DNA of 64,000 nucleotides from Lunularia cruciata. Taxonomy: Eukaryota; Streptophyta; Marchantiopsida; Lunulariales; Lunulariaceae. The notes beneath the pieces were generated by a model. It saw nothing but the letters and a program-made list of their open reading frames with translations. It was not told the DNA's origin and searched no databases. The position numbers and the translations under genes were made by a program. The DNA lies in the NCBI GenBank assembly GCA_948567375.1, contig OX419756.1:34300333-34364332 (forward strand), given 5' to 3'. Position 1 is the first letter of the stretch, and every line of letters begins with the position of its first letter. Positions 1 to 64,000 of this stretch are shown one piece after another.

Positions 1-69
1 GTGTGACACCTTTAGAACCCACCACAATCACCTTGGACTTGTCAAGGTTCACCTCCATCTTTGTTTGAT
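1..69 (-). mobile_element. LINE reverse-transcriptase fragment (cut by window edge)
   Basis: On the minus strand this encodes the post-YADD part of the LINE reverse transcriptase (residues like DKSKVIVVGSKGVT), matching copies at 28690, 49560 and 56440. It stops abruptly at about 69, where an unrelated repeat begins. The fragment continues past the left edge of the window, so its full extent is unknown. Confidence 0.85.
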
Positions 70-775
70 AGGAATAGGAAGGATAGGAAGATCCCAATAG
101 GAAGGATGGGAAGATCCCATCAAGCCGTATGAGGGAGAGTCAAAAAAGGTAAATGGGGGTAGGCCCCAATAGAGTCTATATGAGAAATTTGCCCTACTGC
201 ACCCAATATATACCAGCTATGCAAGTCATATGGTAAAAAAAAAAGGGAGCATCCAAAGAAGTATCACCTAGTGTGATTGCTCTCCTATGGATTGCACTAG
301 CCACTACCTTTTGTAGAGCAATGGACACATGCTGCCTAAAATATGCTACAAAGTATGAGAGTGAGAGTGGTACCCCTGACATCTAACATGATATGCTCTC
401 ACGCACTCCATGACAATGTATCAAACGTCATGTCTATCACTCCATGTAACTCCAAGGCTAGAGGAACAAAGAGGTGACCTCGCTGCATGCCCCTATACTT
501 GGAGACCTTGCGACCTGCTGCTGCACTTGTCGCCCATCCAGGGGAATCACTCCCTCCAAAATTATATCCTACATAGGGTCCCTAACCATAACATTTGCTA
601 TTGTCATCTGATCATCTCCGACCAAGTATAAATCTGCCCTGAGACATGTCATTTACAAAGCATACAAATGCTCCCTCCAAGCCAAGTATCCACTCTCTCG
701 TGCCATAGCCAACACTATGTCTCTAATAGCATCATGGGTAGCTATCCTTTGTCCTCCACAAGGACATAGAATAGT
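70..775. repeat. Dispersed non-coding repeat, copy 1
   Basis: This stretch is clearly related to 16480-17300. Shared blocks include GGATGGGAAGATCCCATCAA, the stretch around AGAAGTATCACCTAGTGTG, and the block around TACTTGGAGACCTTG. It opens with a short imperfect direct duplication of about 23 bp (about 70-115). No convincing protein is encoded, the longest ORF being 62 codons. It could be the remnant of an LTR or non-autonomous element, but I see no LTR ends, target-site duplication or known domain. Confidence 0.6.
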
Positions 776-1194
776 AAAACAAGAATTGGAAATTTAAAAA
801 GATAATGCAAATGCAAAATGCAAAACTTTCCATCCAATCAGATTAGTTCACATAGCAAGGGATGTCAACCTAGTAAAAGTTGTGTCATCCTGGTGGCTTC
901 ACAACTTATTGCCACTATACTACGCCACTACCTTAGACTCCGCGCATAGTAACTCTTCCAAAGATTTTAGTATGGTTTCCACCTCGGAGTATCATGTGAC
1001 TGGGTTAAACGTCTAGATTAATGGAAGCTACATCAATGTCAACATTAAGGAAAGTTCTACTAGTTCTTTGTTTTGCTGAAACTTTGGTTCCTTTTCCTTA
1101 AGCATAAATTGATATTGATACTTCATAGTAATTCACTTCCATGAGAACGTTGATTTACTCGTACGCTTACGTTGATTTACTTGTTGATTTACTC
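776..1194. other. Intergenic DNA with a block shared with 2490-2590
   Basis: No gene is seen. About 815-905 is related to about 2490-2590 (both carry a TCCRATCAGATTRGTYCAC block followed by TGTCAACC and GTGTCAT), so this is part of a second degenerate repeat on both sides of the LINE fragments at 1195-2010. Confidence 0.4.
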
Positions 1195-1326
1195 GTATGG
1201 TGCTTGATCCACCAGAGGCAAAGCATGTGCTTTTACAAGTTTCTGGACATTGAGAAAGGCCATTCAAGATCTTCAAGCTACAATTGGCACCAAAGCTCAA
1301 AAAGTGCTCACTCATGGAGTTGAAAC
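1195..1326 (-). mobile_element. LINE ORF2 endonuclease fragment
   Basis: The minus strand encodes part of the LINE APE endonuclease (MSEHFLSFGANCSLKILNG followed by CKSTCFASGGSST), as in the longer copies at 26530 and 45900. It is entered at its upstream side by the 3' tail of another LINE copy (1322-2010), so the younger element inserted into this older one. Confidence 0.85.
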
Positions 1327-2010
1327 AATGAAACAATGAAATATAAAGCCCGAAAGACCCAAAGAGTCAAAAGGTTGGAAACACAATACAAAACACATGA
1401 AATGTGAGCCTAGGCAAGGGCCTAGGGCATCTGACCAATCTGTAACAAATTGGTCCGATGTAAACTAACCTCGGTCATGTACTTCTTTAACACTAAAGCT
1501 TCAACATGTAAGAGAGTAGAGAAATCACTACTAGTAATTTGATGTCTAACTCTAATTTCAAGTAACATGTAACAAGTGCAATCAACAAACACATGATGCT
1601 TTGAGCACCATAGAGAACCACCGGCTGCACAAGAGATCTGAATAGCACCTTCTTCAACTCCCACGTGGTAAGGTGAGCAAGTCTAGAGCGGTTCATGAGT
1701 GAATACAAAGCTCTAAACCCTGCATTGATTCTCATCTTCACACAAATAGACCAACTATATTCATGAGAAAACTCAAGGCCCAAGTACTTATAAGAAAAAA
1801 CTTGTTCCAATTGCTGTACATAAAAAAATAAAAATACAACACATCTAGAACCCACCACAATCACCTTGGACTTGTCAAGGTTCACCTCCATCTTGGTTTG
1901 AGTGCAAAAGTAAAGAAGAGAATCCAAAAGCTTCTGTAAACTCTTTGGATTGGTGGAGAGGAGCACTACAAAATCTGCATAAAGGAGTACATGGATCACC
2001 AAAGAGTAAG
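1322..2010 (-). mobile_element. 5'-truncated, internally deleted LINE (RT to tail)
   Basis: Read on the minus strand from 2010, this has the RT palm motif (here YADF, so the second catalytic Asp is lost), the region after YADD, then a deletion that fuses the YGAQ region to the C-terminal Cys/His segment near 1600. It continues to the ORF2 end (LLQIGQMP), the 3' UTR hairpin (1409-1426), and a tail of two to three TTTCATTG units at 1322-1345. It is a dead copy. Confidence 0.85.
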
Positions 2011-2300
2011 AAAGTCCAAGTGCCTCATGTGGAACCTTGTGAAAGTGATGTGCAAAAGTTGACAGTGAAGCCGAAAAGGCCAGTTGAACCATGGAAGAGT
2101 AGATAACACCCAGATCAATTCGAAGGCAACGCAAGTTGCCTTTGAATCGATGGATACGTTGCGTTGCCTTCGAATTGATGGATCCCTCGGTGCACACACT
2201 GAGGGAACTCTCTTTGGCTCTTCGCTTAGGTTCTGGTTTCACATAAATTGCAAACTTTGGATTTGTTCTCTAAAAATTTACGCGGGGAAAACTCATATCT
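2011..2300. other. Unassigned DNA containing a long perfect hairpin
   Basis: Unlike the neighbouring LINE, this stretch does not match other copies. It holds a perfect 21-bp inverted repeat, and one arm is also related as an imperfect direct repeat to the loop. A minus-strand ORF runs through it only because it is fused to the LINE fragment. Confidence 0.4.
2114..2179. repeat. Perfect 21-bp inverted repeat (hairpin)
   Basis: The left arm at 2114-2134 is the exact reverse complement of the right arm at 2159-2179, with a 24-nt loop. The core of each arm is TTCGAAGGCAACGCAA or its complement. The loop start (2135-2154) is an imperfect direct copy of 2164-2183, so the structure is built from three related units in alternating orientation. 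Confidence 0.85.
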
Positions 2301-3060
2301 GATGTGTGAAGGGAATGGGAAACAGAAAAATGAATCCTAGAACCGAAAAAGGGAGTTTAATAGATAAGGAATTGGGAATTGGAACCAGAAATAGAAACGA
2401 AATTTTAACAGAAATGGAAACAAAAATTCAAACCCCAAAAACGAACCGGACACTGAAAAGAGAAACTCAAGCGCAAACCGGCTCTTGTGTTTGCGCTGAA
2501 AGTTTTCATCCGATCAGATTGGTCCACGGTGGGAGTGTCAACCACGGTAAAAGGGGTGTCATTCTAGCTCGCCCCTACGTTGTTCACCACAGATTATAGT
2601 ACGAGGCATGTCCACCAAAATACACGGCTTTCATGTCTCGGCAGCCAATTTAGCACCGGAGATGAATCAATTCCAATGAGATAAATGATTCTCAGCGCAC
2701 ATTCCTATCAGCTCAAGAAATTCCATTCCTTCAATCACAATGATTATTCTTTTGTCTACCACAGTAGCAAACATGGGTACATTGAAAAGCATATTTTTTA
2801 GCCGGGGTCAAACACCACTAAGAAGTCTAGATATAATGCTACATTGGGAAATCGTCTCGCAAAAGCACTTTTAAGTATAATGTGATATGATGCTATATTC
2901 ACTATTGCAAATTCCCATACTTCCAGGTTGAGATGGTTATAAGAGGGTGGAGCAAGTGAGCTCATTGGGGGCATCTAAGTGGCTGAGTGGTAAGGTCACA
3001 ACCTTCTTCCTCACCTCTACAACAGGTATGCAAAGATTTAAGACAATAATAAATTGTGTT
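2301..3060. other. Intergenic DNA, no gene seen
   Basis: An A-rich stretch (2300-2470) gives a 97-codon low-complexity ORF that I do not believe. At 2490-2590 lies the second copy of the block at 815-905. Near 2975-3000 the string TGGCTGAGTGGTAAGG resembles a tRNA A box, but no cloverleaf or B box follows, so no tRNA is called. Confidence 0.4.
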
Positions 3061-3700
3061 ACAGGAGTATAAGGCCTTTAATTCAATGCTTTTTGATCAA
3101 AAGCTATACTGAGTGTACATAATTCAGCCATACAATGAAAGTGCGTATGGTGTGAGAGGTCTGTTTATAATCCATTCGGGATAAAACCATGACAAACAGC
3201 ATAATCCTCAGAAAGAGAATTGTTGTTTGCGAAGAATATCCAATAAGAGGTTTGGAGTTCGTTCCAAAAACACCATGCTTGCTTTCTATGATGACACCGG
3301 TCGTGGTCTCTTGAACAATGAGATCCGTCGTCCACCAGATTGTCTGCTTACCCACACCTTATCTGTGCACGTTCGCTCAGAGCAAGCATTGTAAACATGA
3401 CACTGCTCCAATCTAGCGGACGTCCTTGCGTGATGTCCTTCCTTCTTGTCTACGTACCATCCACCTGCTTCTTGTGGACGAATCTGTCGTGATGGAATCA
3501 GAGACTCCGAGGATTTCAGTTTTAAAACAGCAAATTATGGTCTTAATATAGTGTTCAACTCCCAGGTCTGGAGCATCGTCTACACCATTGCTTTCCAGTG
3601 ATAAGTTAGCCTCAAAAGAACTCCATGTTTGTCCAGGTAAACCGTCAATTCTATAATGTCTTTCCCCACTATATGTATCAGCCAAATGTTGCGTTTACTT
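3060..3700 (-). other. Coding-like relic, family unknown
   Basis: Two minus-strand reading frames (3413-3685 and, in another frame, about 3340-3530) have protein-like composition, for example LADTYSGERHYRIDGLPG and CHVYNACSERTCTDK; the second runs into a possible GTAAGC donor. No start, complete exon chain or known motif is seen. This could be exons of a decayed gene or chance. I do not recognise a family. Confidence 0.25.
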
Positions 3701-4239
3701 GTAACAATGACAGGCAAGTTCTATACTCAAATCTTTCAGTTGAGTTTGGCTTCTTGAGGATTAAAGGCATATAGCTAGGCTAATTGTGAAGAACTCTACA
3801 ACATCTTTTGCCCAGTTCTGCCTGATAAGAAGATTATATTGATTTTGAATGTCTAAAACCCATTTCAGCTTAATATGCTTGCAAAATAGGTCTAGACAAC
3901 CCTCCCAATGATGTTTTATTATACTGTGTGGTATCAATATCAAACCCATATAATTCGTTCTGCTTGATATGATGACGTAAATCACTATAGCTCAGAAGCA
4001 AATTAATCACCAATAACTGCACAAACTGTATGTGACAAAGTCGTCATGTTGAATTACGGGACATTCCCGCTTTTAGGAAAGATAGCTTGTGATTCTCCTA
4101 CTCTCTACTCTAACTACCTGGACGTTTCTGTAATCGAGTTCAGAGATTGGTTCGAGTTGTAAAACGCGCGACAAAATCGTTGAGGCTCGGTTGGAGGTGT
4201 AAAAAATAGTGATGTATTTCTACCGCGCAAGGAAAAAAG
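3701..4239. other. Intergenic DNA, nothing recognised
   Basis: AT-rich sequence without a credible ORF, RNA gene or repeat shared within the window. Confidence 0.4.
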
Positions 4240-4380
4240 GCGACCGCGTAAGAAAAATGAAGGATGGGAAGACCCATCAAGTCGTACAAGGGAGAGAAAA
4301 AAAAGGTAACAAGGGAGAGACAAAAAAGTAACATGGGGCTAAGCCCCAAAAGAGTCTGTATGAGAAATCTGCCGCACAAG
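4240..4380. repeat. Dispersed non-coding repeat, copy 2 (short)
   Basis: This matches the part of copy 1 around 90-185 and of copy 3 around 16488-16550: a GGATGGGAAGACCCATCAAG block, then GGGAGAGA, an A-run, and a GGGGCTAAGCCCC block. It is truncated to about 140 bp. Confidence 0.6.
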
Positions 4381-4832
4381 TGGGGTAGATGGCATAAGTG
4401 GAACTGTAATCACATAGTGCAATGGAGATGAACGAGTAAAAAGCCCGTACAAATATTGTTTAGTCAAAGAACGATCCCAAGGAATGAATTGAGGTTGCAG
4501 ATCTTGGGGTCCGTGATCGACAGTTGAATACTGCAGTCAAACCATCTCCAAGCTCCAGGTCCACTAAGATACTGTATAAATTAAACAACCCGCAATACAA
4601 TGGGATGGAATCCAGACCCCATAGCTGAAATAAATCCATCCGGCCCTAGGCTAGCTTCTTCCCGAGAGCTTCCAACAAGAATAAACAGGAGAGAAAAAGG
4701 ACGCGGTTTCGTCTTGAGCTACTGATGAGGAGGAGCAGGAAGGTGGGGCCAATTGATTTTTGTCCTGCTGCAGCGCCACGAAAATCTGCGAAGTTCAGGG
4801 CATTTCGATGGAGTGGATCATAAAGGCACTGA
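4381..4832. other. Intergenic DNA, nothing recognised
   Basis: No ORF or repeat that I can support. It may hold part of the promoter of the transcription unit starting near 4833, but I see no clear TATA element. Confidence 0.35.
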
Positions 4833-4994
4833 ATGCCAGGTCAGGGTCGAGCTGTAGGCAGCGAGGGGGAAGGGATGGATGAATACTACGTGCAGATTCA
4901 GGATCTAGTTCAAGAAGATAGTGTAGCCAATCGGGCCAAAAGGATTCTCCTGTTTCGACCGAGTACCGGTACCTACAGCTACATGTTGCATGCA
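4833..4994 (+). other. Possible exon with a strong splice donor
   Basis: From an ATG at 4833 the frame reads a hydrophilic stretch (containing MDEYYVQIQDLVQEDS and LLFRPSTGTYSYMLHA) that runs into GCA|GTAAGT at 4994/4995, a near-perfect plant donor. Unspliced, the frame stays open to 5246. A second donor-like site (CAA|GTAAGA at about 5240) and a pyrimidine-rich acceptor (CCTTCTAG near 5304) follow. It may be an upstream exon or a spliced leader of the receptor kinase gene. The protein is not recognised. Confidence 0.3.
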
Positions 4995-5011
4995 GTAAGT
5001 ATTGGTTGCAA

Positions 5012-5041
5012 TCTCTCTCGCTCTCTCTCTCTCTCTCTCTG
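5012..5041. repeat. (CT)n microsatellite
   Basis: A nearly pure CT dinucleotide tract of about 30 bp lies about 930 bp upstream of the receptor kinase ATG. CT-rich tracts are common in plant leaders and core promoters; here it falls inside the putative first intron of the 4833 unit. Confidence 0.9.
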
Positions 5042-5305
5042 TGTCGCCGTGGTCCATCCCATTCCGGAAGGAGACATTCACGTTGGGGGTTCCCAAATTG
5101 AAGGCCATTTCTTAGACTCGGCTCCAGCTCAAAAGGTTGAATCTCCTGGAGGTGGGTCCTCCGGGTTGATTTCACTGCTTGCTGGATCCTATTTTAGGCT
5201 CATGCACAGAAGTCTCTCGTCTCTGATATCAATCCAACCCAAGTAAGAATTTGTCTTGCCTTTCAGCCGTTTTAACTATCTCCCCTGACCCTCTCTCCTT
5301 CTAGC

Positions 5306-5720
5306 GGGGAAAAGAAGAAGTAGATGTACTTATTTACTATTCCCTACTGCTGCTGCTGCCATGACCTCGATAAGTGGGGATGTCTGGTACTCAGAGCCGT
5401 TGACGTTTCCAAATTGAGCGAGCTTTCAGCAAGCAAGGAGAATGCTGATACTCCTTAGATGAATGATGACGGACAAGATGTTCCGTCGTTTCAATTCTCT
5501 CGTTCTTCAATCGTCAAAGAGTCTGAATCTGCTGAGCAATTGATTAAGAGGGTTGACGAGAGATTGCTTCATATGGAGATGCTTTCCTCGATTTGGGGTG
5601 TTTGAGGGGAATTATTGCAATTATGGACTCGATTTCAGTCTTCCGGAAGCGCGAGAGAGAGGGACAATTAGGATGCTGTTCTTATCCCTTGCATTGTAGA
5701 GACTGGACTGTCGAGTAGCA
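5306..5720 (+). pseudogene. Decayed coding-like relic, unknown family
   Basis: One frame stays protein-like for about 400 bp but is broken by stops. ATG near 5324 reads to TAG before 5460, ATG 5460 reads on to a TGA near 5606, then about 35 more coding-like codons follow. Fragments include DLDKWGCLVLRAVDVSKLSE, SAEQLIKRVDERLLHMEM and ELLQLWTRFQSSGSAREG. Its position between a good acceptor (about 5304) and the kinase gene also fits a spliced leader. I cannot name the family. Confidence 0.3.
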
Positions 5721-5861
5721 GTGGTTGTAGTAGATCGCAGGAGGGTGACTCATGCTTGAACCGTCGATCCAGCTGGTAGATCCTCTGAGACTTGGGAGGA
5801 GATGGTTCGAGGAAATGGAGTTGTAGGCTCTTAACCCTTATACATTAGGCATTTAGGAGAT

Positions 5862-5920
5862 AGACAGCGAGAGATAGACAGATTGATATGAACAGTTAGA
5901 TAGACAGATTACCTTTTTAG
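5862..5920. repeat. Short tandem AGATAGACAG repeats
   Basis: AGATAGACAG-like units occur three times in about 55 bp, roughly 60-110 bp upstream of the kinase ATG and probably within the 5' UTR. Confidence 0.6.
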
Positions 5921-5971
5921 TGTTGATAGACTTTGAGATTGTGTTTATGACTCCACCAACCAGCAGGAAGG

Positions 5972-8900
5972 ATGGCAAGAAATTCGATGGTTTTTCGGCA
6001 GGTTCTTGTAGTAGCATTGTTCATCCACCAATTAGTTGCGAGTTTGGGAGCAGTGCAAGCTGTGGATCCCCCGTATACGGGAGGAGAAGCCGTTGAACTC
6101 GCCTACGGTGGAGGAGGGCCCGGAGCTGTGGAGTATGAAACCTCTGCATTGCTCAATTCAGAAACCATACTGCGCAGGAGGATCTTTGCAGAGAATATGG
6201 CTACTAGTTTAGAGTGGTTAGAAGCGCAGGCGCTCCAGGATTTCAAGCTCAAAATTGGTTATGATCCTCAAGGCGCGTTAACAGGCTGGAATTCGAAGGA
6301 TACCAATGCCTGTAGATGGCCGGGTGTGACGTGCTTCTCCGAAATACCTCGAGTTCAAGCCCTCAATTTATCTGGCCGCCAGTTAGTAGGCGTAATCTCT
6401 CCTCAACTGGCCGTCTTGGAATATCTGGAAACTCTCGATCTTTCTTACAACAACCTGTCTGGTACCATCCCTTCGTCAATAGGAAACCTTACTCACCTCT
6501 CAATTGTCCGCCTTGCTTCCAACCAACTGGTGGGAGACATGCCACAGGAGTTCGGGCAGCTCCACTTTCTGCAGGAACTTATTCTCGACGGCAACGACCT
6601 GACCGGCTCAATTCCTGGCTCTTTTGCAGGTCTGAACAGCATTAAAACACTTAGTTTGAACACCAACATGCTCACGGGTGAAATTCCAGTCCTTTTCGGT
6701 AACCTCTCCTCCTTGATGTACCTCGATCTCGCCGACAACCAGTTCAGTGGATTCATTCCTCCAGGGTTGGGAAAGTGTGTTAGTCTTGTACACCTGCTGC
6801 TTCAGTCCAACAATCTTGAGTCCTATGTTCCCTATGAACTTGGTCAGCTTAAGAACCTCCAACGGCTGAATCTTGCAGATAATGAACTCTCAGGAGCAAT
6901 TCCAGGCTCCATAGGCTTTCTGCAAGGACTTATTGAATTGGACTTAAGTGGAAATAAGTTTTCAGGAACCATTCCACCAACTTTAGGAAAATTATCTAAG
7001 CTCGAAGGGCTTTATCTCCAAGACAATAGTTTACTTGGTTACATTCCTGAAACATTTGGCTACCTGTCTCTGATTTCTGAGCTTCGTCTGTATGACAATA
7101 ACCTCACCGGTCCCATTCCACCGTCGATTGGCAACTGCTCGCAGTTGCAGTTGCTTTCTCTCCGTAACAACCGTCTTTCTGGGCCAATACCACCTTCTCT
7201 TTCTCTCCTCCGCGACCTGCAAGTTCTGGATCTCTCCGTCAATTCCTTCACAGGAGATATCCCAAATGATCTGGCCGAGCTGGAAAATCTCCAAGTTCTG
7301 GCTGCCACCAACAATTTTCTCGGTGGCTCAATCCCGGTATTTTTTAGCAAGTGGTCTAATCTGACTAGTCTGTCACTCAGTTCGAACAACTTTAGTGGGA
7401 AGATACCCCCGGAATTAGGAGGTCTGGAAAATCTCGAGGTTCTGCAGCTAAGCGGCAACCGGCTGAGCGGACCTATTCCAGTATCTCTCAGTAAGCTGTC
7501 CCTTCTGCAAATTCTGGAGATGGATGGCAACAAACTCAGTGGCCCACTTCCTGGTTGGATTGGCGAGTTCATCAAGCTCGAGGTTTTGGAGCTATCGGAA
7601 AATGGCTTCGAAGGAGATATTCCAAGCACACTGTTCGAGCTTCCCTTCTTGACGAGCGTGGGGCTGGCATCCAACAAGCTCAACGGCACCATCTCCCCAA
7701 ATTTCCAGAACTTACAAGCTCTGGAATACCTCAAACTTTGGAGCAATAATTTCACCGGCTCCATCCCAGCTTCTCTGGGAAATCTCCAACGCCTGATTCT
7801 TCTCGGCCTGCAGAACAACTCTCTAACCGGAGAGCTGCCAAGAAGCTTGGGAAATTGCACGGCCTTGCAATTTCTGCATGTGGATACGAATCAGCTGAAG
7901 GGTCCAATACCAGTGGAACTAGGGTCCCTCCGTAGTCTGGAGAAACTCAGCCTGGAGTCCAATCACCTCATTGGATTGATTCCACCATCTTTCGGCGACT
8001 GCCCCGAGCTGAGAAACTTGTCTTTGGGTTCCAATAATCTGACGGGTGAAATTCCCACTACGTTAGGAAAGCTGAACAATCTTCAGTTCCTCCTGCTGTC
8101 CAGCAACAACCTGAGTGGCAGCATTCCCCCGCAGCTTGGGGCCTGTTCATCCCTGACAGTGCTGGAACTCGCCTTCAATGAGCTTACTGGCACCATCCCT
8201 CTCGAGTTTCAGGCACTGGCTTCATTGACGACACTGCGGCTCGGTTTCAACCGCCTTTCCGGGCCCGTTCCCGCCTTCTTAAGCAGTCTGCCATTACTGA
8301 AAGAGCTCCACATGGTGGCAAACTCGTTAACTGGAGAAATCCCGGCGGAGTTGGGGAACCTGACGATGTTGGAGAAACTAACACTGGGGTTCAACAACCT
8401 AGAAGGTATTATTCCCCCGAGTTTGGGCAATTGTTCCAAATTGGCATTCTTGGAGCTCTCATTCAATAATCTCGTCGGTGAGATCCCACCGAGTCTTGGG
8501 AATCTGACGAGCTTAAGGCACTTGAGGTTATTTGGGAACAAATTAAGTGGCAGTTTCCCCATGAATATCACCAGATGGTCAAGACTCTCCTCTCTTCTCC
8601 TCGGCACCAACAACCTCACTGGACCTCTGCCTGAGAACATCGGGCAATTGACGGCTCTCGAGTACTTGACTGTAGATAACAACGATCTTTCTGGCTCTAT
8701 ACCCTCGAGCATCGGCAACTGTTCCAAACTTCTTTTTCTGAATCTATCGCGCAATTATTTTACCGGCTTGATTCCCGGCGAAATAGGCAGCATTGTGAAC
8801 CTCCAGGGAGTATTGGACCTGTCTCATAACAAGCTGGACGGGCCTATCCCTTCACCGATCGGTAACTTGAAAATGGTGAAATATCTTGATTTGTCATTCA

Positions 8901-10562
8901 ACAGGTTGAATGGTAGCATTCCTCCGGAGCTGGGAAGATGCGAAGAACTTGAATACCTCGACGTTTCTAGCAACAATCTCTCGGGTGACATTCCTGCAAC
9001 GCTAACGCTTCTTCCTAATCTGCGGTTCATGAACGTCTCCTTCAACAATTTGGAGGGGAGAATTCCGGACGGTGGAGTCTTCGGCAACTTTACTTCGTCC
9101 TCCTTCTTAGGCAACTCAAAGCTTTGTGGGTTGCCACTCACAAAACGGTGTAGACTTGCTCGAAGGGCCTGTTCGGGTTTTGGGTGCCCGGGAGTTTGGA
9201 TCTCAGTCACAGCGGGATTGACAGCCATAGCAGTCTTGGGAGCTGGAATTTTGGTCTGGTTTCTCTACGCTCGCCCGAGGCAGGATGCACCTCCGGGGCT
9301 GAGTCTCTTCGACCACGAGCTCCATATCACTGCTCAGGATCTTCTCAAAGCAACAGACGGGTTCAGCAACTACAACATTGTAGGCTACGGTGCTGGGAGC
9401 GTTGTCTACAAAGGGGTGCTGGAACCCGCAGACGGGTTAATGATCGCAGTGAAGAAGGTCGACCTTATGAATAATGTCATCTCTTTGAGGAGCCTGTACC
9501 GGGAGATGCAGATTTTGGGGAAGTTGAGACATAGAAATCTTCTGAGAGTGCTCGGATTTGTCTCGAACTTGGATATGAAAGCTTTGGTGTTGGAGTATAT
9601 GGCGAATGGAAGCTTACAGCACCAGCTGCATGAACGGGAGCCGTGCCCCTTGGACTGGGCCACCCGGTTGCAGATCTGCATTGATGTGGCCCAGGGCTTG
9701 GTTTACCTCCACCATGAGTCCAATGAACCCATCGTCCACCGGGATCTGAAGCCCAGCAACATTTTACTGGACGATGAGTTCGTGGCCAAAGTCAGTGACA
9801 TTGGGATTGCCAAAGTCTTCGTTCGTGATGCTGCTGGTGATGCTACCACGGCTATGCTTTCGGGAACGGCCGGGTACATTGCCCCTGGTAATTTTTCACT
9901 CACTTTCAGTTTCAGTAAATGTTTCCTTGTTTAGTTGTTCCTTGTTCGAGACTGATTGATTGCATCGCTGTGCAGAATATGCAACAGCTTCGAAATTCTC
10001 TACGAAGGGAGATGTCTACAGTTATGGAATTGTGCTGTTCGAGCTGTTCACGAAAAAAAGGCCGACAGAGTTCGGGTTTGGTGGCAGTCTGGTCGAGTGG
10101 GTGACAGATTCGTATCCTCAACACACTATGGAGATCATCGACCCGGATCTGTTGAATGCGTTCAAAACGCATGAGAATCAGATTCAAGGTCTGCTCCGAG
10201 TGGGCCTGCTGTGCACCAATGAGAGCCCCCAGGAGCGCCCGACCATGAAGGAAGTGTGGGAACTCCTCATGAAGATTAAACATCCCAAATTCTCCTGCAA
10301 AGCAACAAAGAAGGAAGGAACTAAGGAAACTCCACTCAATTCGGTGGAATGCTCAGAAGACAAAGACAAAGATAAAGAAACGACCTCCGAGACGAGGCCT
10401 CTCAATGGTGGGTTCACAAACACTCGATTGAAACTTTTTAATCCTTTCTTTTCACTTGTTGCAACATTCGAATTCGTATGTTGCAAAGAGACGTCTGATG
10501 GAATCGACTGTCTTGATTGTTATGTTGCAGATGTCATATCCTCAGAAGTTACAGATGATTGA
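5972..10562 (+). CDS. LRR receptor-like Ser/Thr kinase with 38 LRRs
   Basis: Single-pass plasma-membrane receptor kinase; the ligand is unknown. Exon 1 is 5972-9887, a GTAATT...GTGCAG intron is 9888-9975, and exon 2 is 9976-10562. The split falls within the Glu codon of the kinase APE motif (P-G|AA-Y). Spliced length is about 1500 residues. Visible in order: signal peptide (about 1-30), a Gly/Glu-rich linker to about 85, an LRRNT-type cap with a Trp/Cys motif (about 88-125), 38 consecutive 24-residue plant LRRs (from R127 to about 1040) with no island domain, a transmembrane helix (about 1074-1100), and a kinase from about 1135. Kinase landmarks are GYGAGSVVYKG, Lys1161 (IAVKK), HRDLKPSN (Asp1258) and an activation segment ending GTAGYIAP-EYA. 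The DFG motif reads DIG (1276-1278). Plant LRR kinases commonly carry about 20-28 LRRs, so the ectodomain is very long. The extreme C-terminus after about 10405 is uncertain, because a further small intron (10409 to about 10530) would keep the frame. Confidence 0.92.
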
Positions 10563-11199
10563 GGATATGGAACAAGTGCAAGCTAGGTTGGTGCCTTCTT
10601 GAACACATTGTTAAGTATTCAAGCACAGCCAGCAAAAGTTGCGAGCATGTATAGAACACGTAAAGATGTAGCGTCATCGAAGGAGACCCCGAAGTCTTGC
10701 CGATATGCATGTCGACTCTACATTTAGGTGAGCCCTACAGTTCACATCATACCTTCAAACTTCTGTGAAACGCCTGGAACCTGAACACAATTTCTTATTT
10801 CTAGACTAGAATTGAAGCCGTCTCCTTATCTCAGATTATTGGATTCACCCCCAACACAAAGGTTTTAAACGCAAGTATCCTGTAACTAAACTCTCTCCGG
10901 TCCAATTTGGTTTCATGAATAAATAAATGGCCTTCAGGTCTTCACCGAAAGAAATAAATTGGTCAAGTGTTTACAGAGAGGACCTGGAACTTGAACAAAG
11001 GCGACTGTACCTGACTTTCTATGGTGTGTTGTAGCTGAACCTAGGTGGTTCTGAGACTGTGAAAAGAGGCTTGGGCTCGTCGCACAGACCTCAATCTTTG
11101 CGATCAAGCGGCGGGGGCAATCGAAGAACCATTCGTGATAGATGTGAAATCTTCCAGAAAGCAAAGTTCTCGATCTTTTTGCGCTTTTCCTTTCCGCTC
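10563..11199. other. Receptor kinase 3' UTR and intergenic DNA
   Basis: No gene is seen. The first 300 bp or so are presumably the 3' UTR of the kinase gene. No strong polyadenylation signal stands out. Confidence 0.4.
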
Positions 11200-11592
11200 A
11201 TGAGTGCTGCAACATCAATAACGACAACAAGCTTCCCAGCCGTGTACAGTTTGAGCTTTCGAATATCACTTTTGGAGGTGGACATGACTGAGTACTGGTT
11301 TGTGATGGAGGAGTTGCACTCTTCCAGTGATACTAGTGGAGAGAGAGGTCTGGAGCTTCCGGTTGTGGATGCTCTAACCGAAACACTTCTCCGATTAGTG
11401 GAACTCGGAAGCGTGCCGAAGTGTTTCATTCAGTCTAAAGCAGTGTTTGCAGCGTGTCTTTACCACCTGGTGGACCGATTCAGTTCACCAGTACTGGTCT
11501 TACTGGTTGCATTGGATCACCATAGCCAGACTAGAATGAGATCTTTGGCACCAAGTGTTGTTCAAGTTGCTGCGTGTCTTGTTCCCAATTAG
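11200..11592 (+). CDS. Hypothetical ORF, 130 codons
   Basis: The first ATG of an open frame gives a 130-residue protein with a hydrophobic, Leu/Val-rich second half (LVDRF...VLVLLVALD). An overlapping minus-strand ORF (11091-11429) is nearly as long, so coding on either strand is doubtful. No domain, splice site or conserved motif is recognised. It could be a decayed exon. Confidence 0.15.
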   Translation: MSAATSITTTSFPAVYSLSFRISLLEVDMTEYWFVMEELHSSSDTSGERGLELPVVDALTETLLRLVELGSVPKCFIQSKAVFAACLYHLVDRFSSPVLVLLVALDHHSQTRMRSLAPSVVQVAACLVPN

Positions 11593-12530
11593 ATGGACGT
11601 GGTTGGGAATTGTAACTCTTTCATGCATTCTTTCAGTATGATTGAAAGATCTTTCTCCAGAGCTGAAATTCATCACTAGTAGGTGGACCATCCCAAATTC
11701 CAAGTGCAGATTCGATGGTCATGACAATGATTCGAACTCAAAGAACCCCGAAATGTTGTCGCCAAGGTGTTGTCTCCTTCGCTCCGGTCACAATTACGTA
11801 AAGTTTGATACGATAAAATTGCATCATCTTCGTAGAGACAAGCTATGCCATAAAACTCTGCCGAAGAGTGCCGCTAGTCCCAGATTCTCCAAGATGGAAC
11901 AATCCCATCTGGACTCTTATTCTGCTTCTAATATGTGCCCATTATTGCTTGAATCGATTCACCCCTCTAACGAGGCTGTAAATCCACTTGAGCATCTATC
12001 GAACGAGCCTTTCCAACTCTTTGGATTAGAGGCGATGAAGCTGTAGTTTGTGAAGGTTTGTGGCTGTGTCGAAGTTATCGAGAGAGGTAGGAGCGCCACT
12101 CGAAGAACTCTTATAAAGAGCGGCACAATGCTTCCAATCGAAGTACCCGAAGTTTTGCTGAATGCCAAAGACATCGTTCAGTAACAGCTGCCTCACTTGT
12201 GAAAATCTACTCTTAGGGCCGAGTTGATGTCCTAAAAATTGATGAACGGAGAAGTTCCACCAATGGCCTTAAACAACTATTAACCATTAGCCACTTATTC
12301 ACGAAGCGACAAGTTCTCCAGGTTCTTAGTGTCTCCGCCGGCGAAGTGGGACACGACGGAGTGATCGATCCTTCGCTACTGTGGGTTCATTTATGCATCA
12401 AACTTGGACAAGGCGTGAGCAAGTCAATGTGGCTCTAGTGTAATCGTGCTTGGGTGGGTCCTCATTTGCAGATATCATCTTCAGAGCCTAAAAGCAGCTT
12501 TTGACCATATGTATCGGAGAGTGAAATATT
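11593..12530. other. Intergenic DNA, nothing convincing
   Basis: One frame is open over 11642-12046 but lacks an ATG start and any recognisable motif. The last 100-200 bp are the likely promoter of the methylase gene that begins at 12602. Confidence 0.35.
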
Positions 12531-12546
12531 TAGGGTTTAGGGTTTA
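12531..12546. promoter_or_regulatory. Telo-box in the methylase promoter or leader
   Basis: TAGGGTTTAGGGTTTA is two abutting copies of the plant telo-box core (AAACCCTA on the opposite strand), 56-71 bp upstream of the ATG at 12602. Telo-boxes are typical of plant genes for ribosome biogenesis and translation, which suits an rRNA-methylase-like gene. A purine-rich leader (GAAATGAAAGAAGAAG) follows. Confidence 0.75.
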
Positions 12547-12601
12547 CAGGGCAGGAAGTAAGCTCTAAGGAAATGAAAGAAGAAGAAAGAGGGTCTGGGA
12601 G

Positions 12602-15126
12602 ATGGCAGCAAGCTTGGGAAATGGGCGACTCCTTAGGGTCGCCTGTGAGAACAGACGACCGGTTACACCATGCTCCCGAAGCTCCTCCCAACTGCGGTCA
12701 AGCTGCGTTTTACTAGGAAGGCAAGAATGGGCATGGCTTCCTGGGAAATCAAACCACCGTAGCCGGCAGACAAATGATTTCCAACGGCGAATGTCTTACT
12801 CATCAGATTACTCTGGGGCTGGAAATGGCAGGCTTCCAAGTCCGAGGGAGCGAACTATGGACTCACGTCGAGGAGAGAGAGTGGAGAACTTCTTTGCAAC
12901 TTGTGCACCAGGACTGGAGGAAATCGTTGCAGCAGAGCTTGCTGCTCCCATGATTGGGGCTTCTGGGGTTAAAATTGGGTCTGCAGGGGTTTCATTTTGT
13001 GGGACTAAGAGCACTGGAATCCGGGCCAATCTTTGGTTGAGATCAGCAATCCGGGTTCTGTTAGAACTTGCGTCTGGTCCACTCCCTAGAAGGAGACGTG
13101 CAGATCCTGTGTATGAATTTGTCCGAAATGCAGCAGATTGGCCTACCCTTCTTGTGGATGATGATGTATCTTCTTTTTCCACTGGCGGTGTTTCCCAACC
13201 TGTTTCGAGGAAAGGAAAAGTGCGAATGTTCAGGACTTTCTCTGTCAATAGCAGGGTTTATGACTGTGAGGCCGTCTCCAACTCCATGTTTGCATCCACA
13301 AGAGCTAAGGATGCAATTTGTGATGCAGTGAAAGATGTTTGTGGGGGTCTGAGACCGGACCCCCCTTCAGATGGGGTGGCTAGTGCTGACGTGCCGTTGT
13401 TTTTCTCCCTGTACAAAGATCGGGGGATTTTGTACAGAGATATGACAGGAGTGAGCCTGCATAAAAGAGGGTATAGGGATGTGATGCATCGTGCAGGTTT
13501 GAATGAAGCAATAGCTGCCGGTCTTCTCACTATTGCTGGATGGAATACAAACCTTCCTAGCTATGGGCATGCGAACCGAAATTCTAGGGTCAACAATTCT
13601 AAGATTTTAATGGATCCCATGTGTGGATCAGGGACTTTTTTGATTGAAGCGGCGCTCATGGCCATTAACAGTGCACCAGGACTCATGCGCTCTCAGTGGC
13701 CTCATGAGGTAAGCGATTGCATGCACATGCAATTTCATGTCCTCCATGTGCTTACTAGCTGAGTAAAGGTTGAACGACCACTCAAATCTTGAGAAGTTTT
13801 GGAGTTTTGGATCTTCCAGATGTTCAGTGACTTCAGTTGTAATGTGTAAGTAGCATTTGGTCTTCCCTTGTGGAACTAGTCTGCGATAAGAGTTGCCAGC
13901 ATTTGTTTCTACAGCCACCGTGCTTGTGGATGGAACCTACTGCTGCTGCTGCTGCAGTAGCATTTGATTGATGATAGCAGTCGTAATAATTCTCCTCATT
14001 CCGGCTCGGATTGCTCACAAATTTTAGCTACCGTGCCTACAGCAGGACGCGATGATCATTGTTGTGATTTTAACTTCCCTATCGAATTGATGTTGGGCAC
14101 AGCTGGTTTTGACTTATCTTTCCTTTGCTCCTAATACCTGCTGGACTCATGCAAGCAATGACTTGCTCTACCAGATAGTTTTTAAGGAGAATTCATCAAA
14201 CGTCGACTTTGATTTTATCACTAAGTAGATTCTCCATGACTCTTCTCCTGTTCGCAGACATGGCATGACTTCGACCCGTCTTTACTGAAGACCTGCAGAC
14301 AGGAGGCGATAGACGCGGAAATCTCTGCTCCTAAAGGTCTTAGGTTATTAGGTAATGACATCCACGAAGGAGCGTTATCTCTCTGTCAGAGAGATGCCAG
14401 AGCGGCTAATGTTCTTTCCATGCTTGAGCTCAGCTGCACGGACTGTAAAGACTACTCTCCTCCAGCGTCCCCATCTCTTGTTGTTGTTAATCCCCCATGG
14501 GGGGAACGACTCGAGAAGAGCAGGTAACATCCACCTTCACATCCAAGAGTTTTGGCCTTGTTGATTGCTTACAAATCGTCAATCCCTGCGATATACTGTC
14601 AACTTACCTCTCGTGATATCTGTTTGCCTTACTGGCAATGTGAAGGGCAAGTACGACTTGAACACATATGTACACATGCCAGCCTCCTCGCAACCCTTCG
14701 TGCATACAAACAGAACTCTCATTCAAATGGACAGCCTGACTGAAAGAATGACACTTGTGCAGTGTTTATTGAATATAGCATTTAATAACATTGATAAATT
14801 ATACAGAGACCAGACCCTGTCCACTATTTGGCTCCTATGCTTACTGTTCATTCCTTACTGGCTGTTGCAGTAGCGGGGATGATGAGACTCTTTTATCAAC
14901 ATGGAAGATCCTCGGCCGATTCTTGAAAGGGAGTTGCAGTCAAGCGGATGTTTACATCCTCAGTGGGAATTCAAACGTTACTCGTGCAATGCACATGAAA
15001 GCAGACAAAAGGTGGCCTGTTACTGTTGGAGGAATTGACTGTCGGATTATGCATTATTATGTCTTGCCTCCGAAAGCAGTCAATGCAACTTTCACTCTAC
15101 CAACAACGACTTACAATGCCGTTTAA
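12602..15126 (+). CDS. THUMP + UPF0020 RNA guanine-N2 methyltransferase, RlmL-like
   Basis: Three exons, 12602-13708, 14258-14523 and 14871-15126, join in frame through GTAAGC...CGCAG and GTAACA...TGCAG introns into 542 residues. The first ~85 residues are basic and Ser/Arg-rich with few acids, consistent with an organelle transit peptide. Next comes a THUMP-type segment starting near FFATCAPGLEEIVAAEL (about 97), then a Rossmann methylase with the SAM motif LMDPMCGSGTFLIEAAL (about 336-352) and catalytic motif VVVNPPWGER (about 445-454). This is the order in the N-terminal half of bacterial RlmL (YcbY), which makes m2G2445 in 23S rRNA; the C-terminal RlmK half is absent, as in many eukaryotic relatives. 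I infer an SAM-dependent m2G methylase for plastid or mitochondrial rRNA. The product and target are inference; the family assignment is firm. Confidence 0.88.
13936..13958. repeat. (CTG)n microsatellite in intron 1
   Basis: Five to six CTG units lie in intron 1 of the methylase gene. No function is apparent. Confidence 0.7.
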
Positions 15127-16479
15127 CCTGACACAGCAACACAACCATAAATTCAAGTTGCGCATGCTAAAGGTCATAGTGGGGGTTTATCATACTGGCC
15201 CTAAATATTAAATTAGAAAGTCGACTAGCTGCCTAATTCTTGACACTAACTACAGTGACAAACAATAGCCTGCAGGGATTTTCTGAGCAGTACGAACTCT
15301 CTGGAATGGAACTCAGAGCAAATTAGATCTACTCAAGCGTATGCACGGACTCCTCACATTTCAGATGTAGTCTTTGCAACATTCCGCCCGCGCTGTCTTT
15401 ACCCATGTCCATCCAGTTGAACCACTGTAGTTGGTACGTTTATTGTCAGTAGCTATCTGCAGAAGCTAGCTGCGCCTTGTGGCCTGGAAAATTTGTGAGC
15501 AGCTTCACAGCGCACCTGTAAGAAAGAAACCGACTTTTAGCGTGCTCATGATGTTTCCCCCATCTTAATTTCTACACCATCTCACTGCGAATGCCTATGA
15601 ATGTACTGTCAATTAACAGCTGTATACCGATACTCGCCTAAGATCAGTTGCTGACAACAAACTGAGAGCCTTTAAAGATGTGATCAGTTGAGGGGTAAAT
15701 TCCAGAGAATTTTCATTATATCACGGTCACCCTCTGTGATGTGGTTCTAGCGTCCTTGGATTTTCCCACCTTTTCCAACCTGTGAGACCTTGTATTTCTG
15801 TGATCTGATTCAGTCTCGTACTTACAGTTTGGTGTTAATAGCAGGGAACCTTAATAGAAGTACTATCAGTAATACTTCATCCATATCGTACATGTACTCG
15901 GCAAAGTGAAGCAGAACCTATGGGGCCCCCACTGCCAGTTTCTCTCCGAAATTCAGAGCCCTGTTTAGAGGATATGGAGTTACCAGTTCCTTACACTGGA
16001 AACCCCATCTTGCTACAGAAACATCGCATAGTGAAAGAGTGCGAGGCCCAATACCTTTCTTACCTTGGTTGAAAAGACGAAACAGGATATATGGTACTCG
16101 ATTGGACAACATTTACCACCAGAGCATCGAAGTACTGTACTCGAACTGTTGTCAAAATCGAACCTCACATCCTTATGTAAGGTTTGATGCCAGATCTGGA
16201 GCCGCACTGACTCAGATGCCACACCCTAAGCCGACAGGCCCCTGACAACTAACTACGGAATGGATGTTGGACGTTAAACAGCTACACAAGTACATAAATG
16301 TTGCTCTACATAATAGACAACAGAACTGGTGCAGGAGACCAGCGTGGTCCACTCCGACCATTGTGTCTTAAGAAACTTCAGTCCATGAGTTTAAGCGCCG
16401 ATTGCTTCCCCTAGGTTTTCGTGTACATTGCTGGCTACAAGACAGTATTGAGTTACAAAAAGAGGGAGACTGTGTAGAA
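15127..16479. other. 3' UTR and intergenic DNA, no gene seen
   Basis: Only short overlapping frames occur on both strands, with no motif or repeat shared within the window. The first few hundred bases should hold the methylase 3' UTR. Confidence 0.4.
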
Positions 16480-17447
16480 AAAACGAAGGATGGGAAGACC
16501 CCATCAAGCCATACAAGGGAGAGACAAAAAAGGTAAAATGGGGCTAAACCCCAAGTAGTACAATATAGTATTGAGTTACAGTAGGCTGCGTGCTCTCAGG
16601 AAGTCCCAACAGGAAGCCTGATGATTGAAAAACCCCATCAAGGATACAAGGATAAACATAAGAGGTAAAATGCTGATAAGTGCAATAGTTCCCATAAGAG
16701 ATATTTGTCCTAGTGCATCTAAGACATCACTCTATGCAAAAACATATGGTATATATACTTACTACTAGAGTATCTGAAGAAGCTTCACGTAGTGTAATTG
16801 TTCTCCTATGCTAGTGTTTTTTGTAGAGCAGTGGCCACATGTGTCTAAAGTACACCATAAAGTGTGAAAGTAAGAGTGGTACCCCCATACATCTACTACA
16901 ATAAGTTCTCGTGCACTCCTTGACAAATGTGTCAAACACCACATTCATCACTCCATATAAATCCAAGGCTACAAGAACAAAAAGGTGACCTTGTGCAGAC
17001 CTTATACTTGGAGACCTTGGTTGTTTCCGCTCCGCTCACTACCCATCCAAGAGGATGAGTAATCACCTTCTCCAAAATTGCATCACGTGTGGGATTTATA
17101 ACCACAACATCCACTATTGTCACCTTATCATCTCGGACCAAATACAAGTTTACTTTGACTTGTATCTTCTAGAAAGCATACCAACACTCCCTCAAAGTAA
17201 GGTATCCACTCTCTCGTGCCATGGCAAACACTATATCCTTGAATGTATTATGAGTAGCAATCTTATGTCCTCTTCAAGGACATAATGTCATATGGACACA
17301 TGTTGCCTCTAGTATAGAACTACACCCACAAATGAGTAATGAAGATACATATGCATAGACCAAACCTAAAGGGAAGCTCATCATTATAGAGAAAGTAGTT
17401 ATTGCGAGTCAAAATGCCCTAATGCATGCTTGACCTAATATCCATGA
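16480..17447. repeat. Dispersed non-coding repeat, copy 3 (longest)
   Basis: This is related to 70-775 over most of its length and in the same orientation, including the GGATGGGAAGACCCCATCAA start, the AGTGTAATTGTTCTCCTATG block and the TACTTGGAGACCTTG block. A diverged second copy of its first ~70 bp begins near 16610. It ends where LINE 3' tails start, so it marks the left edge of the LINE cluster. Confidence 0.6.
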
Positions 17448-17516
17448 GCTTACAATGAACAATGAAATATAAAGCTTGGAAGACCCAAAGAGTAAAAAAG
17501 CTGACAACACAATACA
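17448..17516 (-). mobile_element. LINE 3' end fragment (tail and 3' UTR)
   Basis: The minus strand carries the last ~60 bp of the LINE 3' UTR and a tail of CATTGTTCATTG type. Directly to the right begins the tail of a second copy, so two LINE 3' ends are stacked. Confidence 0.8.
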
Positions 17517-17853
17517 AAATAAAACAATGAAACAATGCAATATAAAGCACGGAAGACCCAAAGAGTCAAAAGGCTGGAAACACAATACAAAACACATAAA
17601 ATGTGAGCCTAGGACATTTGACCAACTTGTAACAAATTGGTCCGATGTAAACTAATCTTGGTCATATACTTCCCTAACGCTAAAGACTAGAGTCTAGAGA
17701 TAGCACCAATCAGATCAGCTGAAACACTAACTTTTGTGAGTATCTCACTTAGAGATTTCCTAAGCACCTTATCACATGCCTTCTTGAAATCAATAAATGC
17801 AACATAGAGAGCTCTCCCAACACCCTTAGATTTCCACAACAAAACATGGAGTA
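17517..17853 (-). mobile_element. LINE 3' end fused to an RT fragment
   Basis: Minus strand: tail (TTTCATTG type) and 3' UTR with the ORF2 C-terminus at 17517-17692, then a jump to the RT region SLSERLIEVG...AFIDF (about 17850 to 17693). The hairpin region of the 3' UTR is shortened. At about 17853 it abuts a plus-strand LINE copy, an orientation switch. Confidence 0.8.
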
Positions 17854-19175
17854 CCAATCTGACCATGCACCTATATCTTGGATTTTCACAAGAGAGATTT
17901 GTACCAACAAGCTATCCATGAGAAATTGAGCTCCATGGAGTGGAGTTCTGATTTTCAACAACATAGTGATCAATTGGTTGACCTTCTTCAATCTACATCA
18001 GCTTCTTTGTTTCCAAGAGATTCTCACAAGAAGAGACTTGGTCTCCCTTGCAATAGATAGCATGATGCTGACTATGAAATGGTAGGGATCAAAGCTGGAT
18101 AGGTCACTTGATTAGATAGCACCAAATCAAGCTTTTGTCTCTTATGGAAACTTGGCAAAGTGCAAGAAGCGGGCATTTTGGACACTCAAGGGGGTTGAGT
18201 TGAGCACTAAACTGAGGAGCAATCCTAAGACTTTTTGGAAGAAGGTAACCATCATATCTCCATTTCCATTGTTGGACCTAAAGGAGCTTTGTAACTATGT
18301 GAAGGATCTATACTTTTCCCCTGATGTTCCAAGCATGTCACCTAGCCTTGGATCTGCTCTCACCATCTCTGAAGTTGATGTCAAGTACCAACTCAAGAAG
18401 TTGGCCAATGGTAAGGTTGAAGACCTTGATGTACTTTGTGTTGAACTTCTGAAGTGGGGTGGTAGCCACCTGATTCTAATACTCACTGCTCTCTTGTGTT
18501 TCTAGCCTTTTGACTCTTTGGGTCTTCCGGGCTTTATATTTCATTGTTTCAATTAGGTATGGCTTTCTTGGTACATGGTGCTTGAAGAAGATAGTTCCTA
18601 TTCACAAGTCTGGCCAGAGAGATGTTCTCACCAATTAACGTACCATACTAGTTGGTAGTATCTTTGCCAAGTTGTATGGTCAAATTTTGGAGTCTAGGTT
18701 GAGTACTTGGGCTAAAAAGTACCAAATTTGAGTCAAGTTCCAAGCTGATTTCAAATCAAGCTTTTAGTACCTTGGACCACCTATTGGTACTCCTAGTTTT
18801 GTTGTGGAAATCTCTAAGTGAGAGACTCATTGAAGTTGGTGTTTCACTAGATCTGATTGGTGCTATCTCTAAACTCTATGAGAAAGTGGTTGTGAGACTT
18901 TCAAGTTCAAGCTCTCAAGATGTCCTTAGCACAATGGATGTGATTCAAGGCTGCTCTCTATCTCTAACTCTGTTTGTAATCTTTATCGATGATCTAGAGA
19001 AACTACTCATGGAAGTTGGAGCTATTGGTGTACAGGTTGGCTCTTTGATGATACATGCACTCCTTTATGCAAATGATGTAGTGCTCCACCCCACCAATCC
19101 AAAGAGTTTATAGAAGCTCTTGGATTCTCTTCTTTGCTTTTGCAATCAAGCCAAGATGGAGGTGAACCTTGACAT
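17854..19175 (+). mobile_element. LINE ORF2 fragment (endonuclease end to RT), 3' truncated
   Basis: Plus strand: end of the endonuclease domain, linker (DFHKRDLYQQAIHEKLSS) and RT through the NPKSL region. YADD reads YAND here. A ~60-bp LINE 3' end is inserted at about 18494-18552. Several stops break the frame. The copy ends inside RT motif D near 19175, just before the 5' leader of the next copy. Confidence 0.85.
18494..18552 (+). mobile_element. Minimal LINE 3' end inserted into LINE ORF2
   Basis: Only the last ~60 bp of the LINE (…CCTTTTGACTCTTTGGGTC… to TTTCATTGTTTCA) sit between ORF2 sequences that are adjacent in other copies (for example 48850-48885). It replaces the stretch that reads AATGAGGCAATCAA in intact copies. 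Confidence 0.8.
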
Positions 19176-19214
19176 GCCTTCCTATGCTATGCTGGATTGC
19201 TATGTGAGGATTGG

Positions 19215-22045
19215 AAAGTTTGAGAGGAGAGGAGTCCCAAAAGTTTGGCAAGATATATCTCACTGCATACATGCCCAAACATTATGACTCTGGTCTTGTA
19301 AGAAGCGCCTTGCCAAGAACTTTCCATAGCTACCAAGATTGCATCGTTCTTAGCTTTCTCAAAAAGTTATGACCGATTGAAATTTCTGACAGAGGATCAA
19401 GATTTGGGAATCTGAATTTTCATCATATGGTGTCCAAATGGAGTGATTTTTTTGGCACTGGATGTGCCTTGAGAAGCTCTTTTAATTGATGTTATGCATG
19501 CTTGAACATCACATCCACACACAAAGTTATGCGTTTGAGCTCAAACTTCAACACATTGTAACTTTTTGGTTTCATGTCCAAATGGTTCAATCTTAAGCTC
19601 ATTGGGAACACCTATGAGAGAACTTTCTTTTGAATACCTGTTTGCTGAATTTGGAGTTCTGTGGTGCAACTTTTTAGTTTCATCAACTGTGATCTTGTGC
19701 GCTTGGTGGTGCTCAAATCTACAACTTTTAGAGGATGGAACTTTGGACTCACACCTTTAAATGAGGTGATCTTGGTCTCATTAGAAGCATCATATCAAGA
19801 GCTATTGATTGAAACTATCTTCATATAATTTGAAGCTTTTTGCTTGAAGGTATAAGAATTTGAATTTTGTGACTCAATAAGGTTTAGAAGTTAAGCATAG
19901 AAAACTCTAGAGGCCATAACTCAATATCTATTTGCTCAAATGAGTTTATTTTTAGTTCGTTTGAAAGAGGTTCTCAAGAGCTTTTGATTGAGAGCCCACT
20001 TGTAGATTTTGAATTATTGAGGCCAAGGTTTTGAATTTTCAAAATCTATAGAATTTCAAAAATCTCATGTAGAAAAGTGCAAATTCAAAAGTTTATGACT
20101 TTTGATTTACAAGTCCAGATGAGTAGATTTTTTGTTCATTAGAACAAATATTTGTAGAGCTGTTAGTGGATATGGATTCATGAAAAGTTGCATTCTGTTA
20201 AAAAAAAACCATAGGAACTTGAAATCTGTAAAATTCTTTAAAATTTTGCAAACTAAAATTCAAAGAGTTCTCTCAAAATTCATAGAGCTTGAGTGAAGTA
20301 GAGGATATATTCTCATAGTAGCACTTTGGAGCTTCTAGAATGGAAGCTTCTAAGATGGTGCAAGAGATTGTTGATATAACTTCAAAACAACAACTTATTG
20401 AAATGTATAGAAAAACAAATAACTTCCACAAGGAACTCAAGAGCTTTTTTGCTCGTATGTCTCAATGCATGAACACTCTTATGGCAGATTTGGAAACCGT
20501 AAAATAAAATGTCATGATTGTAAAAGAATCTCTGAATTCAATCACCCTAAATATCCAAGAACTCAAGAAGAGCAGTAGTTTGATATTAGACTCCACAAAG
20601 GGTATGGTCGATGCTACTAAGAAGGTTGCTTCCTTGGGAGCACAAGCAACCAACATTGCTTCACAAAATGGAGGGCTGCAAGACATGGTTGAGAGATTAG
20701 AGGTCAAGATGAAGTCATATGCTGAAACTACTAAGGTGGCTCAAATCTCTTACTTACAAGAGCATGAGGTTGAAAAGGAGAACCAACTGTTGAGAATGAA
20801 GAACTTGAGAACTTCAAGTTTACCAGAGATAGAGAAGGAAGACACCAAGGCTATAGTGTGTGATTTTATTGCTGTTTCTTCAAGAGCCCATCCTTAAATT
20901 GTGCAAGCATATAGATTGGGATAGAAAGGTGCACAACCAAGAAGCATTTTGGGTGAGGTTTGGCTCAAAAACTTAGAGGAATTCAGTGATGGAAAACAAG
21001 GCTATATTGAAGGGGTGCGCATTTGGTTGGACCCAAATCTCATATCTCTCCAATGGCAAGCAAAGAAGTGAGACTTAGCAAAAGTGAAGGAGGCTCAACA
21101 AGCAGGTTTTGTTGCATTCTTGAGAGATAATAGAGCTCTAATTATTCAAAATAATTTTCAACAACTACATAACAATTCCAAACCCTTAGAGTGCTATCTC
21201 GGAATGTTTATGGCCTCACACAAACCAAGTACTCCAGGGCTAAGCCTTTGTGGGATGATGCTAACCTGATCAATCTTGTGGAGATATGGGGACATGAAGG
21301 AAACACCATTCAAGACATTGAAGGTTTCACTCTTGTTGGTTTAGCTTGGAACAAGCGGAGGCAACACAGAGGCAAGGGCTTTGGAGGCATTGCTATCTAC
21401 GTCAGATTTGGCTTTGGAAAATCAATCTCTTTGATTGGCCAAGATTCAAGTGGAAAATACCAATGGTTGAGGATTGGAGGAGTTGCTAAACCTTGCTTCC
21501 TTATTGTTTGTTACTTTGCTCCATTGACATCACCAATCTATTCAAGTGGAGCGCTCAATACCATGCAGCCTTTCCACTCCTTGACAAGGGATGTGTTGGA
21601 GTTTCAAAGTAAAGGTGTACTTGTGTTTTAAGTTTGAGAGGATTCAAAAGTTTAAGAGGAGAGGAGTCCCAAAAGTTTGCCCAGCCATATCTTCACTATT
21701 TTTCAGATCAAGTTTTGGATCAAGCTTTAGTACTTTGGACCACCTATTAGTACTCCATGTTTTGTGGTAGAAATATAAGAGTGTTGGGAGGGCTCTCTTT
21801 GTTGCATTTATTGATTTCAGGAAGGCCTTTGATAAGGAGCTTAGGAAATCTCTAAGTGAGGGACTCACTAAAGTTGATGTTTCAGTTGATCTGCTTGGTG
21901 CTATCTCCAGACTCTATGAGAAAGTGGTTGTGAGACTTTCATCTTTGAGCTCTCAAGATGTCCTTAATACAATGGGTGTGATTCAAGGTTTCTCTCTATC
22001 TCCAACTGTGATTGGAATCTTCATCTACGATCTAGAGAAAGGAGA
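19215..22045 (+). mobile_element. LINE copy with 5' leader, ORF1, ORF2 start and RT piece
   Basis: The leader starts at the motif GTTTGAGAGGAGAGGAGTCC (about 19218) and runs to about 20340. ORF1 remnants span 20341-21169 (coiled coil and RRM, with stops and frameshifts). ORF1 ends in TAA at 21170-21172 followed by CAA TTC, then ORF2 endonuclease runs to about 21630. A ~60-bp leader-start fragment (21632-21695) and an RT fragment (about 21700-22040, including VAFIDFRKAFDK) follow. A mosaic, dead copy. Confidence 0.85.
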
Positions 22046-24035
22046 AGGTTTGAAACTTCTTCAAGGAGAAAGGAGAAAGTTCAAAAATTTGAGAGGAGAG
22101 GACTCCCAAAAGTTTGACAAGCCATATCTCACTAGGTACATTTTCAAACTCTGCGGTTCTGGTCTTGTTCAAAGTGCCTAGACAAGAGCTTTCCATTGCC
22201 ACCAAGTTTGCATCATTTTGAGTTTTTTTCAAAACGTTATAAGTGATTGAAATTTCTGATAGAGGATCCAAATTTCAGATTTTGAATCTTCATGATATTG
22301 TGTTCAAATGGAGTGATTTTTGTGGCATTAGAAGCACCTTGAGAAGCATCTTGAGAAGATCTTTAGATTGATACCAAGCATACTTGAAGATAAAATACAC
22401 ATAGAAAGTTATGAAGATTTGAATTATGCCATCTCTAGAAGATTTTTAGTGTTTGAGCTCAAATTTCAACACCTTGGAACTTTTTGGTTCCATGTCCAAA
22501 TTTTTCAATCTTGGAATCTTTTGGCAACACCTATCAAGGCTTTCTTTTGAAGTTGAAGTATTGTAGAACTTGAAGTTGAAGTTTGAAGCTGAAGTTGAAG
22601 TTTTGTAGAACAAGTTTTGAATTCCATCAATCTATGATCTTGTGCAGTTGGTGGTGCTCAAATCTGCAACTTCCAGAAGTTGGAATTTTGGATTCACATC
22701 TTCAAATTAGTTGATCTTGGTCTCATTAGAAGCATCTGGTCAAGATTTATTCATTGAAATTTTTTTCATAGAATTTGAAGCTCTGTGCTTGAAGTTATAA
22801 GCATTTGAATTTTGTGACTCAATGAGATCTAGAAGTTTAGCATAGAAAACTCTAGAGGCCATAACTCCATACCTATTTTCTCAAATGAGTTTATTTTTGG
22901 TTCACCTGAAAGAAGTACTCAAGATCTTTTGATTGAGTACTCTCTTGTAGATTTTGAAGTTCTGTAGCCAAGGTTGAAGTTCTGTAGCCAAGGTTGTGAA
23001 TTTTTGAAATCTGTGGGATTTCAAAATTTTCATGTAGGAAAGTTCAAATTCAAAAATTTCTAACTTTTGATTAACAAGTCCAAATGAGTAGATTTTTGGT
23101 TCATTAGAACAAGTATTTGTAGAGCTATTGGTGGAGATAGATTATGTAGAGTCTCACTCTTTGAAATAGAAACCATGGGAATGTGAAATCTGTAATTTCT
23201 CTAAGATTTTGCAAACCAAAATTCCAAGAGTTCTCAAGAACTCATAGAGCTTGAGTGAAGTAGAGGATATATTCTCATAGAAGCACTTTGGAGTTTCCAG
23301 AATGGAAGCTTCCAAGATGGTGCAAGACATTGTTGACATAACTTCAAAACAACAACAACTTGTTGAAATGTATAGAAAAGCAATGACTTTCACAAGGAAC
23401 TCAAGAGCTTTTTTGCCCCTATATCTCAATGCATGAACACTCTTATGGCAAATTTGGAAACCGTAAGAGCAGATGTCATGACTGTGAAAGAATCTCTAAA
23501 TTTGATCACCTTAGATATCCAAGAACTCAAGAAGAGCAACAGTTTTATGTTAGACTCCACCAAGGGTATGATGGATGCTATTGAGAAGGTTGCTTCCTTG
23601 GGAGCACAACCCACCAACATTGCTTCAGAAAATGGAGGGCTCCAAGAGATGGTTGAGACATTAGAGGTCAAGATGAAGTCATATGCTTAAGCTACTACAG
23701 TGGCTCAAATCTCTTACTTGCAAGAGCATGAGGTTGAGAAGGAGAACCAACGGGTTAGAATGAAGAATTTGAGGATTTTAGGTTTGCCAAAGATTGAGAA
23801 AGAAGACACCAAGGCCATCGTGTGTGAGTTTATTGCAGATTCTTTGAGAGTTCGTGATCCTCAAGTGCAAGCATATAGATTGGGACAGAAAGGTGCACAA
23901 CCAAGAAGCATTGTGGTGAGGTTTGGCTCAAAAACTCAAAGAAATTCAGTGATGGAAAACAAGGCTATACTCAAGGGGCACATCTGGTTGGACCCGGATC
24001 TCACATCTCTCCAATGGCAAGCAAAGGGCAAGGGG
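22046..24035 (+). mobile_element. LINE copy with 5' leader and ORF1 only, 3' truncated
   Basis: The leader motif GAGAGGAGAGGACTCCCAAA near 22100 is followed by about 1.2 kb of leader, then ORF1 from ATG 23302 (MEASKMVQ). A 1-nt loss in the Lys-Ala codons near 23382 shifts the frame, and a stop follows near 23690. The copy ends at the end of ORF1 (LQWQAK, about 24030) and is followed at once by the next leader start. It has no ORF2 or tail. Confidence 0.85.
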
Positions 24036-25113
24036 CAAGTTTCGAAAGTTTGAGAGGAGAGGAGTCTTGAACGTTTGAGAAGTCATATCTCACTGCCTAC
24101 ATGTTCAAACGTTGCAATTCTGGTCTTGTTCTAAGCGCCTTGCCAAGAGCTTTCCATAACCACCAAGATTGCATCATTTTGAGCTTTGTGCAAACCTTTA
24201 TGAGTGATTGAAATTTCTGACAGAGGATCCAAATTTGAGAGTTTGAATCTTCATAATATGGTGTCCAAATGGAGTGATTTTTGTAGCATTAGAAGCGCCT
24301 TGGGAAGCTCTTTTGATTGATACAAGTTAAGCTTTCAAAGCACACACACTTAATTTATGAAGATTTAAATTTTGCCATCTCTGGGAGATTTTAGAGTTTG
24401 AGCTCAATTTTCAACACCTTGTAACTTTTTGGTTCCAAAAAGTTCCAAAAAGTCCATATCCAAATCTTTCAATCTTGGGCTCATTAGCAACACCTGCAAA
24501 GGTGCTTTCTTCTGAATACCTGCTTGCTGAAGTTGGAGTTCTGTGGAACAAGTTTTGAATTTCATCAATATGTGATCTTGTGCGGTTGGTGGTGCTCAAA
24601 TCTATAACTTTCAGAGGTTGGAACTTTGGACTCAAATCTTCAAATGAAGTGATCTTGGTCTCATTAGAAGCATCTTGTCAAGAGCTATCAATTAAAATTA
24701 TTATCATAGAATTTGAAGCTTTGTGCTTGAAGTTATGAGTATTTGAATTTGGTGACTCAATGAGGTTTAGAAGTTTACCATAGATAACTCTAGAGGCCAT
24801 ACCTCCATGTCTATTGGCTCAAATGAGTTCATTTTTAGTTCATTTGATAGAATTTCTCAAGAGATTTTGATTGAGTCATCACTTGTAGATTTTAAAGTAC
24901 TGTAGCCAAGGTTGTGAATTTTTGAAATCTGTAGGATTTCAAAATTTTCATGTAGGAAAGTTCAAATTCAAAAGTTTGTACCTTTTGATATACAAGTCCA
25001 AATGAGTAGATTTTTGGTTCATGAGAAAAATTATTTGTAGAGCTTTTGGTGTTGAGAGAGCCTGAGTGAAGCAGAGGATATATTCTCATAGTAGCTGTTT
25101 AGATGCTTCCAAG

Positions 25114-25818
25114 ATGGTGCAAGAGATTGCTGAGATAGCTTCAAAACAGCAACAGCTTGCTGAAATGTATAGAAAAGCCAATGACTTCCACAAGGAACTC
25201 AAGACCTTTTTTGCCCCCATGTCTCAATGCATGAACACTCTTATGGCAGATTTGCAAACCGTAAGAGCTGATGTCTTGACTGTGAAAGAATCTCTGAATT
25301 TAATCACCGTAGATATCCAAGAACTCAAGAAGAGTAGCAATTTGATTTTAGACTCCACAAAGAGTATGGTGGATGCTACTGAGAAGGTTGCTTCCTTGGG
25401 AGCACAAGCCACCAACATTGCTTCAAAAAATGGAGGGCTACAAGAGATGGTTGACACATTAGAGGTCAAGATGAAGTCAAATGCTGAAGCTACTAAGGTG
25501 GCTCAAATCTCTTACTTGCAAGAGCATGAGGTTGAGAAGGAGAACCAATTAGTCAGAATGAAGAACTTGAGGATTTCAGGTTTGCCAAAGAGTGAGAAAG
25601 AAGACACCAAGGCCATAGTGTGTGAGTTTATTGCTGATTCTTTGAGAGTCCATGATCCTCAGATTTTGCAAGCATATAGATTGGGACACAAAGATGCACA
25701 ACCAAGAAGCATTTTGGTAAGGTTTGGCTCTGAAATTCAAAGGAATGCAGTGATGGATAACAAGGCTATATTGAAGGGGCGGCGCATCTGGTTGGACCCT
25801 GATCTCACATCTTTCTAA
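25114..25818 (+). pseudogene. LINE ORF1 with premature stop
   Basis: From ATG 25114 (MVQEIAEIASKQQ) this encodes the coiled-coil N-half, the RRM-like core starting at RMKNLRISGLP, and the C-terminal domain (QAYRLGHKDAQPRSILVRFG … RRIWLDPDL). A CAA-to-TAA type change at 25816-25818 removes the last ~40 residues; the frame then stays open to the normal TAG at 25936-25938. ORF1p is expected to bind RNA as a coiled-coil trimer. Confidence 0.85.
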
Positions 25819-25938
25819 TGGCAAGCAAAGAAGGGAGAATTAGCAAAAGTGAAGGAGGCTCAACAAGCAGGTTTTGTTGCATTCTTGAGAGATAATATAG
25901 TTGTGATTACTCAAAAGAAATTGTCAACTATTGCATAG

Positions 25939-27096
25939 CAATTCCAGACCCTTAGAGTGCGGTTTTGGAATGTTCATGGGCTCACACATACCAAGTACTC
26001 TAGCGCTAAGCCTTTGTGGGATGATGCTGATTTGATCAATCTTGTGGAGACATGGGAACATGAAGGAAACACCATTCAAGATATTGAAGGATTCACTCTT
26101 GTTGGTTCAACCTGGAACAAGCGGAGACAACACAAAGGAAGGGGCTTTGGAGGTATTGCTACTTACGTCAGATTTGGCTTTGAGAAATCAGTCTCTTTGA
26201 TAGGTCAAGATTCAAGTGGACAATACCAATGGTTGAGGATTGGAGGAGTTGCCACACCTTGCTTCATTGCTGTTTGTTACTTTGCCCCATTGATATCACC
26301 AATCTATTCAAGTGGAGTTCTCAACACCATGCAGCCTTTCCACTCCTTGACAAAGGATGTGTTAGAGTTTCAAAGTAAAGGTTCAATACTTGTTCTTGGT
26401 GATTTCAATGCTAGGATCCAAGCCTCTCAGATCCTTGACTTGAGTGACCTTGAGAATGATCCTTTCCACAACTTGATAGACCATTCCAGTGCTTGGTCAT
26501 GCTCTTCTAAAGATCCTATGTCCAACCCCATGAGTGAGCACTTTTTGAGCTTTGGTGCCAATTGTAGCTTGAAGATCTTGAATGGCCTTTCCCAATTTCC
26601 AAAAACTTGTAAAAGCACATGCTTTGCCTTTGGTGGATCAAGCACCATAGATTATATGCTCACTTCAGCTAATGATATCTATCTTGTCTCATATTTTGCT
26701 ATTCTAGATCCTCAACCAGAATCTGACCATGCACCTTTATCTTGTACCATCCTTCTTCCTTGCCTCAATAGAACCACATTACCTATTGACCATACCTTTA
26801 GATTGAAAATTCGTCTAGATTTTCACAAGAGAGACTTTTACCAACAAGCTATCCAAGAGAAATTGAGTTCTATGGAGTGGAGTTTTGATTTCAACAACGT
26901 AGTGATCAATTGGCTGAACTTCTTCAATCAACATCAACTTCTTTGTTTCCAAGAGGCTCTCACAAGAAGAGACTTGGTCTTCCTTGCAATAGGTGATATG
27001 ATGCTGATTGCAAAATGGCAAGGATCAAAGCTATGGATAGGTCTCTTGATCAGATTGCACAAAATCAGGCCATTGTTTCGTATAGAAAGTTTATGA
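25939..27096 (+). pseudogene. LINE ORF2 endonuclease part
   Basis: It directly follows TAG 25936-25938 in the ORF1 frame. The APE endonuclease motifs are present: WNVHG, ETWE, GDFNAR, IDYML and SDHAP. The first true Met (NTMQPF) comes about 125 codons in, after the WNVHG and ETWE motifs. The frame ends at 27096 after a shift near 27000. Confidence 0.85.
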
Positions 27097-27594
27097 AGTG
27101 CAAAAAGAGAGCATTTTTGAGACTCAAGAGAGTTAAGTTGAGCACTGAACTTAGAAGCAATCCCAAGGCTTTTTGGAAGAAGGTAACCATCACATCTCCA
27201 TCTCCATCAATGGATCTCAATGAGCTTTGTGACTATGTGAAGGATCCGTACTTTTTCCTTGATGCTTCAAGCATGGCACCTTGCCTTGGATCTGCTCTCA
27301 CCATCTCTGAAGCTGATGTCAAGTACCAATTGATGAAATTGGCCAATGGTAAGGCTGAAGACCTTGATGGACTATGTGTTAAACTTTTGAAGTGGGGTTG
27401 TTGGTAGTGTCTTTGCCAAGTTGTATGGTCGAATTTTGGAGTCAAGGTTGAGCACTTGGGCTGAAAAGTACAAAATTTGAGCTAAGTGCCAAGCTGGTTT
27501 TAGATCAGGCTTTAGGACTTTGGACCAACTATTGGTTCTCCATGTTTTGTGGTGGAAATCTAAGGATGTTTGGAAAGCTCTCTATGTTGCATTT

Positions 27595-28984
27595 AATGAA
27601 CAATGAACAATGAAATATAAAGCCCGAAAGACCCAAAGAGTCAAAAGGCTAGAAACACAATACAAAACACATGAAATGTGAGCCTAGGTATGGGCCTACG
27701 GCATCTGACCAATCTGTAACAAATTGGTCCAATGTAAACTAACCTCTGTCATGTACTTCCCTAACGCTAAAGCTTCAACCTGTAAGAGAGTTGAGAAATC
27801 ACTACAAGTAATCTGATGTCTAACTCTAATCTGCATGTAACAAGGGCAATCAACAAACACATGATGCTCATCCTCAACTTTGCTCATAATACACAATTTG
27901 CAAAGTCGCATGGAGTGCTCTATCTGTTGCCAACGTCCTTGTTCTACTTCTAGTCTATGAGAACTAGTTCTATATTGACCAATAACATGTCTAAGTGAAG
28001 TAGAAATCCTAGCCAAGAGATAATCTTGCTCACAATACACCAACATAGGATTTACAAACTGCTGATAGAACACCATCTTGGTACTGGGCTGCTGCCATAA
28101 GCGAAGTAAGAACTGCTCCTTGATCACTTCTTGTAGTGCAATAGGCTCCAACCTCCAATGTCGCTCACAAACATTCCACCTTGTGGCCCATGCAACCAGA
28201 TATGTATACCAACCGACAGATAGAGTGGCACAAAAAGCTTGGTAGGGAAGTCTCTCATGCTCCATGGACCTCACCTTAGTGGCAATATGTGATAGCTAAA
28301 AACAAAGCTTCAGCCTCAAGAGGTAAAAACCCGGTTTCAGCAAGCATCAATACATAGGGAGTTTGAGTCCTCACCCCAAGTTCATCACACAAAAACAATT
28401 TCTGAACTTTCTCCACCTTTTGCCACCATGTCTTCTTAGTACCTGGACCCCAAATCTGAGCACCATAGAGAATCATCGGCTGCACAAGAGACCTGAACAG
28501 CACCTTCTTCAACTCCCATGTGGTAAGGTGAGCAAGTCTAGAGCGGTTCATGAGTGAATACAAAGCTCTAAAGCCTGCATTGATTCTCATCTTCACACAA
28601 GTAGACCAACTATAGTCATGAGAAAACTCAAGGCCCAAGTACTTGTAAGAAGAAACCTGCTCCAATTGCTGTCCATCAAAAAAGAAAGGTGTGACACCTT
28701 TAGAACCTACCACAATCACCTTGGACTTGTCAAGGTTCACTTCCATCTTTGTTTCATTGCAAAACAAGAGAAGAGAATCTAACAGCTTCTGTAAACCCTC
28801 TGGATTGGTGGAGAGAAGCACTACATCATCTGCATAAAGGAGTGCATGTATCATCAAAGAGCCAACCTGTACACCAGTAGCTCCAGCTTCCATGAGTAAT
28901 CTCTCCAGATCATCGATGAAGATTCCAAATAGAGTTGGAGATAGAGAGCAGCCTTGAATCACACCCATTGTGCTAAGGACATCT
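27595..28984 (-). mobile_element. 5'-truncated LINE (RT to tail), minus strand
   Basis: Read from 28984 downwards: RT from motif B (GVIQGCSLSPTLFGIFIDDL), YADDVVLL intact, then the connection domain to about 28276. After a small frame break comes the C-terminal domain with CKLC…EDEHH…DCPC and the ORF2 stop at about 27696. The 3' UTR and a tail of GAACAATGAACAATGAA (minus: TTCATTG units) are at 27598-27620. Its 5' end abuts the tail of the next minus copy. Confidence 0.88.
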
Positions 28985-29000
28985 TGAACAATGAACAATG
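28276..29000 (-). pseudogene. LINE reverse transcriptase, partial (YADD intact)
   Basis: A 5'-truncated RT lacking motifs 0-A. It carries the motif B segment, YADDVVLL, the DKSKVIVVGSKG stretch and the WELKKVLFRSL…LYGAQIWG region of the thumb. The frame breaks at 28276, just before the C-terminal Cys/His domain. Confidence 0.85.
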
Positions 29001-31058
29001 AACAATGAAATATAAAGCCCGAAAGACCCAAAGAGTCAAAAGGCTAGAAACACAATACAAAACACATGAAATGTGAGCCTAGGCATGGGCCTACGGCATC
29101 TGACCAATCTGTAACAAATTGGGTAGATGTAAAGTAACCTCGGTCATGTACTTCTCTAACGCTAAAGCTTCAACCTGTAAGAGAGTTGAGAAGTCACTAC
29201 AAGTAATCTGATGTCTAACTCTAATCTGCATATAACAAGGGCAATCAACAAACACATGATGCTCATCCTCAACTTTGCTCATAATACACAATTTGCAAAG
29301 TCGCATGGAGTGCTCTATCTGCTGCCAACGTCCATGTTCTACTTCTAGTCTATGAGAACTAGTTCTATATTGAGCGATAACATGTCTAAGTGAAATAGAA
29401 ATCCTAGCCAAGAGATAATCTTTCTCACAATACACCAACATAGGATTTACAAACTGCTGATAGAACACCATCTTGGTACTGGGTTACTGCCATAATCGAA
29501 GTAAGAACTGCTCCTTGATCACCTCTCGAAGTGCAATAGGCTCCAATCTCCAATGTCGCTCACAAATATTCCACCTTGTGGCCCATGCAATCAGATCCGT
29601 ATACCAACCAATAGATAGAGTGGCACAAAAAGCTTGGTAGGGAAGTCTCTCATGCTCCATGGACCTCACCTTAGTGGCATATGTGGCACAAAAAACTCAC
29701 CAAGAACAAAGCTTCAGCCTCAAGAGGCAAAAACCCAGTTTCAGCAAGCAACAATACATAAGGAGTTTGAGTCCTCACTCCAAGTTCATCACACAAAAAC
29801 AGTTTCTGAATTTTCTCCACCTTTTGCCACCATGTCTTCTTAGTACCTGGACCCCAAATCTGAGTACCATAGAGAACCACCGGCTGCACAAGAGATCTGA
29901 ACAACACCTTCTTCAACTCCCATGTGGTAAGATGAGCAAGTCTAGAGCAATTCATGAGCGAATACAAAGCTCTAAAGCATGCATTGATTCTCATCTTCAC
30001 ACAAGTAGACCAACTATAGTCATGAGAAAACTCAAGGCCCAAGTACTTATAAGAAGAAACCTGCTCCAATTGCAGTCCATCAAAAAAGAAAGGTGTGACA
30101 CCTTTAGAACCCACCACAATGACCTTGGACTTGTCAAGGTTCACCTCCATCTTTGTTTGATTGCAAAAGCAAAGTAGAGAATCCAACATCTTTTGTAAAC
30201 TCTGTGGATTTGTGGAGAGAAGCACTACATCATCTGCATAAAGGAGTGCATGTATCATCAAAGAGCCAAAATCTAAAATCTGAGACAATGTGTATATCAC
30301 TAAAACAACAAAATCTGAGACAATGTGTATATCACTGGGTAAGGTGAGCATATAATCTACAGTGCTGGATCCACCAGAAGCAAAGCATGTGCTCTTCCAA
30401 GTTTCTGGAAATTGAGAAAGGCCATTCAAGATCTTCAAGCTACAATTGGTACCAAAGCGAAAAAAGTGCTCACTCATGGAGTTGGATATGAGATCTTTGG
30501 AAGAGCGGGACCAAGCACTAGAATGATCTATCAAGCTATGGAAAGGGTCATTCTCAAGGTCACTAAACTCAGGAATCTGAGAGGTTTGGATCCTAGCATT
30601 GAAATCACCAAGAATAAGTACTGCACCTTTACTTTGAAATTCCAACACATCCTTTGTCAAGGAGTGGAAAGGCTGCATTGTGTTGAGAGATCCGCTTGAA
30701 TAGATTGGTGATGTCAATGGGGCAAAGTAACAAACAGCAAGGAAGCAACTCCTCCAATCCTCAGCCATTGGTATTGTCCACTTGAGTCTTGGCCTATCAA
30801 AGAGACTGATTTTTCAAAACCAAATCTGACGTAAGTAGTAATACCTCCAAAGCCCCTTCCTCTGTGCTGCCTCCGCTTGTTCCAAGTTGAACCAACAAGA
30901 ATGAAACCTTCAATGTCTTGAATGGTGTTTCCTTCATGTTCCCATGTCTCCACAAGATTGATCAGATCAGCATCTTCCCACACAAGTTTAGCGCTTGAGT
31001 ACTTGGTATGTGTGAGACCATGAACATTCCAAAACAACACTCTAAGGGTCTGGAATTG

Positions 31059-31898
31059 CTATGCGGTAGTTGACAATTTCCTTTGGGTGATCACAGCTCT
31101 ATTGTCTCTCAAGAATGCAACAAAACCTACTTGTTGAGCCTCCTTCACCTTTTCTAATTCTCCCTTCTTTGCTTGCCATTGGAGAGATGTGAGATCAGGA
31201 TCCAACCAGATACGCCGCCCCTTCAGTATAGCCTTGTTTGCCATCACTGAATTCCTCTGAGTTTTTGAGCCAAACCTCACCAAAATGCTTCTTGGTTGTG
31301 CACCTTGTTGTCCCAATCTATATGCTTGCAAAATCTGAGGACCATGGACTCTCAAAGAATCAGTAAGAAACTCACACACTATGGCCTTGGTGTCTTCCTT
31401 CTCAATCTCTGGCAAACCAGAAATCCTCAAGTTCTTCAATTTGACTTGTTGGTTCTCCTTCTCAACCTCATGCTCTTGCAAGTAAGAGATTTGAGTCACC
31501 TTAGTAGCTTCAGCATATGACCTCATCTTCACTTCTAATGTGTCCACAATCTGTTGGAGCCCTCCGCTTTGTGTAGCAATGTCACTGGCTTGTGTTCCCA
31601 AGGAAACAACTTTCTTGGTAGCATCAACCATCCCCTTGGTTGATGTTAACAGCGAGATAGTATTCTTCTTCAGGTCTTGAATATCTTGGATGACTAGGTT
31701 CAAGGACTCTTTTACACTACTAATCTCGACCTTTACAATTTCCATATCAGTCATGAGAGTACTCATGCACTGGGACATAGGTGTAAAGAAGCTTCTAAGC
31801 TCTTTGTGAAAATCATTAGATTTCCTATATTTTTCTGCTAATTGTTGTTGCTTCAAGGCTATATCAGCAATATCTTTCACCATCTGGGACTCCTCCAT
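31059..31898 (-). CDS. LINE ORF1 protein, intact, 279 residues
   Basis: ATG at 31898 (MEESQMVKDIADIALKQQ), stop TAG at 31061-31059. Residues about 1-150 are heptad-rich and lack prolines over long stretches (coiled coil, trimerisation expected). An RRM-like core begins at LKNLRISGLPEIEKEDTKA (about 163), and a C-terminal domain contains QAYRLGQQGAQPRSILVRFG and RRIWLDPDLTSLQW. This order (coiled coil, RRM, CTD) is that of vertebrate-type L1 ORF1p (Transposase_22); there is no CCHC knuckle. ORF1p is an RNA-binding chaperone of the LINE ribonucleoprotein. It is the only uninterrupted ORF1 in the window. Confidence 0.9.
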   Translation of the reverse strand: MEESQMVKDIADIALKQQQLAEKYRKSNDFHKELRSFFTPMSQCMSTLMTDMEIVKVEISSVKESLNLVIQDIQDLKKNTISLLTSTKGMVDATKKVVSLGTQASDIATQSGGLQQIVDTLEVKMRSYAEATKVTQISYLQEHEVEKENQQVKLKNLRISGLPEIEKEDTKAIVCEFLTDSLRVHGPQILQAYRLGQQGAQPRSILVRFGSKTQRNSVMANKAILKGRRIWLDPDLTSLQWQAKKGELEKVKEAQQVGFVAFLRDNRAVITQRKLSTTA

Positions 31899-33600
31899 TG
31901 TGCCAATCGCTAATCACTAATCACTCACAATCAATCTAGAAGTTTTACTTTCAACACCAAAACTTCTAGATTTTCAAGTAGACATTGCTTCTGTTTTACA
32001 GGTCAGAGCACTACTAGGTAGGTGTTGACGTAAGGGCCTTGAGAAACTGGTTCTAATGAAATAAAAATCACCTCATTTGAATATGTAAGCACACAAAGAT
32101 ACTACCTTCCAAATTTGCAATGCTTAGAGCTACCAAAGGCTGCAAAATTTGAGGTAACTAGAGCTGATAATCTGTCCTCTAACCTTAAGCAATCAGTTTC
32201 CAATGTAAAGGTCTGAGTGAGTTGATTCTAATGACACAAAGATCACTTCATTTGGATCATTGAGTACAAAGATACAATAGCTTGAATCTACACACAAAGT
32301 AGTAGATCTTAACACAAAGTATTTGGCAGTATCAGAGTGAATCAATTGGTCATATCATCTGCCCTGGATACTCAAATTCTCCATACTAAAGATTCAATAG
32401 AAAGCTTGTGACTGTGTGGTTCTTATGATATAAGAATCACCTGCATTGGGTCTGTGATTGAAGAGAATTGGCCCTCCAAAGCTGGTACTCCAAACACCAA
32501 GATTCGAGAGTTGTGACAGAATGAGAATTGTCACCACTGTTTGCTCAGACTTCCATATGCTTTGAGTTTTCACTTGAAACAGAGCTTGTAAGTCATAGAT
32601 TTTGATGCATCAATAATCACTGGATTTGCACTTGTGACCACAGAGCAATACCTCTCCAAATTTTTGACCTATCACATGGAGTTCTCAAAACTTCCAGAGA
32701 ATTCAAAAATCCACAAATCCTTGTATACTGCTCCAAACTACACACAATTTAGCTTGAAACAAAGCTCTTGGAATGGTGCTTCTAATGAGATCCCAATAAC
32801 TCCATTTGCTTAAGTATTGGAAAAGATACAAGCATCTGAGTGTCTGCCAAAGAAACTCCAAAATCAAAAACCCTTCATGAAGAATAGATGAGAATTAGAA
32901 TTGTCACCACTGCTTGCTCAGACCTCCATATGCTGCGAGCTTGGCCTTGAAAGAGAGCTTGTAAGGCACAAATTCTGATGCAACAATCTTCACTGGATTT
33001 CCACTTGTGACTGCAGAGAAATACCCCTCCAAATTTTCGAACAATCACATAAACTCCTCACGGCTTCCTCAGGATTCAAAATTCTAGAACTCTTTGTGTA
33101 CTGCTCCAAACTGCACAAGCTTTACCTTGAATGAAAGCTCTCATCATGAAGCTTCTATTGAATCCCTAATCACTCCACTTTTATAAGTATTGGCAGAGAC
33201 ACAGTCATTCAAAATTTCAGGTCAAACCCTAAAATCTGCCAAAGAAGACAGAATTCGAATCCTTGTAACTTCCTGCAAAGATGTGATCTTCAAGCGTGCT
33301 TGATATCAATCGAAAGAGCTGGTCAGGGCGCATCCACTGCCAAAAAAGCCATTACATTTGGACACATAATGAGGAAGAAATAAACTCTCAAATATGGATC
33401 ATTTGTCAAACAATTCAATTGGCCATAACTTTCAATAGAGAACTTAGAATGTTACAATCTTGGTGGTCATAGAAAGCCCTTGGCAAGGCGCTTCTAAGAA
33501 GACCAAGATTGTAAGGTTTGGACTGGTAGGTGTTGAGAAATGACATGCTAAACTTTCGGGAAATCTCTTCTCTCTCACACTCTCTAAAACCACCACCATC
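31899..33600 (-). repeat. LINE 5' leader built of ~180-bp monomers (type II)
   Basis: A degenerate unit recurs with the anchor TTCTAATG…(A)TCACTTCATTTGG on the plus strand at 32051, 32226, 32420, 32600, 32780, 32973, 33153, 33332 and 33492. The spacings are 175, 194, 180, 180, 193, 180, 179 and 160 bp. The array sits between the LINE 5' start and ORF1, where the internal promoter of a LINE lies. Confidence 0.8.
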
Positions 33601-33644
33601 ACCTTGGACTTGTCAAGATTCCATGGGTTCAAGAAGTCCTGTTA
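33590..33644 (-). mobile_element. Small LINE RT fragment at an orientation switch
   Basis: A short minus-strand piece matching the DKSKV(I/M)VV region (ACCTTGGACTTGTCAAG) lies between the 5' end of the minus copy at 28985-33600 and a plus-strand RT fragment that starts at 33645. Confidence 0.6.
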
Positions 33645-35143
33645 AGGTGCTTAGGAAATCTCTAAGTGAGAGACTCATTGAAGTGGGTGTTTGAGCTGAT
33701 CTGATTGGTGCTTTCTCTAGACTCTATGAGAAAGTGATTGTGAAATTTTCATCTTTGAGCTCTCAAGATGTCCTTAGCACAATGGGTGTGATTCAAGGTT
33801 GCTCTCTATCTCCAACTTTGTTTGGAATCTTCATCGATGATCTAGAGAGTCTACTCATGGAAGCTGGAGCTATTGGTGGACAGGTTGGCCCTTTGATGAT
33901 ATATGCACTCCTTTAAGCAGATGATGTAGTGCTCCTCTCCACAAATCCACAAAGTTTACAGAAGCTGTTGGATTCTCTACTTTGCTTTTGCAATCAAACA
34001 TAGATGGAGGTGAACCTTGCTAAGTCACAGGTGATTGTGGAGGGTTCTAAAGGTGTCACACCTTTCTTTTTCAATGGACAGCAATTGGAGCAGGTTTCTT
34101 CTTATAGTACTTGGGCCTTGAGTTTTCTTATGACTATAGTTGGTCTACTTGTGTGAAGATGAGAATCAATGCAGGCTTTAGAGCTTTGTATTCACTCATG
34201 AATCACTCTACACTTGCTCATCTTACCACATGGGAGTTGAAGAAGGTGTTTTTCAGATCACTTGTGAAGCCGGTGGTTCTCTATGGTACTCAGATTTGGG
34301 GTCCAGGTATTAAGAAGACATGGTGGCAAAAGGTGGAGAAAATTCAGAAATTGTTTTTGTGTGATGAAGTTGGAGTGAGGACTCAAACTCCTTATGTATT
34401 GTTGCTTGCTGAAACTGAGTTTTTGCCTCTTGAGGTTGAAGCTTTGTTCTTGGCTCTCACATATGCCACTAAGGTGAGGTCCATGGAACATGAGAGACTT
34501 CCTTACCAAGCTTTTTGTGCCACTCTATCTATTGGTTGGTATATAGATCTGATTGCATAGGCCACAAGGTGGAATGTTTCATAGCGACATTGGAGATTGG
34601 AGCTTATTGCACTTCAAGAGGTGATCAAGGAGCAGTTCTTTCTACACTTATGGCAGCAACCCGGTACCAAGATGGTGTTCTATCAACAATTTTTAAATCC
34701 TATGTTGGTGTATTGTGAACAAGATTATCTCTTGGCTAGGATTTCTACTTCACTTAGACATGCTATTGCTCAATATAGAACTAGTTCTCATAGACTAGAA
34801 GTAGAGCAAGGGCATTGGCAGCAGATAGAGCACTCCATGCGACTTTGCAAATTTTGTACTATGAGCAAAGTTAAGGATGAGCATCATGTGTTTGTTGATT
34901 GCCCTTGTTACACGTAGATCAGAGTGAAACATCAAATTACTTGTAGTGATTTCTCAACTCTTTTACAAGTTGAAGCTTTGGCATTAAGGAAGTATATGAC
35001 AAAGATTAGTTTACATTGGACCAATTTGTTACAGATTGGTCAGATGCTTTAGGCTTTGGCCTAGGCTCACATTTCATATATTTTGTATTGTATTCCCAGC
35101 CTTTTGACTCTTTGGGTCTTCCAGGCTTTATATTTCATTGTTC
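33645..35143 (+). mobile_element. 5'-truncated LINE (RT to tail), plus strand
   Basis: RT from SLSERLIEVG through motif B (GVIQGCSLSPTLFGIF), a stop within the YADD region (LL*ADDVVL), thumb, C-terminal domain and 3' UTR. The hairpin TTAGGC-TTTG-GCCTAG keeps its stem by a G-U pair. It ends in TTTCATTGTTC at about 35143. Several in-frame stops make it dead. Confidence 0.87.
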
Positions 35144-36652
35144 AAAGAAGGGAGAATTAGGAAAAGTGAAGGAGACTCAACAAGCAGGTTTTATTGCACT
35201 CTTGAGAGACAATAGAACTATGATCACCCAAAGGAAGTTGTCAACTGCCACATAGCAATTCTAGACCCTTAGAGTGTTGTTTTGGAATGTTCATGGTCTC
35301 ACACATACCAAGTATGCCAACGCTAAATGTGTGTGGGATGATGTTGATCTGATTTGATCAATCTTGTGTAGACATGGGAACATGAAGGAAATTCCATTCA
35401 AGACATTGAAGGATTCACTCTTGTTGGTTCAACCTGGAACAAGCAAAGGCAACACAAAGGAATGGGCTTTGGAGGTATTGCTGCTTATGTAAGATTTGGC
35501 TTTGAAAAATCAGTCTCTTTGAAAGGCCAAGATTCAAGTGGACAATACCAATGGTTGAGGATTGGAGCAGTTGCTACACTTTGCTTCCTTGCTGTTTGTT
35601 ACTTTGCTCCATCAATATCACCAATCTATTCAAGTGGAGCTCTTAACACCATGCAACCTTTCCACTCCTTGACAAAGGATGTGTTGGAATTTTAAAGTTA
35701 AGGTGCAGTATTTGTTCTTGGTGATCTCAATGTTAGAATCCAAGCTTCTCAAATTCTTGAGTTTAGTGACCCTAAGAATAACCCTTTCCATAGCTTTATA
35801 GATCATTCTATTGCTTGGTCTTTCTCTTCCAAAGATCTCATATCCAATTCCATGAGTGAGCACTTTTTGAACTTTGGTACCAATTGTAGCTTGAAGATTT
35901 TGAATGACCTTTCTCAATTTCCAAAAACTTGTAAGAGCACATGCTTTGCTTCAGGTGGATCAAGCACTATAGATTATATGCTCACCTCACCCAATGGTAT
36001 ACACTTTATCTCGGATTTTGTTGTTTTAGATCCTCAACCTTAATTTGACCATGCACCTCTATCTTGTGCCATCCTTCTTTCTTGTCTCAATAGAGCCACA
36101 TTACTTATTGACCATGCCTTTAGAAGGAAAATCAGTCTGGATTTTCACAAGCAAGACATGTACCAACAAGCTATCCATGAGAAATTGAGCTCTATGGAGT
36201 GGAGTTTGATTTTCAACAACGTAGTGATCAGTTGGTTGAACTTCTTCAATCTACATCTACTACTTTATTTCCAATTGGTTTTCACTAGAAGAGACTTGGT
36301 CTCCCTTGCAAAAGGTGATATGATGCTGATTGCAAAATGGCGAGGATCAAAGCTATGGATAGGTCTCTTGATCAGATTACACAAAATCAGGCTTTTGTTT
36401 CTTATAGAAAGTTGGTGAAGTGCAAGAAGCAAGCATTTTTGAGACTCAAGGGGGTTGAGTTGAGCATTGAATTGAGGAGCAATCCCAAGGCTTTCTGGAA
36501 AAGGTAACCATCAGATCTACATCTCCATTTCTGGACCTGAATGAGCTTTGTGACTATGTGAAGGATCAATACTTTTTCCCCGATGCTCCAAGCATATCAC
36601 CTTGCCTTGGATCTGCTCTCACTATCTTTGAAGCTGATGTCAAGTACCAATT
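35144..36652 (+). mobile_element. LINE copy from the ORF1 end to pre-RT, 3' truncated
   Basis: It starts in the last ~35 codons of ORF1 (KKGELGKVKETQQAGF). TAG at 35253-35255 is followed by CAA TTC in frame with ORF2, but a second TAG follows two codons on. The endonuclease and linker run to about 36650 with scattered stops, then the sequence switches to a minus-strand leader fragment. Confidence 0.85.
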
Positions 36653-37185
36653 GCAAGTACATATCGATGAAATTCAAAAATTGCTCCACAGAACTCCAAC
36701 TTCAGCAAGCAAGTATTTAAAAGAAAGCCCTTTTACAGGTGTTTCCAATGAGCCCAAGATTGAAACATTTGGACATGGAACCAAAAAGAAACAAGGTGTT
36801 GAAATTTGAGCTCAAACCCTAAAATCTCCCAAAGATGGTAGAATTTGAATCCTCATAACTTTTTGTGTGTATGTGATCTGCAAGCGTACTTGGTGTCAAT
36901 TGAGCTTCCCAAGGTGCTTCTAATACCACAAAAGTCACTCCATTTGGACACCATATGATGAAGATTCAAACTCTCAAATTTAGATCTTCTGTCAGAAATT
37001 TTAATCCCTCATAAGGTTTCGCACAAAGCTCAAAATGATGCAATCTTGGTGGCTATAAAAAGACCTTGGCAAGGCGCTTCAAACAAAACCAGAACTGCAA
37101 CATTTGAACATGTATGTGGTGAGATATGGCTTGTTAAACTTTTGGGCTTCCTCTCCTCTCAAACTTTCGAATCTCCTCTCAAATC
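36653..37185 (-). mobile_element. LINE 5' leader fragment, type I, minus strand
   Basis: The minus strand carries type I leader monomers ending in the leader-start motif (GTTTGAGAGGAGAGGA) near 37150-37170. It is joined to plus-strand ORF2 on the left and to a type II leader on the right. Confidence 0.75.
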
Positions 37186-37812
37186 TATGTGAATCACTCA
37201 TAATCAATCGAGAAGTTTTACTTCCAACACCAAAACTTCAAGATTTTTGAGTAATAATAGCTGTTTTTTTACATCACTTAGTACTTCTAGCTAGGTATTC
37301 AAATAAAGAATTGGAGAAGCTGGTTCTAATGAGATGAGATTCACTTCATTTGGACATGTGAATGTAAAGATATTACATTCCAAATCAGAAGTGCATAAAG
37401 CTAACAAAGGCTGCAAAATTGGGGTACCCAGAGCTCCAAATCTACCCTCTAAACTCTATCAATAAGTTTTCAATGTAAAGGTCTGAGTGAGTTGATTCTA
37501 ATGACACAAAGATAACTTCATTTGGATCATTGAGTACAAAGACACAATGGTTTGAATTTGCACTTCACAATGTTGTGATGTTCAAAGAGTCACAGATTTC
37601 AAACTGTCACAACTTCCTTGTCTGACCTCCAATTGCAACAAATCAAACCTCAATAGAAACCTTGCACAGTGCTTGTTCTATTGCTAGAAAAACCACTTGA
37701 TTTGGACCTTTAAGTACATAGAAATCCTTCTTCACATATGCAGATTTTAACACCAAGTACTTGGAAGTATTACATGAAGCAAATAGTCATATCATTTGTG
37801 TTGGAAATCCAA
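37186..37812 (-). mobile_element. LINE 5' leader fragment, type II, minus strand
   Basis: This matches 31905-32400, the ORF1-proximal part of the type II leader (shared start ATCACTCAYAATCAATC…GAAGTTTTACTT), but no ORF1 remains. Three to four ~180-bp monomers are recognisable. Confidence 0.75.
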
Positions 37813-38325
37813 ATTTTTAGAGTAGTCTCTCTAGATCATCCACGGAAATTCCAAACAAAGTTGGAGATAGAGAGTAGCCTTGAATCACACCTATTGAACA
37901 ATGAACAATGAAATATAAAGCCCGAAAGACCCAAAGAGTCAAAAGGCTAGAAACACAATACAAAACACATGAAATGAGAATATTGTGCTAAGGACATCTT
38001 GAGAGCTCAAAGATGAAAGTCTCACAACCACTTTCTCATAGACTCAATCATATCAATTGAAACACTAACTTCAATGAGTCTCTCACTTAGAGATTTACTA
38101 AGCACCTTATCAAAGGCCTTCCTAAAATCAATAAATGCAACATAGAGAGCTCTCCAAACATCCTTATATTTCCACCACAAAACATGGAGTACCAATAGGT
38201 GGTCCAAAGTACTAAAGCCTGATCTGAAACCAGCTTAAGACTTAGCTCAAACTCTGTACTTTTCAGCCCAAGTACTCAACCTAGACTCCAAAATTCAACC
38301 ATACAACTTGGCAAAGATACTGCCA
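37813..38325 (-). mobile_element. LINE RT fragment interrupted by a minimal LINE insertion
   Basis: The minus strand encodes RT from GRIL/SRLS (38325) through AFIDFRKAFDKV to GVIQG and IDDL (37813). It is split at motif B by an 85-bp 3'-end insertion (37896-37980). Confidence 0.85.
37896..37980 (-). mobile_element. 85-bp minimal LINE insertion with 4-bp TSD
   Basis: This holds only the last 85 bp of the LINE (3' UTR and two TTCATTG tail units), inserted into the RT sequence that elsewhere reads CACACCCATTGTGCTAAGG. TATT flanks both sides (37892-37895 and 37981-37984), consistent with a 4-bp target-site duplication and a severely 5'-truncated target-primed insertion. Confidence 0.85.
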
Positions 38326-39030
38326 ACTAGTATTTGAGGAGAAAAGACCATAATTGGAGAGAAGAGCTAACATGCTACAATTTGGAGATAAATATAGAGA
38401 ATTTGAGTGGATTCTAGGATGGATATCATCAATTGAATCAATGGGGGTAGAATTCATATCCAAGAGCACAAAGTAGGAAATTTGGAGAGTTCTATGAAAC
38501 CTTTTCATGATCTGTCAATGAGGTTGGAGAGAAGACAAAGTGTTTATAGTATTGAGCTCAATAATTATAGTTTTGGTTGATTGAAGTTGGTGCTTTTGGG
38601 ATGTAAGGTGTTGGCAAAGAAATGGTAATCAGGTTTAGAGTTTTGATTACTCCCCAAGTTGTGGTTTGAGTCATCTTATGTAAGTTTTTAGTGTTATTGA
38701 TGGTTCAATTTTCACCTCTGTGCAAAGGTTTCATGTGAATTCCTCAAAAGAAGAAGTTAGAGCCTTGGATCAAGTATACTTGGGTTTGTAAAGCTCACAA
38801 GTTAGCCCAGCTCAAGAATTGATCCATATCTAGAGATAAGGGTTGGATTAGGCCATCAAACTCTATAGAGAGTTAGAAAAGAGCACAATCAGCTATTTTA
38901 GAAAATTTGGTTGGCTTTGGGTCCATGGAGACTGAGAGTTGATGCAATAAGTGTTATTGAAATATTGACATAAGCTCGGTAGAGCAATTCTATCTTCAAT
39001 CATGAATGATTGGAAATTCTCCTATCAGCC
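38326..39030. other. Non-LINE island inside the cluster
   Basis: About 700 bp with no match to any LINE part that I can find and no credible ORF (a 75-codon minus frame overlaps its left edge). It may be original host DNA or another old repeat. Confidence 0.5.
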
Positions 39031-40020
39031 CAAGTGCTCAACCTCGACTCCAAAATTTGACCATAACTTGGCAAAGACACTACCAACAAGTATGGTACGG
39101 TAATTGGTGACAACATCTCTCTGACCAGACTTGTGAATAGGAACTATCTTCTTGAAACACCATCTATTAGGAAAGCCACACTTGATTGCCTCATTCAAAT
39201 GAGAAGTGAGTACTGAAATCAGATGGCTACCGCTCCACTTCAGAATTTCAACACATAGTCCATCAAGGTCTTCAGCCTTACCATTGGCCAACTTCTTCAG
39301 TTGGTGCTTGACATTAGCTTTAGAGATATTGAGAGTAGATCCAAGCCAAGGTGCCATGCTTAGAGCATCTCGGAAAAAGTACACATCTTTCACATAATCA
39401 CAAAGCTTGTTCAAGTCCAGCAATGGAGATGGAGGTCTGATGGTTACCTTCTTCCAAAAAGCCTTTGGATTTCTCCTCAATTTAGTGCTCAACTCAACCC
39501 CCTTGAGCTCAAAAATGCTCGCTTTTTGCACTTCACCAACTTCTTGCATGAAACAATGGCCTGATTTTGTCCAATCTGATCAAGAGACCTATCCATAGCT
39601 TTGATCCTTGCCATTTTTCAATTAGCATCATACCACCTATTGCAAGGAAGACCAAGTCTCTTCTTGTGAGAACCTCTTGGAAACAAAGTCATTGATGTAG
39701 ATTGAAGAAGTGCAACCAACTGATCACTATGTTGTTGAAAATCAGAACTCCACTCCATAGAACTCTATTTCTCTTGGATAGATTGTTGGTACAAATCTCT
39801 CTTGTGAAAATCTAGACAAAGTTTCTCTCTAAAGGCATGGTCAATAGATAATGTGGTTCTATTGAGGCAAGGAAGAAGGATGGTACAAGATAGAGGTGCA
39901 TGGTCAAATTCTGGTTGAGGATTTGAAACAACAAAATCTAAGACAAGGTGGATGTCATGAGCCGAAGTGAGCATATAATCTATGGTGCTTGATCCACCTG
40001 AGGTAAACCATGTGCTTGAT
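39031..40020 (-). mobile_element. LINE ORF2 fragment (endonuclease end to RT start)
   Basis: The minus strand runs from GGSSTIDYMLTSA (about 40018) through SDHAP (here FDHAP), the linker, and the KKIVPIHKSGQRDVVTNYRT start of RT to about 39031. Frames are broken at about 39549 and 39765. Confidence 0.85.
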
Positions 40021-41415
40021 TTTGGTCTTGTTTGAAGCGCCTTGCCAAGAGCTTTCTATGGACACCAAGATTGCACCATTCTGAGCTTTGTGGCAAAAGT
40101 TATGAGTGCTTGAATTTTCTGAGAGAGGTTCAATACTTGAGCGATCGTTTCTTCATCATCAGGACTCCAAATGGAGTGATTTCTGTGGAAATAAATGCGC
40201 CTTGAAGAGCTCTTTTGATTGAGAGCAAGCATGCTGAAAACCCACATTTGTGCAGAGAGTTACAAGGATTCGAATTCTGTTATCTTTGGCAGATTTTAGG
40301 GTTTGGACTATAAATTCGAATGAATGTATCTGTTCCAACACTTGGGCAAATGGAATGATTGGAGTCTCATTGGAAGCACTATGCTGATAGCTGTCTTTCA
40401 AGGTAAATCTTGTCCAGTTTGGAGCAGTACTCAGGGAGATCTGAATTTTTCAATTCTGAGACAATTTTGAGTAGTCCTTGTTATTGTGCGAGAATTTGGA
40501 AGGCTATTTCTCTGTGGTCACAAGTGCAAATCCATTGAAAATTAATGCATCATAATTTGTGAGTTACAAGCTCTCTTTCAAGGCCAAGCTCGCAGCACAT
40601 GGAGGTCTGAGCAAGCAGTGGTGGTAATTCTCATTCTGTCACATCTCGTGCATCTTGGTGTTTGGAGTACCAACTTTTTAGTGCAAGTTCTCCTCACTCA
40701 CAGATTCAATTCAGGTGATTCTTATGTCATAAGAACCACATGGTCATAGGCTTTCTATTGAGTTCATATTTGAAAGATTTGGATATCCAACGCAGATGAT
40801 ATGACCATTTGTTTCACTATAGCACTTGCAACTACTTGGTGTTAAAATCTGCACATGTGAAGGAGGATTTCTCTGTACTTATAGGTCCAAATCAAGTGAT
40901 TTTTTGTGGCAATAGAACGAGCATTGTGCAAGGTTTCTATTGAGGTCTGATTTGTAGAAATTGAAGGTCAGATAAGGAAGTTGTGACAGTTTGAAATCTG
41001 TGACTCTTTGGACATCATAACATTGTGAAGTGCAAATTCAAGCTATTGTATCTTTGTACTCAATGATCCAAATGAAGTGATCTTTGTGTCTTTAGAATCA
41101 GCTCACTCAGACCTTTAGACTGAAAATTGATTGCTACAGGTTATGTCACAGATTAGAAGCTCTAGATAACTCAAATTTTGCAGCCTTTGGTATCTCTGTG
41201 CACTGCCAATTTGAAAGCGAGTATCTTTGCACTCACATATTCAAATGAGATGATTCTTATCTCATTAGAATCAGCTTTTCAAGGTCCTTACTTCAACACC
41301 AGCCTTGTAGTGCTTACAATTGTAAAACAGTAGTGATGCCTACTTGAAAATCCTAAATTTTTGGTGTTGGAAGTAAAACTTCCAGATTGACTGTGAGTGA
41401 TAAGTGATTGTCACA
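40021..41415 (+). repeat. LINE 5' leader built of ~180-bp monomers (type II)
   Basis: The anchor (T)CCAAATG-AGTGATT…CATTAGAA recurs at 40169, 40348, 40528, 40708, 40889, 41070 and 41243. The spacings are 179, 180, 180, 181, 181 and 173 bp. The monomers are diverged but the period is strict. It lies immediately upstream of ORF1. Confidence 0.82.
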
Positions 41416-42163
41416 ATGGAGGAGTCCAAGATGGTGAAAGACATTGCTGATATAGCCATGAAGCAACAAAAATTAGCTGAAATGTATAGGAAAGCAGATG
41501 ATTTCCACAAGGACCTTAGATGCTTCATGGCACCTATGTCCCAGTGCATGAGTACTCTCATGACTGATATGGAATTTGTAAAGGTTGTGATTAGTAGTGT
41601 CAAAGAGTCTTTGAACCTAGTCAACCAAGAGATTCAAGATCTCAAGAAGAGTTCTATCTCTCTGTTAACATCAACCAAGGTGATGGTTGATGCTACCGAG
41701 AAAGTTGCTTCCTTGGGAGCACAAGCCAACGATATTGCTACACAAGGCAGAGGGCTCCAACAGATTGTGGACACATTAGAAGTGAAGATACTTGAGAATT
41801 TTAGGTTTGCCAGCGACTGAGAAGGAAGACACCAAGGCCATAGTGTGTGATTTTATTGCTGATTCTTTGAGAGTCCATGATCCTCAGATTTTGCAAGCAT
41901 ATAGATTGGGACAACAAGGTGCACAACCAAGAAGCATTTTGGTGAGGTTTGGCTCACAAACTCAAAGGAATGCAGTGATGGATAACAAGGCTATACTGAA
42001 GGGGCGGCATATTTGGTTGGACCTTGATCTCACACCTCTCCAATGGCAAGCAAAGAAGGGAGAATTAGCAAAGGTGAAGGAGGCTCAACAAGCAGGTTTT
42101 GTTGCATTCTTGAGAGACAATAGAGCTGTGATCACCCAAAGGAAATTGTCAACTACCGCATAG
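41416..42163 (+). pseudogene. LINE ORF1 with internal deletion
   Basis: The coiled-coil half runs to VDTLEVK; about 90 bp are then missing and the frame shifts near 41790. The RRM-CTD half (RILGLPATEKEDTKA … QAYRLGQQG) continues in a second frame to TAG 42161-42163. Confidence 0.85.
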
Positions 42164-43229
42164 CAATTCCAGACCCTTAGAGTGTTGTTTTGGAATGTTC
42201 ATGGTCTCACACATACCAAGTACTCAAGCGCTAAACCTGTGTGGGAAGATGTTGATCTGATCAATCTTGTGGAGACATGGGAACATGAAGGAAACACCAT
42301 TCAAGACATTAAAGGTTTCATTCTTGTTGGTTCAACTTGGAACAAGCGGAGGCAGCACAGAGGAAGGGGCATTGGAGGTATTGCTACTTACGTCAGATTT
42401 GGTTTTGAAAAATCAGTCTCTTTGATAGACCAAGACTCAAGTGGACAATACCAATGGCTGAGGATTGGAGGAGTTGCTACACCTTGCTTCCTTGCTGTTT
42501 GTTACTTTGCTCCATTGACATCACCAATCTATTCAAGCGGATCTCTCAACACCATGCAGCCTTTCCACTCCTTGACAAAGGGTGTGTTGGAATTTCAAAG
42601 TAAAAGGTGCAGTACTTATTCTTGGTGATTTCAATGCTAGGATCCAAACTTCTCAGATTCTTGAGTTTAGTGACCTTGAGAATGACTCTTTCCATAGCTT
42701 GATAGATCCTTCTAGTGCTTGGTCCCGCTCTTCCAAAGATCTCATATCCAACTCCATGAGTGAGCACTTTTTGAGCTTTGGTACCAATTGTAGCTTGAAG
42801 ATCTTGAATGACCTTTCTCAATTTCCAGAAACTTGTTAGAGCACATGCTTTGCTTCTGGTGGATCCAGCACTGTAGATTATATGCTCACCTCACCCAGTG
42901 ATATACACATTGTCTCAGATTTTGTTGTTTTAGATCCTCAACTTGAATCTGACCATGTACCTTTATCTTGGATAGTATCTTTGCCAAGTTGTACGGTCGA
43001 ATTTTGTAGTCTAGGTTGAGTACTTGGGCTGAAAAGCACAGAATTTGAGCTTAATGCCAAGCGGGTTTCAGATCAGGCTTTAGTACTTTGGATCATCTAT
43101 TGGTACTCCATGTTTTGAGGTGGAAATCCAAAGGTGTTGGGAGAGCTCTCTATGTTGCATTTATTGATTTCAGGAAGGCTTTTGATAAGGTGCTTAGGAA
43201 ATTGCTAAGTGAGAGACTCACTCAAGTTG

Positions 43230-43300
43230 AGCCAAAGGTCGTGGGTTCGAGCCCCCCGGGAGCATTACGCTGCTCGCCAATAGAGTTTTGGAAGGAGCTC
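43230..43300. other. tRNA T-arm-like segment inserted in LINE RT
   Basis: About 65 bp replace RT sequence present in all other copies. They contain GTCGTGGGTTCGAGCCCCCC, which matches the tRNA T-arm/B-box pattern (GGTTCGANNCC). No acceptor stem, D arm or anticodon arm is seen, so this is a tRNA or tRNA-derived SINE fragment, not a tRNA gene. Confidence 0.5.
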
Positions 43301-44520
43301 TCAAGATGTCCCTAGCACGATAGGTGTGATTCGAGGCTGCTCTCTATCTCCAACTCTGTTTGGAATCTTCATCAATGACCTGGAGAGACTACTCATGGAA
43401 GCTGGAGCTATTGGTGTATAGGTTGGCTCTTTGATGATACTTTCACTCCTTTACGTATAGACAGGAGAGAAGAGGAGTTCGAAAAGTTCAAAAGTTTGAG
43501 ACGAGAGGAGTCCTAAAAGTTTGAGAAGCCACATCTCCAGACATACATGTCCAAACGTTGCGGTTTTAGTCTAGTTCAAAGTCCCTTGCCAAGACCTTTC
43601 CATAGCCACCAAGATTGTATCATTTTGAGCTTTGTGCGAAACGTTATGAGTGATTGAAATTTCTGACACAAGAGCTAGACTTGAGAAATCGAATCTTCAT
43701 CATATGGTATCCAAATGGAGTGATTTTTAAGGCATTGGAAGCGCCTCTAGAAGATCTTTTGATTGATACTAGGCTCGCTTGTAGAGCACATACACAAAAA
43801 AAGTTATGAAGATTCGAATTCTGCCATCTCTCGGGGATTTTAGGGTTTGAGCTCAATTTTCAACACCTTGTAACTTTTTGGTTCCATGTCCAAATCTTTC
43901 AATCTTGGTTTCATTGGAAACAGCTGTGAAAGGGCTTTCTTTTGAATACCTGCTTGCTGAAGTTGGAGTTCCATGGAAAAATTTTTGAAATTCATCAATC
44001 TGTGTTCTCGTGCGGTTAGTGGTGCTCAAATCTGCAACTTTCAGAGCTTGGAACTTTGGACTCACATCTTCAAATGAGGTGATCTTGGTCTTATTAGAAG
44101 CATCTTGTCAAGAGATATTGATTGAAGTTGATTTCATAGAATTTGAAGCTTTGTGCTTGAAGTTATGAGCATTTGAATTCTGTGATTCAATGAGGTTTAG
44201 AACTTTATCATAGATAACTCTAGAGACCATAACTTCATGTCTATTGGCTCAAATGAGTTCATTTTTGATTCATTGGATAAAATTTCTCAAGAGCTTTTGA
44301 TTGAGTCATCAGTTGTAGATTTTGAAGTACTGTAGTCAAGGTTATGAATTTTCAAAATCTGTAAGATTTCAAAATTTTCATGTAGGAAAAACTCAAATTC
44401 AAAAGTTTGTTACTTTTGATTTACAAGTCCAAAGGAGTAGATTTTTGGTTCATGAGAAAAAGTAATTGTAGAGCTATTGGTGTTCACAGAGCCTGAGTGA
44501 ACCAGAGGATACATTCTCAG

Positions 44521-45303
44521 CTTGCTGAAATGTATAGAAAAGCAAATGACTTCCACAAGGAACTCAAGACCTTTTTTGCCCCCATGTCTCAATGCATGAA
44601 CACTCTTATGGCAGATTTGCAAACCGTAAGAGCTGATGTCTTGATTGTGAAAGAATCTCTCAATTCAATCACCGTAGATATCCAAGAACTCAAGAAGAGT
44701 AGCATTTTGATGTTAGATTCCACCAAGGGTATGGTGGATGCTACAGAGAAGGTTGCTTCCTTGGGAGCGCAAGCCACCAACATTGCTTCAAAAAATGGAG
44801 GGCTGCAAGAGATGGTTGACACATTAGAGGTCAAGATGAAGTCATATGCCAAAGCTACGAAGGTGGCTCAAATCTCTTACTTGCAAGAGCATGAGGTTGA
44901 GAAGGAGAACCAGTTGGTCAGAATGAAGAACTTGAGGATTTCAAGTTTGCCAGAGACTGAGAAGGAAGACACCAAGGCCATAGTGTGTGAGTTTATTGTT
45001 GATTCTTTGAGAGTCCATGATCCTCAGATTTTGCAAGCATATAGATTGGGACAACAAGGTGCACAACCAAGAAGCATTTTGGTGAGGTTTGGCTCAGAAA
45101 CTCAAAGGAATGCAGTGATGGGGAACAAAGCTATACTAAAGGGGCGGCGTATCTGGTTGGACCCTGATCTCACACTTCTCCAATGGCAAGCAAAGAAGGG
45201 AGAATTAGCAAAGGTGAAGGAGGCTCAACAAGCAGGTTTTGTTGCATTCTTGAGAGATAATAGAGCTGTGATTACTCAAAAGAAATTGCCAGCTATTGCA
45301 TAG
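44521..45303 (+). pseudogene. LINE ORF1, 5' deleted but otherwise open
   Basis: It is open from the leader junction through LAEMYRKANDFHKELKTFFA to the TAG at 45301-45303. Coiled coil, RRM core (RMKNLRISSLPETEKEDTKA) and C-terminal domain are all present; only the first ~20 codons with the ATG are lost to a deletion. Confidence 0.85.
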
Positions 45304-46401
45304 CAATTCCAGACCCTTAGAGTGTTGTTTTGGAATGTTCATGGTCTCACACATACCAAGTACTCCAGCGCTAAGCCTTTATGGGATGATGCTGATCTGA
45401 TCAATCTTGTGGAGACATGGGAACATGAAGGAAACACCATTCAAGACATTGAAGGATTCACTCTTGTTGGTTCAACCTGGAACAAGCGAAGACAATACAA
45501 AGGAAGGGACTTTGGAGGTATTGCTACTTACGTTAGATTTGGCTTTGAGAAATCAGTCTCTTTGATAGGTCAAGACTCAAGTGGACAATACCAATGGCTG
45601 AGGATTGGAGGAGTTGCTACACCTTGCTTCATTGCTGTTTGTTACTTTGCCCCATTGACATCACCAATCTATTCAAGTGGACTTCTCAACACCATGCAGC
45701 CTTTCCACTCATTGACAAAGGATGTGTTAGAGTTTCAAAGTAAAGGTGCAGTACTTGTTCTTGGTGATTTCAATGCTAGGATCCAAGCCTCTCAGATCCC
45801 TGACTTGAGTGACCTTGAGAATGATCCTTTCCACAGCTTGATAGACCATTCCAGTGCTTGGTCATGCTCTTCCAAAGATCCTATGCCCAACTCCATGAGT
45901 GAGCACTTTTTGAGCTTTGGTGCCAATTGTAGCTTGAAGATCTTGAATGGCCTTTCTCAATTTCCAAAAACTTGTAAAAGCACATGCTTTGCCTTTGGTG
46001 GATCAAGCACCATAGATTATATGCTCACTTCAGCTAATGATATCCATCTTGTCTCATATTTTGCTGTTTTAGATCCTCAACCAGAATCAGACCATGCACC
46101 TTTGTCTTGTCTCCTTCTTCCTTGCCTCAATAGAACCACATTACCTATTGACCATGCCTTTAGAGGAAAACTTAGTCTAGATTTTCACAAGAGAGACTTT
46201 TACCAACAAGCTATCCAAGAGGAATTGAGTTCTATGGAGTGGAGTTCTGATTTTCAACAATGTAGTGATCAATTGGTTGAACTTCTTCAATCTACATCAA
46301 CTTCTTTATTTCCAAGAGGCTCCCACAGGAAGAGACTTGGTCTTCCTTGCAATAGGTGGTATGATGTATTGCAAAATGGCAAGGAACAAAGCTATGGATA
46401 A
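45304..46401 (+). pseudogene. LINE ORF2 endonuclease, best-preserved plus copy
   Basis: It follows the ORF1 TAG with no intervening base and in the same frame, reading QFQTLRVLFWNVHG. The APE endonuclease residues in WNVHG, ETWE, GDFNAR, IDYML and SDHAP are all intact. There is no ATG before NTMQPF. The frame is lost after LPCNRWYDVLQ near 46370. Confidence 0.87.
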
Positions 46402-46802
46402 GTCTCTTGATCAGATTGCACAAAATCAGGCGTTTGTTTCATACAGAAAGTTGGTGAAGTGCAAAAAGCGAGCATTTTTGAGACTCAAGTGGGTTGAGTT
46501 GAGCACTGAATTGAGGAGCAATCCAAAGGCTTTTTGGAAGAAAGTAACCATCAGATCTCCATTTCCATCACTGGAACTGAATGAGCTTTGTGACTATGTG
46601 AAGAATCTGTACTTTTTCCCTAATGCTCGAAGCATGGCACCTTGCCTTGGGTCTGCTCTCACCATCTCTGAAGCTAATGTCAAGTACCAATTGAAGAATT
46701 TGGCCAATGGTAAGGCTGAAGACCTTGATGGACTATGTGTTGAAATTTTGAAATGGAGCGGTAGCCAACTGATTTCAGTACTCAATTCTCATTTGAATGA
46801 GG

Positions 46803-47053
46803 CAATCAATCAAACAATGAAACAATGAAACAATGAAATATAAAGCCCGAAAGACCCAAAGAGTCAAAAGGCTGGAAACACAATACAAAACACATGAAAT
46901 GTGAGCCTAGGCAAGGGCCTAGGGCATCTGACTAATCTGTAACAAATTGGTCCAATGTAAACTAACCTTGGTCATGTACTTCCCTAACGCTAAAGCTTCA
47001 ACTTGTAAGAGAGTTGAGAAATCACTACAAGTAATCTGATGTCTAACTCTAAT
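46803..47053 (-). mobile_element. Short LINE 3' end inserted in LINE ORF2
   Basis: Minus strand: tail of three TTTCATTG units (about 46803-46830), 3' UTR with hairpin (about 46908-46925), and the last ~40 codons of ORF2. At 47053 it abuts plus-strand ORF1 sequence of the next copy. Confidence 0.85.
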
Positions 47054-47370
47054 GTGAGTTTATTGCTGATTCTTTGAGAGTCCATGATCCTCAGATTTTG
47101 CAAGCATATAGATAGGGACAACAAGGTGCACAACCAAGAAGCATTTTGGTGAGGTTTGGCTCAGAAACTCAAAGGAATGCAGTGATGGGGAACAAAGCTA
47201 TACTAAAGGGGCGGCGTATCTAGTTGGACCCTGATCTCACACCTCTCCAATGGCAAGCAAAGAAGGGAGAATTAGCAAAAGTGAAGGAGGCTCAACAAGC
47301 AGGTTTTGTTGCATTCTTGAGAGATAATAGAGCTGTGATTACTCAAAAGAAATTATCAGCTACTGCATAG

Positions 47371-50300
47371 CAATTCCAGACCTTTAGAGTACTGTTTTGG
47401 AATGTTCATGGTCTCACACATACCAAGTACTCCAGCGCTAAGCCTTTGTGGGATGATGCTGATCTGATCAATCTTGTGGAGACATGGGAACATGAAGGAA
47501 ACACCATTCAAGACATTGAAGGATTCACTCTTGTTGGTTCAACCTGGAACAAGCGGAGACAACACAAAGGAAGGGGCTTTGGAGGTATTGCTACTTACGT
47601 CAGATTTGGCTTTGAGAAATCAGTCTCTTTGATAGGTCAAGATTCAAGTGGACAATACCAATGGCTGAGGATTGGAGGAGTTGCCACACCTTGCTTCATT
47701 GCTGTTTGTTACTTTGCCCCGTTGACATCACCAATCTATTCAAGTGGACTTCTCAACACCATGCAGCCTTTCCATTCCTTGACGAAGGATGTGTTAGAGT
47801 TTCAAAGTAAAGGTGCAGTCCTTGTTCTTGGTGATTTCAATGCTAGGATCCGAGCCTCTCAGATCCCTGACTTGAGCGACCTTGAGAATGATCCTTTCCA
47901 CAGCTTGATAGACCATTCTAGTGCTTGGTCACGCTCTTCCAAAGATCCTATGTCCAATTCCATGAGTGAGTACTTTTTGAGCTTTGGTGCCAATTGTAGC
48001 TTGAAGATCTTGAATGGCCTTTCTCAATTTCCAGAAACTTGTAAAAGCACATGCTCTGCCTGAGGTGGATCAAGCACCATAGATTATATGCTCACTTCAG
48101 CTAATGATATCCATCTTGTCTCAGATTTTGCTATTTTAGATCCTCAACCAGAATCAGACCATGCACCTCTATCCTGTACCATCCTTCTTCCTTGCCTCAA
48201 TAGAACCACATTAGCTATAAACCATGCTTTTAGAGGCAAACTTCGTCTAGATTTTCACAAGAGAGACTTGTACCAACAAGCTATCCAAGAGAAATTGAGT
48301 TCTATGGAGTGGAGTTCTGATTTTCAATAACGTAGTGATCAATTGATTGAACTTCTTCAATCTACATCAACTTCTTTGTTTCCAAGAGGTTCCCACAGGA
48401 AGAGACTTGGTCTCCCTTGCAATAGGTGGTATGATGCTGATTGCAAAATGGCAAGGATCAAAGCTATGGATAGATCTCTTGATCAGATTGCACAAAATCA
48501 AGCCTTTGTTTCATACAGAAAGTTGGTGAAGTGCAAAAAGCGGGCATTTCTGAGACTCAAAGGAGTTGAGTTGAGCACTGAATTGAGGAGCAATCCCAAG
48601 GCTTTCTAGAAGAAGGTAACCATCAGATCTCCATCTCCAACGCTGGACCTGAATGAGCTTTGTGACTATGTGAAGGATTTGTACTTTTTCCCAAATGCTC
48701 CAAGCATGGCACCTTGCCTTGGATCTGCTCTCACCATCTCTGAAGCTGATGTCAAGTACCAATTGAAGAAGTTGGCCTATGGTAAGGCTGAAGACCTTGA
48801 TGGACTATGTGTTGAACTTCTGAAGTGGGGTGGTAGCCAACTGATTTCAGTACTCACTTCATTTGAATGAGGCAATCAAGTATGGCTTTCCGGATAGATG
48901 GTGCTTCAAGAAGGTAGTTCCTATTCACAAGTCTGGCCAGAGAGATATTGTCACCAATTACCGTACCATACTTGTTGGTAGTGTCTTTGCCAAGTTGTAT
49001 GGTCGAATTTTGGAGTCAAGGTTGAGCATTTGGGCTGAAAAGCACAAAATTCGAGCTAAGTGCCAAGCTGGTTTCAGATTAGGCTTTAGTAGTTTGGACC
49101 ACCTATTGGTACTTCATGTTTTGTGGTGGAAATCCAAAGGTGTTGGGAGAGCTCTCTATGTTGCCTTTATTGATTTCAGGAAGGCCTTTGATAAGGTACT
49201 GAGGAAATCTCTAAGTGAGAGACTCATTGAAGTGGGTGTTTCAGCTGATCTGATTGGTCCTATCTCTAGACTCTATGAGAAAGTGATTGTAAAACTTTCA
49301 CCTTTGAGCTCTCAAGATGTCCTTAGCACAATGGGTGTGATCCAAGGCTGCTCTCTATCTCCAACTCTGTTCCGAATCTTCATCAATGATCTAGAGAGTC
49401 TACTCATGGAAGCCGGAGCTATAGGTGTACAGGTTGGCTCTTTGATGATACATGCACTCCTTTATGCAGATGATGTAGTGCTTCTCTCCACAAATCCACA
49501 GAGTTTACAGAAGCTGTTAGATTCTCTACTTTGCTTTTGCAATCAAACAAAGATGGAGGTGAACCTTGACAAGTCCAAGGTGATTGTGGTAGGTTCTAAA
49601 GGTGTCACACCTTTCTTTTTTGATGGACAGCAATTGGAGCAGGTTTCTTCTTATAAGTACTTGGGCCTTGAGTTTTCTCATGACTATAGTTGGTTCACTT
49701 GTGTGAAGATGAGAATCAATGCAGGCTTTAGAGCTTTGTATTCACTCATGAACCGCTCTAGACTTGCCCACCTTACCACATGGGAGTTGAAGAAGTTGTT
49801 GTTCAGATCTCTTGTGCAGCCGGTGGTTCTCTATGGTGCTCAGATTTGGGGTCTTGGTACTAAGAAGACATGGTGGCAAAAGGTGGAGAAAGTTCAGAAA
49901 TTGTTTTTGTGTGATGAACTTGGGGTGAGGACTCAAACTCCCTATGTATTGATGCTTGCTGAAACCGGGTTTTTACCTCTTGAGGCTGAAGCTTTGTTTT
50001 TAGCTATCACATATGCCACTAAGGTGAGGTCCATGGAGCATGAGAGACTTCCCTACCAAGCTTTTTGTGCCACTCTATCTATCGGTTGGTATACAGATCT
50101 GGTTGCATGGGCCACAAGGTGGAATGTTTGTGAGCGACATTGGAGGTTGGAGCCTATTGCACTATGAGAAGTGATCAAGGAGCAGTTCTTACTTTGCTTA
50201 TGGCAGCAGCCCGGTACCAAGATGGTGTTCTATCAGCAGTTTGTAAATCCTATGTTAGTGTATTGTGAGCAAGATTATCTATTGGCTAGGATTTCTACTT

Positions 50301-50580
50301 CACTTAGACATGTTATCGCTCAATATAGAACTAGTTCTCATAGACTAGAAGTAGAACAAGGACGTTGGCAGCAGATAGAGCACTCCATGAGACTTTGCAA
50401 ATTGTATACTATGAGCAAAGTTGAGGATGAGCATCATGTGTTGATTGTTTGCCCTTGTTACATGCAGATTAGAGTTACACATCAGATTACTTGTAGTGAT
50501 TTCTCAACTCTCTTACAGGTTGAGGGAAGTTAGGGAAGTACATGACAGAGGTTAGTTTACATCGGACCAATTTGTTACAG
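47371..50580 (+). pseudogene. LINE ORF2 (APE endonuclease, RT, Cys/His knuckle), disabled
   Basis: Domains in order: APE endonuclease (47371-48180; WNVHG, ETWE, GDFNAR, IDYML, SDHAP), linker (to about 48850), RT (about 48880-49900) with AFIDFRKAFDKV (motif A), GVIQGCSLSPTLF (motif B) and YADDVVLL (motif C, about 49463), thumb, and a C-terminal CX2C…HH…C knuckle near 50400. Breaks: TGA 48061-48063, TAA 48328-48330, TAG 48607-48609, a 2-nt loss near 48853, TGA near 50165, and a deletion near 50525. The product would nick target DNA and reverse transcribe the LINE RNA. Confidence 0.88.
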
Positions 50581-50593
50581 ATTGGTCAGATGC

Positions 50594-50611
50594 CCTAGGC
50601 CCTTGCCTAGG
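50594..50611 (+). other. LINE 3' UTR hairpin
   Basis: CCTAGGC-CCTT-GCCTAGG is a perfect 7-bp stem with a 4-nt loop just downstream of the ORF2 stop. The same structure is at 52476-52493 (plus) and 1409-1426 (minus). Confidence 0.8.
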
Positions 50612-50700
50612 CTCACATTTCATGTGCTTTGTATTATGTTTCCAGCCTTTTGACTCTTTGGGTCTTTCGGGCTTTATATTTCATTGTTCATTGTTCATAG

Positions 50701-50752
50701 TCCAAACCCTAAAATCTGCCCAAGATGACAGAATTTGAATCCTTGTAACTCT
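50701..50752 (-). mobile_element. LINE 5' leader scrap, minus strand
   Basis: About 50 bp match the minus-strand leader near 33226-33280 (CAAACCCTAAAATCTGCC…ACAGAATT). They lie between the tail of one plus copy and the truncated start of the next. Confidence 0.65.
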
Positions 50753-52578
50753 CTCAAGTGTGGCTTTCCTGATAGATGGTGCTTCAAGAAGGTAGTTCCT
50801 ATTCACAAGTCTGGCCAGAGAGATGTTGTCACCAATTACCGTACCATACTTGTTGGTAGTGTCTTTGCCAAGTTGTATGGTCAAATTTTGGAGTCAAGGT
50901 TGAGCACTTGGGCTGAAAAGTACAAAATTCGAGCTAAGTGCCAAGCTGGTTTCAGATTAGGCTTAAGTACTTTGGACCACCTATTGGTACTCCATGTTTT
51001 GTGGTGGAAATCCAAGGGTGTTGGGAGAGCTCTCTATGTTGCCTTTATTGATTTCAAGAAGGCCTTTGATGAGGTGCTGGGGAAATCTCTAAGTGAGAGA
51101 CTCATTGAAGTGGGTGTTTCAGCTGATCTGATTGGTGCTATCTTTAGACTCTATGAGAAAGTGATTGTGAAACTTTCATCTTTGAGCTCTCAAGATGTGC
51201 TTAGCACAATGGGTGTGATCCAAGGCTGCTCTCTATCTCCAACTCCGTTTGGAATCTTTATCGATGATCTAGAGAGTCTACTCATGGAAGCTAGAGCTGC
51301 AGGTGTACAGGTTGGCTCTTTGATGATACATGCACTCCTTTATGCAGATGATGTAGTGCTCCTCTCCACAAATCCATAGAGTTTATAGAAGCTATTGGAT
51401 TCTCTACTTTGCTTTTGCAATCAAACAAAGATGGAGGTGAACCTTGAAAAGTCCAAGGTGATTGTGGTGGGTTCTAAAGGTGTCACACCTTTCTTTTTTG
51501 ATGGACAGCAATTGGAGCAGGTTTCTTCTTATAAGTACTTGGGCCTCGAGTTTTCTCATGACTATAGTTGGTCTACTTGTGTGAAGATGAGAATCAATGC
51601 AGGCTTTAGAGCTTTGTATTCACTCATGAATCGCTCTACACTTGCTCATCTTACCACATGGGAGTTGAAGAAGGTGTTGTTCAGATCTCTTGTGCAGCCG
51701 GTGGTTCTCTATAGTACTCAAATTTGGGGTCCAAGTACTAAGAAGACATGGTGGCAAAAGGTGGAGAAAGTTCAGAAATTGTTTTTGTGTGATGAACTTG
51801 GAGTGAGGACTCAAACTCCTTATGTATTGTTGCTTGCTGAAACTGAGTTTTTGCCTCTTGAGGCTCAAGCTTTGTTCTTGGCTCTCACATATGCCTCTAA
51901 GGTGAGGTCCATGGAGCATGAGAGACTTCCTTACCAAGCTTTTTGTGCCACTCTATCTATTGGTTGGTATACAGATCTGGTTGCATGGGCCACAAGGTGG
52001 AATGTTTCTAAGCGACATTGGAGATTGGAGCCTATTGCACTTTGAGAGGTGATCAAGGAGCAGTTCTTACTTTGCTTATGGCAGCAGCCCGGTACCAAGA
52101 TGGTGTTCTATCAGCAGTTTGTAAATCCTATGTTGGTGTATTGTGAGCAAGATTATCTCTTGGCTAGGATTTCTACTTCACTAAGACATGTTATCGCTCA
52201 ATATAGAACTAGTTCTCATAGACTAGAAGTAGAACAAGGACGTTGGCAGCAGAGAGAGCACCTCATGCGACTTTGCAAATTGTTTATTATGAGCAAAGTT
52301 GAGGATGAGCATCATGTGTTTGTTGATTGCACTTGTTACATGCAGATTAGAGTTACACATCAGATTACTTGTAGTGATTTCTCAACTCTCTTACAGGTTG
52401 AAGCTTTAGCAGTAGGGAAGTACATGACAGAGGTTAGTTTACATCGGACCAATTTGTTATAGATTGGTCAGATGCCCTAGGCCCTTGCCTAGGAACACAT
52501 TTCATGTGTTTTGTATTGTATTTCCAGCCTTTTGACTCTTTGGGTCTTTCGGGCTTTATATTTCATTGTTTCATTGTT
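50753..52578 (+). mobile_element. 5'-truncated LINE (RT to tail), plus strand
   Basis: It starts at CAAGTGTGGCTTTCCTGATAG, the same ORF2 site hit at 18494 and 46803. RT is open 50753-51379 (motif A VAFIDFKKAFDEV, YADDVVLL) and, after a TAG (Gln codon), 51395-52045. The C-terminal domain runs to the stop near 52460. The hairpin is at 52476-52493, and the tail is of TTTCATTG units, ending near 52578. Confidence 0.88.
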
Positions 52579-53012
52579 TCACAAAATGCTTGGTAGGGAA
52601 GTCTCTCATGCCCCATGGACCTCACCTTAGTGGCATATGAGCCAAAAACAAAGATTCAACCTCAAGAGGAAAAAACCTAGTTTCAGCAAGTAGCAATACA
52701 TAAGGAGTTTGAGTCCTCACCCCAAGTTCATCGCACAAAAATAATTTTTGAACTTTCTCCACCTTTTGCAACCATGTTTTCTTAGTACCTAAAACAATGA
52801 AATAATGAAATATAAAGCCCGAAAGATCCAAAGAGTCAAAAGGCTGGAAACACAATACAAAACACATGAAATGTGAGTCTAGGCAAGGGCCTAGGGCATC
52901 TGACCAATCTGTAACAAATTGGTCTGATGTAAACTAATCTCTGTCATAAACTTCCCTTATGCTAAAGCTTCAACCTATAAGAGAGTTGAGAAATCACTAC
53001 AAATAATTTAAT
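52579..53012 (-). mobile_element. Two minus-strand LINE pieces: thumb fragment and 3' end
   Basis: At 52579-52792 the minus strand encodes the RT thumb region (TKKTW…VEKVQKLFLCDELGVRTQTP). At 52793-53012 it carries a tail, 3' UTR and the last ~45 codons of ORF2 from another copy, inserted in the first. Confidence 0.82.
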
Positions 53013-53039
53013 GGACCCCTAATTTGAGCACCTGGACCC

Positions 53040-54600
53040 CAAATCTAAACAATTTTGGTGGCTTGTGCTCCCAAGGAAGTGACCTTCTCAATAGCATCCA
53101 CCATACCCTTCATGGAGTCTAATATCAAATTGCTACTCTTCTTGAGTTCTTGGATATCTAAGGTGATCAAATTCAAAGATTCTTTCACAATCATGACATA
53201 TGCTCTTACGGTTTCCAAATCTGCCATAAGAATGTTCATGCATTGAGACATAGGGGCAAAAAATCTCTTGAGTTCCTTGTGGAAATCATTTGCTTTTCTA
53301 AACATTTCAACAAGCTATTGTTGTTTTGAAGCTATATCAGCAATGTCTTGCACCATCTTGGAAGCTTCTATTCTAGAAGCTCCAAAGTGCTACTATGAGA
53401 ATATATCCTTTACTTCACTCAAGCTCTATGAATTCTTGGAGAACTCTTGGAATTTTGGTTTGTAAAATCTAAAAACAATTTTACAAAGAAAGTGAGAAAA
53501 GAAAACAAGTTTTCTTCTCGGCCTAGTGAAACGCTGGCAACAACAATTGAAAATTCCAATGGTTTTTGTTTCACAAAGTGAGACTATAAATTGATCTATA
53601 TCCACCAATAGCTCTATAGATATTTGTTCTAATGAACCAAGAATCTACTCATTTGGACTTGTAAATCAAAAGTTATAAACTTTTGAATTTGCACTTTCCT
53701 ACATGGAAATTTTGAAATCCTACAGATTTCAAAAATTCATACCCTTGGCCACAGTACTTAAAAATCTACAAATGAGATCTCAATAAAAATCTCTTAAGTA
53801 CTTCTTTCAAATGAACCAGAAATGAACTAATTTGAGCAAATAGATATTGAGTTATGGTCTCTAGAGTTTTCTATGCTTAACTTCTAAACCACATTGAGTC
53901 ACAGAATTAAAATGCTTATAACTTCAAGCATATATTTTAAAATTCTATGAAAACAAATTCAATCAATAGCTCTTGACAAGATGCTTCTAATGAGACCAAG
54001 ATCATCTCATTTGAAGATGTGAGTCCAAAGTTCCAGCATTTGAAAGTTGTAATTTAATCACCACCAACACCACAAGATCACAGATTGATGAAACTCAAAA
54101 CTTGCTCCACGTAACTCCAACTTCAGCAATCAGTAATTCAAAAGAAAGCCCTTTCACAAATGTTCCAAATGAGCCTAAGATTGAAACATTTGGATATGGA
54201 ACCAAAAAGTTACAATGTCTTGAAATTTGAGCTCAAACCTAAAATTTGCCAAAGATGACAGAATTCAAATCTTCATAACTTTGTGTGTAAATGTGATCCT
54301 CTAGCGTGCTTAGCATCAATTGAAAGAGATTCCCAAGGTGCTTCTAATGCCACAAAATTCACTCCATTTGGACACCATATGATGAGGTTTTGAACTCCCA
54401 AATCTGGATTCTTTATCATAAATTTCAATTGGTCATAACTTTTTGTAAAGAAATCAAAACAATGTAATCTTAGTAGCAATGGAAAACTCTTGACAAGGCG
54501 CTTCTAACAAGACCAGAACCACAGTGTTTAGACATGTTTGTAATGAGATATGGCTTATAAAATTTTTGGGACTCCTCTCCTCTCAAACTTTTGAATCCTC
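53040..54600 (-). mobile_element. LINE copy with type I leader and half of ORF1, minus strand
   Basis: Read from 54600: leader-start motif (54568-54597), about 1.2 kb of type I leader, and ORF1 from MEASKMVQDIADIASKQQ (about 53360) with a stop after KQQ. It continues as the coiled-coil half to SLGAQAT (53045), where the copy ends. It has no RRM, ORF2 or tail. Confidence 0.85.
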
Positions 54601-55347
54601 TCCCTCTCCTTACGTTGTTGAAAATTAGAACTCCATTCCATAGAGGTCAATTTCTCTTGGATAGCTTGTTGATACATATCTCTCTTGTGAGAATCTAGAC
54701 ACAATTTCCCTGTAAAGGCATGCTCAAAAGGTAATGTGGTTCTATTGGAGCAAGGAAGAAGGATAGCATAGGATAGAGGTGCATGGTCAGATTCAGGTTG
54801 AGGATCTAAAATAGCAAAATCTGAGACAAGGTGCATATCATTAGGTGAGGTGAGCATATAGTCTATGGTGCTTGATCCACCTGATGCAAAGCATATGTTC
54901 TTGCAAGTTTAATGAAATTGAGAAATGCCATTCAAGATTTTCAAGTTACAACTGGTACCAAAGGTCAAAAAGTGCTCACTCATGGAGTTGCTAATAGAAT
55001 CTAGGGAAGAGCCGGACCATGGACTAGAATCATCTATCAATGTATAAATAGGATCATTCTCAAGACAACTCAACCCACAGATTTGAGAGGCTTGGATCCT
55101 AGCATTGAAATCACCAACAATGAGTGTTGCACCTTTACTTTGAAACTCCAACACATCCTTTGTCAAGGAGTGGAAAGGTTGCATGTTGTTGAGAGCTCCA
55201 CTTGAATATATTGGTGATGTCAATGGAGCAAAGTAACAAATAGCAAGGAAGCAAGGTGTAACAACTCCTCCAGTCTTCAACCATTGGTATTGTCCACTTG
55301 AGTCTTGGCCTATCAAAGAGACTGATTTCTCAAAGCCAAATCTGATG
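54601..55347 (-). mobile_element. LINE ORF2 endonuclease fragment, minus strand
   Basis: Minus strand from YIRFGFEKSVSLIGQDSSG (about 55345) through GDFNAR and IDYML to SDHAP and the linker (54612). The frame breaks near 54910. It lacks the WNVHG and ETWE start, which was replaced by the tail of the copy at 55348. Confidence 0.85.
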
Positions 55348-56775
55348 TACAATGAATAATGAAATATAAAGCCCGGAAGACCCAAAGAGTCAAAAGGTTG
55401 AAAACAAAATACAAAACACATGAAATGTGAGCTTAGGCAAGGGCCTAGGGCATCTGACAAATCTGTAACAAATTGGTTTGATACAAACTAATCTCTGTCA
55501 TATACTTCCCTAACGCTAAAGCTTCAACATGTAAGAGAGTTGAGAGATCACTACAAGTAATCTGATGTCTAACTCTGATCTGCATGTAACAAGGGCAATC
55601 AACAAACACATGGTGCTCATCCTCAAATTTGCTCATAGTACACAATTTCCAAAGTTGCATGGAGTGCTCTATCTACTGTCAACGTCCTTGTTCTACTTCT
55701 AGTCTATGAGAACTAGTTCTATACTGAGCAATAACATGTCTAAGTGAAGTAGAAATCTTAGCCAAGAGATAATCTTGCTCACAATACACCAACAACAATA
55801 CAAACTGTTGATATAACACCATCTTGGTACCGTGTTTCTGCCATAAGCAAATTAAGAATTACTCCTTGACCACTTCTCATTGTGCAATAGGCTCCCATCT
55901 CCAATGTCGCTCACAAACATTCCACCTTGTGGCCCATGCAATTAGATCTCTATACCAACCAATAGATGGAGTGGCACAAAATGCTTGGTAGGGAAGTCTC
56001 TCATGCTCCATGGACCTCACCTTAGTGGCATATGTGAGAGCTAAGAACAAAGCTTCAGCCCCAAGAGGTAAAAAGTTTGTTTCAAAAAGTAGCAATACAT
56101 AAGGAGTTTGAGTCCTCACTCCAAGTTCATCACACAAAAACAATTTCTGAACTTTCTCCACCTTTTGCCACCATGTCTTCTTAGTATCTTAACCCCAAAT
56201 TTGAGCACCATAGAGAACCACCGGTTGCACAAGAGATCTAAACAATACCTTCTTCAACTCCCATGTGATAAGATAAGCAAGTCTAGAGCGATTCATGAGT
56301 GAATACAAAGCCCTAAACCCTACATTGATTCTCATCTGCACACAAGTATACCAACTATAGTCATGAGAAAACTCAAGGCCTAAATACTTATAAGAAGAAA
56401 CTTGCTCCAAATGTTGTCCATCAAAAAAGAAAGGTGTGACACCTTTAGAACCCACCACAATCACCTTGGACTTGTCAAGGTTCACATCCATCTTTGTTTG
56501 ATTGCAAAAGCAAAGTAGAGAATCCAACAGCTTTTGTAAACTCTGTGGATTTGTGGAGAGAAGCACTACATCATCTGCATAAAGGAGTGCTTGTATCATC
56601 AAAGAGCCAACCTGTACACCTGTAGCTCCAGCTTCCATGAGTAGACTCTCTAGATCATCGATGAAGATTCCGAACAGAGTTGGAGATAGAGAGCAGCCTT
56701 GGATCACACCCATTGTGCTAAGGACATCTTGAGAGCTCAAAGATGAAAGTTTCACAATCACTTTCTCATAGAGTC
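55348..56775 (-). mobile_element. 5'-truncated LINE (RT to tail), minus strand
   Basis: Read from 56775: RT from RLYEKVIVKLSSLSSQDV through YADDVVLL, thumb, C-terminal knuckle (CTMSKFEDEHHVFVDCPCY) and ORF2 end near 55445. The 3' UTR carries a hairpin with one mismatch, and a short tail lies at 55348-55360. Several frame breaks occur (near 55660-55880 and 56165-56190). Confidence 0.87.
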
Positions 56776-57640
56776 TGTCAAATTTTTGACATGTCATATT
56801 TCAACACCCACTTGTCCAAACCTTACCATTTTGGTCTTGTTAGAGGTGCCATTGCCAAGAGTTTTCCATGGCCATTAAGATTACACCATTTTGAGCTTTG
56901 TGCGGAAAGTTTTGAGTGATTGAATTTTATGATAGAGTGGATATTTGAGAGTTTGTTTCTTTATCATTTGGAGTCCAAATAGAGTGATTTTTGTGGCATT
57001 GGATGCGCACTGAACAGCTCTTTGGAGTGGTATTGCTCTACAGTCACAAGTGAAAATCAAGTGAAAATTGTTGCATCAGAATCTGTGACTTACAAGCTCT
57101 CTTTCAAGACCAAGCTCACAGCATATGGAGGTCTGAGCAAGTTGTGGTAACAATCCTCATTGTCACATCTCCCGCATCTTGGTGTTTGGAGTACCAACTT
57201 TGCAGGGCCAGTTCTCTTCACTCATAGACCTAATCCAGGTGATCCTTCTGTCATAAGAACCAAATAGGCATAAGATTCCTATTGAATCCATATTTGCAAA
57301 ATTTTAATATCCAAGGCAGATGATATGACCATTTGTTCACTTTGACACTTCCAAGTACTTGGTGTTAAAATCTGCACATGTGAAGTGGGATTGCTCAGTA
57401 CTTATAGGTCCAAATCAAATGGTTTTTGTGGCAGTAGAACGAGTATTGTCCAAGGTTTCTATTGAGGTCTGATTTGTTGTAATTGGAGGTCATACAATGA
57501 AATGATCTTTGCGTCATTAGAATCAATTCACTCCAACCTTTATATTGAAAACTCATTGACAATGTTTAGAGGACCGATTTGGAACTCTAGGTACCTCAAT
57601 TTTAGCAACCTTTGGTAGCTTTGTGCATTGCAGATTTGGA
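56776..57640 (+). mobile_element. LINE 5' leader fragment, type II, plus strand
   Basis: About five ~180-bp leader monomers match 40040-41200 (for example the CTTGGTGTTTGGAGTACCAA block near 57178). The fragment stops before ORF1 and marks the right edge of the LINE cluster. Confidence 0.78.
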
Positions 57641-58169
57641 AGGTTCAACTAACTCTTTTGCGAGCCGTGAGGTGCTCGTCTGGCCAAGTCCCCCATAATA
57701 TCTATGCAGTCAGACTGCTGGATAGGTCCCTTTGGCAAATATGTCCCCAGTATTTGTTGCTCCTCTAGCCAAGGTGGCGATAATAAGAGTTGCTCAGCTG
57801 CTTTGTCGTGAAGTTCATAGGGATGAGTTGAGGCAACAATAACTGAAGTTCATTCGTCGGTCTTTTTGGCCTGATGGATTTTTAAGCCCGAGTCTTGAAA
57901 GTAGAAGCCCGTAGGGCTTTACTCAAGTAAAAAAAAAAATATAGACCCGAGTCCCAAACAACCTCATTTTGAATTCTAATCGATACGATTATGTTATACC
58001 AAAAAACGAATTGACAGTATTTTCAACGAACTTTTTTGATAGTATTCTGAAAATCTATAGCATTTTGTGTGAAAATATCCTAACGTTCCATAAAATTAGA
58101 GGAGAGCTTCGACCAAAGGCAGATTTGTTCCACCGGACCAATAAACCAGGTGCACACCACAATTCATAT
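57641..58169. other. Intergenic DNA, no gene seen
   Basis: The sequence leaves the LINE repeats at about 57640. It contains an A-run at 57930-57940 and no credible ORF or RNA gene. Confidence 0.4.
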
Positions 58170-59490
58170 TTACTTATTTATTATGCTAACGTGTGACTTT
58201 GGAAGACTACTAAGACCAAGGATGTGAGCTGTGTCTTTGCCACCACTGACATTATGTGATAAAATTTTCAGGACCCAAATGATCACCTGAGGGCTGATGG
58301 GGATGATATGAAGGATGTAGATGGCAGGATAAAAAAGGACGCAAATTACTTTTAAAGTTCGACCCAGTTCATCAGCAAGTTGCCTGTTCACCAATTCACA
58401 GATTTCCTGGAGCAGGGTGGCCTCGGTTTGTAGCGCTATTGAAAGCTCGAACTGCTCAAAAAGCTCCTCAAGCAGTATAGTTTCTGGAACGGTAGAGCTT
58501 ACGGGGAAGGACTTTTCTGCGATGTTGCCTTGTGATGTAGTGAGTTCTCGGCATCGTTTAAAATCAGGATGCTGGAAAAATGCTTCAAACAAATCTGTAG
58601 GCAGTTCCTGGACCATGTCGCGGTGGATGCGATCAAGACACTTCTGCACAAAGTGGAACTCAACCTGATGGCATCAGAACAATCTGATCTATTCAAGTGG
58701 ATGTGCGTCTGAGAGTGAACACACGACAATCTATCTTTGGTTAGTCAACTCTTCGAGTGCTTGAGAGTCCATTAGTTCAAGAATCTCTTCTATTACATTA
58801 GGCTCGAAATGTGGGGGCCTTTTCTGAAACGAGTTAAACGTTGCAAGAAAATCCGTCACCCGAAGCACAAGTTGATCAACTTCCAGAGGAACGTCTGCCA
58901 ACTCCTTCTCATCCACTAGTTGATAAGTTTCACCTATAGGATGTACTACAAACGGAGTCCTTCCGTTCCCACTTTTCTGGAGACGAATACGATCCTACCT
59001 TCAAGTAATGCACCTCTTCAATAGCTTTGCCATCCTCCTCAGAACTTTCCCGACGGAATGATCTAGACTTTGTCATCTCAGTTGAAAATTCTTCCTGACT
59101 TATACGGGCCACCAGCAACTGATTAACGTCATGCTCTTCCTCAAACTCGGAAGTATTCTTGTCGTGCCTTGAAAATAAGCACTGCAGATCTTGAAGATGA
59201 TTCTCAGACGGAATCAAGTGTACTTCCTGGGGTCTTGAAGATTTACTTTATTTAAGACCCCCGTCAATCCAACCTTCCACAGTTTCTGAGAACATCACCT
59301 TTGACTTTGATCGTGAGTGATACTCGATTTTGCTTTGACAGTCTGCAATCATTTCTAAGTCAAGCGGCAGCGGCCAAAGATTGCCCAGGAATTCTAATTC
59401 AGCATCTTGGAAGATATCTGGTACTGCATCAGCTTCGGCAGGCAAACATCCCAAAAAAATTGTCCACTCCCTTTCTTGTCGTGCTTCCAC
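58170..59490 (-). CDS. Multi-exon gene of unknown family (5' end unresolved)
   Basis: My model on the minus strand has all junctions in phase 0: 59490-59299 (upstream limit unknown), a 117-nt intron (59298-59182, GTGATG…CTGCAG), 59181-58999, 58976-58797 (60 codons), an intron with a branch-like TTGACTAAC (58796-58665), 58664-58350 (105 codons), then a possible 63-nt intron and a last exon 58286-58170. The protein is acidic and helical, with fragments such as DIFQDAELEFLGNLWPLPLD, VHPIGETYQLVDEKELADVP, FVQKCLDRIHRDMVQELP and EELFEQFELSIALQTEATLL. No catalytic motif, signal or membrane segment is seen, and I do not recognise the family. The join between 58999 and 58976 needs removal of only 22 nt, too short for a normal plant intron, so the gene may be decayed, wrongly modelled there, or carry an assembly error. 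Confidence 0.5.
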
Positions 59491-60140
59491 TCAGGAACTC
59501 TTGAAGCACAACGTTGCCTCTGTGCACATCATTTAGAATTTGATTATAGCTTCAGTTAGGACATCCAGTGTGACATGCGTATCAAGCTCTCGACGGGGCC
59601 CCATTTATGCTACCAGGTAACGAGAGTGAACTGCCCCAATCCACAGTCCGCGTTGGAGTACTTGAGCATGGTGCTGTTCAAGGTTGAAACTTCTGGGGAC
59701 CTGCTCAAAGACCGTCACCGATCTGGTTCCTGGACCCTGGACCCTAACATATATGAGTTTGCTGAATCACGGCTGTTGTTCCTCGAGAAATTACCAGGAT
59801 TTAGTCCGATCGACTTTCCACTCGCTCAAGCCAACGGATCTTCGAAGTGTCGAAAAAAGCTCGCAACGTAGATCATCCCCTATTCATCAAGCAGACACTG
59901 ATCACAAACTTTCCAAGCTTTTTCTGTCCGCATTTCATCGGGTTCCATGGAGGGTTCCACGGAAAATTTATCAACAGGCTATGAAAGTCGATACCCCTCT
60001 GGTGAGCGTACAGACATGAGACAAGAAGAACCAGAAAACCAACAATAAGCCTCAGGCATATGTTGATGCTACTCGCATTTGCGGCCCTGTTTGTGCCAGT
60101 AACAGTGCGGTTGCCGGTGCCCATCTCAAAAGCAAACTCT
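59491..60140 (-). other. Ambiguous coding-like DNA
   Basis: Minus-strand frames look protein-like near 59560-59470 (DVHRGNVVLQEFLSGS) and 60124-59873 (hydrophobic ICLRLIVGFLVLLVSCLYA). A plus frame over 59575-59871 is also open but starts without context. These may be upstream exons of the 58170-59490 gene. No motif settles it. Confidence 0.25.
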
Positions 60141-60521
60141 TCAATCTTAGAGCTTGGGATGGGTCAACCTCCAGAAGATCGAAAATCTCGGCGATGAACC
60201 ATGACAAGCAGACGAGACCTTCTGACTGCCTGCCTGCCTACATTCCTCGATGACACCAACATACGTCGTTTGGATCCCACATTGAGAGTTTTCTTGCTGA
60301 GGTGGCGATTCAATTTGATAGATGGTGGCGACCAGAAACACAGTCGACGCTTGGAGCAGAGAGGCGTGAGCGAATAGCAGCGCTTGCAATCCCCATTGGT
60401 GATGCTGCTGCTGCCTCCGGGTTACCTCACACACAGAAAGACAGTGGGCAGTGAAATTCCTGAAAGAATGAAACCTCAATAGCTGATGAGATCGTGGAAG
60501 GCCACTACTCAGACGTGGCAA
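60141..60521 (-). other. Coding-like minus frame, possible exon
   Basis: An open minus frame of about 124 codons with protein-like composition in its second half (YQIESPPQQENSQCGIQ, VGVIEECRQAGSQKVSSACH). A GAG|GTAACC donor-like site lies near 60425. No family is recognised. It could belong to the same transcription unit as 58170-59490. Confidence 0.25.
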
Positions 60522-60724
60522 AACAATTCACGACCTACAGGAACCTGGATACAATCTCTGGACAGAAAAGATGATGGGTTGTTCTACTTCTCCACAGCGC
60601 TGGCGGCAAATAGCCTTCATTGCTATGCATCACCTTCACCATATCAAAGTCTTACTGGAGCTGCATATGGTCCGTATGATCATACTGCAGGCGATGGGTG
60701 CAGGATATTGCAGCGGCTGCTTTG

Positions 60725-61051
60725 CTATGAAACCCACTGAGGCTTCTTCCTTCCATCCCGATGAGATTCGCGTCTCCTTTTGATCGTATATCGTGAGAAC
60801 TGAGAATTCTCAATATCTTCCCTGCCCATCATGTTACCAAAGTCGTCTGTACTGCACCACCCGTATGGTTTCACCAAATCTTGAAAGAAGCTGATACGTT
60901 TTCCAGCTTTATGTTCCTGTCCTGACGAAGGCCAGAAGAGACTCGCTGTAAAAGCAGTGAGAGCAAGCACGGCATGGATAAATTTGTGCCAGGATCCCCA
61001 TGCCCATATCACGGGAGCTACACAAAAAACATTCAAGTGAGGATCTGACAT
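60725..61051 (-). CDS. Hypothetical ORF with one hydrophobic segment
   Basis: ATG at 61051 gives a 108-residue frame with a hydrophobic helix (HAVLALTAFTASLFW, about residues 27-41) followed by a basic, Arg/Lys-rich C-terminus (KRRRESHRDGRKK). It may be a small membrane protein, or the first exon of a minus-strand gene. It lies head-to-head with the gene at 61181, about 130 bp away, so a shared bidirectional promoter is possible. Confidence 0.3.
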   Translation of the reverse strand: MSDPHLNVFCVAPVIWAWGSWHKFIHAVLALTAFTASLFWPSSGQEHKAGKRISFFQDLVKPYGWCSTDDFGNMMGREDIENSQFSRYTIKRRRESHRDGRKKPQWVS

Positions 61052-61180
61052 TCAACATTCAAGTGACTGTATTCATCTCCTGCCATTGTGATCTAGCTGC
61101 TGGCAATCTAGGGTAGAATTCCGTGGAAGTGATAAAAGTGAGTGGGTGGGTGCATTCTTCAGGCCAAATACAGGGATCAA

Positions 61181-62116
61181 ATGGCCCCAGTTGGAGGTGG
61201 GAACGGAGGTGGAGGACGTGCGAGGGGTCCTGCAGCTCAATTTCAAGCACACGCAAAAAAGATGGAACCCATATGGGATATCGTCTCGGGTTTAGCGAAA
61301 GCTGTGACAGAGGCTCGTGATCAGATCGCAACGTTGATGCAGAAGCAGCAGCGGATGCTGCAACACGGGGGAGAAAGAGAAAGACTTTATCCTCCCACTG
61401 GTCGAAATTCACCTCGAACTTCCAGCCGGTCCCCATCTCCTGGAAGTCGAACTCCTCGCGGGCCCAACAACCACAACAATCTCACAGTGGCACCAACAAC
61501 CAGAGATCGCTCCCGACATGCGAATCGCAACCTTCACAGGGACCACGCTCATGGGTTTTACGCCTTTGGCAGAAACACAGAGTTCAAGGAGCCTTTGCAT
61601 CATAACGGAGGTGGCAGACGGTATCATTCTCCCAGGTACGCAGATCAGTACCAACAATCCGGAGGGAACAATTCCAAAGGTGGTGGCTATAGTAGCAGTA
61701 GAAGAGATAGTGAGCCGCAACTGGGGCGAGGTGGAATATACGGAATTAAATTGAAGGGATCAGGTAGCAATTGCGCCATAACTATGGTGCCCGGAAGCAA
61801 AAGCTACACATGTAACCAAGAAAAGGGCAAGAAAGGAGTTCATTTGACAGCACAAATGAGAGACTGTCAAATGACGGTAGATGCAGACCGCAGCAAATTC
61901 AATGGGGATAATCATCCTGTGAAGATCCATTTTACGGCGCCCACAAAAATGCGTGCCCCCCTTGACAGTAAAAAAGCCTCACCAGAGGTAAGAAGATACT
62001 GCGTTGGAACCCAGTACGCAGATCTGTTGAAAGAGGAGGCTCACCACTTACGGGAGCAGCGTGTTGCAACCGAGAGCAAGATCAGAAGGGCAAGTTGGAA
62101 CAACTACACGTACTAG
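61181..62116 (+). CDS. Uncharacterised basic Arg/Ser/Gly-rich protein, 311 residues
   Basis: ATG 61181 is the first in-frame ATG; the frame is open upstream only through GTG. There is one exon and the stop is TAG. Order: Gly-rich start (APVGGGNGGGGRARG), a helical heptad segment (IWDIVSGLAKAVTEARDQIA, about 32-60), an RS/SP-rich stretch (RNSPRTSSRSPSPGSRTPRG, about 80-100), an Asn/His/Arg-rich middle, a Gly/Ser stretch, a compact segment with YGIKLKGSGSNCAITMVPGS, and a charged C-terminal helix (YADLLKEEAHHLREQRVATE). RS-type and Arg/Gly-rich regions suggest RNA or nucleic-acid association, but no RRM, knuckle or nuclease motif is seen. It may be lineage-specific or a captured gag-like gene. 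Confidence 0.55.
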   Translation: MAPVGGGNGGGGRARGPAAQFQAHAKKMEPIWDIVSGLAKAVTEARDQIATLMQKQQRMLQHGGERERLYPPTGRNSPRTSSRSPSPGSRTPRGPNNHNNLTVAPTTRDRSRHANRNLHRDHAHGFYAFGRNTEFKEPLHHNGGGRRYHSPRYADQYQQSGGNNSKGGGYSSSRRDSEPQLGRGGIYGIKLKGSGSNCAITMVPGSKSYTCNQEKGKKGVHLTAQMRDCQMTVDADRSKFNGDNHPVKIHFTAPTKMRAPLDSKKASPEVRRYCVGTQYADLLKEEAHHLREQRVATESKIRRASWNNYTY

Positions 62117-64000
62117 TAGTCTTCTGGACTTCTTCGTGCTGATGGCTCCTTCGGGAAGTCGTTTCCGAAGGAGCCTCCATCGTGAACAGGACTCTGACTG
62201 TGTATTGTCTGGTCTACCTGTCAGTGAGGATCATCAAACAATGATGTCTCTCGCGTATGCCCCCGGGTAGGCTAGCCCCTTCCTCAGGGCCCCACTCTGC
62301 AAGGTCATAATACCAACACTCAAGAGCATGCCCTAGTTCCAGTAAATTCTCGAGATTGCCGCCCTTTGCATCAAGGTTCAACGAGCTCAACGAAGCTCAA
62401 GGGAATCAGCTCGAGAGGCACTCTATAACACGGGGTTCGAATCGCTCGGATCTTTGGCAGAGATGAAAGATAGCTGACATTGTTGCCACCACGCACATAG
62501 GTATCAATGCTCTGGAGCAAAATTTTGTGAAAGCCACAAGACACCTTCAATACGCAGCAGTGCTGCAACGAGACTTGATTGATAAAGACACACCCCCGAA
62601 CAGGGGTGTGTTGGGGTCTCCATGACCCATCGGCGAGACCCTAAAAGAACTTCTATCTAAAGTATATGATAGTCACTAGAAGCTCTCTCCGGTTATATAC
62701 CAGTGGTGCCGTGGAGGGAAATACATAAATGTCGTCCTAATCAGCACATCCATGATATATCGTGGCAGTAGAAAATCCAACCAGGACTATCATTATCTGA
62801 CAGGTGCAGTGAAGGATGGAGAACGCCCAAAGATGGAGCTGAAGAGACTCAAGACCGTCTCCCATGGAAATGAACTGCATATCTCTTTCATCCTGAACAC
62901 AATCAATGGACCGCAGAGTTTGGGAGAAGAAAACGTCAGTGAGCATGAAGAGAGGAAAACCACAATCATGGCAGGTTTGCTGTCACAGCAGTGACTCGGA
63001 GCAGAGCAGAAGGAAACTAGCAAAAAGGGACCGAAGCGTAACAAGCAAGCTCATGCTCAAATATATTGATCAGTAGATTACAGCGGGATTAGCCAAATAC
63101 GTTCCAAACTGATCACTAAGGCAGATGAATCTTATAAAAGTAGAATCCACGAGAATGCAATTAAGCTCGAGAGAAGAGACAAAGAGACAAAGAACGTGAA
63201 AGATGGTGAAGGAACAAATGAAAAAGAATCGCAAAGGACTTGGTGTGGTAAAACTCAATAGAGAAGATCACGTAGTACAAATGGAACCCTCAAATTGACA
63301 GGTTTGCAAAGAGTTTGAACATAAAGTGCCCTGACTCACAGATCCCGGTGTTGTAAGGCTTACTCATCTGAATGAACTCAAACAATTTACTTAAAACAAG
63401 GGTACTTTCTATGGAGCTACCGCGGTGCAAAATCCTTCGCCCTACGCTCATATCCGCTCACGATCATGATGGACAACCTCCAGAACAAATACTTGAATGA
63501 TCCAAGCTTCGTGTTTCGAATCTCAATACTATTCTCGAGTTCTCACATCTTCCATCGGCGCTTCGCCATCAGTGGCCATCTTCATCTTTTCCCCCTTGAT
63601 GAAACGTTCGTGGCAGAAAGTTAAGAACCATTGGTGAACAGCAAACTAGAACACAAATATGTGCATGCTGTGGTAGAATGACATCGTTTGCTACAAAAAG
63701 AAGAAAGAAACAGCAAGGGTGACACTCTGAGAAAGACTGCCAGGTCGATGTTATACACGAATCTATATCAAACAACCTCAACCGCAAAGGACACAGAATG
63801 GAGTTTCATGTAGTTACCTTCATGGAGTGGCCAGATGCATCGTGTCTGATTACTTTTTATGAGTTTCCGTCAACATTGTGGTTCGTCGAGTTCTTAACAA
63901 ATATGTCAAGGAACTAGTGACGACAGATAACTCGTAGTGAAGTGATCAGCACCTTGCCATGTGCAACTGTGTCAAAAATCCAGCTGAGATGCAGCACTGG
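62117..64000. other. 3' flank and intergenic DNA, no gene recognised
   Basis: Several ORFs of 60-83 codons occur on both strands without start context, splice sites or motifs. A small perfect hairpin lies at 62588-62611. Near 62432 GGGGTTCGAATCGC resembles a tRNA B box, but no cloverleaf can be drawn around it. Confidence 0.4.
62588..62611. repeat. 9-bp perfect hairpin
   Basis: ACACACCCC (62588-62596) is the exact reverse complement of GGGGTGTGT (62603-62611), with a 6-nt loop. No role is evident. Confidence 0.6.

Follow-up and report, generated by a model that had tools for sequence, protein, structure and literature searches.

In the liverwort Lunularia cruciata, a family of LINE retrotransposons carries its two open reading frames in one and the same frame, separated by a single UAG codon in the context UAG CAA UUC, and the best explanation of this arrangement is that ORF2 is probably made as an ORF1-ORF2 fusion by readthrough of the UAG that ends ORF1. 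Such a mechanism would explain at once the shared frame 0, the lack of a spacer, the lack of an AUG, the retention of the stop and its UAG CAA UUC context. The family was encountered in a stretch of 64,000 nucleotides (C2:34300333-34364332), hereafter the window, in which translation of the junctions places ORF2 (QFQTLRVLFWNVHG...) directly after the stop, in the frame of ORF1 and with no spacer, as an earlier note on this DNA had described.

A pattern scan of the window returned exactly seven matches to TARCAATTC, all of them at ORF1/ORF2 junctions; shuffled sequence yields 1.83 matches on average and 5 at most. The scan agrees with the earlier note on all seven positions, six with TAG and one, at 21170, with TAA, each followed by CAA TTC (Table 1).

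Table 1 Junctions and open reading frames of the LINE copies in the window (window coordinates).
Feature	Position	Strand	Basis or remark
ORF1/ORF2 junction, TAG CAA TTC	45301..45309	+	Pattern scan; copy at which the earlier note places its finding
ORF1 of the 45301 copy	44530..45300	+	257 codons open from Met to TAG; upstream part altered
ORF2 of the 45301 copy	45304..46401	+	Frame open for 365 codons (APE-type endonuclease) and broken beyond them; codon 131 is the first ATG
Junction TAA CAA TTC, older copy	21170..21178	+	Pattern scan
Junction TAG CAA TTC	25936..25944	+	Pattern scan
ORF2, N-terminal part	25939..27096	+	385 codons open; Pfam PF03372 endonuclease, E 3.6e-11
Junction TAG CAA TTC	31053..31061	-	Pattern scan
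Complete ORF1	31062..31898	-	279 codons; fold predicted on a close relative, the ORF1 of L026
Junction TAG CAA TTC	35253..35261	+	Second TAG two codons on (CAG in other copies)
Junction TAG CAA TTC	42161..42169	+	Pattern scan
Junction TAG CAA TTC	47368..47376	+	Pattern scan
ORF2, reverse transcriptase part	48845..50167	+	Pfam PF00078, E 2e-27; ends in TGA

The copies in the window are broken: the full 279-codon ORF1 is found only in the 31061 copy, and no ORF2 is whole, the longest being open for 385 codons. In the 21170 copy a gap of one base interrupts ORF1 immediately upstream of the TAA, and the second TAG that follows the 35253 junction marks that copy as dead. Since related copies share a recent ancestor, the seven window copies alone are weak evidence, and it is the genome-wide counts and the selection test that carry the weight. 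Two reverse transcriptase (RT) copies in the window have an in-frame TGA, at 50165 and 52043, in place of the CGA found in both intact ORF2s used for comparison, which is ordinary CpG-type decay. Beside the LINE-rich stretch, positions 5951-9934 hold a long open frame that resembles, by eye, a leucine-rich-repeat receptor kinase.

The genome surveyed comprises 566 Mb in 74 contigs, about 558 Mb of it in eight large contigs of 60-85 Mb. A search with the stop codon left free and the flanks kept exact (GCANNNCAATTCCAGACCYTTAGAGT) gave 373 exact matches, 362 of them with TAG and 11 with another codon; the 100 matches listed include 97 with TAG and one each with TAA, AAG and TAT. A consensus without the stop, named beforehand as a possible refutation, was not found, nor was an ORF2 in another frame, ORF2 following directly after the stop in the junctions read. 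The best 89 ORF2 copies by similarity to the ORF2 relative P0012, chosen with no condition on the stop, formed a second sample. Of these, 84 were read, and 83 have TAG CAA TTC (14 junctions of the loci L009-L028, that of L029 and 68 more), the other one (L037) being without the junction; 53 of the best 89 have an ORF2 with all 1077 codons open. A fused ORF1-ORF2 was found neither among these 89 copies, whose longest open frame is 1111 codons where a fusion needs at least 1357, nor among the best 119 copies by similarity to the Riccia ORF1 (P0011), where no frame exceeds 319 codons. Among the best candidates scored, the genome matches to P0012 and P0011 look like one family. The loci L009-L028 were mostly picked by a TAG-bearing pattern and are thus biased; only the 14 junctions that they share with the 89-copy sample were counted.

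How far the stop stands out from its surroundings was judged on aligned junctions, with the L021 junction, known from the exact-match search, outside the limits of one junction alignment and L029 and L037 outside the alignment of 102 copies. The 100 full junctions of the latter, two of its 102 rows including the TAA copy at 21170 being left out, reduce to 24 distinct haplotypes, so that close relatives and tandem duplicates make the raw counts overstate independence. Across these haplotypes TAG varies in none, while codons -2, 5, 7 and 8 vary in 11-14; in the vicinity of the junction, however, there are further codons that are constant in all 24, and the invariance of TAG is consequently not exceptional by itself. 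The segment GCA TAG CAA TTC CAG ACC shows no fixed difference between subfamilies, and by our estimate it holds too few synonymous sites for its conservation to reach significance. An old junction in L028, at about 5007 and 81% identical, keeps TAG CAA TTC, and the LINE sequence is lost soon after it. ORF2 has a terminator of its own, TAG GCC CTT in all seven copies shown; because ORF2 ends in TAG, TAG is a stop here, and only the stop of ORF1 has the CAA UUC context. A genome-wide use of TAG as a sense codon was rejected for this reason.

Intact elements exist outside the window. Among 34 junction copies checked for open ORFs (those of the window and of L009-L028), ORF1 (279 codons) and ORF2 (1077 codons) are both open in five, namely L010, L013, L017 minus, L020 and L026, and all five carry TAG CAA TTC. 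These form two subfamilies, L010, L013, L020 and L026 versus L017 minus, which are 88.7% identical over 1.7 kb and 91.6% over 4.2 kb; as intact TAG copies occur in each, both subfamilies appear to have multiplied with the stop in place. Decay of single copies was rejected as the origin of the stop, which is common to the two subfamilies.

With L026 as the reference, three of the six copies compared align unbroken from about -1880 to +3340 around the ORF1 stop, which gives an element of about 5.2 kb. Seven copies have roughly 95 bases after ORF2 in common and then diverge within short CATTGTTT-like repeats. Long terminal repeats were not found, there being no direct repeat of at least 40 bases over L026:1600-7000, an interval that covers the whole element in this one copy. 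The 1077-residue ORF2 protein matches PF03372 at residues 10-264 (E 7.1e-12) and PF00078 at residues 519-769 (E 1.7e-28), and the matches of its RT among solved structures include R2 proteins and 8c8j; a structure model of its endonuclease, with a mean pLDDT of 28.8, was discarded. The AlphaFold2 model of ORF1 (mean pLDDT 75.9, pTM 0.39) consists of long helices followed by small mixed helix-and-strand domains, and its ten best matches in Foldseek are all human L1 ORF1p or domains of it, with E values down to 9.7e-8. A search of solved structures with the ORF1 sequence gave only chance matches and no L1 ORF1p. ORF1 is thus predicted, from its model, to be an L1-type ORF1p with coiled coil, RRM and CTD, and the element is described here as a LINE whose ORF1 is of the L1 type, without assignment to the L1 clade.

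The first in-frame ATG of ORF2 lies inside the endonuclease and is the one in NTMQPF, as previously noted, but where the frame is open this is codon 131 and not about codon 125. An AUG near the start of ORF2, likewise looked for as a refutation, is present within codons 1-10 in only one of 102 copies, the old and broken L028, and apart from that copy no AUG overlaps or lies near the ORF1 stop. The selection test, made on one pair of intact copies, L026 and L017 minus, gave dN/dS values of 0.21 for ORF1, 0.14 for ORF2 codons 1-130 and 0.13 for codons 131-1077. Codons 1-130 contain 15 synonymous and 8 nonsynonymous changes, as against about 52 of the latter expected if neutral (Fisher p 7e-6), and the changes are distributed over the three codon positions as 6, 2 and 15. 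This segment thus behaves as one translated in this frame, which speaks strongly against a start at codon 131; because it is under selection and holds no AUG, translation of ORF2 must enter at or close to the stop and make no use of an AUG.

These data bear directly on the alternatives. It could be argued that ORF2 starts at codon 131, which is after all its first in-frame AUG, as an RT with a cut endonuclease, the in-frame stretch upstream being a relic. We regard this as extremely improbable: purifying selection constrains the stretch as it does the remainder of ORF2, and the endonuclease domain matched in Pfam extends across codon 131, so that nearly half of it would be lost. The start at codon 131 was rejected on the purifying selection before it. 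Nor does it seem at all likely that the stop is a shared defect, with the family dead or its ORF2 protein supplied in trans by a stop-free partner. The broken state of the window copies and the TAG shared by 362 of the 373 exact-flank junctions would agree with such a defect, but 53 of the best 89 ORF2 copies keep all 1077 codons open, intact copies with TAG are found in each of the two subfamilies, which differ by about 8-11%, and no fused copy occurs among the best 89 ORF2 and best 119 ORF1 matches scored.

A free ORF2 protein could also arise if ribosomes reinitiated after termination, or initiated internally, at a CTG, TTG or GTG shortly beyond the stop (ORF2 codons 7-8). This non-AUG route deserves more weight, and we still consider it unlikely. 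A near-cognate codon is present within ORF2 codons 1-10 in 94 of the 102 copies. A precedent is found in the LINE of Kojima et al. 2005, which is reportedly SART1. Termination-reinitiation at an overlapping stop-restart site is described for that LINE, and has been proposed for L1, in a review (PMC5972666) that also describes non-AUG restart as tolerated in caliciviruses. Against this, eight of the 102 copies, of the GTA CTA type, have no near-cognate codon within codons 1-10; four of them share a second change at -13, and three (L041, L067 and L068) keep 1077 open codons, a weak hint that one lineage proliferated while lacking any codon of this kind. The argument is a weak one because the change from CTG to CTA is likely a recurrent, methylation-type one. 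Furthermore, reinitiation requires neither frame 0 nor a plant-virus context, and, were translation to begin at codon 8, the conserved WN pair would be preceded by two residues, counting the initiating one.

Readthrough of the ORF1 stop, the mechanism that we favor, would proceed as follows. Most ribosomes would stop at the UAG, in its context UAG CAA UUC, and produce ORF1p, and a minority would read through it to produce an ORF1p-EN-RT fusion. As the predicted fold of ORF1 is like that of the L1 ORF1p trimer subunit, the fusion could co-assemble with ORF1p, in the manner of Gag and Gag-Pol. The type I readthrough signal of plant viruses is given in PMC3542737 as UAG CAR YYA and as being stimulated by the six bases after the stop. 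UAG CAA UUC agrees with it at five of these six bases, the sixth being C and not A, so that the earlier statement of a difference at the last position only is correct; the chance of six random bases agreeing with CAR YYN is 1 in 128 at equal base use. The junction would accordingly work like a type I signal, to judge by its bases, without being filed as a member of the class, the last base of CAR YYA being mismatched. A search limited to local pairing found no stable RNA structure downstream (z +0.90, -1.27, +0.12, -1.04, -0.28 and +0.55). For a structure of type II/III about 8 nt downstream, local pairing likewise gave no z below -1.3 and no support from covariation; in the fold of the junction alignment the covariation term is unfavorable, and 3 of 56 pairs have changed on both sides, each in one sequence. 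The lack of local structure in these searches fits the type I class, which is stimulated by the six bases after the stop.

Relatives of ORF1 at 40-61% identity were found in named species, Marchantia polymorpha (P0004-P0010) and Riccia sorocarpa (P0011). In eight of the eleven relatives (P0001-P0003 and, from Marchantia, P0004-P0008) the end of ORF1 falls on one shared point of the alignment; of the other three, the Riccia protein stops a residue before that point, P0009 is truncated and P0010 departs from the pattern. A protein search with the full-length ORF2 found five relatives with identities of 28-35%, along with six weaker ones; an ORF2 from a named liverwort was not among them. In two ORF2 relatives the initial M corresponds to ORF2 position 9 in one and 7 in the other; a gene finder may have called GTG or TTG as the start, or these may be real ATGs. 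No relatives of ORF1 were confirmed in viral contigs.

The copies are concentrated at particular places in the genome. Of the best 89 ORF2 copies, 75 lie on the eight large contigs, and 74 of these 75 fall in one block per contig, with blocks spanning 0.16-0.56 Mb on all eight and a single exception, on C8 at 1.23 Mb. The blocks of C1 and C2 lie at 46.3-46.5 Mb and 33.2-34.7 Mb, and among the GCANNNCAATTCCAGACCYTTAGAGT matches listed, 36 of 38 on C1 fall at 46.1-47.5 Mb and all 54 on C2 at 33.18-34.74 Mb. A pattern of one block per contig is centromere-like, and the blocks may be centromeres; a tandem-repeat scan of the fetched loci found no long satellite array, the repeats there having two to three copies only. 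Over C1 46280215-46389803, junctions on one strand recur at spacings of 10,598, 5,976 and 5,915 bases, every one of which occurs three times or more, and these fixed spacings indicate that LINE-containing units have been turned into tandem arrays. In L037 (C8:39424340-39424600) ORF2 codon 8 directly abuts the 3' tail of another copy, and in the window inverted 3' ends adjoin ORF1 pieces at about 46817-47056; the two arrangements suggest self-insertion or twin priming. A broader scenario, in which liverwort LINEs make their RT by programmed UAG readthrough as a Gag-Pol-like ORF1p-EN-RT, have kept this mode since the split from Marchantia and have colonized centromere-like blocks, and in which this would be the first such LINE known, is one to which we give slightly less than an even chance.

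Stop readthrough is known from plant viruses and retroviruses; for LINEs, our limited search, with most subscription papers outside its scope, found no printed case, which agrees with the earlier remark that readthrough is not standard for plant LINEs. Nor is a LINE with stop readthrough described in the portions available of PMC5009743, PMC5972666, PMC1965478, PMC2861651, PMC2657916, PMC5478143, PMC7175516, PMC3510499, PMC2734521 and PMC8310308. The way in which LINEs translate their second ORF has long been in question, and for those with non-overlapping ORFs the mechanism was unknown as of 2007, according to PMC1965478. A LINE in which an in-frame UAG is the likeliest route to ORF2 makes this question testable by a short reporter. 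If the proposal is true, the ORF1:ORF2 stoichiometry of a LINE would be tied to a known recoding signal, in convergence with retroviruses and plant viruses.

Among LTR elements, stop suppression occurs in the plant element SIRE1. Tca2, from Candida albicans, has a stop between its structural and polymerase ORFs, but is a Copia-type LTR element with a purine-rich and pseudoknot context, and a reporter of its gag/pol stop gave no evidence of readthrough (PMC7175516). A layout with a stop between two ORFs is thus no proof of readthrough on its own, and the Tca2 reporter slightly lowered our confidence in readthrough here. In the type I readthrough of tobamoviruses, benyviruses and pomoviruses, as described in PMC3542737 and PMC5382211, UAG, CAA and two pyrimidines are found as in the liverwort LINE, and the extension adds a part to the protein; that signal belongs to plant RNA viruses, whereas here it would belong to a cellular LINE, with C as the sixth base. 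The gammaretroviral murine leukemia virus likewise has Gag, an in-frame UAG and a Pol that includes reverse transcriptase (PMC3542737, PMC5009743 and PMC8310308). Unlike that virus, the liverwort element is a non-LTR element with an APE endonuclease, and no stable structure was found downstream of its stop in the search for local pairing.

Among LINEs, a family flanks the centromeres of Marchantia polymorpha, according to PMC12885004. Marchantia relatives of ORF1 exist, and the Lunularia family clusters once per large contig; the likeness to the Marchantia centromere LINE is one of description only and does not imply that the two are the same family. The LINE of Kojima et al. 2005 also couples translation of ORF2 to the ORF1 stop, but there the stop and restart signals overlap and a structure lies downstream of them (PMC5972666). 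Zorro3 of Candida albicans is a two-ORF, L1-like LINE as well; unlike the liverwort element it has an inter-ORF region and needs the first ATG of ORF2, as stated in PMC1965478. Mammalian L1 resembles the liverwort LINE in that the ORF1 of the latter models as the human L1 ORF1p trimer subunit and that ORF2 has an endonuclease and an RT, whereas L1 has, by the account in PMC5972666, a 63-nt spacer and an ORF2 AUG, and the liverwort LINE has neither.
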